From contig NC_054684.1 of the NCBI RefSeq assembly GCF_011074885.1, positions 521,001 through 585,000 on the forward strand: a DNA stretch of 64,000 nt, written 5' to 3'. Each line of letters opens with the position of its first letter. The first letter of the stretch is position 1. Shown one piece after another: positions 1-64,000 of the stretch. The position numbers and the translations under genes are program-made. This stretch comes from Brettanomyces bruxellensis. Lineage: Eukaryota; Ascomycota; Pichiomycetes; Pichiales; Pichiaceae. The notes under the pieces were generated by a model that made no database searches, was not told the DNA's origin, and saw nothing but the letters and a program-made list of their open reading frames with translations.

Positions 1-379
1 ACCTAGCTGTTCCATCAATCATTATTGCACTTATATAACTTTATATTTCAATTATAAGTTAATTAAATTTGAATTTATACATGCCTGCACTTTATTATTC
101 TCAATTTTCAAGGTATATTCATATATGTGGATATCTTTAATGGAAGAATTCTGGGTTGTGCTACCATCGTTTTTGAAGAAAATTTGTACTCTCCAAAAAT
201 TCCTCGGAGATGAGCTGAGAAGAGAAGCGAAATTTGTGATCAGGTCTGATTCTTTCATTATTATTTTTTTCCCCTTCGAACAACAAAAAAAAAACACACC
301 CTACAAAGGTCATTTGCATCACTTTTCATGGCTCATTACCAGTAATTAAGGATCATTAATTCTTTTGCTTTGTTGATTC

Positions 380-1702
380 ATGTTTTGGTTGGATCAGAGG
401 CGTCACTTGTGGTTAAAACCACGACAGATCATAGGGGTATTTCACAAGTTTAACTTAGCAGTGTCAAACAATTATTTGGAGAATAACGTAAGATATCATT
501 CAAATGCTGCCAGCTATAACTCCTCTTCATTCAGAAATGGGTTATTGAAAAGTATTCCTGAAGCTTCTGACACAGACACATCTACTGAACCCATAAGATA
601 TAATGTTATAGGTGATTCATTTAACATTTTGAATGTTAAAGTTCCGAGGTCGGCGATATTTAATATTAGATCGGATACCAATAGACAATATCTCATAAGT
701 AGTACCGGGGAAATTAACAAAATGAAGGTTGATAAATTTATAATAAACCAGAATGAAGGTTCAAGAAAAACAATTGAATATCAAAGCTGCATCAACAACT
801 CAGGCCCAATGTCTCTTCTACTTGGCTTGAACTCACAACACGCTAATTTCTCTGTATTGACTGCAAGTGATCAAAAGCGATGGATGATAAGACAGGATGA
901 ATTAAGCGTGTGGCAAGATGATGCGGTAGAAATACATTCTGTGCGGTTTCTATCCAAGTTTGTTCAAGTTTCTGGTAAGGGTAAATTTGCGATTTCGTCT
1001 CCAGGAAAAATAATTGAAATTCAGCTTGCCAAAGATGAAAACATATTTTTAAATCCGCGTGCCATTGTGGGATATACAAATGTTGTAGGGAACGCAAAAC
1101 TAGGCAATGAAATAGAGAACGCAGCAAGCGAGCTTATATCAGGATTACATAGCATTGCGAGTGTCAAACTTTCACAAACCAGAAAAGTTGATACGTACTT
1201 GAAGAATACGCAAAATGCTTTTAGAACAAGCACAAAATTCGGGGAAAAGGCAATACAGAAGGTTATAAGCCTTTGGAAAGAAAACGTTACTTCAAAGATT
1301 AAACATGAAAGGAACATCAGCTTAATTTCAGAAAAGAAGACAGAAGGACAAAAAAACGATGTAAGGATGAAAACCGAAAGTATTAATCGACAAAATACAA
1401 AGAAGAGATCCAGTGTCATAGAAACAGAAAAAAGCAGTAAAGCGGATTGGATGAGAACTTTGCGTACAATTTGGTGGAAAACGAGAAACTTCTTACACGC
1501 ATTTGGAAGTGTGGCATGGCAGACCTTAAGTAATTTATTTCGTGTAGTGCAGAACTCCATAATTGTCTTCTTCACTGGTTACCATGGGAATTATTTGGTA
1601 CGTATGAAGGGGCCAAAGACAATATTGGTTCATGATGCGATAAATATCAGGAGCCGGATTATGACAAAATCTGAACTAAAGAGGCTAAAATCCAGAAAAT
1701 AA
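380..1702 (+). CDS. AIM24: Aim24-like mitochondrial inner-membrane protein
   Basis: Intronless 440-residue protein. The first ~45 residues are rich in Arg, His, Lys and Asn with few acids, as in a mitochondrial presequence. The middle (about 75-270) fits the TRAP-like beta fold of the Aim24/DUF124 family. The C-terminus has the family hallmark VRMKGPKTILVHDA (about 411-424), which corresponds to the MKIKGPRTILIQT stretch of Saccharomyces Aim24. Aim24 supports cristae organisation and the MICOS complex in the inner membrane. About 120 residues of charged, Lys-rich sequence (about 270-390) separate the conserved core from the C-terminal motif, so the protein is somewhat longer than the S. cerevisiae form. 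The start is the first ATG of the open frame. The family assignment is fairly secure; detailed function is inferred. Confidence 0.8.
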   Translation: MFWLDQRRHLWLKPRQIIGVFHKFNLAVSNNYLENNVRYHSNAASYNSSSFRNGLLKSIPEASDTDTSTEPIRYNVIGDSFNILNVKVPRSAIFNIRSDTNRQYLISSTGEINKMKVDKFIINQNEGSRKTIEYQSCINNSGPMSLLLGLNSQHANFSVLTASDQKRWMIRQDELSVWQDDAVEIHSVRFLSKFVQVSGKGKFAISSPGKIIEIQLAKDENIFLNPRAIVGYTNVVGNAKLGNEIENAASELISGLHSIASVKLSQTRKVDTYLKNTQNAFRTSTKFGEKAIQKVISLWKENVTSKIKHERNISLISEKKTEGQKNDVRMKTESINRQNTKKRSSVIETEKSSKADWMRTLRTIWWKTRNFLHAFGSVAWQTLSNLFRVVQNSIIVFFTGYHGNYLVRMKGPKTILVHDAINIRSRIMTKSELKRLKSRK

Positions 1703-2330
1703 AGCACACAGAGAAAGAAACCAAAATATGAATAGGTGGAGTACTTCGCATTAGGATACAAAAAATTCCAGGTTTATTTATTTATTGACTTTTATAGTAA
1801 AAATATAATTAGCCGTAGAGCTAGTATTATTGACAAACACTAAAACCGATCGATGCGAGTGGATGCAATAATATAGAGCTATAAAAGGGGTTGCAGCATC
1901 GTTTCAATTGAATTCAATAATAAAAAATATGTGGAATGCTGGAATGTAAGTATCAAGAGGTTTGGTTGCCAAGCCAGGGGTAAAAAAAAAAGTCAATCAA
2001 CCCACACTATCAAATTTCAATTGATGGAATTTCATGATTTCAATTCAAGATGTACAATCGAATTAATATCTAGTTTCGGATACAGGGTTGGGGGTTTGCA
2101 TATAAACTGAAAAACACAATGGAATTGCCGATGCAATGAGATGTAAGGGGACATCGAAACTAAGAAACAGAGATGCAGAGTGGTAACGTGTTAAAACAAA
2201 AGAAACCGAGAACAAGAACAAAAAAATTTTCAATTCGAGACTTTAAAACACGGAGGAAAATAAAGTAAATAACGGAGGAAAGCGGATGTAAGAAGAGTCA
2301 CATACTTGCTATGAATATTCATCATGCTAA
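1703..2330. other. Intergenic, promoter-like; possible short first exon
   Basis: No long reading frame. A TATA box (TATAAAAG, 1880-1887) lies 49 bp upstream of an ATG at 1929. After 17 coding bases this ATG runs into a consensus yeast 5' splice site (GTAAGT, 1946-1951). This may be the promoter and first exon of a spliced plus-strand gene whose further exons I could not join in frame. Otherwise the stretch is AT-rich with A-runs. Confidence 0.2.
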
Positions 2331-2690
2331 TTACACTGGAATGACTTGTGTAAACACAAGGTAGAAAGCTACACCCACAATAACAACATCAATGAAGTAC
2401 AAAGTAGTAATCCCTTCTGCAACGCTTTTTCTGCGATACAAATAAAAACTAGTTGCGTCTAAATTTCTAGGACCTTTGTGCATGATGACAGTGAACTGAA
2501 GGTGGAGTGGCGTTATGTTTGTATTCATAGTGTATGGACTACCTAAATGTAGTTGCAAGGATGTTGGATGTGGTACATATAATGTAATCGATCGTGTTGA
2601 GATTGTATGAATAATAGGCGACGTTATTTTTTTTGGGATACTCACATAACTCTGAGCCGAGAACAGCACTACTTCTTTCGTACTTCGCAT
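2331..2690 (-). CDS. Hypothetical 119-residue protein with C-terminal membrane segment
   Basis: Open frame that I do not recognise. The last ~25 residues (ITTLYFIDVVIVGVAFYLVF, about 94-113, followed by a short polar tail) form one hydrophobic helix, as in a tail-anchored or single-pass membrane protein. The rest is Thr/Ser/His-rich without known motifs. It lies between AIM24 and the C2H2 regulator in a stretch otherwise lacking genes. It may be the C-terminal part of a spliced gene, or chance. Confidence is low. Confidence 0.3.
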   Translation of the reverse strand: MRSTKEVVLFSAQSYVSIPKKITSPIIHTISTRSITLYVPHPTSLQLHLGSPYTMNTNITPLHLQFTVIMHKGPRNLDATSFYLYRRKSVAEGITTLYFIDVVIVGVAFYLVFTQVIPV

Positions 2691-3214
2691 GACGAGAAAT
2701 GTATTAATAGATTAGTATTGAAACATCAAAATGTGCCGTTTGCATCATTGAAAACTTCGGAGTCGAATACTGTGCATTATTCCTTACACATCTCCCTATT
2801 TCCTGTGTGGTATTTCATAAAGGCAAAGGTATCAATTTTATTTCATTACTACCTTCGTACTGCATCTGGTGTCTTACCTCCAATGTCTAATGCGGGTGAG
2901 TAATGAATATAACAAGCAATTTTTATTTTCTGCGAACACGAACAATTTATCCTATTGCAGAATAAAGCATATGCACATACACCTAACGTTGCTTTATACC
3001 AATTTATTTCATCTTCGGTTTAACGGAATACTATGTTCCTACATTTAGATTCAAGGTTCAGTCGACAGTTTGCGGCCAAAAATTGTCGCTATATTGAAAA
3101 TAATTTAACGCTGATGAGAATGAATACAAGAATAAAAGAAAACTAACCTAAAAACATAACCATTGTCAACGTACATGACTTTCTCTTATCATCTGAAATA
3201 CCCAATTCTTTCAG

Positions 3215-3376
3215 CAACTGGAAATAGCCATTAAAGCTGGTGGCACATTTGCTGAAATTGAAGAAATTATATGTGATTTAATTGTTCCGAGCTCAATCAG
3301 TGTTACCTTGTATCAAAATATGACGAGTCAGATTTTATCACACAATATCGACTCAATACACAAAAATAAAATATAA
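3215..3376 (+). CDS. Possible last exon of a spliced gene
   Basis: Directly after a good 3' splice site (TTCTTTCAG ending at 3214), with a branch-site-like ACTAAC at 3142-3147, the sequence is open for 53 codons up to TAA at 3374-3376. The predicted peptide starts QLEIAIKAGGTFAEIEEI and looks like folded protein rather than random translation. It ends 44 bp before the convergent C2H2 gene. I could not find an upstream exon that joins in phase, and I do not recognise the protein. The exon call is an inference from splice signals and peptide composition. Confidence 0.28.
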   Translation, partial: QLEIAIKAGGTFAEIEEIICDLIVPSSISVTLYQNMTSQILSHNIDSIHKNKI

Positions 3377-3420
3377 AGAAAAAGGGTAACAGAAGAAAGG
3401 GGAAAAGGGATGGAGAACAT

Positions 3421-4362
3421 TCAAACTCTCCAAAATCGAGGATAACGAGGTGTACATTTAGGTGTGGACACTAGCCTGAATGCTGGAGTTGGTGATGGGG
3501 GCAATGCTCCGGGAAGGTAATTATAACCCATGTTATACCTGAGATTTGTATTAGGTGGACATCCCACAGAATTTGGGGGTGTTATTATTTGTGTTGCAGG
3601 TGCAACATTAGTAGGAGAAACCGGAGGTGGATATCCAACAACGGGTCCTATTGGATTGAACCTGGTTGGAGCACAGCAGTAATTATCGGACGCCGGAGTT
3701 GGTATACCGGTTGGAATCCACCTATAGTTTGAACTGACTGAGGGTGGCATAAGACCAGGATGATAAGAACATATGGGAGCTTGTGGCAAGGCTATCTGAA
3801 GTTGTGGTCTTGGATCAAATGGTGGCAATCTATTATACAGTTGATTCGCAATGTATGTATTTCCATCAATTGGAGATTGCATTCGTTCTTGCTCTTGATT
3901 TATTCGTCTTATTTCTAGTCTTCTTCTTAGTTCTTTAAACTCCGAAGGAAGTCTTTTCCTTCCATGCTTTTTTCTTAATATATGGCAGTTAAGGTGGCCC
4001 AAAGTACCATAGGCCTTGTTGCAATTTGGATAATTGCACATATAGAAACGTTCTACCTCATAATACTTCTTTCTTCTTCTTTTCTTTTTCCCTAAGGATG
4101 AGAATTTGATGTGCTCTGATGACACCGATGTAATTTTTGATGATTTGGGTTTCATATGGTAAGAATTAATTTGGTCACTCTCGATGGATCCACTGTTGCT
4201 AGATCTCAAGCTGATATCGCTACGTTCATCTGAATTTTGCTTTTCTAATGCTCTTTCATAACTCTGATTGCTTCGTGGTATTGAAACATCCTTCAATTTA
4301 GAAGGATGTTGCTTGGTCAAAGAAGGATAGCTCACTACGGAGCTTATTAAAGAATTAGACAT
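3421..4362 (-). CDS. Con7-like C2H2 zinc-finger transcription factor
   Basis: Protein of 313 residues. A basic stretch (GKKKRRRKKYYEVER, 91-105), a likely nuclear localisation signal, is followed by one C2H2 finger with ligands C109, C114, H127 and H133. The motif YPNCNKAYGTLGHLNCH, followed by HGRKRLPSEFKELRRR, is the signature of the fungal Con7-type single-finger family, where it reads NHLNAHV...HG.KR.P.EFKE.R. The N-terminal 90 residues are Ser/Asn-rich. The C-terminal half (about 175-313) is rich in Pro, Asn and Tyr and could be an activation region. In filamentous fungi Con7 controls morphogenesis and cell-wall genes. The target set here is unknown, though three wall-protein genes lie in the window. 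Confident as a DNA-binding regulator, moderately so for the subfamily. Confidence 0.75.
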   Translation of the reverse strand: MSNSLISSVVSYPSLTKQHPSKLKDVSIPRSNQSYERALEKQNSDERSDISLRSSNSGSIESDQINSYHMKPKSSKITSVSSEHIKFSSLGKKKRRRKKYYEVERFYMCNYPNCNKAYGTLGHLNCHILRKKHGRKRLPSEFKELRRRLEIRRINQEQERMQSPIDGNTYIANQLYNRLPPFDPRPQLQIALPQAPICSYHPGLMPPSVSSNYRWIPTGIPTPASDNYCCAPTRFNPIGPVVGYPPPVSPTNVAPATQIITPPNSVGCPPNTNLRYNMGYNYLPGALPPSPTPAFRLVSTPKCTPRYPRFWRV

Positions 4363-6456
4363 ATGCTCCTCTTCTATGTTTTATCAACGAGCTTGTGAAT
4401 ATTTATAATAATTGAAAGTCGAGTAATTAGGATGGAAACTTATACTAGAAAGGTGGAAACAACATCTAGACAGGAAGAAAATGAAAGTGAATAATTACAG
4501 AGGTTTTGAACCGAAGTTTTAGAAAATGACCAAAAAGAAGGAAAATGGAGGTAATCGTCAAACATAACTTTTTTTTTTAAAGTTCCATCATGCATAAGGA
4601 ACACGGGCTGTGAGTGATATTGAGTCAAGAAATTTAGACAATACGGAGATTGTAAATGCGGCATATTTGAGAAAACACAGTTTCTATTCAAGACAAGAAA
4701 AAAACAAATAGGCTGGAAAGGTCTTTCTTTTTTTAAGTCGACCTGCACCATTGTCTAATTCTAATGAAAAGAACAATTGGGAAATAAAAAATAGTAAAAC
4801 GTATTTTAAGGGCCTGTACAAAATCAATCGATTTAAATAAATATGTTAAGCAAGGACTCTATTCGTTGAGAAAGCAAATATTTAAGGAATGTTGAGACTT
4901 GTAAAAAAAAAAAAGAGAGAGAGAGATACATTAAAAGAGGTATATACTCATATATGCATTTCACCTTTGAGGATCGACAACACAAGTTTTGAGCCTGCAT
5001 ATGATAATCTTTACGGCAAAATTGCTTCTTTTCACATTTGTCTTGAACTTTTTTTTTTGACAATAACCACACTACAAGGGGAAACAAAGTAGGTCAAGAA
5101 TAATCATACTCCTGAAGCCTTCAAAGAATATTTATGGTTACCAGGAGTTCCAATGAAATATATTGCTGCACGATAGATATTTGAACACTGAACAATGCCA
5201 CCTAAATAAAATTATTTTTCGAAGAAGTAAGAATTTCTGGACAGAAATATATGTGTGTATGGAAAAATTCTGATATTTCTAAATCTTAGTTTGGAAATGC
5301 TAAGATAATAGAGAAACACGATTATACAAAATAAGATTTGCGAACCCAATTTGGGCAGTGATCCGATTTGAGCGGCAGTGCAGCATGCTTATGCACCTCT
5401 GCGTCACACACACAAAAAATGAATATTCCACGACTTGCACAATATTTACATTAAGCAATTTTTTTATTTTTCCTTCACCTGGAACTTGCTAACGTGTAAC
5501 ACAATACATAATTTCGAAACAAAGGACTTTCGATTGCTCTCAGAAGGGGCTTTACCAAATATGGCACTTGACATATGGCAGACACAATCGTTGATGACTG
5601 ATTCTCTAAGGCTCACAAAATTCCCAATAAAAGTGAGGTACAGCAATTTCTTTTTCAGTACCGCGTTCCCCATCTCCTCCCTCTACGTCCATGTGTTCGT
5701 ATTGTTTTGATGCATAGGGATACATCGCCTTCCAAATTTGAAAAATACAGTAAACACAGCGTAAATATCAATTAAATAAGGTTGTGCGCAATGAATAACA
5801 ACTTACCAATGATTCCGACAGGCTTATTAGAGTTCCTTAAAATTCCTATTGTACGGATTTTCGGTTCGAAGAAGGCGCTGCCGAATAGTTGCTCACTATT
5901 CAATTAAATGAAGAACCTATTTCAGAGCATGAAAATGCCTCTTTTTGAAAGGTTTAGAGTACAAAGGGGGCTTTTATTGTTGATATCATATTCTTTGAAA
6001 GCTGTGAACTTTGCAGTTTAGGAAATATCGATTGCTTCATTCGTTCATATAAGTGTATTCAACAGCTTTTCATCTTACAAAAAGGATAAACTTCATTGAA
6101 GTGCTTTGAGTATATACAAAAGTAAAGATCTGCAAATCTGAAGAGTAACAAAGATCAGCAGTTATTGATTTACGACCGTGCTTTTGCAAAAACAATGCTA
6201 CATAAGATTGAATAGTGCAACCATTACCTCCATAAAAAGTTTCTTTTCTTCATGAGTAATCGTTACTGGAAAGGCTCCTTTGACAATAACAATAAATATT
6301 TCGATAAAGAAACAAATAAACATGTTTACACTTGTATACCTACCAATATATAAAGCTGTAATTACCCTGAAGTAGATGCAAGAAGAAACAGTTTCTTGAC
6401 TTTTGGTTTTGATTTTCTTTTTTATTCAGACAAAATTAAACACCTTCATTACCAAG
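4363..6456. other. Long intergenic region upstream of the 6.5-kb wall-protein gene
   Basis: About 2.1 kb without a convincing gene; the small open frames here (up to 103 codons) lack motifs and overlap on both strands. It holds the C2H2 promoter on one side and the wall-protein promoter on the other. A TCGTTCAT sequence at about 6043-6050 resembles the yeast AR1 hypoxia element at 7 of 8 bases. On the minus strand between about 5600 and 5880 there are two short open stretches near a GTAAGT splice-like site, but they do not join in frame. Confidence 0.4.
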
Positions 6457-8829
6457 ATGATTTTTTCAAACGTTGTTAGAGTTTTGGCCATAACTTCCCT
6501 TTGCACAAAGGGTATGGCTGCTCCATATCCAGTAGCAAAAGGTGTAAAAGTTTACGAACGTGAGGCTGCACCAATTGCAGATCCAGAGCCGGTTGCTTTT
6601 ACCTACAATGAAGAATTGCTAAAGAGAGACGGTCTTGCTAGTGCAATCAGTGCTCTTCTTACTGATGCTGTGAGCACAGTAGCCAATGGATTGCTTGGTA
6701 CTCTTAACACATTGGTTCAAGGGCTAGTTAGTGATTTGACAAGCTGTGATGGTGTTCTTAATGATTTAGGTGCTGTTCTTGATGGTATCCTTACCGATGC
6801 TGGTGAAGGTGCTGACTCATCTGTTCAGGATGTTGTTACCCTTATTCAAAATCTTGTTGATGCCATCATTTCAGGTGCTTCCAGTGCAAATATTCTTACC
6901 GATTTATCTAATCTTCTAAGTGGAATTGTCTCAGCAGTTGGAACTGGTGGTGATGACGTTCTAACCACAGTGGGAAATCTTCTTGCAGAATTGGTTGAAA
7001 GTTTAACAACTGCCAAAGGTCAATGTTCTTCTACCGCCGCTGTTACCCTTACTGATGTTTGCGGAAATGCCATATCTTCTAGCTCTAGTACTTCTACTAA
7101 TTTCGATGCAGAGGGCATTCTTGGAGATGTTGCCGAGATCATTAACGATGCAATCTCTTCTTTGACTTCAAGCACAGGCTCTGGAATACTTGGAGACGTT
7201 CTTGATTTGATTACAGAACTTATTGACGACTTGACTGACTGTGATGGTGTTTTGAATGATCTTGCTACTGATATCCAAAGCATTCTTTCAGAAGCAGGCT
7301 CCTCAGGAGATGATGTTCTTAGCGAAATTGCTAGTTTGCTTGGAGACCTCGTGACAGATATTCTTACCTCTGCCACTTCCCTTAATATATTAACTGACTT
7401 GAGTAACTTGGTCGGAAAAATCTTGAGTTCAGTTGGATCGTCAAGTAGTGACGTTCTTAGTGACATCGGTGATTTGCTTGAAAGTATTTTGAATACGCTT
7501 GCCAATGGTAGTGCATCTTGCTCATCAGAATCTTCTGCAAAGTCATCATCTTTATGTACCAGCTCAACAAACTCTCTTTCCAGCGCAAGCTCTAGCTCTG
7601 TGACTTCCTCCAGCTCTTCTGCCTCTACATCTTCTTCAAACTCCTCTGCTGAAACCACATCTGTCTCAAGCTTGACTGAATCTTCATCTGGTTCGAGCTC
7701 GACTGAGTCTACATCTGGTTTGAGCTCCGTTAGCGGTTCAACCGAAACATCATCTGCTACTGGTTCTAGCTCAGTTACTGAGTCAAGTGGATCAGCAAGT
7801 TCTACCGGCTCTAGCACTATAAGCGGATCGAGCACCGCATCGGGATCTGTCAGTGGATCGAGTATTACATCAGGTTCAGTTAGTGGATCAAGCACTGCCT
7901 CAAGTTCAGTTAGTGGATCAAGCACTGCCTCAAGTTCAGTTAGTGGATCAAGTATTACATCAGGTTCAGTTAGTGGATCAAGTACTGCATCAGGTTCAGT
8001 CAGTGGCTCTAACTCATTGACAGCTGCCACTGGTTCTTTAACCAAAACAAATGAAAGTGGTAACGAAACAAAGACATCATCAGGTGCAAATGCTAGTGCC
8101 TCAGGTAATGGATCTGGTTCTAGTGGATCAGGATCTAATTCAGGAAACGGTTCTAAGAATGGCTCGGGAATCGAATCAGGAAATGGATCGGGTTCAGGTT
8201 CAGGCTCAGGTGCTAACGGTAAGAATGTTGAAACAACTGTCATTACTGTTACATCATGCTCCGATCATGTCTGCACTAAGACTCCTGTTACTACTGGCGT
8301 TTACTCTTACACTACAACCGAAAATGGTGTTGAAACCGTTTACACAACCTACTGCCCATTGACCTCTGAAGAGACTAAAGCAACTGTTTCTGCTTATCCA
8401 GAAGAGACTACTGTCATTACTGTCACCTCATGCTCTGATAATGTCTGCACTAAAATCCCTGTTACTACAGGTGTCTACTCTTACACAACAACCGAAAATG
8501 GTGCAGAGACCGTTTACACAACTTACTGCCCATTGACTGCCGAGGAGAATGAAGCAAGTGTTTCTGCTTCCCCAGAAACTTTAGCCTCAGTTTCATCATC
8601 CGCAGCTACTCAAATTGCCGCAGGCTCTGTTAGTGAGTACACAGGTGCATCTTCTTCGGCTCAATTGATTAAATCCTCAGCTTCATCTGTTGCTGCAGTC
8701 TCGACTTTGGCCTCATCAGCCGCTACAATTCAGCCTTCTGGCTCTGTTAGTGAGTACGAAGGAGCTGGCTCATCTATTCAATACGGAAGTCAGCTACTCT
8801 TAACATTGCTTGCTGTTTTCTTGTTATGA
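6457..8829 (+). CDS. GPI-anchored Ser/Thr-rich cell-wall protein with tandem helical N-terminal modules
   Basis: The start at 6457 is preferred over the upstream in-frame ATG at 6403 because it puts a signal peptide at the N-terminus (hydrophobic to about residue 22, then APYPVAKG). A Lys-Arg pair near residue 56 is a candidate Kex2 site. Two homologous helical modules of about 150 residues follow (about 60-195 and 215-355). Each carries a CDGVLNDL motif and an NILTDLSNL motif. Next come a Ser/Thr-rich stalk, about six 10-residue repeats of the [10 protein letters not shown] type, a Gly/Asn/Ser linker, and two copies of the [27 protein letters not shown] domain common in fungal adhesins. The end is a hydrophobic GPI signal after SEYEGAGSS. 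It probably becomes covalently attached to wall glucan. The helical modules are not a domain I can name. Surface adhesion or wall structure is inferred. Confidence 0.85.
7845..8010 (+). repeat. 30-bp coding tandem repeats in the wall-protein stalk
   Basis: About five to six units encode [10 protein letters not shown] or [10 protein letters not shown] variants. Neighbouring units are nearly identical at the DNA level (for example the two GCACTGCCTCAAGTTCAGTT units around 7890-7950), which points to recent slippage or unequal exchange. Unit number is likely to vary between strains. Confidence 0.8.
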
Positions 8830-11800
8830 GTATATTGATTCAGTTCTGGCTTGTTTGACTTCGGATAGCTAGACATTATTAGTATTACTGGTTTCGGTAG
8901 TAAATTTGTTTTTAGACTTTATTGATATCTAAGAGGTACAGTGCTTTGATTCTAGTGCCTCAACTTCAAGAAATTAAATTCCGAATTTCAGAAAGTGAAT
9001 AAGATGTAGAGAATAATGTATTTGTACTCTGGATCGGTAATTCTAAAAATAATACTTTTAGACAGAAGATAAGGTTCAATTTATGTGTGCCTGAAAATCC
9101 GTAATTCTTTTTGTTCGACCGTTTAGTAACGTTCACAATTATCGTCACAGAGAACAAAAATACGATATATATGAAGGACGGAGCTGCATAAATTTGTAAT
9201 CGAGAACAATCATCTAGATGTGAAATAATAGTCGGGCCTAAAGCAAAAAACATTACGTATTGGTTATACATTGAAATAGTGAGCACATGCTGCATATTTT
9301 TTTTTTTGGGAAAAATATTACGCGTATTGATTGATCTAACCACAAAATTAAATGATTAGGATCATACACTGCTAGTGACTCCTTCCGAGATGATGTAACA
9401 GGTAATTTTGAGTTGGCCAAAGTTACAAGTCATTATACATGGAGTAAATTTTTCCATACTAAAATGAAATGTTGATGAAGTAAATATAAGTCCATTCGAC
9501 TGAAGAACTCCCAACTTCCATGCGTCCTAATTCTTAGTGCAAAAATACTCAGCAGCAACGCAGTTATTACTCTAGAATATTTTTTATACCGTATGCAAGT
9601 TTCACTGCTTCTTGGAGAAAAACGTTCACATCCGTTTGCTCAAATAAATGAGTAGTACTTAATAACCTATTGTATTCGCATTTATTATGTTCGTAGTGTG
9701 CGTATTCTGTTTTCCGCCCTTCGGTAATCACAATTTTTTACACGTTTTTTTTTTTTCATATTTCTTCTATATGCTACTTTACTTTATCTTTTATTGCCAT
9801 TGTGTTCAGAGATCGATTTTCCGCATTCTTTTTAAGCATTCCTCTTAACTTTAAAACTTTAAAAGTTGTGAGATTCCTTGTCTAAGGCACTACCCCCAGA
9901 ATCAATTAACAAATTCCTCATCCAATCTGTTATTTCCGGCTCTTTTCTCACCTTTCGTACCTTAGTGCTTGCACTATCTTGCTATGGAAACAATGTCCGA
10001 TTATTAAACGATGCGACCTGAATTATTATTCAATTTATTCATTTCTGTAAAATTTTGTGTGTAAGGAATAGGTAGTATACCGAAAATAAGGTTCCCAACT
10101 GGATGGTACATTCGTGCGGCTGATCAGAAAATAATGCAATATGGAAATGAAAAACGAAGTGTTCGCGCAAGGGAAATGGGATGAATACTCTTTATATCTC
10201 GCAATATGTAAATATTGGCAAGAATAATAACCGATAACCATGGAAACATAAATCTGTTCTATGCCATGACTTCTCCGTAGCTCTATGACATTAACCTAGA
10301 TTTTGTGACGCGAATACAGTTTCTAACAAAGGATATACAACAGTTAAACTAAATCACATTCAATGATTAAGAAAAAAAACTTTAGGAATACTAATGTATT
10401 TCTTTAGCTAGGACAAAACAGGCCATATTTGTCAGCTGAACAGAAAAAAATATTAGATCGGTCGATAATACTAAGCACGGAATCCGCCTTTTCTTGAGCT
10501 GCAAATTACTCTTTTTGCAATACCAACACAAATGATTTTCCTATTTGGAAAATAATACTTTGGGCTAGGATCTAAAGCCCTAAAGCCGATTCTAAAACTT
10601 AGTATCATTACCAGGGTAAGATACTATAGCAAAAATCAGGCCCCAACTTTAAGCAATTTGTTTCAAAACTTCATAGTCATGAAACATATTCTTATTGAAA
10701 AAAAAAAAAACACATTTAACTAATTATTGTTTTATCGGTTGTACTAATTGATACCGAAAGTTCGATTTGGCTCGCGGAGAGAAATAGTAATTCACAAAGC
10801 TTCTTTATATTCCTGATTTAATCATCCTTTCTCGTATTTAAAGAGGTGGCGAAATGCAATATTTTATAAGGATAACGCCTGCAGGATTCCTTTAAATATT
10901 TTAATAAAGTAAAAGCGAAGGGACGAGATTGAAGATACAAGATGAACACTTTCAGGAAAAATAAACAAGAACAATCTAGCCAAAATTCTTCAAAAGAATG
11001 ATGGCTATTTGTTTAAAAACAGAATAAACTGCATGTACTTTTTAACGTAAGTAAAGAAGGCTAAAACAACAATCTTGAGTAAAACTGCTTTATTTCTAGA
11101 AAATTTAAAGAAATTTCTGGTTTCAAAAAAACTACGCAATGGGAAATGAACGTGAAAGGTCAAGAATCAAAGTAAGGAAAACTGAAAATTCAACATACAT
11201 ATATTTTTTTAGGTGTGGCGCCAACTACGTTATAAGATTCAAGAAGAGGGTGCAAAAAAGGAGGAGTGAAATGTTATGAGACGGAGAAATACACATGCTT
11301 GGATACCTGTAATCCTATTTATAGAGCTTTCTTAGGTATAAAGGAAGGCAGAGTAAGCAGTTTTTGGGTACGGCTTGACGAGTATATTACAAATTTTTCT
11401 TGTACTCGTTCTTACAACTAATCATAGGTAAGACGAAAGAGTGCGCGAGGATAAATTTATAGCTTTGCGAAACTCCACCCACATACGGATTTTCAAGATA
11501 TTTTGTAACAGGATACTTTTCTTGGCCTATTAGCATCTTCTGATGTAAAAAAAGCTAGTTGTAAAATATGAATGATGAATTCTCAAAAATTGATTAAATC
11601 ATCTGACAAGGTTTGATACTATTTACCGCGTAATATTTATGGTTTATTGGAACAGGTTATTACACTATTGTTAAAGTATACAGTTGAATGAATATTCAAG
11701 CACTCAAAAAACAGATGACGCTGGATCGAAAAACATCGTGTTTGGTCCGGCTATAATAGGGACACCTTTCTGTTTTTCAGAAATAAAAAAGGCTTGTATT

Positions 11801-12732
11801 CGAAAAGGCGAATATCGACTAAATTTTACATCCTATTAAACGTTTTGGAATGGTCGGGGTTTTCCGACAGATTCCATTGGAATATAGTACAGAAAGAAAT
11901 TACACAGTCGGATTATTATTAAGATTGAAACATAGGGTTCCGTTCACCCTCAATTTTTCCGCAGTCGGTGTCAAAAATAACAATAGAGCATTAAAGATAA
12001 ACGAGCCTGGCATGTAAAGGTAGAATTGGTGGAATTGCTGATCGAACATCGTATGGAGGGGAAAAAGTGAGTCTGGTTAATTGTTGAACGGAAAATACGG
12101 AAAAGTCGAACGGGACAGTCGGGGAAAGCTAAGCGCGCGGAAAGACGGAGATACAGAAATTGACCAACCAACATCATTTTTCACTCTTTTTCATGTACCC
12201 CGCACCACAAAAAATTCCCTTCAAAATAAGTTTACCGAATAGTGGGATACTCAATACACAATATATCTTCTCTATTTTTTCATATGAATGAATGTATGGA
12301 TCATGTGTCCAATCGATAAAAAATTGCCGTGTTTGCTTCGAAAGTTAACCAATGAAATGAGAAGGAGGAATATCGGTGCTCATTTCCGCTTGTCATTTGT
12401 TGGAACAGAAAAGATATGCTTTTATTACGTTTGGAGATCTTTTCCCAATTAACTGCTTTTTTTTTTACTTGAAGCTCGGATATTAACAAATCAAAACCAA
12501 TGGAAGAACCGGGAGCAATATTCAATTAGTAACAGAAGGTAAGCGGGTCCATCATTGTGTATTATGCTCAACACATAACCTTGAGAAAGTGTATCTGGTT
12601 GTGTATAAAATGGGACCGTGCGCCATAACAGTTTGACAAAAAAACAAATGTTACAGGGAGTGCAATTAATAACATTTATCAAATTTGTTAACCATTCCTC
12701 AGAATACAATATACCAATTAAAAGAAAACAAA
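8830..12732. other. 3.9-kb gene-free stretch upstream of formate dehydrogenase
   Basis: No supported gene. Minus-strand frames at 8966-9343 and 10035-10241 are short, Ile/Leu/Phe-rich and without motifs. A decayed solo-LTR fragment sits at 11285-11360. The last kilobase presumably holds the formate dehydrogenase promoter, but I see no diagnostic element there. Confidence 0.5.
11285..11360 (-). repeat. Decayed fragment of the 260-bp solo-LTR family
   Basis: The stretch ACACATGCTTGGATACCT and the following TTTCTTAGGTATAAAGGAAG align with the internal part of the 47.5-kb copy (GCACATGTTTAAATACCT, TTTTCTTGGGCATAAACAAG). The ends are not recognisable. It is the oldest-looking relic of this family in the window, in the same orientation as the 47.5-kb copy. 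Confidence 0.5.
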
Positions 12733-13818
12733 ATGAAGTTCGTCATTGTCCTCTACGATGCAAATGAACATGCCAAAGATGAGCCAAAATTGTACGGTTG
12801 CACTGAAAATGCTTTGGGCATCAAGGACGAACTAGAAAAACAAGGACATGAAGTGATTGTTACTTCTGATAAGGAAGGCGAGAATTCAGAATTCGAAAAG
12901 AACTTGCCTGATGCAGATATAGTGATTACTACTCCATTCCACCCTGCATATCTTACCTCAAAGCGTATTGACAAAGCCAAGAAGCTCAAGCTTATCATTG
13001 TTGCTGGTGTTGGATCGGATCACATTGACTTAGACTACATCAATAAGAACAAGCTCAAAATTTCTGTTCTGGAAGTTACCGGATCTAATGTCGTCTCAGT
13101 GGCGGAGCATGTGATTATGACAATGCTTGTTTTGGTGAGAAACTTTGTTCCTGCCCATGAACAAGCAATCAATGGTGAATGGGATGTTGCCGCAATCGCC
13201 AAGGATGCTTATGATATTGAGGGAAAGACAATTGCCACAATTGGTGCTGGTAGAATTGGCTACAGAGTCTTGCAGAGACTTGTGGCCTTCAACCCTAAGG
13301 AGTTGTTGTATTATGACTACAATCCTTTACCAGCAGAGGCAGAGAAAGCTGTTGGTGCAAAGAGAGTTCTTGATCTGAAAGATTTAGTTTCTCAGGCTGA
13401 TATTGTGACCGTGAACTGTCCTTTGCACGCAGGAACTCAAGGAATGATCAACAAAGAACTTTTGAAACACTTCAAGAAGGGAGCATGGTTGGTTAACACG
13501 GCTCGTGGCCGCATCTGTGTTGCCGAGGATGTTGCTGAAGCTGTGAAAAATGGTCAGCTTAGAGGTTATGGTGGTGATGTGTGGTACCCACAGCCAGCAC
13601 CTAAGGATCATCCATGGAGATCATTTAGAAACAAGTATGGTGCTGGAAATGCCATGGTTCCGCACTATTCTGGTACAGTTCTTGACGCCCAGATAAGATA
13701 TGCTGAGGGTACAAGAAACATAATTCATTCCTTCCTTTCTGGAAAGCTTGATTATAGACCACAAGATGTCATCTTACTTGATGGTGAGTACCAGACAAAG
13801 TCTTATGGAAAGCATTAA
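12733..13818 (+). CDS. FDH1: NAD-dependent formate dehydrogenase
   Basis: Oxidises formate to CO2 while reducing NAD+, in the cytosol of yeasts. Starting at 12733 gives 361 residues and places the catalytic residues at the numbering of the well-studied Candida boidinii enzyme: N119, R258 (in NTARGR) and H311 (in VPHYSG). The Rossmann motif [10 protein letters not shown] is at 171-180, and D195, which selects NAD over NADP, is present. The more upstream ATG at 12685 would add 16 residues with no counterpart. It is convergent with the ribonucleotide reductase gene, with 432 bp between the two stop codons. In methylotrophic yeasts the enzyme ends methanol oxidation; in others it detoxifies formate and yields NADH. 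The neighbour makes a formate link with anaerobic ribonucleotide reduction worth considering. All key residues are intact. Confidence 0.95.
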
Positions 13819-14250
13819 GTTTATAGTTGAAGAAAAGTAACGCTGAATATATGTGCTTGTGTCATATAATAGTACGAATGCTTTATGTAACTTTGAGAAA
13901 GTGTTTTTGTATCGCTAAAGAATTCAAACGGTCGAAAAAATGCCCAAGTTTACCACATTTGAGAAGTTTACTTTTTTCGGATATCGCCTACTACGCGTGT
14001 AGTTCAAATAGTTTATTCACTTTGCTTAATCCTAACACCAAAGCTACAATTTTTTTGGTTAAACAAAAATAAAATTAATTGGGGGGGGGGGGGAAAAAAA
14101 AAAAATTCGATAAAATTAAATTTAGAAAAGAAAAGAATCATAACTAGAACCGATGCGAAAGCGTAAAACGCAATAGGAATAAAAAAAGAAATGAAATATA
14201 AAAAGCACCAACGAAACGACCAAATAAAAACAGATCCAAACCCAACGTAC
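13819..14250. other. Convergent 3' intergenic region with a G13-A12 homopolymer junction
   Basis: Between the stop codons of formate dehydrogenase and the ribonucleotide reductase there is no gene. A run of 13 G (14081-14093) joins directly to 12 A (14094-14105). Such runs are mutable and error-prone in sequencing. The region should hold both transcript terminators. Confidence 0.6.
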
Positions 14251-16757
14251 TTAAACAAGCACTGCCTGCTTTTCAGCAGTAACATCAATTTCCTCGATCT
14301 TCTTCCTCTTGACATCAAACTGCTCCTCAGTATCTTCCATATGGGATGGTAATCCTCAGAAAGGATCGTATTACCCTTACGGAACTTCTGAAGCTTCAAG
14401 TTGCCACCAGAAAGCTTCTTGCACTGGACAAGATCTTCAAGATCAACCAATCCAGGGACAACGGTGGTTCTAAATTGATATGGAACACCCGAGTTCTTAA
14501 TCATCTCGATACTGCGCTTAAGGACTTCAGGTTTGACATATTTTCCTGCTATTTCCTTGTATCTATCAAGAGAGCCTTTGATATCCATTGCAATGTAGTC
14601 AATCAAATGCTCATTGAAGATTTTCTCAAGCACTTGTGGGTTTGTTCCATTTGTGTCCAACTTGACGCTGATACCACTCTTCTTTAGTAATCTCAAGAAA
14701 GGAATTAGACCACGCTGAATAGTTGGTTCACCACCAGATATAACAAGATTTTTGTGCTTTGAATTCTCAACATAATCAAAGACATTTTCAATTGGGATTA
14801 ATGGAGATTCTCCCCTAACGACTGGTCCGTTCTGACACCATGGACATGCCAAATTACAAGTTGAGGTAAACATAATGGATGCCATTTTACCAGGGTAATC
14901 AATTAAAGTCTGCTTCATGAAACCTCCAATAGCGAGTTTTTTCTGGTCGTATGTTTTCCTTTTCTTGAACTCATTCTTTTTTCCAATGTTCCAGTCTTTT
15001 GTTGGCCTATAGTATCCAACAATTCGAGAGTAGACAAGTGTATGCTCGTCACACTTTGGACAAATAGGAACTTCTCCCACAATGTAACCGTGATTGCTGC
15101 AAATGCTGAAAGTTGGCGTCAAAGTGATATATGGGATTCTGAAATTCGTGGTGATCATTTTAACTAATTTCTTTGCTTCATCACCAGACGTTAACTTTTC
15201 ACCCAAAAATGTGTGGAAAACAGTACCACCGGTATAAGTACACTGTAGACTTTCCTGGTGATCGGCAGCCATCAAAACATCATCAGTGTAATTAACTGGA
15301 AGCATAGTGGAGTTTGTGTAGAAAACGGGAATATCATCGGTCTTGAAAATTTTCCTGTCATTACGTGCAAGACTATAGCATGCACCTTCTGCTGGTGTAG
15401 CTTCCAAATTGAATAAATGTCCAGTTTCCTGTTGGAAAGCTTCCAAACGCACCTTAATGAATTCAAGCACTTCAATAGCAAATGGCTTATCGTTGGCAAT
15501 ACCATGACCCAAAAGAGTTAGCATAGCTTCATTCATTCCAATGACACCTATTGTGTTGAAATGGTTTGCCCAGTAAGAACCTGTTTTCTCGTAGACGGAG
15601 CGAAGATAATGGGTAGCATAAGGAAATAGACTCATGTTAGAATCAACAACTTTTCTCTTAGTCTCAAGACAATCCTTGGCAACCTGCAATGTATCATCCA
15701 ACATTTCATGAAATTTCTTGATATTACCATCACTACGATGGGCAAGATTTGGGAGGTTAATAGTGACGACACCCAAAGAACCTGTCAATGGCATAGAACT
15801 AAACAATCCACCACGACTCCGAAGCTTACTGATATCGAGACGAAGCCTGCAGCACATGGATCTGAAATCGGATGGATCTAAGTCACTGTTGATAAAATTG
15901 GCAAAATATGGAACACCGTACTTTGCTGTCATTTGCCAAACGGGCTTCATTCTTGGCGCATCCCAATCAAATCCCTCATAAAGATTGTACGTAGGAATAG
16001 GAAACGAGAATATATTTCCATTTCCATCTCCTCCATACATGACCTGACAGAAAGCTTTATTGAACATGTCCATCTCCTCCTGAAAATCATCATAGACCCA
16101 ACTTTCATGATACTTTCCTCCAATGATAACAGGATGACCTTTCAATGTTGGGGGACAAACCAAATCCATTGAGACATTTGTAAATGGTGCTTGGAAACCG
16201 GATCTTGTAGGAATATTAAGCGAATAGATAAAGTTTTCAACCGCTTTGTAGACTTGCTCGTAATCCAAATGATCATATCTGATAAATGGTGCAAAATAAG
16301 TGTCAACATTTGAGAGAGCTTGTGCACCAGCAAGCTCACCTTGAAGGGTGAAAAGAAAGTTGACAGCTTGATTCAAGGCAGCTGAAAAGTGCTTTGGTGG
16401 CTTTGCCTGAATTTTGTTTTCAACACCTCCAAAACCTTGGGTGAGTAAATCTTCAAGACTCCAACCCGCACAGTAGGCGCTTAGATATCCAAGATCATGA
16501 ATATGGAATCTGTTTTCCTTGAAGTACTGCTGCACCTTATCGCTGTAAACGCTCAACCAATAGTCTTTAATGACATTGTTTGAAATATACTGCATAAGAC
16601 CCTGAAGAGAATAAGTGGAGTTAGCATTTTCCTGTGCTTTCCACGTCTTCTTTTCCAAGTACTTACGCACAAGGTCTGCATCTGATTCAGGTTTACTTTT
16701 TAGTTCACCTTGCTTGCTTGTAATCGAGGCAAGAATAGTTGCAAGTGTTGCTGACAT
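14251..16757 (-). CDS. nrdD-nrdG: Class III anaerobic ribonucleotide reductase fused to its radical-SAM activase (NrdD-NrdG)
   Basis: Residues 1-602 are NrdD, the oxygen-sensitive glycyl-radical enzyme reducing ribonucleotides to deoxyribonucleotides. Seen: RSMCCRLRLD with candidate thiyl cysteines C302/C303, a Cys-rich metal site (C553, C566, C569), and the radical-bearing glycine in SRIVGYYRP (G581) followed by the usual WN.GK..EF tail. Residues from about 610 are NrdG: CNLACPWC gives the CX3CX2C iron-sulfur motif (C634, C638, C641), SGGEPT the SAM-binding GGEP (675-678), then KLDTNGT and YIAMDIK. No N-terminal ATP-cone is visible. In bacteria these are normally two genes. The frame breaks near 14341-14346: after EDYHP (801-805) the natural end continues one base out of register as a 29-residue acidic tail ending at 14251. 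Without the shift the frame reads non-coding DNA to 14013. The shift may be an assembly indel or real; both catalytic domains precede it. Bacterial origin by transfer is inferred. Confidence 0.93.
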
Positions 16758-17251
16758 ATTTGTTTTTATATACGTAGAGTGTTAAAGATAACCTATATTG
16801 ACGTGTAATTGAAAGAATGGAATATAAATTTGTCTCAAGTCTTATATAAATTTTTAAGAAATGAGGGAAACCGTCTCCTTTTATGCTTAGAACTTTGCGC
16901 TCTTCAGTTTCACGGGACGGGGATAGTTTCTAGACTGCACATTTTCCCGATTAATGGGCAAGCTTACGCGTCTGTATTCCGGAGCACTGATTCACGCGTA
17001 AGTTTTGGCGTCTTTTAACTAAGCACGCGTTTCGTGGTCCTTCTTCTTTTGGATAATTTATTCTTGAAATTTGTTTACATTTAATCCATTCGTAACTCCT
17101 ATAAATGTGCCCGACAAAACACAATGGCAGGATTTATGAGTTCGGTACTTTCGCCGAAGTTTTCCAAAATTCAAACAATACAATTTGGAAAAAATTGATG
17201 ACAAAAAAATTTGAGGGCAAGATTTGTTTACTTTTTACTTTCGGCCTTTGA

Positions 17252-17258
17252 TATACGA
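17252..17258 (-). promoter_or_regulatory. Upc2-like sterol/hypoxia element upstream of nrdD-nrdG
   Basis: Read on the gene's strand this is TCGTATA, the core bound by S. cerevisiae Upc2/Ecm22. Upc2 induces sterol and anaerobic genes when oxygen is low. It is one 7-base match in about 600 bp, so chance is possible. It matters because the downstream enzyme only works without oxygen. Confidence 0.3.
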
Positions 17259-18758
17259 GTATTTAACAATACGTGGAAGGGCTGGTATAATATTATTTTC
17301 TACATAAACCAGCCACAAAACCGTCCCAGAATAAACGTATGAACGGGTATGAAGCTCAGGACAGAGGAGATTTGATGTCAGTTGTGTGAATATCAGAAGA
17401 AAGCGGTTGTTTATTGTGGTTGCTTAAGGAAGTACAATCATGCTTCATTCTTTATTGTTGTTTCATTTGAATTCTATTATGGAAATGTTCTCATTTTAAT
17501 CCAAAGATCATGAAGATAATTCAAATGCATAGCAAGGGACACAAAAATAGAATAAGAACTAAACTGTACTATGCCCTGTTGTGAGCTTGTTAACTGACGG
17601 CAATTATATTCTCCGTCTGTTCGATCTTGCAAAGAAATGTACAAATTTTTTCTGCCATCAGATTCGGAGATTTTTAGAATTTGTGGATACTTCAGTCTCA
17701 ACTTATGAATAAATTCATATTGCTATTTAGATAAAATCCCATCCTCTCCGTTAGCGAAGATAAAAGCTCGAGCATTTAAATTCGGCGATACACTTCGGTA
17801 ATTGAAACAATTTTTTTTAATGTGTAATCCACTATTTGAAACACCTCTGTGTCTAATGTTAAGGTTTACATGAAGGTCAACATTTACTTGGTTTTCAGTG
17901 TGATGCGGTTTAATAAGAAACAATATCAAAATTAATTTTTTCCCGATCCTTGTGAATGTTCTTTGAAGCTTATTAAGTGAGACCATCTGTAATTTGAGAA
18001 GCTTTCACCTTTGGGTTGTTTATAAGGAACGTGTGCTTTAAAAAATTAGCAGTTAATTGATCCCTAGATCGCGATATATTTCTCGGGAATAATACATTCG
18101 AAGCTCCCATCCACCGGCACTCGTCCTTTATATCATATAATAAATTCATTTCTCGTCACATCAGGATTGTCAGGTATTTACGAGAATGTGAAGGTTTAGC
18201 ATGTCCTCCGAAATTGGACCAAGGAATTCTACAATAAAACTTCGTAAACCTTAAATAAGCAATTAAATCATCTCGTCTTTACTTTTTGGGCTTTTATTGA
18301 TTGAAGAGTAATTACCAATACACATTCGGGCAGACTAAATATTGCTTCACTTTCGCCTGAATTTTGCTCACAGCAAGCGACTCTTTAAAATTGCCATAAG
18401 GACTCCAAAAGTTTCACAATTCTGGCAGCAGAGATTGTTTTAAGAAAAATAAAAGAAAATCCTATAAGTTTAAAATGTTTTTTTGAGTAAGACTATCTGG
18501 CATTTTAGCACAACGTGTATTACGGTAGCGTTAACTACATAAATACAACTCAAGAGGGAAAAAGTATGCGCATAATCGTGACATTTCATATCCTTTTTCA
18601 CAATTAATTTTCATCCTCTTTACCTGTGCCAGATTTCGATCAAGAATACCATATTGCTTCAAAATTCACTCTTTCATCACTTGATACACTATCTATAAGA
18701 CAAACATGGATGATAGATATATTGAGTGAGCTTATTGTTGGTGGTACTGAATTCACAA

Positions 18759-18995
18759 TGGTAATAACTCAGTCGATAGTCGCGTTCATATAAAACTTCC
18801 TCACCTTGTTTTATGACCAAGAAATCATCACTCTTAAGGATTAAAGGTATTTATTTAGGCAGGCATGTGCATTTTCCTTTTTTTTTTTTAACTGATCTCT
18901 TTTATACTTTCTTCTTTACCCCTTTTACTTTTCATTTGAAAAAATTTGATATCTTGTCCTACAAAAAGTCGTATTTATATACATACCACTCTGGG
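18759..18995 (+). repeat. Decayed solo LTR, 260-bp family
   Basis: Starts as TGGTAATAACTCAGTCGATA and contains TAAGGATTAAAGGTATTT and GGCATGTGCATTT, shared with the 22.5-, 28.7- and 42.3-kb copies. An internal insertion (ATTTAGGCAG) and an unrecognisable right end show age. Confidence 0.65.
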
Positions 18996-19227
18996 ATGCT
19001 GTGGTCGCAGCACGAACATTGAGCTAATAGTAAGTAGTTCAATGAAATTGCATTTGTCATTACAAGCAACAAATATCACATACACTATTTACAATTTTAA
19101 CAAACCGTAACAAAAGCGTGTTCATTTCTATATGTATTCTAGGAAAATGTTCAAATGAAAACAAAAGACTTCATTTCATATCAAAAACTTGACTGACCGC
19201 ATAAAAAACTTATCATCATTAATTCAG

Positions 19228-20583
19228 TCACAAAAGCAAAAGAGCAGCAGCAGCGGCCATGAGATTGGAACTGTAACCAAATTTAACAGCAGCACCCTCG
19301 TAGGTAGAAACCTCTGCAGCCTCAGAAGCAGTCGATTCTGAAGAAACCGAAGTCGAGACAGCCGGAACGGCAGCAGTGGTTTCAGTTGCTGGTGTGCTCG
19401 AATAAGTAGCCTGAATAGCGGAAGTTTTACTGACTGAAGAGAGAGGACAGTAGGTCGTCAAAATGGTCTTTGTACCATTCTCAGTAGTAGTGAAGGATTT
19501 CACACCTGTAGTAACTGCTGTCTTGGTGCAAACATGGTCGGAACAGGAGGTGATGGTAACAATAGTAGTGACAACATCGGCGGATCCTGAAGCAGCAGCA
19601 GTACTAGCATCAGAAGTGGCCGAGATCGAAGTACTGTTCGAGAAGAGAACGGAATTAGAATAGCTCGAAGTTGCATTCACAGGAACGGTAGCAGCAAGAT
19701 CAGTGCTAGAAGAAGCAACACTTGTAACAGCAGCTGCCGAAGAGTTTGCAGCGGAAGTAAAGTACAAGGTCGAAGATAGCGACGAATCAGCTGAGGTCAC
19801 TGCATCGGAGCTAGTAGCAGAACTCGAAACTGCAGATGTTTCCAAAGCCGAAGATGATTCAGAGGAACTTGTAGATAATGATGTTGTTGCTTCAGTAGTG
19901 GTTTCGGATGAGCTACTAGACGATGACGTAGTTGTCTCCGTAGTAGATTCAGAGGAGCTAGTAGATGAAGCAGCGGATGAAGTAGTAGAAGACGTAGTCG
20001 ATGGCGTAGTTGTGGATGAGGTAGATGAAGTTGTAGATGGAGTAGTAGTGGATGAGGTAGATGAGGTAGATGAAGTAGTAGATGGGGCACTAGTAGAGGA
20101 AGTAGAAGATGGGGTAGTAGTCGTTGATGTTGTCGTTGTCGAGGTGGACGAGGTGGTGGCTGAGGTGGATGTTGTCGACTTCACAGTAGTTGGGACTGTC
20201 GTAGATGAGGAAGAAGTAACAGGGGTAGAGGTCGAAGATTTTGACGAGGTCACTTCAATAGTGATCTTTGGCAAGATTCTAGTTGAATACCATGGAAGTG
20301 CGGTTTCCAACGACTGAATCTCGTCGTACTCTGACTCGGACATGGTGATGAAAAGAGTGGTGAAAGAGTCATCAGTGTAAGTTGCGATTTGAGTAAACAA
20401 TCCAACCAAACCATCAGGGAAACTGACTCCCGGGTTTAACATAAGATACTGGATATAACCATTGATGTTATCTTCAATATCAAGGAAAAGAACCTCCAAA
20501 CTTTCAACCTGTCTGGCATCAAGGTCGGCTAATGCAACACCTGCAAGGGCTGCGAGTGATAATGCTCCAAATCTCATTTCCAA
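19228..20583 (-). CDS. Srp1/Tip1 (TIR/DAN-type) GPI cell-wall mannoprotein
   Basis: Protein of 451 residues: a signal peptide (hydrophobic to about residue 19), then a Srp1/Tip1 domain (about 20-106) whose end LPWYSTRI is diagnostic. About 210 residues of Ser/Thr-rich stalk with repeated PSTTSSTSSTT blocks follow, then one [20 protein letters not shown] domain, and a GPI signal after STYEGAAVKFGYSS. In S. cerevisiae this family includes TIP1 and the TIR and DAN genes, many induced by cold or anaerobiosis. The start could be the first or third codon (both ATG) without effect on the signal peptide. Upstream sequence holds AR1-like hypoxia elements at 20835-20842 and 20872-20879. A wall role is confident; anaerobic induction is inferred. 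Confidence 0.9.
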   Translation of the reverse strand: MEMRFGALSLAALAGVALADLDARQVESLEVLFLDIEDNINGYIQYLMLNPGVSFPDGLVGLFTQIATYTDDSFTTLFITMSESEYDEIQSLETALPWYSTRILPKITIEVTSSKSSTSTPVTSSSSTTVPTTVKSTTSTSATTSSTSTTTTSTTTTPSSTSSTSAPSTTSSTSSTSSTTTPSTTSSTSSTTTPSTTSSTTSSAASSTSSSESTTETTTSSSSSSSETTTEATTSLSTSSSESSSALETSAVSSSATSSDAVTSADSSLSSTLYFTSAANSSAAAVTSVASSSTDLAATVPVNATSSYSNSVLFSNSTSISATSDASTAAASGSADVVTTIVTITSCSDHVCTKTAVTTGVKSFTTTENGTKTILTTYCPLSSVSKTSAIQATYSSTPATETTAAVPAVSTSVSSESTASEAAEVSTYEGAAVKFGYSSNLMAAAAALLLL

Positions 20584-20834
20584 GTTATAAATTCGTGTAA
20601 CCTTATGAACTGTCGTCCTAAAATGAAAATAACATAGTAAAACCTCTACTTAGACCCTGAATTTGAATCCGAAACATCATGAAGATGTAAGTGTATTATA
20701 TATATTCAATTTACGCCTTTACATTTCCGACATGAACGCGATGCATACGAAGTAAGAGATGCATGCATTTTCGGAACGATACGTGCTAAAATGGTCTCTC
20801 ACCTGTATAACCATTGGTGCATTTTTCTCACCTA

Positions 20835-20842
20835 TCGTTTAG
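20835..20842 (+). promoter_or_regulatory. AR1-like anaerobic response element
   Basis: TCGTTTAG matches the AR1 consensus TCGTTYAG found upstream of S. cerevisiae DAN and TIR mannoprotein genes and bound by Upc2. It lies about 252 bp upstream of the Tip1-family start, a sensible promoter distance. Confidence 0.45.
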
Positions 20843-20871
20843 TAAATTGACAAAATTTCTCATTTCTTTGT

Positions 20872-20879
20872 ATAAACGA
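20872..20879 (-). promoter_or_regulatory. Second AR1-like element
   Basis: On the minus strand this reads TCGTTTAT, 7 of 8 bases of AR1, about 30 bp beyond the first site and in the opposite orientation. Two such sites in one promoter make function more likely than one alone. Confidence 0.35.
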
Positions 20880-20883
20880 GTCC

Positions 20884-23235
20884 CCTCATAATAAATTCTT
20901 TCCAAGAAGCACTAATTCATCTTTTTTTTTTCCCCCCCCCCTTCTTGGATCTTGACGGAAAGCCGCTCGCTTTTTAGGGCTTCACAATATCCTTTATAGG
21001 CAAGATTTCTCGCCGTTGCCGACCTACTTCATTATCTTAAATTAGAAAAAAGTATACATCTCCTTGTTTTGTTTCCATTGCCATCGTACAAATTGACAAA
21101 AGACACCATTACGTATATTTTAGAATACTTGGGGAACCATAAACTCCCGGAATGATTATATTTTTCTTCGGTGTTAGACCTGATAATACATCAAATTGAT
21201 TTCATTGCAATAGTTAGCAAGGCATTTCGTACTAAAATAAGATATAAAGTAATATCTTGGGAACTTTTATTTATTCCTTCTGCTCGTATATTAGTTTCAG
21301 TAATATCCTTGAAACCCCGAATTATATAGATCATAAATTTTAGAAGTGCTCTCCACAGCGAGCAGTGCTTTTTTAACTTTTTCGCACCCTTTCCACTCAC
21401 ATCCTATTACAATTACTTGTGCAAATTTTATTTTGTTAATGCTTTTCGTTTATCTTCGTTTATCGAGAGGTATAAATCAGCCAGATCTTCTTGGGCGTTC
21501 AATATTTTCCCTTTTTGGTGAATTCTGTCGTACGACGGTGATGGTTTTGGCAAACTTCAATGAAGTGAAATTTTATACGAGCTAAGGCTGAGAGAATGAT
21601 GAAGAGCATGAATAGCTTGCACAGTCATTCGATACATTTGGAAGGTTAGCATTAGCAGTAAATCAATTAAGAACCAATAAGGTTAATTTAGGCAGCGTTA
21701 TTCCTATTTCTTTGTGTTCATATGGGCATTATTTGGTACCAAATTTATAAATCACTCCTTATATTTTAAGTAATATCCAATGTAGACCGGGCTTATATTT
21801 TTCTTCAACACTCTCCTTCACGTCACTAGTTCTCTAAGACCGAAGGTTCTATCTTGGATTAATACGAAACGAAAGCACCTATATACAATAGGTACTGTTG
21901 TGAAAATACCATTTTGCGCATTCTCCGGATTCCAAGCCATCAAAAAATGAGCATTCAAAGCCCTAGAACGGGAAGGATGCATCATTAAGAAGTATAACAC
22001 ATCGCAAATAGGAAATTTTAACATATTTTTTAGTAGCTTCTCATAGCTGTAATTTAATGCATCGGTTAAGATAATGTAATGGTGCTTCATCTTGAAGTTA
22101 ATGACAATATCTTACCGCACTCTGGGTTTGTGATGTCATAAAATGTAACCGATTACCGCAAATACAATCAACATTTCTTTAGAAGTCCCCAATTACTGGA
22201 ACGAGTACCCGTTATTTTATGAGCTTCTAAAAATATGAAGCTCGTATTATGAATTCGAGGAACTGAAATGTACATAGAATACGAACAGGACAAAACTGCA
22301 ATTGTCATTTATATAAAATTTTGTAAGCATGTCTTATTTTTGGTTTGAAACCCCAAACTTGTTTCATGGTTAGTTGTTATGGAATCCACCGGCCTCAAAA
22401 AAGAACCAGTTAAAGCTTTCAAACTACTAAAAAGAGAAGCTCTTGGAAGATTTCTAGATATTCTTACGTAGTCCGATCGGTACTTGTTGAACAATATTTT
22501 TGTTTAAAATCTGAAAAATATACCTTTACGTAATATGCGAGTCGACAGTCGCGTCTACATAAGGCTGCTTAGTCCTGTTTATGCACAAGGAAACCGCGCT
22601 GATAAGGATTAAAGGTATTTAAGCATGTGCATTTCCCCCTTTTTATCCTGTTCATTCTACCTTCTTACTTAGTTCTTTCACTTTTATACTTTTCCTTTCT
22701 TTAGTCTTAAAACACTCGATACTAGTTATAACAAAAACTTCATAAAGTAATCGGCGTCACACTTAAACCAATTAAATGAATTATTACAAATGTACTGATT
22801 TCTTTTCTGTACTGAAGGACGTGCTGCTGGGAACGTCCAGTGCCATTCTAGTTTTTATATATTGGCGGACAACATGCGATCACTTTGTCAGTAGTTTTTC
22901 TATCTAAATGTATGTTCAGTATATTTTTTTTCAGCACAAACACTTCCCCTTCATTTTATTCTTGTTCTCTTTTCTTACCTTCTATTTATCTCTTCTATTT
23001 CTAGTATTGGAAACAATATCTATTCTAAAAATTACTATTACAATGATTAACAGGTAAAAATTTAACATAAGGAAACCAATTAGCATTATTTCAATTGCTT
23101 TATGCGTTGAGTATTTGAATCGTGTAGGGTCACCACTTAGTGAAAATGAAATACTAAAATTATTATGAGTGATTGTCATTGAGTACGAGGATGCAAATTA
23201 CACTTCGAAAGAAATTATATTACATTTGCTCTTAA
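20884..23235. other. Gene-free spacer with a T/C homopolymer junction and a solo LTR
   Basis: No supported gene. A run of about 10 T joins to 10 C at 20922-20941. Short frames at 21191, 21346 and 21818 have no motifs. A full-length solo LTR lies at 22529-22788. Confidence 0.5.
22529..22788 (+). repeat. Solo LTR, 260-bp family
   Basis: 260 bp with a left end CGTAATATGCGAGTCGACAG and right end TTATTACA. It shares the GTCGACAGTCGCGTCTACAT block, TAAGGATTAAAGGTATTTAA, a pyrimidine-rich middle, and ACTAGTTATAACAAAAACTT with the 28.7- and 42.3-kb copies. No clear target duplication remains. Confidence 0.75.
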
Positions 23236-24102
23236 TTAATTGGAAATCTTGTTATCTATGGGATATATTGTTGGATCCCAGCAGAAACATATATTTTCCT
23301 CTCCATGATCCATGCTAACGAGTTCCTTTTGAGTTAGACTAAAATCAAACACATCATAATTTAGTCGCATTCTGGATACGTGTGTCGTTTTTGGAATCGG
23401 AATAAACCCTTGCTCCAAAGACCAGCGAAGTAGTATTTGAGCAGTGCATTTATGATATTTTTTGGCAAGAAGCTTTAGGTTAACATCATTCAATTTATTT
23501 CCTTGCGTCAACGGTGAGTATGCCTCAACAGTTAAATTAAATTTCCGGCAAAATTGAACAAGCTCTTTCCTTGTAAGCCAAGGATGAATCTCCAACTGGT
23601 TTACAGATGGAATAATTCGTAAATCAGGGTAGGACAAAAGCTCTTTCAAATGATCTATACCATAATTCGAAACACCAATGCTCTTAACAGAACCTTCTTC
23701 CACTGCCTCTTGCAAAGCAATCCATGTTCCGTGCCTTCTTTTGTAATCAGACTGTGGTGAATGTATTAAAATAAGATCAATATATCCAATGCATTCTACA
23801 TTTCTAAGAGATTTTTTGATCACAGCTTTTGACTTTAAATATCCATGATCTTTGTCATCTATCTTTGTAGTGAAAAATACATCGCTTCTTTTGTGATATA
23901 TTTTATCCTCTTCCAACCATTTATGAATACCCTTCGCTATTCCTTTCTCGTTACCATAGTATTCAGCAGAATCAATTAGACGATAACCCGCTTTTAATGC
24001 ATTGTACACAAGATCTGGAGCAGATTCTTCAGCGATCGGCCAGGTGCCAAATCCAATTACCGGAATAGTGTTCCCTGAATTGAGCTTTATTCGCTTTTCC
24101 AT
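23236..24102 (-). CDS. Aldo/keto reductase
   Basis: A 288-residue NADPH-dependent oxidoreductase of the AKR superfamily, complete in length. The catalytic tetrad is visible: D44 and Y49 in RLIDSAEYYGNE, K80 in FFTTKIDD, and H114 in LILIHSPQ. The coenzyme-binding region near the C-terminus (IPIPKTTHVSRM) is also typical. It resembles the yeast YDL124W/YJR096W group that reduces alpha-keto esters and aldehydes; the substrate is not deducible. It is transcribed divergently from the thiamine-transporter gene with about 530 bp between the starts, so the two could share control. A role in B-vitamin metabolism would be inference from position only. Confidence 0.9.
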   Translation of the reverse strand: MEKRIKLNSGNTIPVIGFGTWPIAEESAPDLVYNALKAGYRLIDSAEYYGNEKGIAKGIHKWLEEDKIYHKRSDVFFTTKIDDKDHGYLKSKAVIKKSLRNVECIGYIDLILIHSPQSDYKRRHGTWIALQEAVEEGSVKSIGVSNYGIDHLKELLSYPDLRIIPSVNQLEIHPWLTRKELVQFCRKFNLTVEAYSPLTQGNKLNDVNLKLLAKKYHKCTAQILLRWSLEQGFIPIPKTTHVSRMRLNYDVFDFSLTQKELVSMDHGEENICFCWDPTIYPIDNKISN

Positions 24103-24635
24103 CTAATCCTGGTAAATGCTATTTTACTTTCAATCTTACTTTTAAATGAGAATCTGAGCGATATTCTACGTTTAAGATCATAGTTTATTTAAATTTATTT
24201 TATCGTTCAGAGGAAACCTCTCTTCCTTTTGCCAGATTTAGCCTAATAATCGCATATTATTCCGTTCGATGGCCAGCTTCTGAAGATCGAGGGAAAAACT
24301 TTCCCAACAATGCTAATTTAAATTTTTCTTTTATAATTATGCGGCTGAGTTGCAACGAAGAACTTTTTCGTGGGATACATTTTAAACTTCATTGTTTTTT
24401 TTTTTTTTTTATCACAAACTGCGTAGGCCAATTTCGATTTGTTCCCCGCCGCGCAATCGCACAAAATTTATCGAACTGTATTTAAGGCGCTACAACTGCT
24501 TATCACCGAATGCTGATAATCTGGACCGTTTTTTTTCTTGTTATTTCCTTATTAAGTATTCATCGGTGAAACAAATTAACTGACGTAGTAGTACCCCCAT
24601 ATACTACTACTTATAGCCCTATTAAGAACTTAAAT
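24103..24635. promoter_or_regulatory. Divergent promoter region, aldo/keto reductase and THI7-type permease
   Basis: A 533-bp spacer with a T15 tract (about 24395-24410), a typical yeast nucleosome-depleting element, between two divergent starts. I see no recognised operator. The short plus-strand frame at 24392-24583 is not considered a gene. Confidence 0.5.
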
Positions 24636-26324
24636 ATGAGCCAGGAAAACGAAGAGACTTGTGATAACAGAGGAACTTTTAAAAAATGGTTTTCATTTCT
24701 AGAAGTTCCACATAAAGGTGAAGAGAAGCCATCCTTTCTAAGAAATGATGATTTATTACCCATCAGAAAAGAAGACCAAACTTGGGGGTTCTGGTCCAAT
24801 TTTGCGTATTGGGGAATTCTTTCATTCAACGTAGGAACATGGATGGCGGCAAGTAGTGCTCTTACCTACGGTCTTAGCTATGCAGATATTATTGGAGCAT
24901 TCATTTTGGGGGATGTTGTGACAATAATCTTTACGCTAGCAAATTCGTATCCTGGATGTGATTGGAAAGTTGGCTATACTGTTACTCAAAGACTTGTGTT
25001 TGGCATCTATGGTTCGGCTATTGGTGTTTGTGTCAGGGTTCTTGTTTCTATTGTGAATTACGGTTCTACGGCATGGGTTGGCGGTTTATGTGTTAATATT
25101 GTTCTTGATTCTTGGTCAGATAAGTATCTCAATATGAAGAACACGCTCCCTTCAAATGTGAACATGACTTCAAAGGAACTTATTGGTTTTGCAATATTTC
25201 ATCTAATTACGATTTTCTTTTACTTTATGAAGCCAAGGAAGATGAACTATGTTTTGATATGGTCATGTGCTGCTTGTGGTATCAGTATGCTTGGTATGGT
25301 GATTTATCTCTGTACTAAAGCAGGAGGAGCTGGTTCATCCTTTTCCGCACCTGCAACAATTCATGGCTCACAATGGAGTTGGATGTTTTGTTATATGATA
25401 TCCTATTGGTTTGGCTCCGTCTCTCCTGGATCGACAAACCAAAGTGACTACTCTAGGTTTTCTAGTAACAAGACAGGCCTTTGGTTGGGAACTATAATTG
25501 CTTTGTTAATTCCTACAACAATCGTTCCAATATTTGGTGTTTTGGGCGCTTCTGCTTCTAAGCAACTTTATGACCAGAATTGCTGGATGCCCACTGATAT
25601 TTTAGAGCATTGGATGAATGATGGTTACTCTTCAGGTGCAAGGGCGGCTTCATTTTTTTGCGGATTATCATTCATGTTTACTCAGATAGGTTATGCAATT
25701 AATGCATGTGGGTTTGCGGCAGGTATGGATTTGTCCGGTTTGCTTCCAAAGTATATAAACATTATTCGGGGAGCAATATTTACTGCCTTACTTTCCTGGG
25801 CTGTACAACCGTGGAACTTTTATAATTCCAACTCTACATTTCTAACGGTTGTATCCTCGTTTGGTGTTATTATGACTCCAATTATTTCAGTCATGATAGC
25901 AGATAATTTCTTGGTTCACAAGAGGAGGTACGCTATCAGTGAGGTTTTTAAATTGAAGGGAGAATATTATTACAGTTATGGCTTCAATTGGAGAGCCATC
26001 ATAGCTTCAATTTGTGGAATTGCACCAGGAATTCCAGGAATTATCTGGCAAGTTGATCAAGATGCTTTTAACGATAATGGAATTGTCAATTTTTACTATG
26101 CTGATTCCTTTACGTCATTTGCAATTTCCTTTTTTTTGTATTGGGTACTATGTATTTTGTTTCCTTTCAAAATTGGTAAAGAGCAAGACGAAGAAGATTA
26201 CTATGGCTCTTTTACCAAAGAGGTTGCCATAAAAAAAGGAATGATACCTTATGATGATTCTAAGGATATCAGTTTTACCGACGTTGAGCCAATAGACAGG
26301 AAGAAGAATACGCACAAAAGTTAA
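24636..26324 (+). CDS. THI7: NCS1-family thiamine transporter, Thi7/Thi72/Nrt1 type
   Basis: A 562-residue plasma-membrane proton symporter with about 12 membrane helices. It tracks the S. cerevisiae Thi7 family closely along its length: QTWGFWSNFAYWGILSFNVG (about 50-69), WVGGLCVNIVLDSWS, SYWFGSVSPGSTNQSDYSRF, GFAAGMDLSGLLPKYI, PWNFYNSNSTFLTV, and the cytosolic tail DYYGSFTKEVAIKKGMIPY. Thi7 imports thiamine, and the paralogue Nrt1 imports nicotinamide riboside. Thiamine is favoured because a TenA gene and a TenA relic lie just downstream on the same strand. The C-tail is shorter than in S. cerevisiae. No frame disruption. The exact substrate remains inferred. Confidence 0.93.
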   Translation: MSQENEETCDNRGTFKKWFSFLEVPHKGEEKPSFLRNDDLLPIRKEDQTWGFWSNFAYWGILSFNVGTWMAASSALTYGLSYADIIGAFILGDVVTIIFTLANSYPGCDWKVGYTVTQRLVFGIYGSAIGVCVRVLVSIVNYGSTAWVGGLCVNIVLDSWSDKYLNMKNTLPSNVNMTSKELIGFAIFHLITIFFYFMKPRKMNYVLIWSCAACGISMLGMVIYLCTKAGGAGSSFSAPATIHGSQWSWMFCYMISYWFGSVSPGSTNQSDYSRFSSNKTGLWLGTIIALLIPTTIVPIFGVLGASASKQLYDQNCWMPTDILEHWMNDGYSSGARAASFFCGLSFMFTQIGYAINACGFAAGMDLSGLLPKYINIIRGAIFTALLSWAVQPWNFYNSNSTFLTVVSSFGVIMTPIISVMIADNFLVHKRRYAISEVFKLKGEYYYSYGFNWRAIIASICGIAPGIPGIIWQVDQDAFNDNGIVNFYYADSFTSFAISFFLYWVLCILFPFKIGKEQDEEDYYGSFTKEVAIKKGMIPYDDSKDISFTDVEPIDRKKNTHKS

Positions 26325-26989
26325 TCGTGCTTTTTTATTTCAATTTTTATTTTTTCTTTCTTTCTCTAGTGTACTCCACCATCGGGACATTGGTGGTTGG
26401 ATGCTCGAGAAAGATGTTTAATAATAATACTCATAGACGGATTACTAATGCTTTTATGTGGCGGTGTAAGGGGATTGTTGAAGTATAAAATTTAAAAACT
26501 TAATTTCATGCTTCTCTTTTTCTTATGTATTAAAACGAAATCATACGCAATTTGATGAAGAGTGATGAACACAGGGTATACAACTAATAGAGATATCACT
26601 GGACATGAGAGTATAGTTGAATATATGTAATAATGGAATCGTGACTGCGTACAGATTTTGCAAAAAATAATAGATCAAACATTAATTGAATTCTAAACAT
26701 AGGAGTGAACATTCAAAATATATATACAACAAGTAACAAAGTGTTCTTCAAGATTGATTCATAAATTTGCTTTGCTCTTTTAATTTTTCGTTATTTGGTT
26801 CATCAAAAGTATAATTACAGACCTCTTCTTTTGTGCTTCATCTGGATAGTCGTATTGTACATTCGTATTAATTTTCATTTTAAGAATATTAATATCATCT
26901 ATGGTTTTTTTTAACCAGTCCCTACAAGATAGAATGCAAGAAGGTGGTCAATTATACCTTTTCAAGAAAGATACTGCTCTGGAATAATT

Positions 26990-27449
26990 TCTAAGAAAGT
27001 ACTTTGCCTATACCTTGATCAAGACAGAAAATATGTTTTGGCGGCATCCAAAGCGATACTGAAGGCATTTTATTTATGTCCAGTTCCTGGTGAGAGTGTG
27101 AAGATTAGCAAATATATTGAATATTTTGCTGATAAAAATATGGATTGTTTTTCCTTAACTATCAAGGAAATTAATTCTTCAAAATAGAAAAATCGCTTGA
27201 GAAATATTTAATGTCAGATTTGATCATTTCAGAAGCAAAGAATACACCAAATTTCTTAAAGACATCTCCATCAAAGCTAGCCAATACGATTACGCCAAAA
27301 TAATGGCATTTTTATGGGAAAATGACTTCCTACGTCTGAAATGGGTTGAACGTGGGTTAAATTACTCATACATTGCTTCAGAGTCACCAGAAAAATACCA
27401 ATTTGTCCGGCACGAAGAAATGGTTGCTTTTGGAAAAGTGAGTGAGTGA
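26990..27449 (+). pseudogene. Decayed TenA/thiaminase II copy
   Basis: Translation in shifting frames aligns with the intact TenA 500 bp downstream. KVLCLYLDQDRKYVLAASKA followed by FYLCP matches its KILCIYVSQDLKYF...AYLCP (36-62). Later, SQYDYAKIMAFLWENDF matches DDFNYGQMVTFIWANEK (128-144), and the following RLKWVERGLNYS matches YLQWAQNALNIP. A stop (TAG at about 27185), at least one frameshift, and loss of the N-terminus and C-terminus show it is dead. It indicates a former tandem pair. Confidence 0.85.
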
Positions 27450-27919
27450 ACAGACCACTTCCAGCCGAAAAGAGATCAATCTGAGATTGAAAATGGTTAT
27501 CTATCATGAATATCAAGTTTTCGAATGCTGTAATAAATATGCTTGATCAATAAATTTGTTGGGATTATGACTCCGAGGACTATTTTTTTAATTATACGCT
27601 GAAAAGAAATTTATGACATTGTGAGTACAAAAAGAGGAGTCTAATAATAATAATAAATAATAAATATAAATTAAATTTTATCCCACGTAGTACATTCGTG
27701 TATATCTGCGTGTCGGAGCTTTGTTTGACGGATACGAGATACACGGGATGATTAAGTGGTGCGTACAAATTAAAGTTGCTCCGAATTTTTTAGGAAATTG
27801 TGAAAAATCCCTGTTGATTACCTCTCTTTTCCGTACGATATAAAAATGCAGCTTAAGTTGATTCTACCTTAAGAAAATAAAATTTGATATACATATTTAA
27901 CAGCCAATAACGATCTGGA

Positions 27920-28588
27920 ATGAAATTTACAGAGCAACTTCTTGCAAAGCATAGAAAGCATTTCGAGAGGGCAACACAGCATCCACTTGTTAAACAATTA
28001 TGTGCAGGTACCCTCTCGGACAAAATTCTTTGTATATATGTCTCACAGGATCTCAAATACTTTTATGATTGTGGAAAGGCCATGCTTAAAACTGCCTACT
28101 TATGTCCTGATGCAAAAGATGTTGTGACATTTAACAAACAGTTGGGCTTTTTCGCTAATGATGAGCATGATTACTTTGGGGAGACAATTAATTACTGCGT
28201 AAAGCATGATCCATCTTTGAAAAAGTATTTAAAAGCAGATTTTATTCTTCCAGAAGTTAGAAATTATATGGCATATATTAAAAGAATTTCCTCAAGAATT
28301 GATGACTTCAATTATGGACAAATGGTAACATTCATCTGGGCTAACGAAAAGATTTATCTTCAATGGGCCCAAAATGCTCTAAACATACCGGATTCCATCC
28401 CTGAAGATTTACACTGGCGATTTAAGCAATGGATAACTCTTCATAGTGGAAATGCATTTGAACAATGGGTTGAATTCTTGGAAGGTCAGGTGAACAAGTA
28501 CGGTAGAATAAGCGAAATTGAACCAATTTTTCTTAAGGTTACCGATTTAGAATTTGGGTTCTTTGAGGGGTGTTATACATGCAAGTGA
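27920..28588 (+). CDS. TenA-family thiaminase II / thiamine salvage hydrolase
   Basis: A 222-residue all-helical TenA protein. TenA enzymes hydrolyse aminopyrimidines released from degraded thiamine to the HMP precursor, or cleave thiamine. Seen: VSQDLKYFYD with D44 at the conserved substrate-binding aspartate, and WITLHSGNAFEQWVEF (171-186) with the C-terminal catalytic glutamate (E181). The position of the catalytic cysteine of bacterial TenA (around 136-142, VTFIWAN) has no Cys, which suggests the TenA_E subgroup that salvages amino-pyrimidines. In Saccharomyces this domain is fused to Thi20/21; here it stands alone. It follows the THI7-type permease and a dead paralogue on the same strand, so uptake plus salvage of thiamine is a reasonable inference. 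Confidence 0.9.
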   Translation: MKFTEQLLAKHRKHFERATQHPLVKQLCAGTLSDKILCIYVSQDLKYFYDCGKAMLKTAYLCPDAKDVVTFNKQLGFFANDEHDYFGETINYCVKHDPSLKKYLKADFILPEVRNYMAYIKRISSRIDDFNYGQMVTFIWANEKIYLQWAQNALNIPDSIPEDLHWRFKQWITLHSGNAFEQWVEFLEGQVNKYGRISEIEPIFLKVTDLEFGFFEGCYTCK

Positions 28589-30872
28589 AGGAAATTGATT
28601 CCTATGTATGAACTTTTCATGGGGAAATTTGTTTTCTCAACTTCATTTATAAATATCATTTCTTTCACTGATAGATTTTAAAGTGATCAAGTAATAGATG
28701 TATCGACAGTCGCGTCTACGTAATGCTGCACCGCCTTAATAATGCGCAAGAAAAGCTTGTTCATAGGGATTAAAAGTAGCTGAGCATGGGCATTTCCTTT
28801 TTTTATTAAGTTCATTTTACCTTCTTACTTAGTTCTTTTACTTTCATAGTTTTACTTTCTTTAGCCTTAAAAACACGCAATACTAGTTATAACATAAACC
28901 TCATAAAGTAATGGGCGTCACACTTAAATCAAATAACTAAAACATTACAGATCACGTATTATTATAGACGCGACTGTCGACGTATCTATTATAGATCAAT
29001 ACATATAAACAAAATTCTGATAAATAGATGAAAAGTTACCTGAGCTCCCCCCAATTTCTAAATCATGCTAAATGAATTGAGTATTCAAGATCAGCACCGA
29101 AAATAATAGTATTTAAGAAATTGAAGTACTTTGTTAGGTTACAGTAAGAAGCTTAATGAATTTCCTTGCCGTTGCTTTCTACGTTAGGTCATTCCAGTTT
29201 CCGTCTTCCAACACTTATATGATATGTTGCTCCTAAATTACTTTTTATTAAATTGATAAAAACAGATCAAATCACGCAGCATTTGACGCCGCATTAGCTT
29301 GCTTGGGGGTGAGCTATTGGCCAAAATACTTGTCAAAAATTGGGGAAACTTTGACAGGTTTCAAAAGCGTCTGAAGAGATCTATGAAATATAATTTCTGG
29401 AATAAAAATTGATAAAACAAAACGCATCAGTATGTTGAAAATGCTTCATAAATTGGGACTAAAAGCAGACTCGTGTTTTGATACGTGAGAATAATAGAAG
29501 GACTCTGAAAATATGAAAAAAAAAAAAAAGGAGCTTCAAGGTAGTATAAAAAAGTGAATATTGGGCGTAAAGATATTCATTGCATATATGATTCAGTTTA
29601 AATGTCAAACCTAGAAGAATAAAAATCATTCTCAAGTGACGGAATCACGCCAAACGTTTCTCAGAAAGCTGAACAAGCAGCCTCATTGAGATACGATATT
29701 CTAAGTTACCTATATTTAGTTGTATGTTAGTACACATTCCCATAGTATTGTAGGGTGGCCAAATTCATGGGTCAATCCACTCACTCCATATGAAGTGCTC
29801 ATATATGCTAAGACTGTAAAGTACCTGATATGTCTGTCCCAGTATACACCCAGGAAATTTATGTCTAAGTGTAATGCCAAGCCTTAACCACCCTATACAA
29901 AAGCACAATGACATAAATAAATTGCATTTTCTTTGCGCTAGTCCTAACTAGATCAAGTTCTGCCGTGTTATCTCAGCCATGCCCCAAATATTTCCAGGGA
30001 AAATGGCACCGGCAATGCAAGGAGAAAGATGAGAATCAATTCAAATATTTAAGTTTTCACTTTTCAATCCTTAAATGATGTAAATATTGATAAAATCGTA
30101 AAAGTAATTTAAAAAAAAAAGTTTCCAACCCCAACTCTGAAGCATCTTCTATTGATATTGAACTTCGAAGACTGTTTAAAATGCAATTTTCTTCCACTGG
30201 CACTAATACTGCTCACATCTTGCCTGAATTTTGGAAACTTTTCCTCAAAAAAAGTTTTGATGATTTATCACATTTCAGTAATTAGACTTCTTTTGTGATT
30301 AAAGTAAGCCCCTAAAGTTAGAAGAAAATGGACATTTACACCGTTATATACTTCAAATTTTTTTTCGTTTATCAGATATGAATTGAATTGCATTCTCCGC
30401 GTGGGCATTTGTGCTTTTGAAATTTGAGGAACTGAGTAAAAGCGTGGGATATTTGGATCTGACTCATCTTCAGATAAGATGATGTCCGAAAAAAAAAATT
30501 CGCATTGCTACTTTTTTAACTTTTTCTTTTCATTTTATCATTATTGTTTACAGGAAAAGCAGAAATTGTTCATGCGTTAACTGATTGAGCAGAATTATAC
30601 TTTCGAGCACTTGAGCCGACAATAAAACATAAAGATAGACACTTCAATTGAAATTGCAAAGAGCCTTATATATTTTGCGAAGTAGAACGAACAACACTAC
30701 CACCAGTATATTATAGGTGGCTTTTTGCAGTATATTAAGATCTTTCGCCGAAATGTAAAATTGTTATTATACATTTAAATTAAATAAAAACACAAATCAC
30801 ATTTATAATTTTCAAAAGTAATGCTGGTGATGTTTGTATAGCCCAAAGCTTAAAATGCAAATGTTCACCCCC
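28589..30872. other. Gene-free 3' spacer of TenA and the first zinc-cluster gene
   Basis: Apart from the solo LTR at 28690-28949 and an inverted LTR-end fragment at 28955-28996, no gene is supported. A pair of 8-bp inverted arms (TAGGGTGG 29751-29758, CCACCCTA 29888-29895) encloses about 130 bp. Confidence 0.5.
28685..28954 (+). repeat. Solo LTR with target-site duplication, 260-bp family
   Basis: The element runs 28690-28949 (260 bp) and is flanked by a perfect 5-bp duplication GATCA (28685-28689 and 28950-28954). Its end reads AACATTACA; its start AGTAATAG differs in one base from the TGTAATAG expected from other copies. The 5-bp duplication and TG...CA-like ends support an LTR retrotransposon origin. 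No internal region of this family is in the window. Confidence 0.85.
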
Positions 30873-32981
30873 TTATTGTTGGAAATCGAAGTCAAATGTG
30901 TTGACGTCCATTGAATCAAAATAGTTGAGCCCATTGAACTCATTCGGATTAATTACATTGAGACAATCTTCGTACTCTCCAATACCATAACCCACTATGC
31001 TCTTTTGTGTTAATGTTTCGTCAAACGAGTCCATACTAGGGAGATAACTACATGGACATCCACTTTTGTCCGTAAATTCTTTCTTTCGAGCAGAACTACT
31101 GAGACAACATGCACACCGACGGCATATTATGGTGTCATATTTTTTCGTCTCGGCTAAAGGTAAAGACTTCTGAACTGACTTAACATAGTGATCCCAAATA
31201 TTATTGGAATCATTGACATCGACACCCCATCGTCTCGATAGGGCAAAAAGAATGCATATATCCTTGATTGCGGTGTCCCACACCAATGCACATCCGTTTA
31301 ATGCTTTAATAAACTCGTTAAACCGTACACGAGCACTTTTATGTAGTGTCTTATCCTTGTATGCCAATAGGAAAAGTTCAAAATGCGCACATTGAAAAAT
31401 CAGATACGGAACAAAGTAGGGAGAATTCTCAAATCCAATATGAGTTCTGTATTGCTGAATAATTTTGGAAGCACAATTTGAATGATTAACCATAATTTCA
31501 AGGATCTTTGTGGGATTCTGGACCAAATATGATCTATGAAGGAGCATAATGATAAGATGAAAAGAAAAATGCAAAATAAGAATCCTTCTATCCGTTGTAT
31601 TAGCTCCAATTTGAACTTCACTAGGAAATGAGTTGAAGAGTGCCCTTAAACTATCGAGACCCTGTTTAAGAAGCATTCTTTTGTGTGATTCGTGTAAATA
31701 GTCGGCCTTAAATGAGTATATCTGTTGTGTAATCCTATCATGAATATACCAAAGGCGCGAATGGAGCGAAAATGTGAGCTCGCTGATGTAGCGATCATAA
31801 AGCTTGGGTTCTATAGTACCGTTTGGTGTACATTCTTGACGATTGAGTAATGGAACATAAAATGGCATAGTAATTCGGAAATATTGAATACGACATCCTC
31901 TTCCTAAAGCGGTCGTTAATATACGATCTTGCATCACTATAGACCAGAATAGACTAATTCTAGTAGGCGAAACGCTAACAAGATTGTCAGCCATCAACGA
32001 TAATGGTTGAAAGCCAGCGCTTCTACCGGTTCTAAGATGAAGTCCCATATACTGAGCCTCTGCTGAGCACATTGCATTGTACATCCACGATGAATGTTCA
32101 TCACCTGTTCCAAATTTTATACATGATATAATCAAAAGGGCCTGTAATGTGTTTCGACCAATATGGTCCCTGCATGACCTTAATATATCAGATTCTGCAA
32201 GGTCAAGAAAACTGGCCGAAACGTCCTTTTTTCCCGGAATATATGCAAAAGAATATGCAAATATTGAACAAAGAAGGCAATGCTTATCTAGGTCCGGTGA
32301 TGGATACGGCCAGCTTTCTGCTTCGTTTAATGAGAGCATTGATGTGTAAAAATATGATGCAAAATTAAGCCTAAAAATCGCAAAAAGCCTCTTCCTAAGT
32401 TCTAAAGACATAAAACTCAAATTAAAATTGCTTGTCGGTTCACAGCTAGTATCTGCCATCACGTCAGAGAAAGTGAATGCAGGTGGAATGGTTTTCTGAA
32501 TACTCTGTTTTCCCGAGAGTGGGCCGTAGAATACAGCCCCATCTCCCTCATTTGTGACCCTCCATGCGGTTGAAACAATGTCTTCAAGTGCATCTGTATT
32601 GACCTTGAGGCCCTTTGTGCGTTTGAGTTGAGAAACATCATTGTTTTCTGTTAGTTTTGGGGGACCAGGCAAGTACTCTTGTAAGTCAAAGTCAGCAAGC
32701 TCAGGGCGTGACTTCATCAAACTCAACATATGCTGCTCCAGTGCATCCATCTTCAACTCCAAAAAGTCGATCTCCGCAGAATCATACTTCTTTTTCCGCC
32801 GATCTATCGTAAAATCATATGTGCATTGGGAGCCAACGCCATGCTTTTTGCACATGGAACATGGCTGATTACCATCACATTTGCGCTTCCGTTTTTTGCA
32901 AAAAAGACAAGCAGTTGACTGAAGCTTTGACTTTCTCTGTCTCTTCCCGTGCTTTTCCTTAGCCATTGTTAAATCCTTCAC
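30873..32981 (-). CDS. Zn2Cys6 fungal transcription factor
   Basis: A 702-residue regulator. The zinc cluster has six cysteines (C25, C28, C35, C41, C44, C53) with normal spacing and a basic CKKRKRKC loop. It is followed by a linker DRRKKKYD and a short leucine-bearing coiled coil (about 68-92, ELKMDALEQHM). The middle (about 190-480) fits the fungal-specific regulatory domain, including MGLHLRTGRSA and the surrounding helices. The acidic Asp/Asn/Phe-rich C-terminus looks like an activation domain. The start could also be codon 6. A paralogue lies immediately upstream on the same strand. Near THI7- and TenA-type genes it is a candidate thiamine regulator, like Thi2 of S. cerevisiae or Thi1/Thi5 of fission yeast, but that is an inference from position. 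Confidence 0.88.
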   Translation of the reverse strand: MKDLTMAKEKHGKRQRKSKLQSTACLFCKKRKRKCDGNQPCSMCKKHGVGSQCTYDFTIDRRKKKYDSAEIDFLELKMDALEQHMLSLMKSRPELADFDLQEYLPGPPKLTENNDVSQLKRTKGLKVNTDALEDIVSTAWRVTNEGDGAVFYGPLSGKQSIQKTIPPAFTFSDVMADTSCEPTSNFNLSFMSLELRKRLFAIFRLNFASYFYTSMLSLNEAESWPYPSPDLDKHCLLCSIFAYSFAYIPGKKDVSASFLDLAESDILRSCRDHIGRNTLQALLIISCIKFGTGDEHSSWMYNAMCSAEAQYMGLHLRTGRSAGFQPLSLMADNLVSVSPTRISLFWSIVMQDRILTTALGRGCRIQYFRITMPFYVPLLNRQECTPNGTIEPKLYDRYISELTFSLHSRLWYIHDRITQQIYSFKADYLHESHKRMLLKQGLDSLRALFNSFPSEVQIGANTTDRRILILHFSFHLIIMLLHRSYLVQNPTKILEIMVNHSNCASKIIQQYRTHIGFENSPYFVPYLIFQCAHFELFLLAYKDKTLHKSARVRFNEFIKALNGCALVWDTAIKDICILFALSRRWGVDVNDSNNIWDHYVKSVQKSLPLAETKKYDTIICRRCACCLSSSARKKEFTDKSGCPCSYLPSMDSFDETLTQKSIVGYGIGEYEDCLNVINPNEFNGLNYFDSMDVNTFDFDFQQ

Positions 32982-33314
32982 TGCTATATACCGAGTTAGC
33001 GATCTTCAAAAGTAGAGAAAGTTATCTTAACTTAATCAAGATCCGCTTCAATAATTTTTAGACTATTATGTAAGGATGTGAGCATCACCCAGTTTCGCTA
33101 AAATCGATCAATGTCAAAAGCAGAGCTTTTTTCTGTAGTGTAGTTACACTATTAGGAGAAAAAAAAATATCTATATAGAGAAATAGGCACTCTATCAAAA
33201 AAAGGTTATACTTAAAAAATATTATACGATTGTTGAAAATAGCACTGGTTTAACAATGCGGAAAGAATGCAAGCAACGAAGTCAATTTCACTGAACATTT
33301 GACTAAACTTCATA

Positions 33315-35060
33315 CTAGATATTCAAATCTTTTTCGAAGATATAGCCTCCTCCTTGGCTATTGCCGGATTCCAAACTTTGGATATTTGTATCCTCTTCTG
33401 ATATCGCAGCATTACTACGTCGTAAAAAAATGCCATGATCCTCGGCTAAAGTAAGCAATCTCTGGGCACGACCAGTTGAACGTTTCCAAGATGCCCCGTG
33501 AGCATTCAAGACATCTATGCAACATTGAAGAAGCGGCAAATGGGTTGGGCATACCCGTTTGTTTTGAAAGCATAACACTAAGTGCACAATGCCCGCCATA
33601 TAAATAAGAAAGCCAAAGTATCCGGGTATTTTCAAAATGTATCCGAAATTTAAAAGTAAGTCACACAACTTCGTCAACCGGATTGCTGCAGTAATACATC
33701 TGCTCGTCGCAGCTGTCTCCGAGTGCCCAATAAAGCTCTTCTCAAGAATAATTATACAGGCTTCATAGTTCATCTGGAAGCAGACAGCGTTAAAATTGAA
33801 ATTGCCGTTGCATGTCTGATCATCCACGAGTAATAATCCTGATGGAAAGGCCTCTTTCAACCTTTTCAACGACTCTTCAGCTGTGTGTAGTAATTTTGTT
33901 CTCTCTTGTGTATCACCCAAATCTGATTGAACTGAAAATATTTGATCTGTAAATCGGTCGAGAATGTACCATAATCTTGATGTAGTACTAAAGCATAATT
34001 CCTCTATGTATACATCTCCTTCATCCGGACTATGCTGTACCTTGTAAAATGGCGAAATTATTCGTTTGAAATGAATGCAGGCAGGAACCCCCAAATAGTT
34101 CGTGACAATTCTATCTTGTGTGCAAACAGACCAAAGAACTGCCGATTGATATGAATCTATTTGAGGAGCAAATTTTGCAGCCGATCGGTTGGAGGAATCA
34201 TAAGAAATATGTAAACCCATATGTTGAGTTAAAGAGCACGCCATAGATATAAATAAGTAAGACATTGAGTCAGATCCCCCGCCAAATTCGTAGCATGATA
34301 GAACAAGTAGGGCCTGAATAATGTCTAAATCCAATGTCTGATTAGAGGCTGATATGACAAGGTCAGAGGCATCCTTAATAAGCGACCGGCCCATTTTCCG
34401 TAAATCTTGATCTTTTGAGAAAAGACATCCATATCCACACACTGCAAGCATTAATGATCTGTATGTCGGTTTAAGGGAGGATATAGCTCTTCGCTTACGT
34501 AATAGTGGAACTGCATACTTCAAACAGTATAAGGTATCCGGGCAATTCTCCTCGCAGAGTGTCAACAACTCGTCAGATGATTCCAGATATTTGAAAGAAT
34601 ATGGCATATTTCCTGCTTCATCATAACAATATTCGGTTTCAACTTCCCGTTGTCCTTCGGTATTTGTATTATCATCCTCCTCATCATATCCATCGTCAAT
34701 GTCCATTTCCTCAAATTTCGCCACTAGATTACAGAATCTATTTTGAGCTATTCCAGACTCGCCAGCTTGCTGATCAAAATTCTGAGATTCAGTTTGTTGT
34801 AGACGTACCAACCACTCGGGATCATACTTTCTGATCAAAGTCTCAAGCTTCTTTATTCGTTTTTCAAGATACACAATGTAATCACCATTGTATTTTCTTC
34901 TCCTCCGATCACTCTCAGATGTATAAATGCATGTTCTGTTAGCATGTAAACAGTTAGAGCATAATGGTAATTTCCCATCACAATTTGTGAGTCCCAGAAA
35001 TTTGCATGCAGTGCATACAGTTGAAATACAACTTGCTGATGTTCCCTTCCTTGGGGGCAT
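33315..35060 (-). CDS. Zn2Cys6-type transcription factor with an atypical zinc cluster
   Basis: Starting at the ATG at 35060 gives 581 residues beginning MPPRKGTSAS just before the cluster; an upstream ATG at 35174 would add an unlikely hydrophobic lead. Six cysteines are present (C16, C19, C27, C34, C37, C44), but the second gap is 7 residues instead of 6. The loop reads KFLGLTN instead of the usual basic stretch, so DNA contacts may be weakened. The linker DRRRRKYNGDYIVYLEKRIK and coiled coil are normal. The rest parallels the neighbouring factor (FGGGSDSMSYL...MGLHISYD against FGTGDEHSSWM...MGLHLRTG), marking a tandem duplication. An acidic patch lies at about 145-165. The Ty1/copia element begins 261 bp upstream of its start and may disturb its promoter. 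Confidence 0.82.
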   Translation of the reverse strand: MPPRKGTSASCISTVCTACKFLGLTNCDGKLPLCSNCLHANRTCIYTSESDRRRRKYNGDYIVYLEKRIKKLETLIRKYDPEWLVRLQQTESQNFDQQAGESGIAQNRFCNLVAKFEEMDIDDGYDEEDDNTNTEGQREVETEYCYDEAGNMPYSFKYLESSDELLTLCEENCPDTLYCLKYAVPLLRKRRAISSLKPTYRSLMLAVCGYGCLFSKDQDLRKMGRSLIKDASDLVISASNQTLDLDIIQALLVLSCYEFGGGSDSMSYLFISMACSLTQHMGLHISYDSSNRSAAKFAPQIDSYQSAVLWSVCTQDRIVTNYLGVPACIHFKRIISPFYKVQHSPDEGDVYIEELCFSTTSRLWYILDRFTDQIFSVQSDLGDTQERTKLLHTAEESLKRLKEAFPSGLLLVDDQTCNGNFNFNAVCFQMNYEACIIILEKSFIGHSETAATSRCITAAIRLTKLCDLLLNFGYILKIPGYFGFLIYMAGIVHLVLCFQNKRVCPTHLPLLQCCIDVLNAHGASWKRSTGRAQRLLTLAEDHGIFLRRSNAAISEEDTNIQSLESGNSQGGGYIFEKDLNI

Positions 35061-35321
35061 TTCTTTTTGCTTTCTGCCTAAGAATACGGTATATTTGACG
35101 AGTGTTTCTGCTAATAAAATCCTTAAACTTTCTTCAATCCAAAAGTAATCATTGCTGAAAATGTTCAGGATCACACTCTACCATGGCAAATTTACGTTCG
35201 ACCGCAAAATATGGAACCACGATCCTATCATAACAGAAAGGAACCGCAAACCAAAAATGTGGAAGAAAAATAAATAAAGTTTATATCTAAGAGTGCTAAA
35301 AAAAATTTATTAACCGATAAC

Positions 35322-35754
35322 TGTTGTTAGTATGTGCTAATATTTGGTTGAGTTACGTAATCTGGAATGTGAATTTGGTGAACGGATGTGATTCTGATTT
35401 GTATGGTGATTGGTCTTTAATACGGATTGAAGAGGAAAGTGAGAAAGGTTAGTTAAACGAAAAGATGGTTGAGAAAAAGGTATTTCTCATTGGTTGATTA
35501 AGTAATCAAACAATGAAAATTAAGGAACTCAGGAAACCATCAGAGAAAAGTTTTTTGTTTATAATTAAGGGCTTTGCCACTTCTGTGCAGATGAAATATG
35601 CATGATGTAAACGGTCATGTGGAATAACGAAGTTAAGCTAGTTATTAAGGGACCAACCTACTGATATTATTTCTACTACATAGGATTAGTATTAGCTGCT
35701 TATTTACGTAATTAGTATATAAAGGAAGCTTTCAATAAATCTCGGATTACAACA
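35322..35754 (+). repeat. 5' LTR of the copia element
   Basis: 433 bp, apparently identical to 39857-40289. It contains a TATA-like TATATAAAGG about 35 bp from its end, probably the element's promoter. I could not identify a primer-binding site complementary to a known tRNA in the bases after it. Confidence 0.95.
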
Positions 35755-35776
35755 GATTTCCAATCTTTATTCCAGA

Positions 35777-36530
35777 ATGTCTTTGTCATTTATTGATAGC
35801 AGGGAGAATAGAACTCCACCAACTCAAAGCGAGTGTATTGAGCTCATAAGGATTTTAGAGTTTAATAATGAGGATGTTCAGAAGATCTTCAACACTAAGA
35901 ATTTTACTGAACCGAAAAGGAATTCTCTTTTCTTTATTTTAAAGTTTAAGAGATGGTTTTGTCAGCAGTTGCATGGTGTTAGAACATCAACGACAGAACA
36001 GATTAGGGCGGTTGATATGTTGTTTGATCTGAAGACAGCAGAAGGATTGCCGGTTTAGGCAATCTCGCTTACTTGAAGTAAGGCAGTTAATCTCTTCTTT
36101 GATGGTTATATCAGAGAGTAATTTAGAGGTGTAACTGGTTGGAGTATTATTACGACAATGAATGCTTTGTTGAAAAATATTCAGGGCCCAGGATGCATTA
36201 CCTTTGAAGTGGATGCGTATAACGCATACAAGAATACTACTTCAGGTGAAATTATTGAGATTGTTGAGTTATTACTTTACGATTACAGTGAGCCAATGAT
36301 TTTGGTTAAGGTTGCAAAGATGCTAGGAAAAGATTTGAGAATTTATTCTTCATGGAGCTAAGGTTTCTAGGATCTATGCAGGATATGCATTGGGCAGATA
36401 ATGTCAATAACATTAGAATCGTGTTCTATTGTCATAAATGGAGCGCATCCGGAGTTAATGTTAAACTTGAATCGGCTAATAGGATTGTGACCCAAGGTAA
36501 AAAGGGTACAAAAAGGGTAGCCAGATGATT
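35777..36530 (+). pseudogene. gag remnant of the copia element
   Basis: A frame opens at 35777 (MSLSFIDSRENRTPPTQSE) 22 bp after the LTR and stops at 36056. A second piece runs from 36158 (MNALLKNIQGPGCITFEV) to 36361. Together they are shorter than a normal copia gag, and stops separate them, so no full capsid protein is made. Confidence 0.75.
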
Positions 36531-36534
36531 CGAA

Positions 36535-37730
36535 ATGGCATTCAAAAAGGATAAAGAAGATGATTTTTTTTTTTTTTGCCGAAAGAATGGTCACTTCAAA
36601 AAGGAATGTTCAGAGTACAAGAAATGGAAGGCCAGTAAGGCCAAAGAAGGAGTTCAGTCTTACAGTACTGAGGAAACTCATTGTATGGAAGTAATTGAAC
36701 TTTCAGAAGGAACAGTGGGTGAACTCCCTAAGGAAGTTTTCTTGTTGGATTCAGGTGCATCATGTCATTCGGTTACAGACGTGAACATACTTGAAGAGGT
36801 CAGAACTAGTGCTAAGCGGATAAAGACAGCAAACGGAAGTTCTGAAGTTCAACTTGTTGGTACAGCAAGGTGTGGTAATTTAGTCTTAGAAGATGCAATT
36901 TATCTAGAGCACGGTACACATAACTTAGTCTCGTTGTCAAGGCTTTTGAGGAAGGGTTTCAGGATTGTCTGGAATTACGACAAAGCATTGATATACGGAA
37001 GAGATGATAAGGTTGTGACTGTTGCCCATGAACGCAATGGTGTTTACGTCATGGATAATCCCGGTTTGGAATTAGTTCTAGAAGTCAGTGTCTCTTCTAA
37101 GCATAAGGATTTTCTTGCAAGCGTGCATGCCAGTTATGGCCATGCGTCTGTGAACAAGATGTTAAAGATAGTTGAGTCAATTTCGGAAAAGAAATTCTCT
37201 CAGGATCAAATAAGGAAAACTGTACAAGAATGTGAAGTGTGTTTGGGTCAGGTTAATTTGACTCATGGTAAGCAACACTTGGAAGTGGTTAAGAAACCCG
37301 GACACGTTCTTTGTGCAGATGTAATTGGTCCAATTAAGGGAAAGTACGGACTTATTGTTACAGATAAGTTCTCAACTTTCATGATCGGGAAGGTTTTGGA
37401 GTCAAGGTCTGAAGTGTCTCTAAAAACGATCGAAACAGTAAAGGAATTCATTAGCTTATTAAAGCTAGGAGGTTACAGGCCAATCTTCTTGAGGACAGAT
37501 AATGAATTTGCAACTAAAGCTTTAGCCGCGTATTACAGGGATATGGAATTGTTGAACAGTTTAATGCTCAATGTAGTTCTTATCAGAATGGGCGTGCAGA
37601 ACAAAGCGACTGGGATATAGAGACTAGTATAGAGAGACTCATGAAATGGGCACGGAAGCAAATGGACTTATGGACGGAGGTGTTTCGTCATGTGATCTTT
37701 CTTCACAGCAGTTTAGCATAATGGAAGAAA
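36535..37730 (+). pseudogene. gag zinc-knuckle, protease and integrase remnant
   Basis: The longest internal frame (36535-37620). A CCHC knuckle (CRKNGHFKKEC) lacks its first Cys beside a T14 run (36564-36577). The protease motif LLDSGASCH follows, then the integrase zinc region (HASYGHAS...CEVCLGQ) and core aspartates in CADVIGPIKGKYG and LRTDNEFATKA. The frame then shifts: the segment holding the third catalytic residue (SYQNGRAEQ) is in another frame and the protein ends at 37618. Confidence 0.85.
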
Positions 37731-38299
37731 GATGGTTGTTCATTTGTTGTGCTGGGTTATATTGAGTTGGATTGTCTAAAGGGTATGTTACCTTTTAGAT
37801 ACAGAATCATTTGCAATCACTATAACAGGACCCAGAAGGTGTAAAAGAATAGTATTGAAGGTATCTTTCTAGGTTATTCTGATAAGAAAGTTTATCTGAT
37901 ACGGATTCTAGAGGTTTGTCTACAGCTGTCAAGTGAGAAGATAATCAGGAATTTGGCATTAAAGTAATGTCAAGAAAGTATTCATTTCAGGAAGGCCTCA
38001 GGTGGACTTGAGACCAGATTTGGATAAGGATTACTTGCTCGAAAAGTCGTCAGTTAAAGATGAGGTCCAGCGGGATGTAGATTTCAAACCAATAGAAGGA
38101 GAAAGGAAAAATGCGACAATGCGGTTTTAGAAGTCTCAGGTAAGCTGCAGGACATACTCTGCATAAAGAAACTCCCTTATCTCAAAGTAGAAAGGGATTT
38201 GCAGAGAAAGCAGTGAGACAAGCATTATCGATGTAACATAGTACATGTATCTTAACTAATTCGGGAAGATCCAAAGGATCAATCTATTAGTTACGGAAG

Positions 38300-38960
38300 G
38301 GAAATATATTGTTCCAGGTACATATAAGGAAGCTATGGAACATAAGGAAGCAGTAAACTGGAAAAAGGCCTGCGATAAGGAAATTCAATCATTCCGGGAA
38401 AGCAATGCATTTGAGGTTGTTCTTAAAAGCTCGATACCGAGAAGGGCTAAGGCCATTGATAGTCGTTGGGTTTATAATGTTAAGAAGGAGCCCGATGGTG
38501 AAAGGTTCAAGGCCAGAATAGTTGCTAAAGGTTCTAAACAGGAGCATGGAATGGACTATACAGAAACTTATGCACCGGTAATGAAGTTGGATAGTTTTAG
38601 GTTTGTCTTGGCATATGCAGCACAGCAGGGCTGGCGGTTAAGACAGTTAGATGCTAAAAACGCATTTTTAAATGGTGATATTGATTGTGAAATCTATCTC
38701 CGGCCACCTCCAGGTGTTCACCTAAAGCATGGAACTGTGTGGAAATTAAGGAAAAGTGTTTACGGACTTAAAGCAAACACCAATTGTATAGTATTAGACA
38801 ATCAGGAAAGTGTTAAAGGAAGGGAAAACCCCTTATTTGCTGCATCTGATAAAGAAGGTTTGAATTATGCATTGAGATGCTTATTCAAAAAGGTTTTCAG
38901 ATGAAAGACCTTGGTAAGCCAGAAATATTTCTTGGCATGACATTAAATTGTTGCAAGGGC
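38300..38960 (+). pseudogene. Reverse-transcriptase remnant lacking the catalytic YVDD
   Basis: The frame 38335-38904 carries the N-terminal copia RT blocks: WKKACDKEIQSF, DSRWVYNVKKEPDGERFKAR, YTETYAPVMKLDSFR, RQLDAKNAFLNGD. After SVYGLK the sequence departs and resumes at the region encoding QMKDLGKPEIFLGMTL, downstream of the catalytic site. The segment that should hold YVDD seems deleted, so the enzyme cannot work. Confidence 0.85.
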
Positions 38961-39373
38961 TTTATAAAGTTAACAGCGAAAGGACACTATTGATAGGATA
39001 TTGGGAAATGTATGAATACGGCTTCCGGAAAGGAAGTTGTTAAACCCGATACCTTTAGCTTGGTTTTGATGGATAAGTAGTCGCCCTGGCTATCGGAAAT
39101 TAAGGAGTCTGAATACAAATCAATGGTGGGGATGCTATTTCATATTAGAAATACGGTAAAGTCTGACATGACATATCAGGTGTCAAAATTAGCATCCTAT
39201 AAGGATATATTACAGGAAGTTCACTAAGGAAACACAATGGTTATTATAGTATTTTGGTAAAATAAAAGATGATGAAGGAAGGCATAACAAGGCAAGGATG
39301 CAAGGAATTTTAGTTCTTGGATACATCCAAAGAAGTTGCTATTCGTCAATAAGGATCCAAAATAATTAATAAA

Positions 39374-39772
39374 ATGTTTGTGTTTAGTGATGCTGATTGG
39401 GGAAAATCAGGAAATGGAAGATCACAATCAGGAGGAGTCGTTACATTCTGTGGTAACATCATTTCATGGCATTCCAGAAAGCAGTCTAGCGTGGCACTTT
39501 CTACGGCTGAAAGTGAGCTAATGGCAATAAAGGAAGTAACAAAAACCGGTTTATACTTTTATCAGTTGTTAAACGAGATTGGAATTCCAGTTAACTATGT
39601 TAATTTATGTGGAGATAATAAGGCAGCTTTGACTATGAGCAGTCACAACACTCAAAATCATAAGTCGAGGCATATCTCCATATCTTATTTTTTTTCATTA
39701 GAGAACTTGTGGAGAAAAGAAAATTTAGATTATGGTATATCCAGTCTGGGGCAAATCCAGCGGATCTTTTAA
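39374..39772 (+). pseudogene. RNase H remnant
   Basis: FSDADWGKSGNGRSQSGGVV, SRKQSSVALSTAESELMAIK and GDNKAALTMSSHNTQNHKSR carry the copia RNase H aspartates and glutamate, and this piece is the best preserved. It is out of register with the RT piece, and a change near 39690 alters the frame before the end. Confidence 0.85.
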
Positions 39773-39856
39773 CAAAGAATCTAAGTCCAATTAAGTTGAA
39801 CAACAGTCTCATTACTATGTTGCAGTGAGAAGGAGAAATCTTAGCGCAAGAAGGAG

Positions 39857-40289
39857 TGTTGTTAGTATGTGCTAATATTTGGTTGAGTTACGTAATCTGG
39901 AATGTGAATTTGGTGAACGGATGTGATTCTGATTTGTATGGTGATTGGTCTTTAATACGGATTGAAGAGGAAAGTGAGAAAGGTTAGTTAAACGAAAAGA
40001 TGGTTGAGAAAAAGGTATTTCTCATTGGTTGATTAAGTAATCAAACAATGAAAATTAAGGAACTCAGGAAACCATCAGAGAAAAGTTTTTTGTTTATAAT
40101 TAAGGGCTTTGCCACTTCTGTGCAGATGAAATATGCATGATGTAAACGGTCATGTGGAATAACGAAGTTAAGCTAGTTATTAAGGGACCAACCTACTGAT
40201 ATTATTTCTACTACATAGGATTAGTATTAGCTGCTTATTTACGTAATTAGTATATAAAGGAAGCTTTCAATAAATCTCGGATTACAACA
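39857..40289 (+). repeat. 3' LTR of the copia element
   Basis: Same 433 bp as the 5' LTR, preceded by a purine tract at 39848-39856 and followed by the target duplication ATAAC. Confidence 0.95.
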
Positions 40290-40294
40290 ATAAC

Positions 40295-41406
40295 GACCGA
40301 GCGCATTCTGAACCTGAATGTTAGGGACGGTTTGTACGAGCGAATATAGCAAGATAAATCACCATATATCGGTAAAGAAGAAATTCCTCGGTTGCTTGAA
40401 TTATCACAAAGTTCAGCTGATCGATAGGTTCTCTGATAGATAGCCTCGTTATTATTATTTTCTCTTATCTGCTTATGTCTCCAGTTGCACCTTAATATTC
40501 TCTGTGAAATATTCGCTTCCCATATATTTATTCACCACCTATACCTCGTCGAATCTTTCTAGAATATTTTTCCCACTGAATAATTCCTCATAAGAATTCC
40601 ACCCGGCCCGTGGTCTATATAGCTACAATATCTCTTTCCGCGGGATGCCTCTGAGTATTCCATATGAAATAAAATATCGTGAGAAATAATAATATTACTT
40701 TACAGAAGATCTTGTTGTACGTGAGATAACAACTTAACGTATTCATGATTAAGTATCACGTACATTATTATGAACACACAGAGATCTCAACAACACACTT
40801 TCCTAAAAAGGTAACACAAAAGCAATTTCGTAATTGTTCATTTCATACTTGCTTGAACGTGCAGAAATGTTTTTTTGTTGTTCTACTCCAATGCAAGGCA
40901 ATTGTAGTTTTGCTTTCAAGCTACGCATATCAATATTATTCTATATTTTATACATTTTCCAAAAATATTATTGAGTTTGCTCTGCACGTTTCTTGAATAT
41001 AGTATTTTTACAATTTCAGAGAGAACAAAAATGTGTGTTCAGCAAAGTATACGTTGCATTGCCGAGATTGAACAAGTATTCATATAATGTCTGCCGTGGT
41101 AACTTGCAGCTTAATGAGATTGACTTTTGTGGCCCAATACCACCTCGCTGAGTACTTCATCTTTGGAATTACTTCTAGGATCGTCAGAGTTGCTTCCGCG
41201 TTCGTCCTTAACCAAGCAATTTTAAATTTTGCAAGGTAGTGCTTAAAAGATTGGATTTTTATCTGCTGCATAAGCCTGATCAAAAATATTTCGCGATATA
41301 TATATATATATATAATGAGCAAACTATTTTATCCAACGATTCCCATCGGATGTATGCGATTTATTTTTTGAAGAATAGCACAATTATATCTTTAAATCAG
41401 AAAATT
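40295..41406. other. Spacer between the retrotransposon and the UPF0145 gene
   Basis: No supported gene. This was part of the intergenic region between the second zinc-cluster gene and the UPF0145 gene before the insertion. A TA dinucleotide run (about 41298-41312) lies roughly 100 bp upstream of the next start and could serve as its TATA region. Confidence 0.5.
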
Positions 41407-41829
41407 ATGGCATTGGGAAAATCGAGAAACGATGATATCATAAATAGCAGGGATGGCGCTTTTGCATTTGATTCCCCTAACTACGGGAATATGCAGATTT
41501 CTACTGGCAATGACCTTCCTGGCTATACCATCATTCAAAACTTAGGATTAGTATATGGTACCACAGTTAGAAGCAGGCATGTGGCTGCCAACATTGGTGC
41601 AGGGCTTAAAAGTTTGGTAGGCGGGGAATTAAAATCAATAACAAAAAATGTGGTCCAATCGAGAAATCAGGCTTTGGAGAGAATGATCTCTGCTGCGTTA
41701 GCTTTGGGAGCGAACGGAATATATGCATTCCGCTTTGACTGTGGATCAATTGGTGAGGGACTTACGGAAATTTGCTGTTATGGTACGGCCGTTATTGCGG
41801 AACGATGTGGGAATGGTCACAAACATTAA
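41407..41829 (+). CDS. UPF0145 / YbjQ family protein
   Basis: Starting at the ATG at 41407 gives 140 residues (MALGKSRNDD...). The ATG at 41239 would add an unlikely 56-residue lead over TA repeats. From about residue 35 it follows the YbjQ/UPF0145 (DUF74) family: STGNDLPGYTIIQNLGLVYG, GLKSLVGGELKSITKNV, ALERMISAALALGANGIYAF, and EICCYGTAVI. These are small pentameric proteins, widespread in bacteria and patchy in fungi, with no settled biochemical role, sometimes called heavy-metal binding. The short Cys/His tail (CYGTAVIAERCGNGHKH) could bind metal. Acquisition from bacteria is possible but not shown. Confidence 0.85.
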   Translation: MALGKSRNDDIINSRDGAFAFDSPNYGNMQISTGNDLPGYTIIQNLGLVYGTTVRSRHVAANIGAGLKSLVGGELKSITKNVVQSRNQALERMISAALALGANGIYAFRFDCGSIGEGLTEICCYGTAVIAERCGNGHKH

Positions 41830-43042
41830 CAATCAAACATATGAACGTATACCGAATATTATGCGAAAGAGGGAAGTCTAGACTTTGATGAAGTACTGAT
41901 TGAAGGCGGCCATCATGCTGATTATTTATGTTGTAAAGCATTTAGGACATAAGTGATGTCCGTGGATAGTATATACTGATTATATCCACACTTTTGAATT
42001 AGCTAAAATATATGGGACATCTTCTTAATTACGTACACGTGTTATGCGGTTAGCTGTAGTTGTTTTTTGTCCAAAAAATATTATGATATTTGTACTGAGG
42101 ATTCTCTAAATAGATGTTAGCGTTAGTTCAATGTTTAACAATGAAAAAGCATAAGATAAAAAGATTGAAAGAAAATATTGAGTATAAAAAGGAGCAATGG
42201 TTAAATAATAAAGTTAAATTTTGATGCTTAAAAACACATATGATTCGATTTTAGAAAGTGCTCCTTTCTTAAAGTTGGTGTTACCAGAGTTATTGTATTA
42301 CTCAATGTCAATCAATGATCAACAATGATGTCATAGATGAGTCGACAGTCGGGTCTACATAAAATTGCCCTGCCTTATTTATACCCAAGAAAATCTCGCT
42401 CATAAGGATTAAAAATATTGAGGCATGTGCATTTCCCCTTTTGTATCCTCTTCAAATTATCTTCTTACTTAATTCTTTTACTTTTATACTTTTCCTTTTT
42501 TAGCATTAAAAATACTCAATATTGGTTATAACAAAACTTCATAGAGTAATCGAGGTCACACTTAAAAACAATTAACTAAAATATTACAAAAGAGCATATA
42601 ACAGATTATTCAGAAAAGAAGGATGTTTTTACTTCGTCTATGCGGGTTCTGCTCATATCATTCATCTCAGTAACAGAAATAGTTCATCTGATAAATTTCA
42701 TCGCTTGAAATCATTAAAACAGGTTACTTCAGTATATTTTTAAACAGAACGAACCTTCCACACGATAAATGTAAAGTAATAAATGATAAATATACGCCAT
42801 TAAATGCTTAGCGACACTTACTTGAGAAAAATGCATTGATATCTATGTATTATAAGCTTGATTTTATTAACTTTACGAGGATATCCCAATAAAAGTGAAA
42901 TTTGATTCAAGAAAAGTGAAGCTTGTTGAGGTTTTGGGTAAAAAATGATACAGAATAAAATGTAATCAGACGATACCTATGCCTATGATGATAATCGCAA
43001 AACAAAATAAAGCGAAACTGAACGCAGCAAAATGAATTAAAT
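41830..43042. other. Spacer with a solo LTR, 3' of FEN2-type gene
   Basis: No supported gene. The only structure is the solo LTR at 42329-42588. Confidence 0.5.
42329..42588 (+). repeat. Solo LTR, 260-bp family
   Basis: 260 bp from TGTCATAGATGAGTCGACAG to AAAATATTACA, in the same orientation as the 22.5- and 28.7-kb copies. Flanks AATGA and AAAGA agree at 4 of 5 bases, a possible eroded target duplication. Confidence 0.8.
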
Positions 43043-44542
43043 TTAAGATTTTCTCTTCTCTAATGATTCCATTCGAATCACAGTCTCGTCCTTTTCCTTG
43101 TTACTTTGATGTTCGACTTCAGGAATAGTGTAATCAATTTGGCCGTTTTTCTCTGGTACACTTTCTTGGTCGCTGCTGGAAGATATATTTTGAATCATAC
43201 TCTTCTTTTTCTGGTCTTTCAATTGTAAAAATCTAATGGCCGCAGCCACAAACAAACTAGCGAAAAGAGTTCCAAGCATTGCATAGCAACCAATTCTAAA
43301 CTTTGGGGCACTACTTGCCTTGTAGAAGATTAAAGGCCACCAGGCATTGACAGCATTTGAAAACATGTTCATCGAGGCAAGAATAATTGCTCTTTCCTCA
43401 AGATCATCGTAGCAAAGAACATTGACCCAAGCAAAAAATGTCGACTGTCCAGAAAAGCAGACACCGGAAAGATAATGAGCAGCAAAGACAAAATTTTTGG
43501 ATAAGGGCTTGCAAAGTAAAAGGATACTTGAAATAAGCAAAATAAAAGCTATCCATATAGCAACATACCAGTGATACCTGGCTCCAGTGAGATCAACATA
43601 AAGGGAGGTAAAGAATGTTGAAAAAATACCAACTGCATATATTCCTAAAGGATAATCGTTTCTTTGAGCAATAGTATAGTTTTCGGCCTTAAGCCAAAGT
43701 GCAAAAAGGGAATTTATCACGTATGATTCATTTTCTCCACCAAATGCCCAAAGAAGAGAGAATAACCACCAATGCCAGCAGCCAATCACCCTTTTAAAAA
43801 CTGACAAGTCAAGCTTTGTCTCGGGTTTTTTTGGCAATCTGTCAATGGCCAGTTGTCTTTCCTCTTCATTAAAAATTAATTTGTTGCAGTTCTTTGGAAC
43901 ATCAGGGAAGCAAATAAAACCATAAATACAGATTGGTATGGTAATGATGAAATCAATAATGAACAACCATCTCCACCCAGCAAGCCCGTTCTTACCATCC
44001 ATATTTTTGTGGATAGCAGTTTGCATGAACCCGGAAAATATGGATCCAACCAATCCAGAACTTGTAAACACAGCCGAACGTTTTGTTAACTCGTAGTCCT
44101 TGTACCAATTACCTAGAATATAGTGAGTTCCACTAAATGTTGATGATTCGAATAGGGCCTGAAAGAATCTAATGACACATAATTGTTTGAAGTCCGTCAC
44201 TTTGTACATTCCAAGAGTCAAAAGTCCCCATGCAAATGAACAAAAACTCATCCAGTACCTAGGTTTGAATTTCAGAAGGGCAATATTGTTTGGAATCATA
44301 CCAATTGTGTAACCAACTGTGAAGCATGTGTTGACTTTATTGAATTGATAACCCTGCAGATTCAAATCTTCCTTCATACCAGAAACGTAAGCATTCGAGT
44401 AGTTTGACCTATCAAGATAGTTAACCCAATAATTTAGGCAGACAAAAGAAAGGACAAACCAGTCGATTTTTTGAAGTAGTTTCCTTTCCTTTGGATCTGG
44501 TGTCACACCCCAAATTGCGTGTCTAATTTTATCAGAAAACAT
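43043..44542 (-). CDS. FEN2: Pantothenate:H+ symporter, Fen2 type
   Basis: A 499-residue major-facilitator protein of the anion:cation symporter (Dal5/allantoate) family with about 12 membrane helices. It matches S. cerevisiae Fen2 along its length: FVLSFVCLNYWVNYLDRSNY (31-50), FFQALFESSTFSGTHYILGN, GLAGWRWLFIIDFIITIPIC, HWWLFSLLWAFGGEN, ASMNMFSNAVNAWW. Fen2 imports pantothenate across the plasma membrane for coenzyme A synthesis. The cytosolic C-tail (about 440-499) is polar and Ser/Glu/Lys-rich. It is divergent from the amidase gene, with 1.1 kb between starts. The family is confident and pantothenate as substrate is likely. Confidence 0.92.
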   Translation of the reverse strand: MFSDKIRHAIWGVTPDPKERKLLQKIDWFVLSFVCLNYWVNYLDRSNYSNAYVSGMKEDLNLQGYQFNKVNTCFTVGYTIGMIPNNIALLKFKPRYWMSFCSFAWGLLTLGMYKVTDFKQLCVIRFFQALFESSTFSGTHYILGNWYKDYELTKRSAVFTSSGLVGSIFSGFMQTAIHKNMDGKNGLAGWRWLFIIDFIITIPICIYGFICFPDVPKNCNKLIFNEEERQLAIDRLPKKPETKLDLSVFKRVIGCWHWWLFSLLWAFGGENESYVINSLFALWLKAENYTIAQRNDYPLGIYAVGIFSTFFTSLYVDLTGARYHWYVAIWIAFILLISSILLLCKPLSKNFVFAAHYLSGVCFSGQSTFFAWVNVLCYDDLEERAIILASMNMFSNAVNAWWPLIFYKASSAPKFRIGCYAMLGTLFASLFVAAAIRFLQLKDQKKKSMIQNISSSSDQESVPEKNGQIDYTIPEVEHQSNKEKDETVIRMESLEKRKS

Positions 44543-45651
44543 TTTCTACTATTTGAATTCTCTATATTCTTAGTATCGATGTATGTTTTATTTATATAGT
44601 AATTGTACAAACTGTTTCAGTCAAATAGATTTGCTCTCGGATTTATATCTAGTAAAGTTCTACAACTAGTCAAGTTATCAAGACATCGATTTGCTTTTTA
44701 GATGTGTCTATCAGCGATATTGATAAGATTACTTCTGCATCAAGATTATTTTCTTGTTTATTTTACATCCACAAGCATGAAATCAAAAGCACCTGATAAC
44801 ACTATTTCAATTGGGATCAACTTAACCTGGGGTTTTTGTCGGTGGAATTCGCTTTCCGAAGGGATATATACTTTCATAAAATTAATAGGATGTCGTTTTC
44901 CGATTTCAAATAATGCACTTTTATCAAATGATGAGATAAGCCGGAATAGAATATATTTTAAAAAGAATACATCTCGAAACTTTTTTATCAGGCAATTTGT
45001 CGTTAACAATGATGGATTTGGGTTTCCGAAGAATAATGACGGAGATATATCAATTGTTAATTTCCGTAAATTATGTGATACGTAATAATTAAAACCCGAG
45101 AATAATAGACCTGATAAGGAAAATTATACATAATGGAACGCGATATGATATGATAGGGTGATCGAAAAGGAAAATGCGAAATAATTAGCTGTCCAAGTTC
45201 GGAAACCAGCTACAAAAATTTGTAATGGATCTGGGTATAAGGCAAAAATTATCGAGGTGAACAATTTCTAAATAGAAAAATATAGAATATGTAATCTTAG
45301 AGGATATTTACCACATTCACTTATTCATACAATATTATTGACAAGATTTTGAAAGTGAAGGAGCCTGAAAAATGAATTTCTATTGATTTTACTTTTACAG
45401 CAACAGGAATCTTATCTGTAAATGATAAGATATATGTCAAGTTATGATAAGCTAGTTCAATAAGCTAACATCTGTAGGGAATGGATTTCCGACTCACAGG
45501 AGTCAATGGCAAGAAATCTAGATAATTCTTAGACCCTTTATATGTCAACATATTTCCCACCCTAACTTCGTCTAATAGCATACTTTTGGTCATCAATAGC
45601 AACAATGCACTAGCATTGTGAAAACATTGAGATTCAGACAACAACAAAAAA
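44543..45651. promoter_or_regulatory. 1.1-kb divergent promoter region, FEN2-type gene and amidase
   Basis: Space between two divergent starts. A 127-codon plus-strand frame (44702-45085) lacks any motif and overlaps the presumed FEN2-type promoter, so it is not called. Several GATAAG sequences occur (for example near 45112, 45425 and 45447). GATAAG is the core of nitrogen-regulated GATA-factor sites, which would suit an amidase under nitrogen control. Confidence 0.4.
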
Positions 45652-47292
45652 ATGTCATCTAAAGTTATTCAAGATTATGAAGAGATAGGTGCTAAGAAAA
45701 GAGCGGACAGAGATTCTAATCTTATCAAGGAGTGGCTAATTCCAGAAAGCAAATTACCAAAGAGTAAAGATGTCCTTAAGTTTCCGGAGGAAAGTGGATA
45801 CCTAAGTAAAAAGGAAATCGAAGTGACAACATCCTCCGCGCCAAAAATTGTTAACTATATTGCTGAACATAAATGGACTTCGTATGAGGTGACCAGTGCA
45901 TTTTGCCATAGATCACAAATTGCCCAGCAGCTATGCAACTGTCTCTCCGAAATTTTTTACAAAGAAGCCCTAACCCGGGCACGTGAGCTAGACACTTACT
46001 ACGAACAGACAGGCAAGCTTAAAGGTCCACTTCATGGTTTACCGATATCTTTAAAGGATAACATTAATGTTAAAAATCATGCATCAACAATTGGAATGGT
46101 TGACTTTTGTTTTAATCCAAAAGGTGGCATGAAGCAAAATTCGGCAATTGCAGCCATGCTTTTAGATATGGGTGCAGTTTTTTATTGTAAAACGAACGTA
46201 CCCGTTGCAATGATGATGCCTGAAACTACAAATCATGTTTATGGTACCACGACAAACCCTTGCAACCGTCTTTTGAGTCCTGGAGGCTCGTCTGGTGGTG
46301 CTGCATGTCAAGCCGCACTCAGAGGTTCGTGCATCGAAATCGGAAGTGATATTGGTGGTTCTATTAGAATACCATCTTCATTCACAAATATATATGGACT
46401 TCGCCCAACCTACGGAAGATATCCTACATATGGAACTAGATCGGGACTACCTGGTCTTGAATCTGTGCATTCAGTAAATGGTCCATTATGTGCCTCGTTA
46501 GAGTCACTCGAATTTTACATGAAGACACTAGCCAATGGAGATCCATCCCAATATGATCCTGGTGTTGCATATAGGCCTTGGCAGCAAATTGACCTTCCAA
46601 GTGTCTGTAGCTTTGCTGTGTTGATGGATGATGGTCATATAAAGCCTACTCCACCAATTACGAGAGGTCTGAAGATGGTTACGGAAGCTTTAATAAAGCA
46701 TGGGCATAAGATTCTTGATTGGAATCCTGCCGAGCACGACAAACTTCAACAACTTATTAGTGATTTCTTTGTGGCAGATGGAGGAAAGCATGTACTCAAA
46801 GTTACAGAAGCAACTGGGGAACCATTATATCCTTACATGTCGAATTATGGTACATCTAGCGAAATTTCAGCGGGCAAACTTTGGGATCTTCAGTCCAAAA
46901 GAAGTGCCGTGTGCAAAGCGTTTCTTGACCGCTGGATGTCCACTGCTAAAACAACGGGGACTGGACATCCGATAGATGCAATTATTGCACCTGTGACGCC
47001 AATGGCGGGTTCCCCACTAGATAAATTTGGGGATTATGTGGGCTATACTTCGGTTTTTAATGCTCTAGATTATTCTGTGGGAATCATACCAGTTTCTCGT
47101 GCCAACAAAAGGCTTGATCCTGTGGATAAATCTTTCAAACCACGTAACGCTAGTGAGAAATTCATCTGGGATAATTATGATCCAGAAGAAACGGAAGGTG
47201 GTTCCATTAGTGTTCAAATAGCTTGTAGAAGAGGAGAAGAGGAAAAGGTTGTGGCATTGATGAAAATGATTTCAGGTTATTTAGGCAAGTAA
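45652..47292 (+). CDS. Amidase-signature family amidase (acetamidase-like)
   Basis: A 546-residue amidase of the fungal AmdS/Amd2 group, full length. The Ser-cisSer-Lys triad is visible: K135 in LPISLKDNINV, the cis-serine in SPGGSSGGAA (213-214), and S237 in GSDIGGSIRIPSS. Family members hydrolyse simple or aromatic amides, releasing ammonia. The substrate is not deducible; acetamide-like compounds are usual for the group. GATAAG sequences upstream would fit nitrogen control. The divergent pairing with a pantothenate-type transporter raises the less certain idea of a pantothenate-derived amide substrate. Confidence 0.92.
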   Translation: MSSKVIQDYEEIGAKKRADRDSNLIKEWLIPESKLPKSKDVLKFPEESGYLSKKEIEVTTSSAPKIVNYIAEHKWTSYEVTSAFCHRSQIAQQLCNCLSEIFYKEALTRARELDTYYEQTGKLKGPLHGLPISLKDNINVKNHASTIGMVDFCFNPKGGMKQNSAIAAMLLDMGAVFYCKTNVPVAMMMPETTNHVYGTTTNPCNRLLSPGGSSGGAACQAALRGSCIEIGSDIGGSIRIPSSFTNIYGLRPTYGRYPTYGTRSGLPGLESVHSVNGPLCASLESLEFYMKTLANGDPSQYDPGVAYRPWQQIDLPSVCSFAVLMDDGHIKPTPPITRGLKMVTEALIKHGHKILDWNPAEHDKLQQLISDFFVADGGKHVLKVTEATGEPLYPYMSNYGTSSEISAGKLWDLQSKRSAVCKAFLDRWMSTAKTTGTGHPIDAIIAPVTPMAGSPLDKFGDYVGYTSVFNALDYSVGIIPVSRANKRLDPVDKSFKPRNASEKFIWDNYDPEETEGGSISVQIACRRGEEEKVVALMKMISGYLGK

Positions 47293-47464
47293 ATTAAATA
47301 AGAAATATTCTGTCTGTATTGGAATTTAACATTTTTGTCATTTCAGATTTCTAAGGAGTCAATTTATACCGTAGTTAATGTTTTTGAATTCACGGATTCT
47401 TACAACTTTCCATTCATAATTTTGAAGTCATTTTATTGCTAGTATATTGCATTTTATTTGTATT

Positions 47465-47725
47465 TGTAATAGTTTACTTAATTGGTTTAAGTGTGACACC
47501 GCTTACTTTATGAAGTTTTTGTTATAACTAGTATTGAGTGTTTTTAAGGCTAAAGAAAGGAAAGGTATAAAAGTAAAAAGAACTAAGTAAGAAGGTAAAA
47601 TGAACTGGATAAAAAGGGAAAATGCACATGTTTAAATACCTCTGATCCTTATGAGCGAGGTTTTCTTGGGCATAAACAAGGCAGGGCAGCTTTATGTAGG
47701 CGCGACTCTCGACGCATCTATTACA
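47465..47725 (-). repeat. Solo LTR, 260-bp family, inverted copy
   Basis: 261 bp with terminal TGTAATAG and CTATTACA, the clearest ends of the family. Opposite in orientation to the copies at 22.5, 28.7 and 42.3 kb. It contains GGTATAAAAG, a TATA box in this orientation. Flanking 5-mers GTATT and TATAT do not match. It lies 170 bp past the amidase stop. Confidence 0.82.
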
Positions 47726-49908
47726 TATATAATTAATTATTTGTATACAAAGTTTCTAAGTGCTTAACTGAAAGGAAATTTGGACCTGTTAAGAAATTTT
47801 TTCCTAAAAGTCACGTGTTTGTTTTTTTGACATATTATGACAGTGAAGCAAGTAATGCTAGTTTGGCAAAATTCAAGAGCTTGCTCGGATTTATGTGTGC
47901 TTTCCGTCAACTGTTAATGTATTAGAAACTTTTGAACTGTATATTTAGTATAATTTCCCTTTTATTGGTACATTGTTTTGTCTATTATGATTTTTAACTA
48001 ATATGCTTCGGGAAAAGCCAAATTTAACTGAGGATAAATAGTACACACGATGTCAAAGAACAAATTATTTTATTGTGATTTTCAATATGTATATATTTTT
48101 GCACACTCAATTAATTTACAAATACGATATTAAAGCATAACCAAACAAAACGAAGTAACTATATTTATCGAAATTTGCATGCATGCGTACTGTATTGTTC
48201 ATTGATCAGGCGTAATGCTCATTACTTTACAATTAATGATTTTTCCTGGGTTTTCGGCCGCGTAAAAGTTAAAAAATAAAAAGGAGAGAAATACACAAGA
48301 AATTTCTGAGAGTAAAAATAGAAAAAGGATGTTAGAGAAAGACAAGTAATTACTTAAATATCCAAGTCCCACTATGTGAAGCTTTTGGTTTTCAAAACAA
48401 GGCTGTGTACTTTTTTAAACGCGACCGTCGACGAATTCAATATAGGGATCATTTTTACGGAAAAATAAGATTCTGGACACGCGTTTTCTCCAACGATTAC
48501 ATTAATTTTGCGATGCACACGTACCAACTACTAGATCTTGAATTCATTGACAGAAAATGTCTATTACAGTCATTGGCTTTGGAATGGATTTAAACCATTT
48601 CAAACGCAAAGAGTAATGCTCAAACCAGTGCGTGATCCCGTATTCAATAAGATATGCATTCAGGCAACATTGATAAACAGTTCGTGGTAGGTGTGCCATT
48701 CAAGGTCGCTAGAGATTACTCTTGAAAAGGAAACCAAAAGGACTATATAAAATGAATTAGAAATCTATTAATACAAAACTTAGGAAAGAGAAGTAGATGA
48801 AATGTCGGCATAAAAGGATAATGTTGTTTTCTTTCTTTTTTTACTATTGCTTCATAAGAAGGGTCACTCTTACATTGGTTTCTGAAATTGGATGTAAATT
48901 TTTGATATAACGATCATTATATTTTTATGGAAGGAAGGATAATATTACAGGGATAGGCCATTGCAAATATTCCTTATGAGCATGTTTAATACATCATTAG
49001 AGAACGCAAAAACAGGACGGAATAGTGTTGAATACTTGCTTTACGGAATATGGAGGAACTTACAGGGGAATCATAGTCATCAGTGGAAAATCGAATATTC
49101 TGTGGCATGTTGAATCTTATCAAAAAGTTAAATTTCTATAGAACTAGAGCATACAATTGCAGATGGTTCATCTTTTCAATATACATAAAGCTATGGATAC
49201 GGATAATAAAATTGGTTGATAATGTTTTACTAGAGGAAAGTCAAAAATTACATGCCATTTAATGATTGTGGGGTTTAATGCTGGTCAGATGAGAATATTC
49301 GATAATAAAATACATGCTGCTGACTTTCATTTTCACTGCGAGCTTTAAATCCAACACAGGCATCGTTTGATTTTAGCAATGTCAATACAAGTGATTGCAT
49401 AGTGATTCAAAATTCACGTTACGTTTAAACGGGAAAATCCAACAACTGAATTGTATGCTATTTATTTGAAATTTACATTCTTCCCACGTACTGGAAGTTT
49501 ATTCTGTGAAAATTACAAAATTGCTTTTACATATTCTGATTCAGAATTAAAGCTATTGGAAGTCAGACGTGAGAACCAGGATACCAAAGCAGCAGACAAC
49601 AATATGGCTTAGTTTCAAATGTAAAATAGTACTCGGCAAAGATGTAAGATGAATGTCTGTGAATGATCGCAAATTTGTTTTTTTCAACTATTGGGGCGTC
49701 GTCCTCTTTTGTAAAAATTGGTACCAGAAAATGTGATTTGGTTAAACTGACACAGACTGTCAAAAGTTTAATTAAAGGATATTAGCTCTCGAAAGGTGCT
49801 AAAGTACTGCTATGTGGGAATCGTTTGTGATTTTAAAAAAAATTCTGAAAGCTTGCATCATGAATTTGTGACTAAACACAACTTTAAAGAGAAGAAGACA
49901 TGAAGGAG

Positions 49909-50126
49909 ACGGCGGGGATCGAATGGTTCAAATGCAGAATAATGTTTTACAGCCGGATCAAAGAAAAATTAATACTGTGTTGGTTCTTCATTTCAGATGA
50001 ATTCCACGGCGGGGTTTGAGGAGGGAAATAATTTGTGGTTGGTGTTTATAAAAATTATGTTGGCGGGGAAAAAAAAGCCGCCAAAAAAAATATATTAAGG
50101 CGAGGATATCCCTCACGGCGGCGCGC
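49909..50126. promoter_or_regulatory. CGG-motif island of promoter-like character
   Basis: Within about 220 bp, ACGGCGGGG occurs twice (about 49909 and 50006). TGGCGGGG (50061-50068) is followed by GCCGCC (50077-50082), forming an inverted GGCGG/CCGCC pair, and CACGGCGGCG occurs at about 50114-50123. A TATAAAAA sits at about 50047. Such triplets are typical zinc-cluster sites, but no clear gene follows except a 19-codon basic frame at 50208. Confidence 0.3.
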
Positions 50127-50439
50127 AAAATTCTAGGGAATTTTTGATGTCTAGAAATGGTGTAAGGGCGAAATAAAATTCTACGGAAGAAAATATTTCA
50201 GAAAATCATGGTGAGAAAAAAATTACGTAACAAGAACAAGAAAAGAGGAATAAACGGGAAAACCTAAAGTATTTAAAGAACTATTTCATCTTTCACAGTA
50301 AATTTTCCTAATTTAGGAGAGATATTCGTAGCAATTTATAGTATACAAAATAGGCGTAATATCGTTGATTGGTTATAAGGATGAGGCCAATACCTACGAT
50401 GAAGAATCTTCAACTAGTATAGAGAAGTACAAAACAGCC

Positions 50440-50550
50440 CAAATTAAAGAAGAAGTAAGAGAAAAGGTAAAGATTATACGAAAAGAAAGAGATACATATG
50501 TTTAAATACCTATAACCCTACTGAGTGAGGCTTTCTTGGGTGCGGAGAAG
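50440..50550 (-). repeat. Decayed fragment of the 260-bp solo-LTR family
   Basis: GATACATATGTTTAAATACC and GAGTGAGGCTTTCTTGGGTG align with the 47.5-kb copy (GCACATGTTTAAATACC, GAGCGAGGTTTTCTTGGGC). Ends not recognisable. Confidence 0.55.
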
Positions 50551-50872
50551 AAAATAAGATGGTCTATTGCATAACCCTGCAAATCAGAATCCAAATTTAT
50601 TACGTTGCATTCCGATATCTATACTTGGATTTAATTTCCTTCTCTGAACTGTTATACAGTGCCACTAAATGAAACTATTGGAAAGTTATACATTGTTCTT
50701 GTCTCAATGAGCTAAATTAGTATTAAATTTTATATTTTCAAATTAAAAAAATGATATCCTACCTGAAATCTAGATCCGGATAATTCAGGAAATTATATAC
50801 TCTATGTTGAGGACAAAATACTCAAGAATAAGCTAACAGACTACAAGCCAACTTAATGGTCGAGTCCTAGAG

Positions 50873-53425
50873 CTATAGAAGTAAACTGATAAGTACTGAA
50901 ATTGCAACTGGGAAGGCATATTCAAGGCTTGCACCAGAACCCTCATAAATTGCAACATCCGATGATGCATTTGTATATTCCGAAGAGGATGTTTCCCATT
51001 CAGATGATGAAAAGGTAGATTCGGATGTTATTTCTTCGGCAGTTTGTGGAATCACAGCAGACTTATTTGGTTGCTCAGATGAAGCACTTGTTTCAATCTT
51101 TGATGTCTTTCCAGCTTCTATTGCTCCACCAGCAGTTTTAGAAATGTCTGTTATATCTGTCGTAGAACCAGTATTAAATTCATCGGTCACAACTTCTCCA
51201 GTAATAGTTAAAGCTGTAGGATTTGGAATAGTGGCAAAGTCTGTTGTACCCTTGGAATTTTCATTCACCGTTGAACTTGAATCATTTGAATAGAAAGCAA
51301 AAGTTTTGGAGTCTGAGTATTTTGCAGATGTCGTTCCCCCACTGGATTGAGAGCTATAAGGCTCTTCCACGATAATTATACTTTTTGTTAGAACTTTATT
51401 ATCAGAGGTGAATGTTGCGATCTTTGTTGTGACCGATTTACAAGGGACATCAGTGGTAACAGTAATTGTGGAGATGCTTGGTCTCTCAACAAGTATTATA
51501 CTACCTATAATCTTCTTTCCTCTAGATGTGTAAGTAGTAGCAACAGTAGTAGTAGTCTCTGACTCAACATCCGTGGTCGTCGTAATAACTGGAAGAGTTG
51601 GTTCTTCCACAAGCACAACAGTACTGGTGATAGTATTATCTTTTGAAGTGTATGTTGTAGGAACAGTTGTGGTAGTCTCTGCCTCGACATCTGTTGTTGT
51701 GGTGATAGTAGAGAGAGGTGGTTCCTCGACAAGCACAATAGTGCTGGTGATCGTACTATCTCCAGAGGTGTATGTTGTAGGAACAGTTGTGGTAGTCTCT
51801 GCCTCGACATCTGTTGTTGTGGTGGTAGTAGAGAGAGGTGGTTCCTCGACAAGCACAATAGTGCTGGTGATCGTACTATCTCCAGAGGTGTATGTTGTAG
51901 GAACAGTTGTGGTAGTCTCTGCCTCGACATCTGTTGTTGTGGTGGTAGTAGAGAGAGGTGGTTCCTCGACAAGCACAATAGTGCTGGTGATCGTACTATC
52001 TCCAGAGGTGTATGTTGTAGGAACAGTTGTGGTAGTCTCTGCCTCGACATCTGTTGTTGTGGTGGTAGTAGAGAGAGGTGGTTCCTCGACAAGCACAATA
52101 GTGCTGGTGATCGTACTATCTCCAGAGGTGTATGTTGTAGGAACAGTTGTGGTAGTCTCTGCCTCGACATCTGTTGTTGTGGTGGTAGTAGAGAGAGGTG
52201 GTTCCTCGACAAGCACAATAGTGCTGGTGATCGTACTATCTCCAGAGGTGTATGTTGTAGGAACAGTTGTGGTAGTCTCTGCCTCGACATCTGTTGTTGT
52301 GGTGGTAGTAGAGAGAGGTGGTTCCTCGACAAGCACAATAGTGCTGGTGATCGTACTATCTCCAGAGGTGTATGTTGTAGGAACAGTTGTGGTAGTCTCT
52401 GCCTCGACATCTGTTGTTGTGGTGGTAGTAGAGAGAGGTGGTTCCTCGACAAGCACAATAGTGCTGGTGATCGTACTATCTCCAGAGGTGTATGTTGTAG
52501 GAACAGTTGTGGTAGTCTCTGCCTCGACATCTGTTGTTGTGGTGGTAGTAGAGAGAGGTGGTTCCTCGACAAGCACAATAGTGCTGGTGATCGTACTATC
52601 TCCAGAGGTGTATGTTGTAGGAACAGTTGTGGTAGTCTCTGCCTCAACATCTGTTGTAACAGTATTTGTATTAAAAGGCAATGTTGCTGAAGAAGATGAA
52701 CATGATCCGTCAATGTTAACGAACTGATAAATATAATCACTAAAATCAGTAATAGAGTTCCCAGCTGGGTCAACAACAGTAAAGGATAAAAGTGCTCTTG
52801 AATTAACATTTGCGTATCTCAACTTAATTGGGTAAAATGATCCTGCAGAGAGATATACTGAATAAGAAGAAGCGCCATCTTTCTGGGCATCGAAACTTCT
52901 TCCTGTGGCAAAGTCAGGTTTGACATCGTTGTTAGTGGCTGATGGATCGCAACAATCCAATCCTTTTCCAAACCACACAGCAGCAAAATCATCCACATTT
53001 GTAAGTTCTATAGTGTAGACACCTGATGTTTCTGCATAAAAGTATCCACTCATTTCTAGAGCAAAATGCCACAAATAAATAGTAAATGTTCCAATTTCTG
53101 AAGTTGCATATGTATTCTCTTCATCATAATAACTAAGTGTTGGGCTAACAATACCTGTTATACTACCAATTAATCCATATTGACTATAACCTGTTTCAAA
53201 GAATTCAGTACTGACACTTCCATCTGCAGTATTTCCTGCTGCTGCCCCTGTTAACGGGTAGGAATAATAGGTCTCAGCAAAACCTGAAACACTTCCAACT
53301 TGATCTCCATACAGGCAACCAACACCACCCTCGGTGGCGACATATTCAGCTATAGCTTCCCCAATTAAGCTCTGAGATAGAGCAATAAACTGAAGGACGC
53401 TCTTGAATCGAAAATAGAATCTCAT
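50873..53425 (-). CDS. PA14/GLEYA-type GPI-anchored adhesin with a 40-residue repeat array
   Basis: An 850-residue flocculin-like adhesin. A signal peptide (about 1-26) is followed by a PA14/GLEYA lectin domain (about 30-245). It includes the calcium-binding aspartate pair D145-D146 in LTNVDDFAAVWFGKG and adjacent cysteines C158-C159. Such domains bind surface sugars such as mannose. Eight near-perfect 40-residue repeats (TTYTSGDSTITSTIVLVEEP type) and three diverged ones form the stalk. A Ser/Thr-rich region and a GPI signal after AIYEGSGASLEYAF complete it. Function in cell-cell or surface adhesion is inferred from domains. The repeat array should make its length vary between strains. Confidence 0.9.
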   Translation of the reverse strand: MRFYFRFKSVLQFIALSQSLIGEAIAEYVATEGGVGCLYGDQVGSVSGFAETYYSYPLTGAAAGNTADGSVSTEFFETGYSQYGLIGSITGIVSPTLSYYDEENTYATSEIGTFTIYLWHFALEMSGYFYAETSGVYTIELTNVDDFAAVWFGKGLDCCDPSATNNDVKPDFATGRSFDAQKDGASSYSVYLSAGSFYPIKLRYANVNSRALLSFTVVDPAGNSITDFSDYIYQFVNIDGSCSSSSATLPFNTNTVTTDVEAETTTTVPTTYTSGDSTITSTIVLVEEPPLSTTTTTTDVEAETTTTVPTTYTSGDSTITSTIVLVEEPPLSTTTTTTDVEAETTTTVPTTYTSGDSTITSTIVLVEEPPLSTTTTTTDVEAETTTTVPTTYTSGDSTITSTIVLVEEPPLSTTTTTTDVEAETTTTVPTTYTSGDSTITSTIVLVEEPPLSTTTTTTDVEAETTTTVPTTYTSGDSTITSTIVLVEEPPLSTTTTTTDVEAETTTTVPTTYTSGDSTITSTIVLVEEPPLSTTTTTTDVEAETTTTVPTTYTSGDSTITSTIVLVEEPPLSTITTTTDVEAETTTTVPTTYTSKDNTITSTVVLVEEPTLPVITTTTDVESETTTTVATTYTSRGKKIIGSIILVERPSISTITVTTDVPCKSVTTKIATFTSDNKVLTKSIIIVEEPYSSQSSGGTTSAKYSDSKTFAFYSNDSSSTVNENSKGTTDFATIPNPTALTITGEVVTDEFNTGSTTDITDISKTAGGAIEAGKTSKIETSASSEQPNKSAVIPQTAEEITSESTFSSSEWETSSSEYTNASSDVAIYEGSGASLEYAFPVAISVLISLLL
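51661..52680 (-). repeat. 120-bp tandem repeat array inside the adhesin gene
   Basis: Units start at 51661, 51781, 51901 and every 120 bp on to 52621; seven of them (51781-52620) look identical by eye, including synonymous positions. Further copies at 51420-51660, nearer the 3' end of the gene, are progressively diverged. Unit length is a multiple of three, so copy-number changes keep the frame. Confidence 0.95.
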
Positions 53426-56400
53426 ATTATGTCTAAACTCTTACAAAAAGATAGCTCGTAACACTCATTAAAAGAACCAGAATCTTCCTCATTAGAAAAC
53501 TCTTTTTTGGAGTTATTAGTATGCTTAGATACTATAGTACTTATATATATTACGTAAAATTGTTGGTATTTATCATAATTTCTCAAATGATGGAGATAAT
53601 TATAAATGCATGCATAAAGCTTTTACTCCTGTATCTTTTTCCTGAAAGAATTGTTTTATAAAATGCAGCAACAACTAAAAATGGAAAAAGATGCTCTGTG
53701 GAACTTTATTTGCTTAATATTAAATCTACCTATTCTATTATTTTGTGGAATAAAATAGCCCTACATATGCAACCTCACTGGCTTCTGCAAAAATTGTAAA
53801 GACCTAGACATGAACATATGATATTCGCTTTATTAGGAAATCTCATTGTATTTAGATTGAGATTGACATGATAATTTTTAAGAAATACAGCCATTTTTTT
53901 TCTTCCATAGGAACCCCTATAAATGTTGAGCATTGTCTCGAACAATGTTGTTGTGGTTCCTTTCAACTCATTGTTATTTTCCTTCCTCATTTTGTCCAAA
54001 GGTTTATTCTAATCAGGCACGATGATCATCCTTGTAATATAAATATAAATATGTCTGCATCGGCGTAATCCATTACTGCTAATAACAATTTTTTTATTTT
54101 TTTTTTAAATTGTGATGTTTATATTGGACCGGATAAAATAATTAAAGCTGCTTTCGAAACTTAATAATAAATACTTCCTTGTGTATAATATACATCATAT
54201 ACATTCGTACGATAGAAGCATATTAGTTGATCGCTTCTTCCAAAATACAGTTATATAGGAATACACTACATCCCAAAGTACTGTTTCTTGTGAAATATAG
54301 AGTTTTCTCTAGCGGTAACTAACTTTGGACGATCTATTTGTAAGCACTGAAAGAGTTTATCCCATAAATTTTGTATATTATAATTGTTTCATGCAGAAGA
54401 ACCTTGTTGATATATTTATCGGTTGTTTGATTGTGAAATTTACAATTAAAGGTAAGGCGAGAGACAGTGTTGTGACAAAAGCCAAATTTTTATCTGGAAA
54501 TATCATACCAAAGGAGTAAAGTCATACAGCGTTGAAGGATAATTAGCTAACTTAATAACTGATATATTAATGAAACTTGACTGGTAAGAAATTAGTCAAT
54601 TGCAGAAGTTGAAAATCAACAGCAAATTTTTTTGTTATTGTTATTGTTTTTCCCCCACCCCCTCTTTTTTCGAGGTATGCATCGATTTTCTAAAAAGTTT
54701 ATGCAGACGGATTTAAAGAAGAAAAGGAAGGCAGCAATTGAGATGACGAATAAATAGATGCATAATATTTTGCAGTTTTACATAACTGAGAGAATCAGTT
54801 TTATTATTTTGTCTACAACTTGATGTTTCTTTGTTAAAGTTAGTGTTACCAGATTTATATAGTATTTCGATGTTTATCGTAGTGTGTAATAAAGAGTATG
54901 TATAATAATATACAAAAGGGAATATCACCACTTTATATAGATGTAGTTCTCGTATTAATCAGATGATATAACAATACCATCTTTCCTTACTTGAACTCCA
55001 TTGTTCGAGAACTTTCTTGTTTTGACAGCATTCTTTTTTAACTTTAATGTAACGTCTATGGAAAACTTAAATCGAAAAACGAGTTCTTTTAGCTAACAGA
55101 AAAGCAAAATTGACTAGAAAACTACTGAAGATTTGATCAATATAACTATTTGCTAATAAAACCAATGTAATATAATAGATTAAGGCAACAAGAATTAATT
55201 TAATCGAAAATTTATGAAAGCGAAGTAATTGTATTATCCATTGGAACACTAAATTTCTAGATACTAAATCGCATGATTAAATATTTGTCTGTTAAAAGAT
55301 ATGCCTATAAATATTAACTTAGCCTAGCAATAAAAAAGCACTTGTGATATTCTGAAAACACAATCTGATTTAAGACACATAACATGGAATAATAGATCTA
55401 AATGAAGCGATGATAAGGCTTATAAAAAAACAAATTACTATTTATGAAAAAGAAACTGCGAGACTTCCAATTATAAGGCAAAACATCTTAGAAGGCTTAA
55501 TTTTACAAGTTAATGAAAAAGGACCTGTTTATGTCCGACACAAAAACTACACGAAGAAAAGAGCAAAATTAGTAGAATAAAACAAACATTGATAATAAAT
55601 ATGCAATAAGAACGAACAAAGTGGGAGTATATTCCTGCTTAAACTGAGCTTATTTGAAATATACATATAATGGTAATACAAAGCATGAGACTTTCTTCAA
55701 AACAAGCAGATCATGTTATTGAGATTGATATTCACACAAATGTTCTTAGAACAGAATCTAACTATTCTCTTAGAAATTAAATAAAGCACTGTGAATCAAG
55801 GGAAAGAACAATATCTTCAAGAAAAATAGAATGATTAACCACATCAATTCACAATTCCAAAAGAAAAAAAATATTTAAATAGATATTCATATAGTGCTAT
55901 TGATACATTGCAATGCTTTTGTAACAATATCAACTCCAATGTGTATTAATGCTAAATCGAGTTCTGAGGGCATATATTAGTACCAAACATCATTGCATTC
56001 ATGAACTATACTTGATATGATAAGGTATAATGACCAATGAACATTAAGGCAAAGGTTTGCAGAATCTGATAAAGAAAATGTAAATACTATTGGATGCTTT
56101 GTGCATAAACATTTCAGAATCAATTCCATTTGAAACCAATCATGTCTTGTTCTTACTAAAACGTATAAAGTGGAACCACAAGGACAAATACCAAAGCTGT
56201 AACTTGCCTAAGAATTGTTAAATCTCCATAAAGTTGACAGTTTAGTTTGGACGCAACGCTTTCACAATTCAAGCATTGAAACATGTCCCTCGATAATGCA
56301 AAGCATACTTTAAATATTCTTAAGGTATCCATTCGATAACTACATACATGCTCCATAAGATGTACAGCAATAACTTCACTTCCATGGTAAAAATCTGTGA

Positions 56401-59400
56401 ATATATCGCCAGAAAATATAACTAACTAGCAGAGAGAAAATAATATAGTAGCAAAAGCAGTACCAAGACAAGCGATCAGTTTAAAGTATAACTAATATCA
56501 TCACTAATATAAATGTACCTCATAAATGGCAAAATGAAGAACAATAATAACAAAAGTAGTACATCATCATCATTCATATAAGGCATTAATCTCGCTCAAT
56601 AGAATGCATTAAAAGTGTACAATTTATTTATTTGTTTTAACAAATAAATTAAGATACTCAAGAAGACTTCACTGCTGTAACAACATAGAAACAATTGATA
56701 AATCATCTGAAACAGTAGTTTTGAGATACCTGACAATGAAAGTAGTCTAATATACTTCATTTCACCGAGTGATGTAACAGTACAATTCTCAGCGGTGCAA
56801 CTAGAAAATACACAACTAGTCGGTGCCGCAATCCATAAAATATTTAAAGGATCCATTTGGAGGGTACTGGAATTGCAAAGCAAATTAAACTGAAATAGTC
56901 ATTCTATCTCTTATTAATTGGACACATCCTTGATTGTCATGTGAGCATCACCGATTCATAGCATCTATATATTCCAGATCATACTTACTGTTGAAGATTT
57001 CATGAACCTCACTGAATCATTTGATATCAAAAATGTAGTGCATCCCATAATCGAAGATCGTCATCTTGAATTTGTATTTTAATAATGGAAACAAGTTGAA
57101 TATTATAACACAAACCCACCAACCACTAGATTTCTTGCAATTCAAAAACCATTAAAAATCCGCTTGTATGTCACACGATGAAGCTGATATTAATATTGTA
57201 ATTCAGCATTAAATGCCTGAAAACTGTTGCTCATAAAAATACTTGATAAAGATGCGCTTTAAATGATTCATGTTGAGATCTTTAAATGAGGGACATATAT
57301 TCATATGACTTCAAGTTTGAAAGCTATCTGATATGATAAAAGTTTGGAAATCAAAGAAATGAAATTTGGTGCAACATGGTATTAAAAGCCTTTAAGATGC
57401 CTTCTATTTATTTTTCCAGAATATATGACAGACGACAACACTAAAACCGGTTTTCTTGAGGGATATGCCAACTTTATGGAGGTGCTCTCAGAAGTAAAAA
57501 TTACCACATGAAAGCAAAGAAGAAATATCATAAATGAGTATGTTATAGGGTGCATTTAATTGCAATTGAACAGACTATACGCATATTAAACATCATTCAT
57601 TAAAATAGATGAAACGGTTAAAATTTAAGAACTATGAATATTTGCATGAATGCATTCTGACAATCATTGTGTGAATGAAATTAGTTAAGACGACACGAAC
57701 TACCAAGTCACTACCTAGAGTATATTGGATCTGAGTGCACGCCCTGGCGTTTGCTAAACATTAGTCAGGGTGGCTTATGCAGTCGTAAAAAATATGGGCT
57801 AAACTAATCAATCATTGCTCTAGCTAGAAGGCATACTGAACAGTGTGGTCAAGCTTGCATATCTAAAAATAAATATAATAACAAACAAAGACTGGTTAGT
57901 TGATTTGATTTCATTTTTCAAGCACAGACTGTGAATAATGTGCTGCTGACAAAAATTCCTCAAAGTAAAAAAATATGACCATCACTATTTCTTTTACGTG
58001 TCACGTCTCCTTTATTTTCTTCCTTGAATTCATAGCTGTGTGTCATCAAGGTAATTTCATCCTTTTTATATGAATGAACAAAGGATGAAAGCAATGAATA
58101 TGATGAATGTATATCAAACATATCAAAAATTTCAGTTAGCATTGAATGCTCGATGAGAATTCTCTGCAAATGCATCGCTGGAAGTTAGCCAACATCAAAC
58201 GGTCACATTATGCTATACCTTCTCAAAAAATTCTCAGATGTTAGCTTTTACTAGTGTTTCATCTCTAAGCATACGTGGAGCAAGAAAAGCAATCTTATGA
58301 TGATGTATCAAATGCTAGAAACAATGCATCTGCCTTAAAATGAGTACATGAAATCACCATCATTCATGATTACCGCTTGTTGGACAATTTAAGGTTCAGC
58401 CATAAGGTATTTTAGGAATTTTGCAAGCTAGAAGACAGAATGTGATTGATCTTTGATATACATATTTAAAACTCAGATCAAGCATTTAAAATAAGACTTC
58501 CATTGGAAAAAGAAAGTTGAAGAACTAAAATCCAAATTTCATTGCTATTCCTTCTGCAAACCAAACTAGAGGATATTGAACCGCAACATGTGTGATAAAC
58601 ACTATTAAGCATGCTTTAGCTTTGCAAATGGATGTACTTTGTGATGTATGTTCAAGATTATCTCTATCAAACATTGTGAACCATATAGTGATTTTTGCTC
58701 TACTTCTACAATATTAGAAGTATTTATGGGATCGTCAAGACCGTTGCCATCACAATCGCTATAATTTATTGGAAAGTTGAAGAAGAAACAGATACTTGAA
58801 TTTATGAATACATAACATTCTATTGAAGAGAAATCCTCTAAAAGGCTTTTACAAAGTTGGAAGCACCCTTGATTAATCTAGTGATTATAATTAAAATTAT
58901 GCTATCTTTGAAGGAATACAGTTCTTTGAAATTATATGACCTGAACATTCTTAGAAAAGTCTATCCGTAGATGAGGAACTCCAGAGATTGAAATAAAAAT
59001 TATCATTTGAACTGTTATGAAATAGTTTCGAGGGCCCGAAGTCGATAACAGGTACCATATTGGGGCAGTATTGTTGCTTTGCTCGACTTATAGTCAATAC
59101 ATTTTATGATACACGACAATTTCATTTCCATAAGGTGGAATAGATGCTTACTTATTGGGCACACCTTAAATTTCTCTTTTGTACGTTTCAAACCTAACAG
59201 ATTGTTCAACATATTACAAAATTTATGATTATGGCGAAAATTGGGGAAGAATTTACTGGATTACAACATTTACACATGATTGCGCTGAATTCTAGTTGCT
59301 TTACATCTTATAAAGCGCATGCTATTGGGACAGATATTATGAAACCGGCCAATACTGTATTACACCATGTGATGAAACTGCTCACATTTTGACTGAAAGA

Positions 59401-60179
59401 TCGGAAACCTTAATTGTCAAGTTATCTGCTAGTAAGGGATAATGGATATACTTTCGACTGATAGCTCCTAAAGATCAAATAATACTTGTGGTGCTAATCG
59501 TGTTTCCAGGTAGAGACAGCGCCTCTAGCGATTGCATATTGACCTCAGTATCACTTCTAGGTGAACAACTTAGGATAGTTTACCAACATTTAACATTCAA
59601 TTCTCTAACTTGCATCGTTGGACGATGATGTTGTTGACTTGCGTTTACTGGAAAGTACACTTATACAAGTCTACATTCATACCTTGGTCGTCTACTTGAT
59701 AGAAGTCTAGTTCAATTGTATATACAACCATTAGAAATTCAAAAGACAGTTTGATTTGTCAAAACAGCTTTTTTGTTAGAATAGAGTTTACAAATTGTTG
59801 GTAACCAACAATTGAAATCTAAACTTCAACAATACTGGATGGTAATTGCTATTTGATGACTAAAAGAATATCCTAAAACATAACGTTAATCCATCCATCC
59901 ACACAGATAGAAGATGTGACCGAGTGCTGTTTCTATTTGAGCATATTGAAAATCTTCTGATATACATAGAGGTATTCCACAGGAAAGGAGCTAACTGACT
60001 GTTGATGGATTAATAATTAACGACTTAAATATCTTGGTGAGTCCCACGAACACTTATTGATAGGTACTCAAATTTTATTGCAAAGCGTTAAAGAAATGAT
60101 TAGAGTTCGTCTAACTTTGAACAGATATATTTGCAATTTATCAGTGCTAATTTATGATTTTTTTGAGTCGGATTACAGT
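53426..60179. other. Gene desert, first part
   Basis: About 6.8 kb in which the longest frames are under 100 codons, lack motifs and fall on both strands. AT-rich with no obvious tandem array. The first few hundred bases must hold the adhesin promoter. Nothing else is identifiable; a centromere, a replication region or a decayed subtelomere are possibilities. Confidence 0.55.
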
Positions 60180-60264
60180 GAACACTCCTTTTATTAAGCC
60201 TGTACCTTTGGTGTACTATGATTATACGGCACTTTATTCCTGCATTTACCAACTGTAGACTTCA

Positions 60265-60665
60265 TAGCATCATGATGTGCTAATATTAGCTATGGACACT
60301 AGAAGGGCTTCTAGTGTTTAAAACATGTTGCTAATACATCAATGGTTCTTTCAAGCAGTAGGAGCTTACTAGTGTGCTTGCGGTAAATACACATTTTTAG
60401 TTGCAGACGTAGTTAGATATTACCGAAGTCTAAATTGTTGCCATAACTTTATGTAGTACTTGTGGAGACGCCTTATTTAAGGATCTATCGACAGTTAAGT
60501 AAGATATGTTTTAAGAAACGGAATATCATCTATCTTGCTGCTGAGTGTTCCGAGTGAACTGGAAGAAGCAGACAGCATCGTATTTGAAAATAGGAGGGTG
60601 GCAGTGAAGGCCTATCGTTACAAGAAAGTATTTAAAAACACCATTTTGTTGACAAATCATCCAGT
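60265..60665 (+). repeat. Decayed repeat, copy 1, with a near-perfect palindrome
   Basis: Shares GATGTGCTA, TTAGCTATGGACACTAGAAG, ACGTAGTTAGATATTA and GCATCGTATTTGAAA with 62828-63440. A hairpin-forming palindrome has 10-bp arms ACACTAGAAG (60296-60305) and CTTCTAGTGT (60308-60317) around 2 bp. The frame at 60535-60744 may be a remnant of a former reading frame. Confidence 0.6.
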
Positions 60666-62336
60666 AAACTTGAAACAAAATATGCTATTCCGCTTTACAT
60701 CAGGAAAGGAAACACGTAGACCAGAGATGTTGCTTACGCATTAATCATACTTTTATGGGGTCACAATATCATAATCCAATAATAGACAAGGAATGACCAA
60801 AATATCATTGAAAGAGTACAAAAACAATCATGAATCAGTGCACTTCAACCATTATAATGATAACAATTAGTCGATAATGGATATAATCGTCAGGTCCATC
60901 CTGTATATGTTGACTTAGATACATTGACACCCAGAATATAAAAACAATAGAAAGGTATTCAAATAATCAAGATACCACCTTGAAAACTAAATCACGTTAT
61001 TTTTTTAAAGATGATCGTCGCCTCGTCCAAGCTGTCAAAAGAAAGGTAAAGCGTCTTCAGTTAACTTGTTTACTTTTTTGGTCATATTTTTTGAGCACGC
61101 GCTGCGGAGAAAAAATTTATTTTTCCTACTGCATTCCATAAAAGCTCATTTACGTGCCAACCTTTCTTCAGTCTATCATATATTACAAGTTAAGGATAAT
61201 GATTTACTTTACATGTAAATAATGAAGAGAGAAATTGGTAGCTGATGTTTCATAGATTTATGCGTGAATGATTGCTTCAAGGAAGCGGTCGTTGAAGGAT
61301 ATAACAAGACGTTGGGGTAGTACATGCTATCTTGTTGAATTATCTAAGGGTCACCTATACAAGGATGCTTTTCTAGACTACGATGCCTCTTGTGGACAAG
61401 AGAATGGACTACTTTATTACATTTGATTTTTTAAAGCAAGTGGCGCGCTGCTCTGAGTGTTCTTTGTCGCTTCTGACAAGATTTACGCGTGATATTATAC
61501 TTCGCTTGAGTAATCTCTTTGCTATCTGTCGCATTGGGTGCTGTTTAACGTTTATGACATTTCTTGCAGTTCAATAATTAATAAGTCAAGAATAAAGCGC
61601 ATGAGATCTTATCATTTCTATAGTTATTCGATTGGGTTGAAGGAAAGAAAAGCATTATCTTCACAGAAATTGCCGAAATATGAAGTTCTTTGAACAATCA
61701 TCCAACCAAGCGATACAGCGTTTAGTCAACGCTTAGTCTTTCGCTCAAATTTCTTAATTATTTGGTGGGCAATTTCGAAGCATGAAGGCAGGCAATTATA
61801 TGTTAATGATGATACAAGAGCTGAATCGCACGATGAGCTGTATCTTATAGCTATTTCACTTTCTCAAGATTATCTTGATGCTTGTTATCAATATCATGTT
61901 ACGTATTCTGAAAGCTGATTTTGTGCTTTAAAGGATGAAATGCCCACCACTTTATTTGGATATCAAATTCCTGTCTTTATCCTCCGTGTTTAGAGGGGCA
62001 GGAAGGAAAAGCTGAATAAATTTAGTATGCGGGTTGCATTGCTTTGCTTATAGAAGAGGTGTATACTTTCCAAGTTTAGATGCAATATTTTCATTTTGAC
62101 GACTCAAGAATACTGGTGAATTTTAAATGAAGTTAAGATATTTCACGACGCTTTGAAGTCATCATTCGTGCATTTATGCCAAATTTTATTTCAATGTGAA
62201 AACATGTAAGTTTAGAAATTGTGCTCATGTTTTACTAATAGCGTGTTATAATTACACGAGGCAAGTACTAGCTACGGATGCACATTTATTACAGCTAAAG
62301 ATACGTATTGAGTGGACACGTCATGATTTCTTTTAT

Positions 62337-62396
62337 TGCTTATTTCAATCCACCAACCCTTCTTGGTGCTTATTTCAATCCACCAACCCTTCTTGG
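62337..62396 (+). repeat. 30-bp direct tandem duplication
   Basis: Two adjacent identical 30-bp units, 62337-62366 and 62367-62396, each beginning TGCTTATTTCAATCCACCAA. A recent local duplication in otherwise decayed sequence. Confidence 0.95.
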
Positions 62397-62827
62397 AATA
62401 CTCAATGGCTTCATGGTCATTTGTGCATCAAAATTTGACAAAAAGTACGCTCACGGGTCAACTTGTATTGGGAATCTAGCTGCAAATAATTGAGCTGAAA
62501 TTGGTCATTTTCAGACTGTTAAACCTACAGTTGTTATGATGTTACATTTCATACCTAATTCAAGTGTTGATGCAACAGAGATTAACTGCATTTTGATTCG
62601 CTCCTTATTACGACCACCTTTGCGAGAATTACAAGTCTTCATAAAAAAGCAGTCTCCATATTGCTTACATTAAACTACCGCTAGATAGACGACGCTTCGC
62701 TTGCTCAATATTAGTAGAACGATATTGACCTGTGCTTTGGGTATTTTATGTTTGAATGTGTATTTGTTTGTATTCACAAACTGTCTAGCTTATAACACTT
62801 CATTGCCGGATATATAGAAGAGTATAT

Positions 62828-63440
62828 TTGATGTGCTATTCTTAGTTATAGACATTAGAAAGGGTTCTAGTGTTTGAAACTAATTATTAGAATGTCAACT
62901 GGCATGTGTTCACGGGGTCCTGACGTATAACCTTTTAGGTGGAAACGTAGTCGGATATTATGAAATTTGAATCAGACTTTCTGTTAAAAGAACAATGGTA
63001 AGCTATTCTCTTTGGAAGATGTAACTTCAGAGTTTTTTTACCAGTCATGGAAGAACATAGCTCGTTCTTCCGATCGAGTCGTGGAGGATGTGGGTAATCT
63101 TGAGGCGATTTATCATCGTCTGCGGCTTGCCTGATTGAAGATGTCGGTAACAGCTGATTGCCAGTACTCTTGCCGTCACCACAAAATGAATTTTTGTATT
63201 ATTGTGTAAGGTATTGGGGTAATGTATTGTATTATAGGCTTCAAACTGAAAATTATGTTAGTACTCCTACGCGGAACTTTACAAATTCTGACAAGCCTTT
63301 TAATCTTCTGTAGACGCAATCTCGATCGACCAAAGCATAAAACAAAAATTGAGAAATATGATATCTGAAAGCTTGTTGCTGGTGCTCCCGGGTAAACCGA
63401 GCGAAGTCAGCGGTATCGTATTTGAAACTTTGGTGAGTAC
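62828..63440 (+). repeat. Decayed repeat, copy 2
   Basis: Aligns in order with copy 1: GATGTGCTATTCTTAGTTAT, GACATTAGAAAGGGTTCTAG (the palindrome partly eroded), ACGTAGTCGGATATTA and GGTATCGTATTTGAAAC. It is longer than copy 1 because of inserted sequence. No intact gene. Confidence 0.6.
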
Positions 63441-64000
63441 AATGAAGGCTTGTCTTTACGAATGAACAATGTGATGATGGCCAAGAACTAGAATGTTTGC
63501 TCGTCAGGAACGTAAATCATCAATGCCTTGCATGGAACGCGTAACCAAGACAATAGGCTACCTAGGGTAAAAATAGCAACGCGTGAGAGTGAAAAATTTC
63601 GAGATGCATTTCAAAAGCCAAAAATTGGCGGGAGATCAAGAGACCAGTCCTTAAGAAGACTTGATATTAACAGAAAAATTAGTATGCAAATACAAAAATA
63701 GAATACCAATAGAAAGCAGAGATCTTGCAGATTCTAATGGTGTTAATAAATCAAGAATATGATTACGGCTACATCAAGAACATTTAACCTAAAGGTGAGA
63801 GAAGATCTCTGGATATTGAAAAAAAGCACGGTGAAAAGTATATAAAGGGACAAAAAGTACGGGTAGCTTTCTAATACCAGCCATCTCCTGAAAAAAAAAA
63901 ACTTTTTCAAGGAATTAGGGGCGCGACCAAAAGCGCTCCGCAAGGGGAAGTACGGCTTGTACAAGTAACGCTTTTTTTCCTTGGCGCGGGATTTTGATTG

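Follow-up and report, generated by a model that had tools for sequence, protein, structure and literature searches.

A predicted class III anaerobic ribonucleotide reductase fused to its activase, NrdDG, in the yeast Brettanomyces bruxellensis

The fused gene

The window that we analysed, 64,000 bases of contig NC_054684.1 of Brettanomyces bruxellensis, carries on its minus strand a single open reading frame (14013-16757, 914 aa) that begins with an ATG at 16757, ends with a stop at 14013 and is uninterrupted, without need of an intron, with homology to relatives stopping near 14346. It joins two domains of an anaerobic ribonucleotide reductase and is here called NrdDG. The first is an NrdD catalytic domain (residues 43-603, 14949-16631), which covers 562 of the 562 positions of the Pfam profile NRDD (PF13597) at 583 bits and has no ATP-cone ahead of it. 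The second is an NrdG radical-SAM activase domain (residues 629-772, 14442-14873), with a Pfam Radical_SAM match of 74 bits. NCBIfam identifies the N-terminal half as ribonucleoside triphosphate reductase (NF006126, 830 bits against a cut-off of 548) and the C-terminal half as NrdG2 (TIGR02495, 166 bits against 131), and both identities are far beyond chance. The fold predicted for the NrdD part is the glycyl-radical ten-stranded barrel.

The protein thus has what marks a class III NrdD, a full-length NRDD domain and a glycyl-radical loop with its Gly and a cysteine metal site, and what marks an NrdG activase, a CX3CX2C radical-SAM domain that scores above the NrdG2 cut-off. A preliminary description made from the DNA letters had reported one frame with NrdD followed by NrdG and had named their motifs; the Pfam and NCBIfam matches, and the residues seen in the alignment, confirm this. 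The ATP-cone is absent from all 47 of the fused relatives that were scanned. The joint between the NrdD and NrdG domains is 11 residues long in 4/4 Brettanomyces-type rows, whereas its median length over the remaining 43 fused rows is 33. This is the only NRDD match in the genome (C3:535016-537757; 13.1 Mb in nine contigs).

The 3' end

At 14341-14346 on the minus strand the window has one base fewer than the database sequences P0002 and P0122, which shifts the reading frame from about residue 804 onwards. In P0002 (835 aa), and likewise in the piece P0122, the frame continues into a 29-residue tail, which in the window lies in another frame (14251-14340, minus strand). The loss of one base near residue 804 therefore replaces the last 30 or so residues by a tail of 110 residues and takes the frame on to 14013. 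The preliminary description had ended the gene at 14251, but that is the stop of the 29-residue tail, and the stop of the NrdDG frame itself is at 14013.

The missing base is either an assembly error or a real allele. If the loss is real the window copy could be a decaying allele, with an altered C-terminus making the protein inactive or unstable, and the added 110-residue tail and the absence of the slip from two database sequences would fit this. However both domains and all of the named catalytic residues lie upstream of the slip, there is no further stop or slip across 804 codons, and the codon usage and GC of the gene resemble those of its neighbours, with no mark of foreignness. Loss of a single base is also a common assembly error. 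We consider decay unlikely, and the protein, judged by its sequence, is probably a real, working enzyme.

Active site and reductant

The counts of conservation given here are from an alignment of 47 fused relatives, and active-site residues were placed by profile alignment to solved NrdDs; all coordinates are on the minus strand. C302 and C303 of the MCCR motif (RSMCCRLRLD, 15849-15854) are present in 47/47 and align with the SCCR of Thermotoga maritima NrdD. The metal site is formed by C553, H556, C566 and C569 (15051-15101), with the three cysteines in 47/47 and H556 in 46/47. The glycyl-radical residue G581 (SRIVGYYRP, 15015-15017) is present in 47/47 and aligns with the glycyl-radical loop of the solved enzymes. 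In the activase domain the CX3CX2C iron-sulphur motif C634/C638/C641 (14835-14858) is likewise in 47/47, as is identity at G675-E677 of the GGEPT that starts at residue 675.

Y95 and C96 are invariant, and align with Tyr124-Cys125 of T. maritima. E452 is found in all 47 fused rows, with a matching Glu in T. maritima and none in P. copri, T4 or S. thermophilus, and we take it to be the active-site Glu meant by Wei et al. 2014. The features of the NrdD2/NrdDh type that are found are therefore MCCR with both cysteines, a Tyr before the first-strand Cys, and the active-site Glu. A third Cys and the active-site Glu are the marks of NrdD2, both cysteines of SCCR are essential, and an MCCR motif with a Phe tip has been described for the NrdDh4 group (PMC4493059). 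The tip of the finger loop is a hydrophobic Ile, Leu or Phe in the NrdD2 subtype (PMC4493059); L318-F319 aligns there, with 318 being Q in 16/47 and 319 being F or Y in 47/47, although the published alignment is uncertain at the tip.

In formate-type NrdD the third cysteine is missing and an Asn, Asn435 on the sixth strand in Prevotella copri, takes its place (PMC11226230). The formate-dependent NrdD1 pattern is not matched by the fused rows, which have C302 and E452, and the Asn of the formate type is absent from the fused set, the raw alignment placing the variable M322 at that position and a hand-adjusted alignment S327 (Ser in 47/47). By alignment the active site of NrdDG is thus of the NrdDh ('NrdD2') pattern, MCCR/Glu. 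Since C302, C303 and E452 are in 47/47 and there is no Asn at either candidate place, we predict a reductant of the thioredoxin type, and thioredoxin is likelier than formate. Formate failed as reductant for T. maritima NrdD and thioredoxin served that of Neisseria bacilliformis, but the T. maritima enzyme could not use E. coli thioredoxin (PMC4493059), so the reductant of the NrdD2 type may vary.

The NrdDh enzymes of T. maritima and N. bacilliformis share with the yeast protein the CCR pair, the first-strand Tyr-Cys and, by alignment, the extra Glu, and that of T. maritima also has no ATP-cone. They differ in having SCCR where the yeast has MCCR, the variant reported for NrdDh4, and the T. 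maritima protein has only about 20-23% identity to the yeast protein in structural alignments and a separate activase. The formate-type NrdD of P. copri (8p23/8p2s) is unlike the yeast protein in having an ATP-cone, no third Cys and Asn435 instead (PMC11226230), and also in carrying MGCR where the yeast has its CC pair and in lacking a Glu at the position of E452. The bacterial NrdG2 activases and the pyruvate formate-lyase activase are separate proteins, whereas the yeast NrdG is joined to the C-terminus of NrdD.

The convergent neighbour of NrdDG is a gene for NAD-dependent formate dehydrogenase (12733-13818, plus strand; NF005750), and formate feeds some class III enzymes, including the well-studied ones (PMC4493059). 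It could be proposed that NrdDG is driven by formate and that the adjoining dehydrogenase tunes the formate supply. However the extra Cys C302 and E452 are the non-formate pattern, and there is no match to pyruvate formate-lyase in the genome. The nearest named natural relatives of the dehydrogenase are yeasts, none above 79%, and those named yeasts are absent from the best 120 of the 7996 NrdDG matches. We reject the link because the active site lacks the formate pattern and the dehydrogenase resembles those of other yeasts. A formate-driven NrdDG is improbable, a little more so than the decay discussed above, and the adjacency is probably a coincidence unrelated to the function of NrdDG.

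Distribution of the fusion

Both halves are in one chain in 65 of 121 proteins, these being the best 120 of 7996 matches and the window protein. The preliminary description had proposed looking for the same fusion in related yeasts, and relatives of NrdDG with 69-71% identity are indeed carried by Brettanomyces nanus and B. naardenensis. Other named carriers among the matches listed are Fusarium, Dactylonectria, Apiospora, Phaeoacremonium, Grosmannia, Ascosphaera, Pleurotus and Phytophthora. The best 120 of the 7996 matches suggest that NrdDG is absent from other budding yeasts.

In prokaryotes the two genes are separate. Among the best 80 of 584 confirmed prokaryote loci none is fused, in 74 a separate nrdG comes after nrdD in the same orientation, and 6 have no nrdG within the DNA examined. 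For viral contigs 80 of 82 loci were kept, and again none is fused, with both genes present but apart in 29.

Three of the fused relatives, P0066, P0067 and P0068, have an insert of about 155-195 residues exactly between the residues aligned with C302 and C303. That in P0068 matches Pfam Intein_splicing at 32.8 bits, below the cut-off of 35.8; an intein at this catalytic cysteine would be an unusual find in a fused NrdDG. P0057 and P0227 have complementary domains and longest contigs of the same length, 4923 bases, and are probably two parts into which gene calling divided one fused gene.

Trees and origin

The NrdD tree was made with 84 of 201 pooled sequences, leaving out the fragments P0053, P0057, P0060 and P0064 and near-duplicates. 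One branch, with SH-aLRT support of 100, parts 54 rows of a eukaryotic set from 30 bacterial and archaeal rows. The eukaryotic set comprises 51 fused rows and three with NrdD only (P0058, P0062 and P0063), many of them called eukaryotic on the basis of fusion and place in the tree. A more careful tree used 51 of the 84 rows, dropping 17 from the eukaryotic set and 16 of the bacterial ones, and in this the branch between eukaryotes and bacteria has support of 100/100. The four Brettanomyces-type rows are a clade (100/100) within a 24-row clade (95/95) that holds every named fungus in the set, and Phytophthora is in a nine-row group (100/99). Forks within the fungal clade remain open.

In the NrdG tree (141 of 241 rows) the 51 fused rows are again one group, with support of 95, together with one extra row, P0227. 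This is a piece of 164 aa initially labelled bacterial, but as its longest contig, at 4923 bases, is as long as that of P0057 it probably comes from a fused gene that was split, and not from a bacterium. In this tree the four Brettanomyces-type rows lie close together at the base of the fungi and are not resolved as one clade; P0002 and P0003 branch from an open fork, and the rows of B. nanus and B. naardenensis join other fungi at 92.

NrdDG is thus a member of the eukaryotic group of fused proteins, being one open reading frame and grouping with the fungal and oomycete fusions apart from bacteria. As the fused eukaryotic rows form one group apart from bacteria in the trees, the fusion and the transfer from bacteria are older than this yeast, which holds a fungal form of an already fused gene, acquired either by descent or by transfer from fungus to fungus. 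The preliminary description had proposed that a bacterial nrdD-nrdG pair was transferred to and fused in this yeast. The nearest bacterial genes are indeed in the same order, nrdD then nrdG, in the 74 of 80 loci given above. However both trees set the fused proteins apart from bacteria as a single clade, fungal identity is at best about 65-71% against at most 57% for bacteria (among the best 120 of 7996 matches), and there is no fusion among the best 80 of 584 prokaryote loci. Direct movement of a bacterial operon into this yeast lineage, with fusion there, is therefore very improbable, and we reject a recent bacterial transfer on the strength of the NrdD and NrdG trees. It had been foreseen that a tree placing the gene within fungi would speak against recent transfer and not against function, and this holds, with the Brettanomyces-type rows inside the fungal clade of the NrdD tree.

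Genome context

Pfam matches were found in 9 of the 10 neighbouring proteins that were scanned. They include AIM24, wall proteins with flocculin repeats and of the SRP1/TIP1 family, an aldo/keto reductase, a cytosine/purine permease, TENA/THI-4, a Zn2-Cys6 factor, a piece of a retroelement Pol and an MFS transporter. With yeast genes on both sides, the claim stands that a yeast nuclear genome holds a class III reductase of bacterial type in one protein with its activase. The contaminating bacterial contig that had been named as its possible undoing can be discounted almost entirely, as can contamination of any other origin, for the gene is inside its contig at about 535-538 kb among fungal Zn-cluster, SRP1/TIP1 and flocculin genes, and in B. 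nanus and B. naardenensis its homologues belong to contigs 1.4 and 1.7 Mb long.

The first gene found beyond the 5' end of NrdDG (19228-20577) is likewise on the minus strand; it encodes a seripauperin/TIP1-family wall protein with a flocculin repeat, and relatives in this family are induced anaerobically in S. cerevisiae. The motif TCGTATA, a hypoxia promoter element, is present about 500 bases upstream of NrdDG, but as there are 6 in the window against 5.49 expected this does not exceed chance and is uninformative. The retroelement Pol piece (36535-37620, plus strand; Pol_BBD, 27.1 bits) is in a region, 35 to 40 kb, where the GC skew is strong (0.23-0.29). At 50873-53425 on the minus strand there is a long, secreted-looking protein with many near-identical Thr-rich repeats and an adhesin-like appearance, and owing to the repeats there are long open frames on the opposite strand and in other frames as well.

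The same genome has matches for class I reductase, two to the large subunit and one to the small subunit. It has five radical-SAM proteins, NrdDG included, and five flavodoxin-domain matches, which were looked for as a possible electron donor.

Discussion

The NrdDG fusion is already known from other fungi and from water moulds, and Brettanomyces is a new carrier. Lundin et al. 2010 (PMC3019208) reported eight class III genes in eukaryotes, in five fungi and three Phytophthora, with fused NrdDG in Schizosaccharomyces japonicus, Fusarium/Gibberella/Nectria and Phytophthora, and described them as having come from bacteria once and having spread between eukaryotes afterwards; besides its fused gene, S. 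japonicus has a single nrdD. The Brettanomyces gene is like those in being one reading frame in a eukaryotic clade of bacterial origin with class I also present, and unlike them in that its carrier is a Brettanomyces-type budding yeast. The Discussion of PMC8520639 refers to the transferred S. japonicus enzyme as a Class-I ribonucleotide reductase, whereas Lundin et al. have it as class III.

We found no statement on NrdDG in Brettanomyces among the open-licence papers searched, and the gene is missing from the table of horizontal transfers in PMC7052964. Dekkera bruxellensis has been reported to grow anaerobically (PMC8520639, PMC3596373), and the main text of the paper on its low-oxygen transcriptome, which treats selected genes only, has no word beginning with 'ribonucleo-' (PMC3596373). 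What is added here is the carrier, the prediction of the reductant, the observation that the ATP-cone is generally lacking, and the shortness of the joint.

The architecture, catalytic residues and predicted fold, the single clade of fused proteins and the genome context are directly supported. From these we infer the activity, the reductant and the role in anoxia, and a supply of dNTPs that is independent of oxygen would be the natural reading. The order of the radical steps is that of the family. In the absence of oxygen the C-terminal NrdG domain would bind a [4Fe-4S] cluster through C634/C638/C641, together with S-adenosylmethionine, and take one electron from a donor in the cell to give a 5'-deoxyadenosyl radical, which would place a stable radical at G581 in an NrdD domain. 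This radical would pass to the cysteines of MCCR, which would reduce ribonucleoside triphosphates to dNTPs, and the oxidised cysteines would then be reduced, most likely by the thioredoxin system rather than formate. We think it highly probable that NrdDG is a self-contained anaerobic ribonucleotide reductase and the fungal form of an older fusion, and that, since the glycyl radical is destroyed by oxygen, it would serve as a back-up to the class I enzyme for growth in anoxia.

Because class I reductase needs oxygen for radical formation, the way in which eukaryotes make dNTPs in its complete absence is an open question. That question becomes directly testable in a fermenting yeast that can be cultured and that has a single class III gene as well as class I. 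Given the lack of the ATP-cone and the CCR/Glu pattern, a thioredoxin-driven reductase without ATP-cone control is predicted in fungi. With so short a joint, the Brettanomyces protein would be well suited to a first structure showing NrdD and the activase domain together. We also suggest, tentatively and with less than even confidence, that Brettanomyces-type yeasts may obtain their DNA precursors under strict anoxia from a single self-activating, thioredoxin-driven class III enzyme, which would have escaped the usual shut-off by dATP through loss of the ATP-cone and would have been acquired from another fungus, and that this may be part of why they, unlike most budding yeasts, can grow without oxygen.
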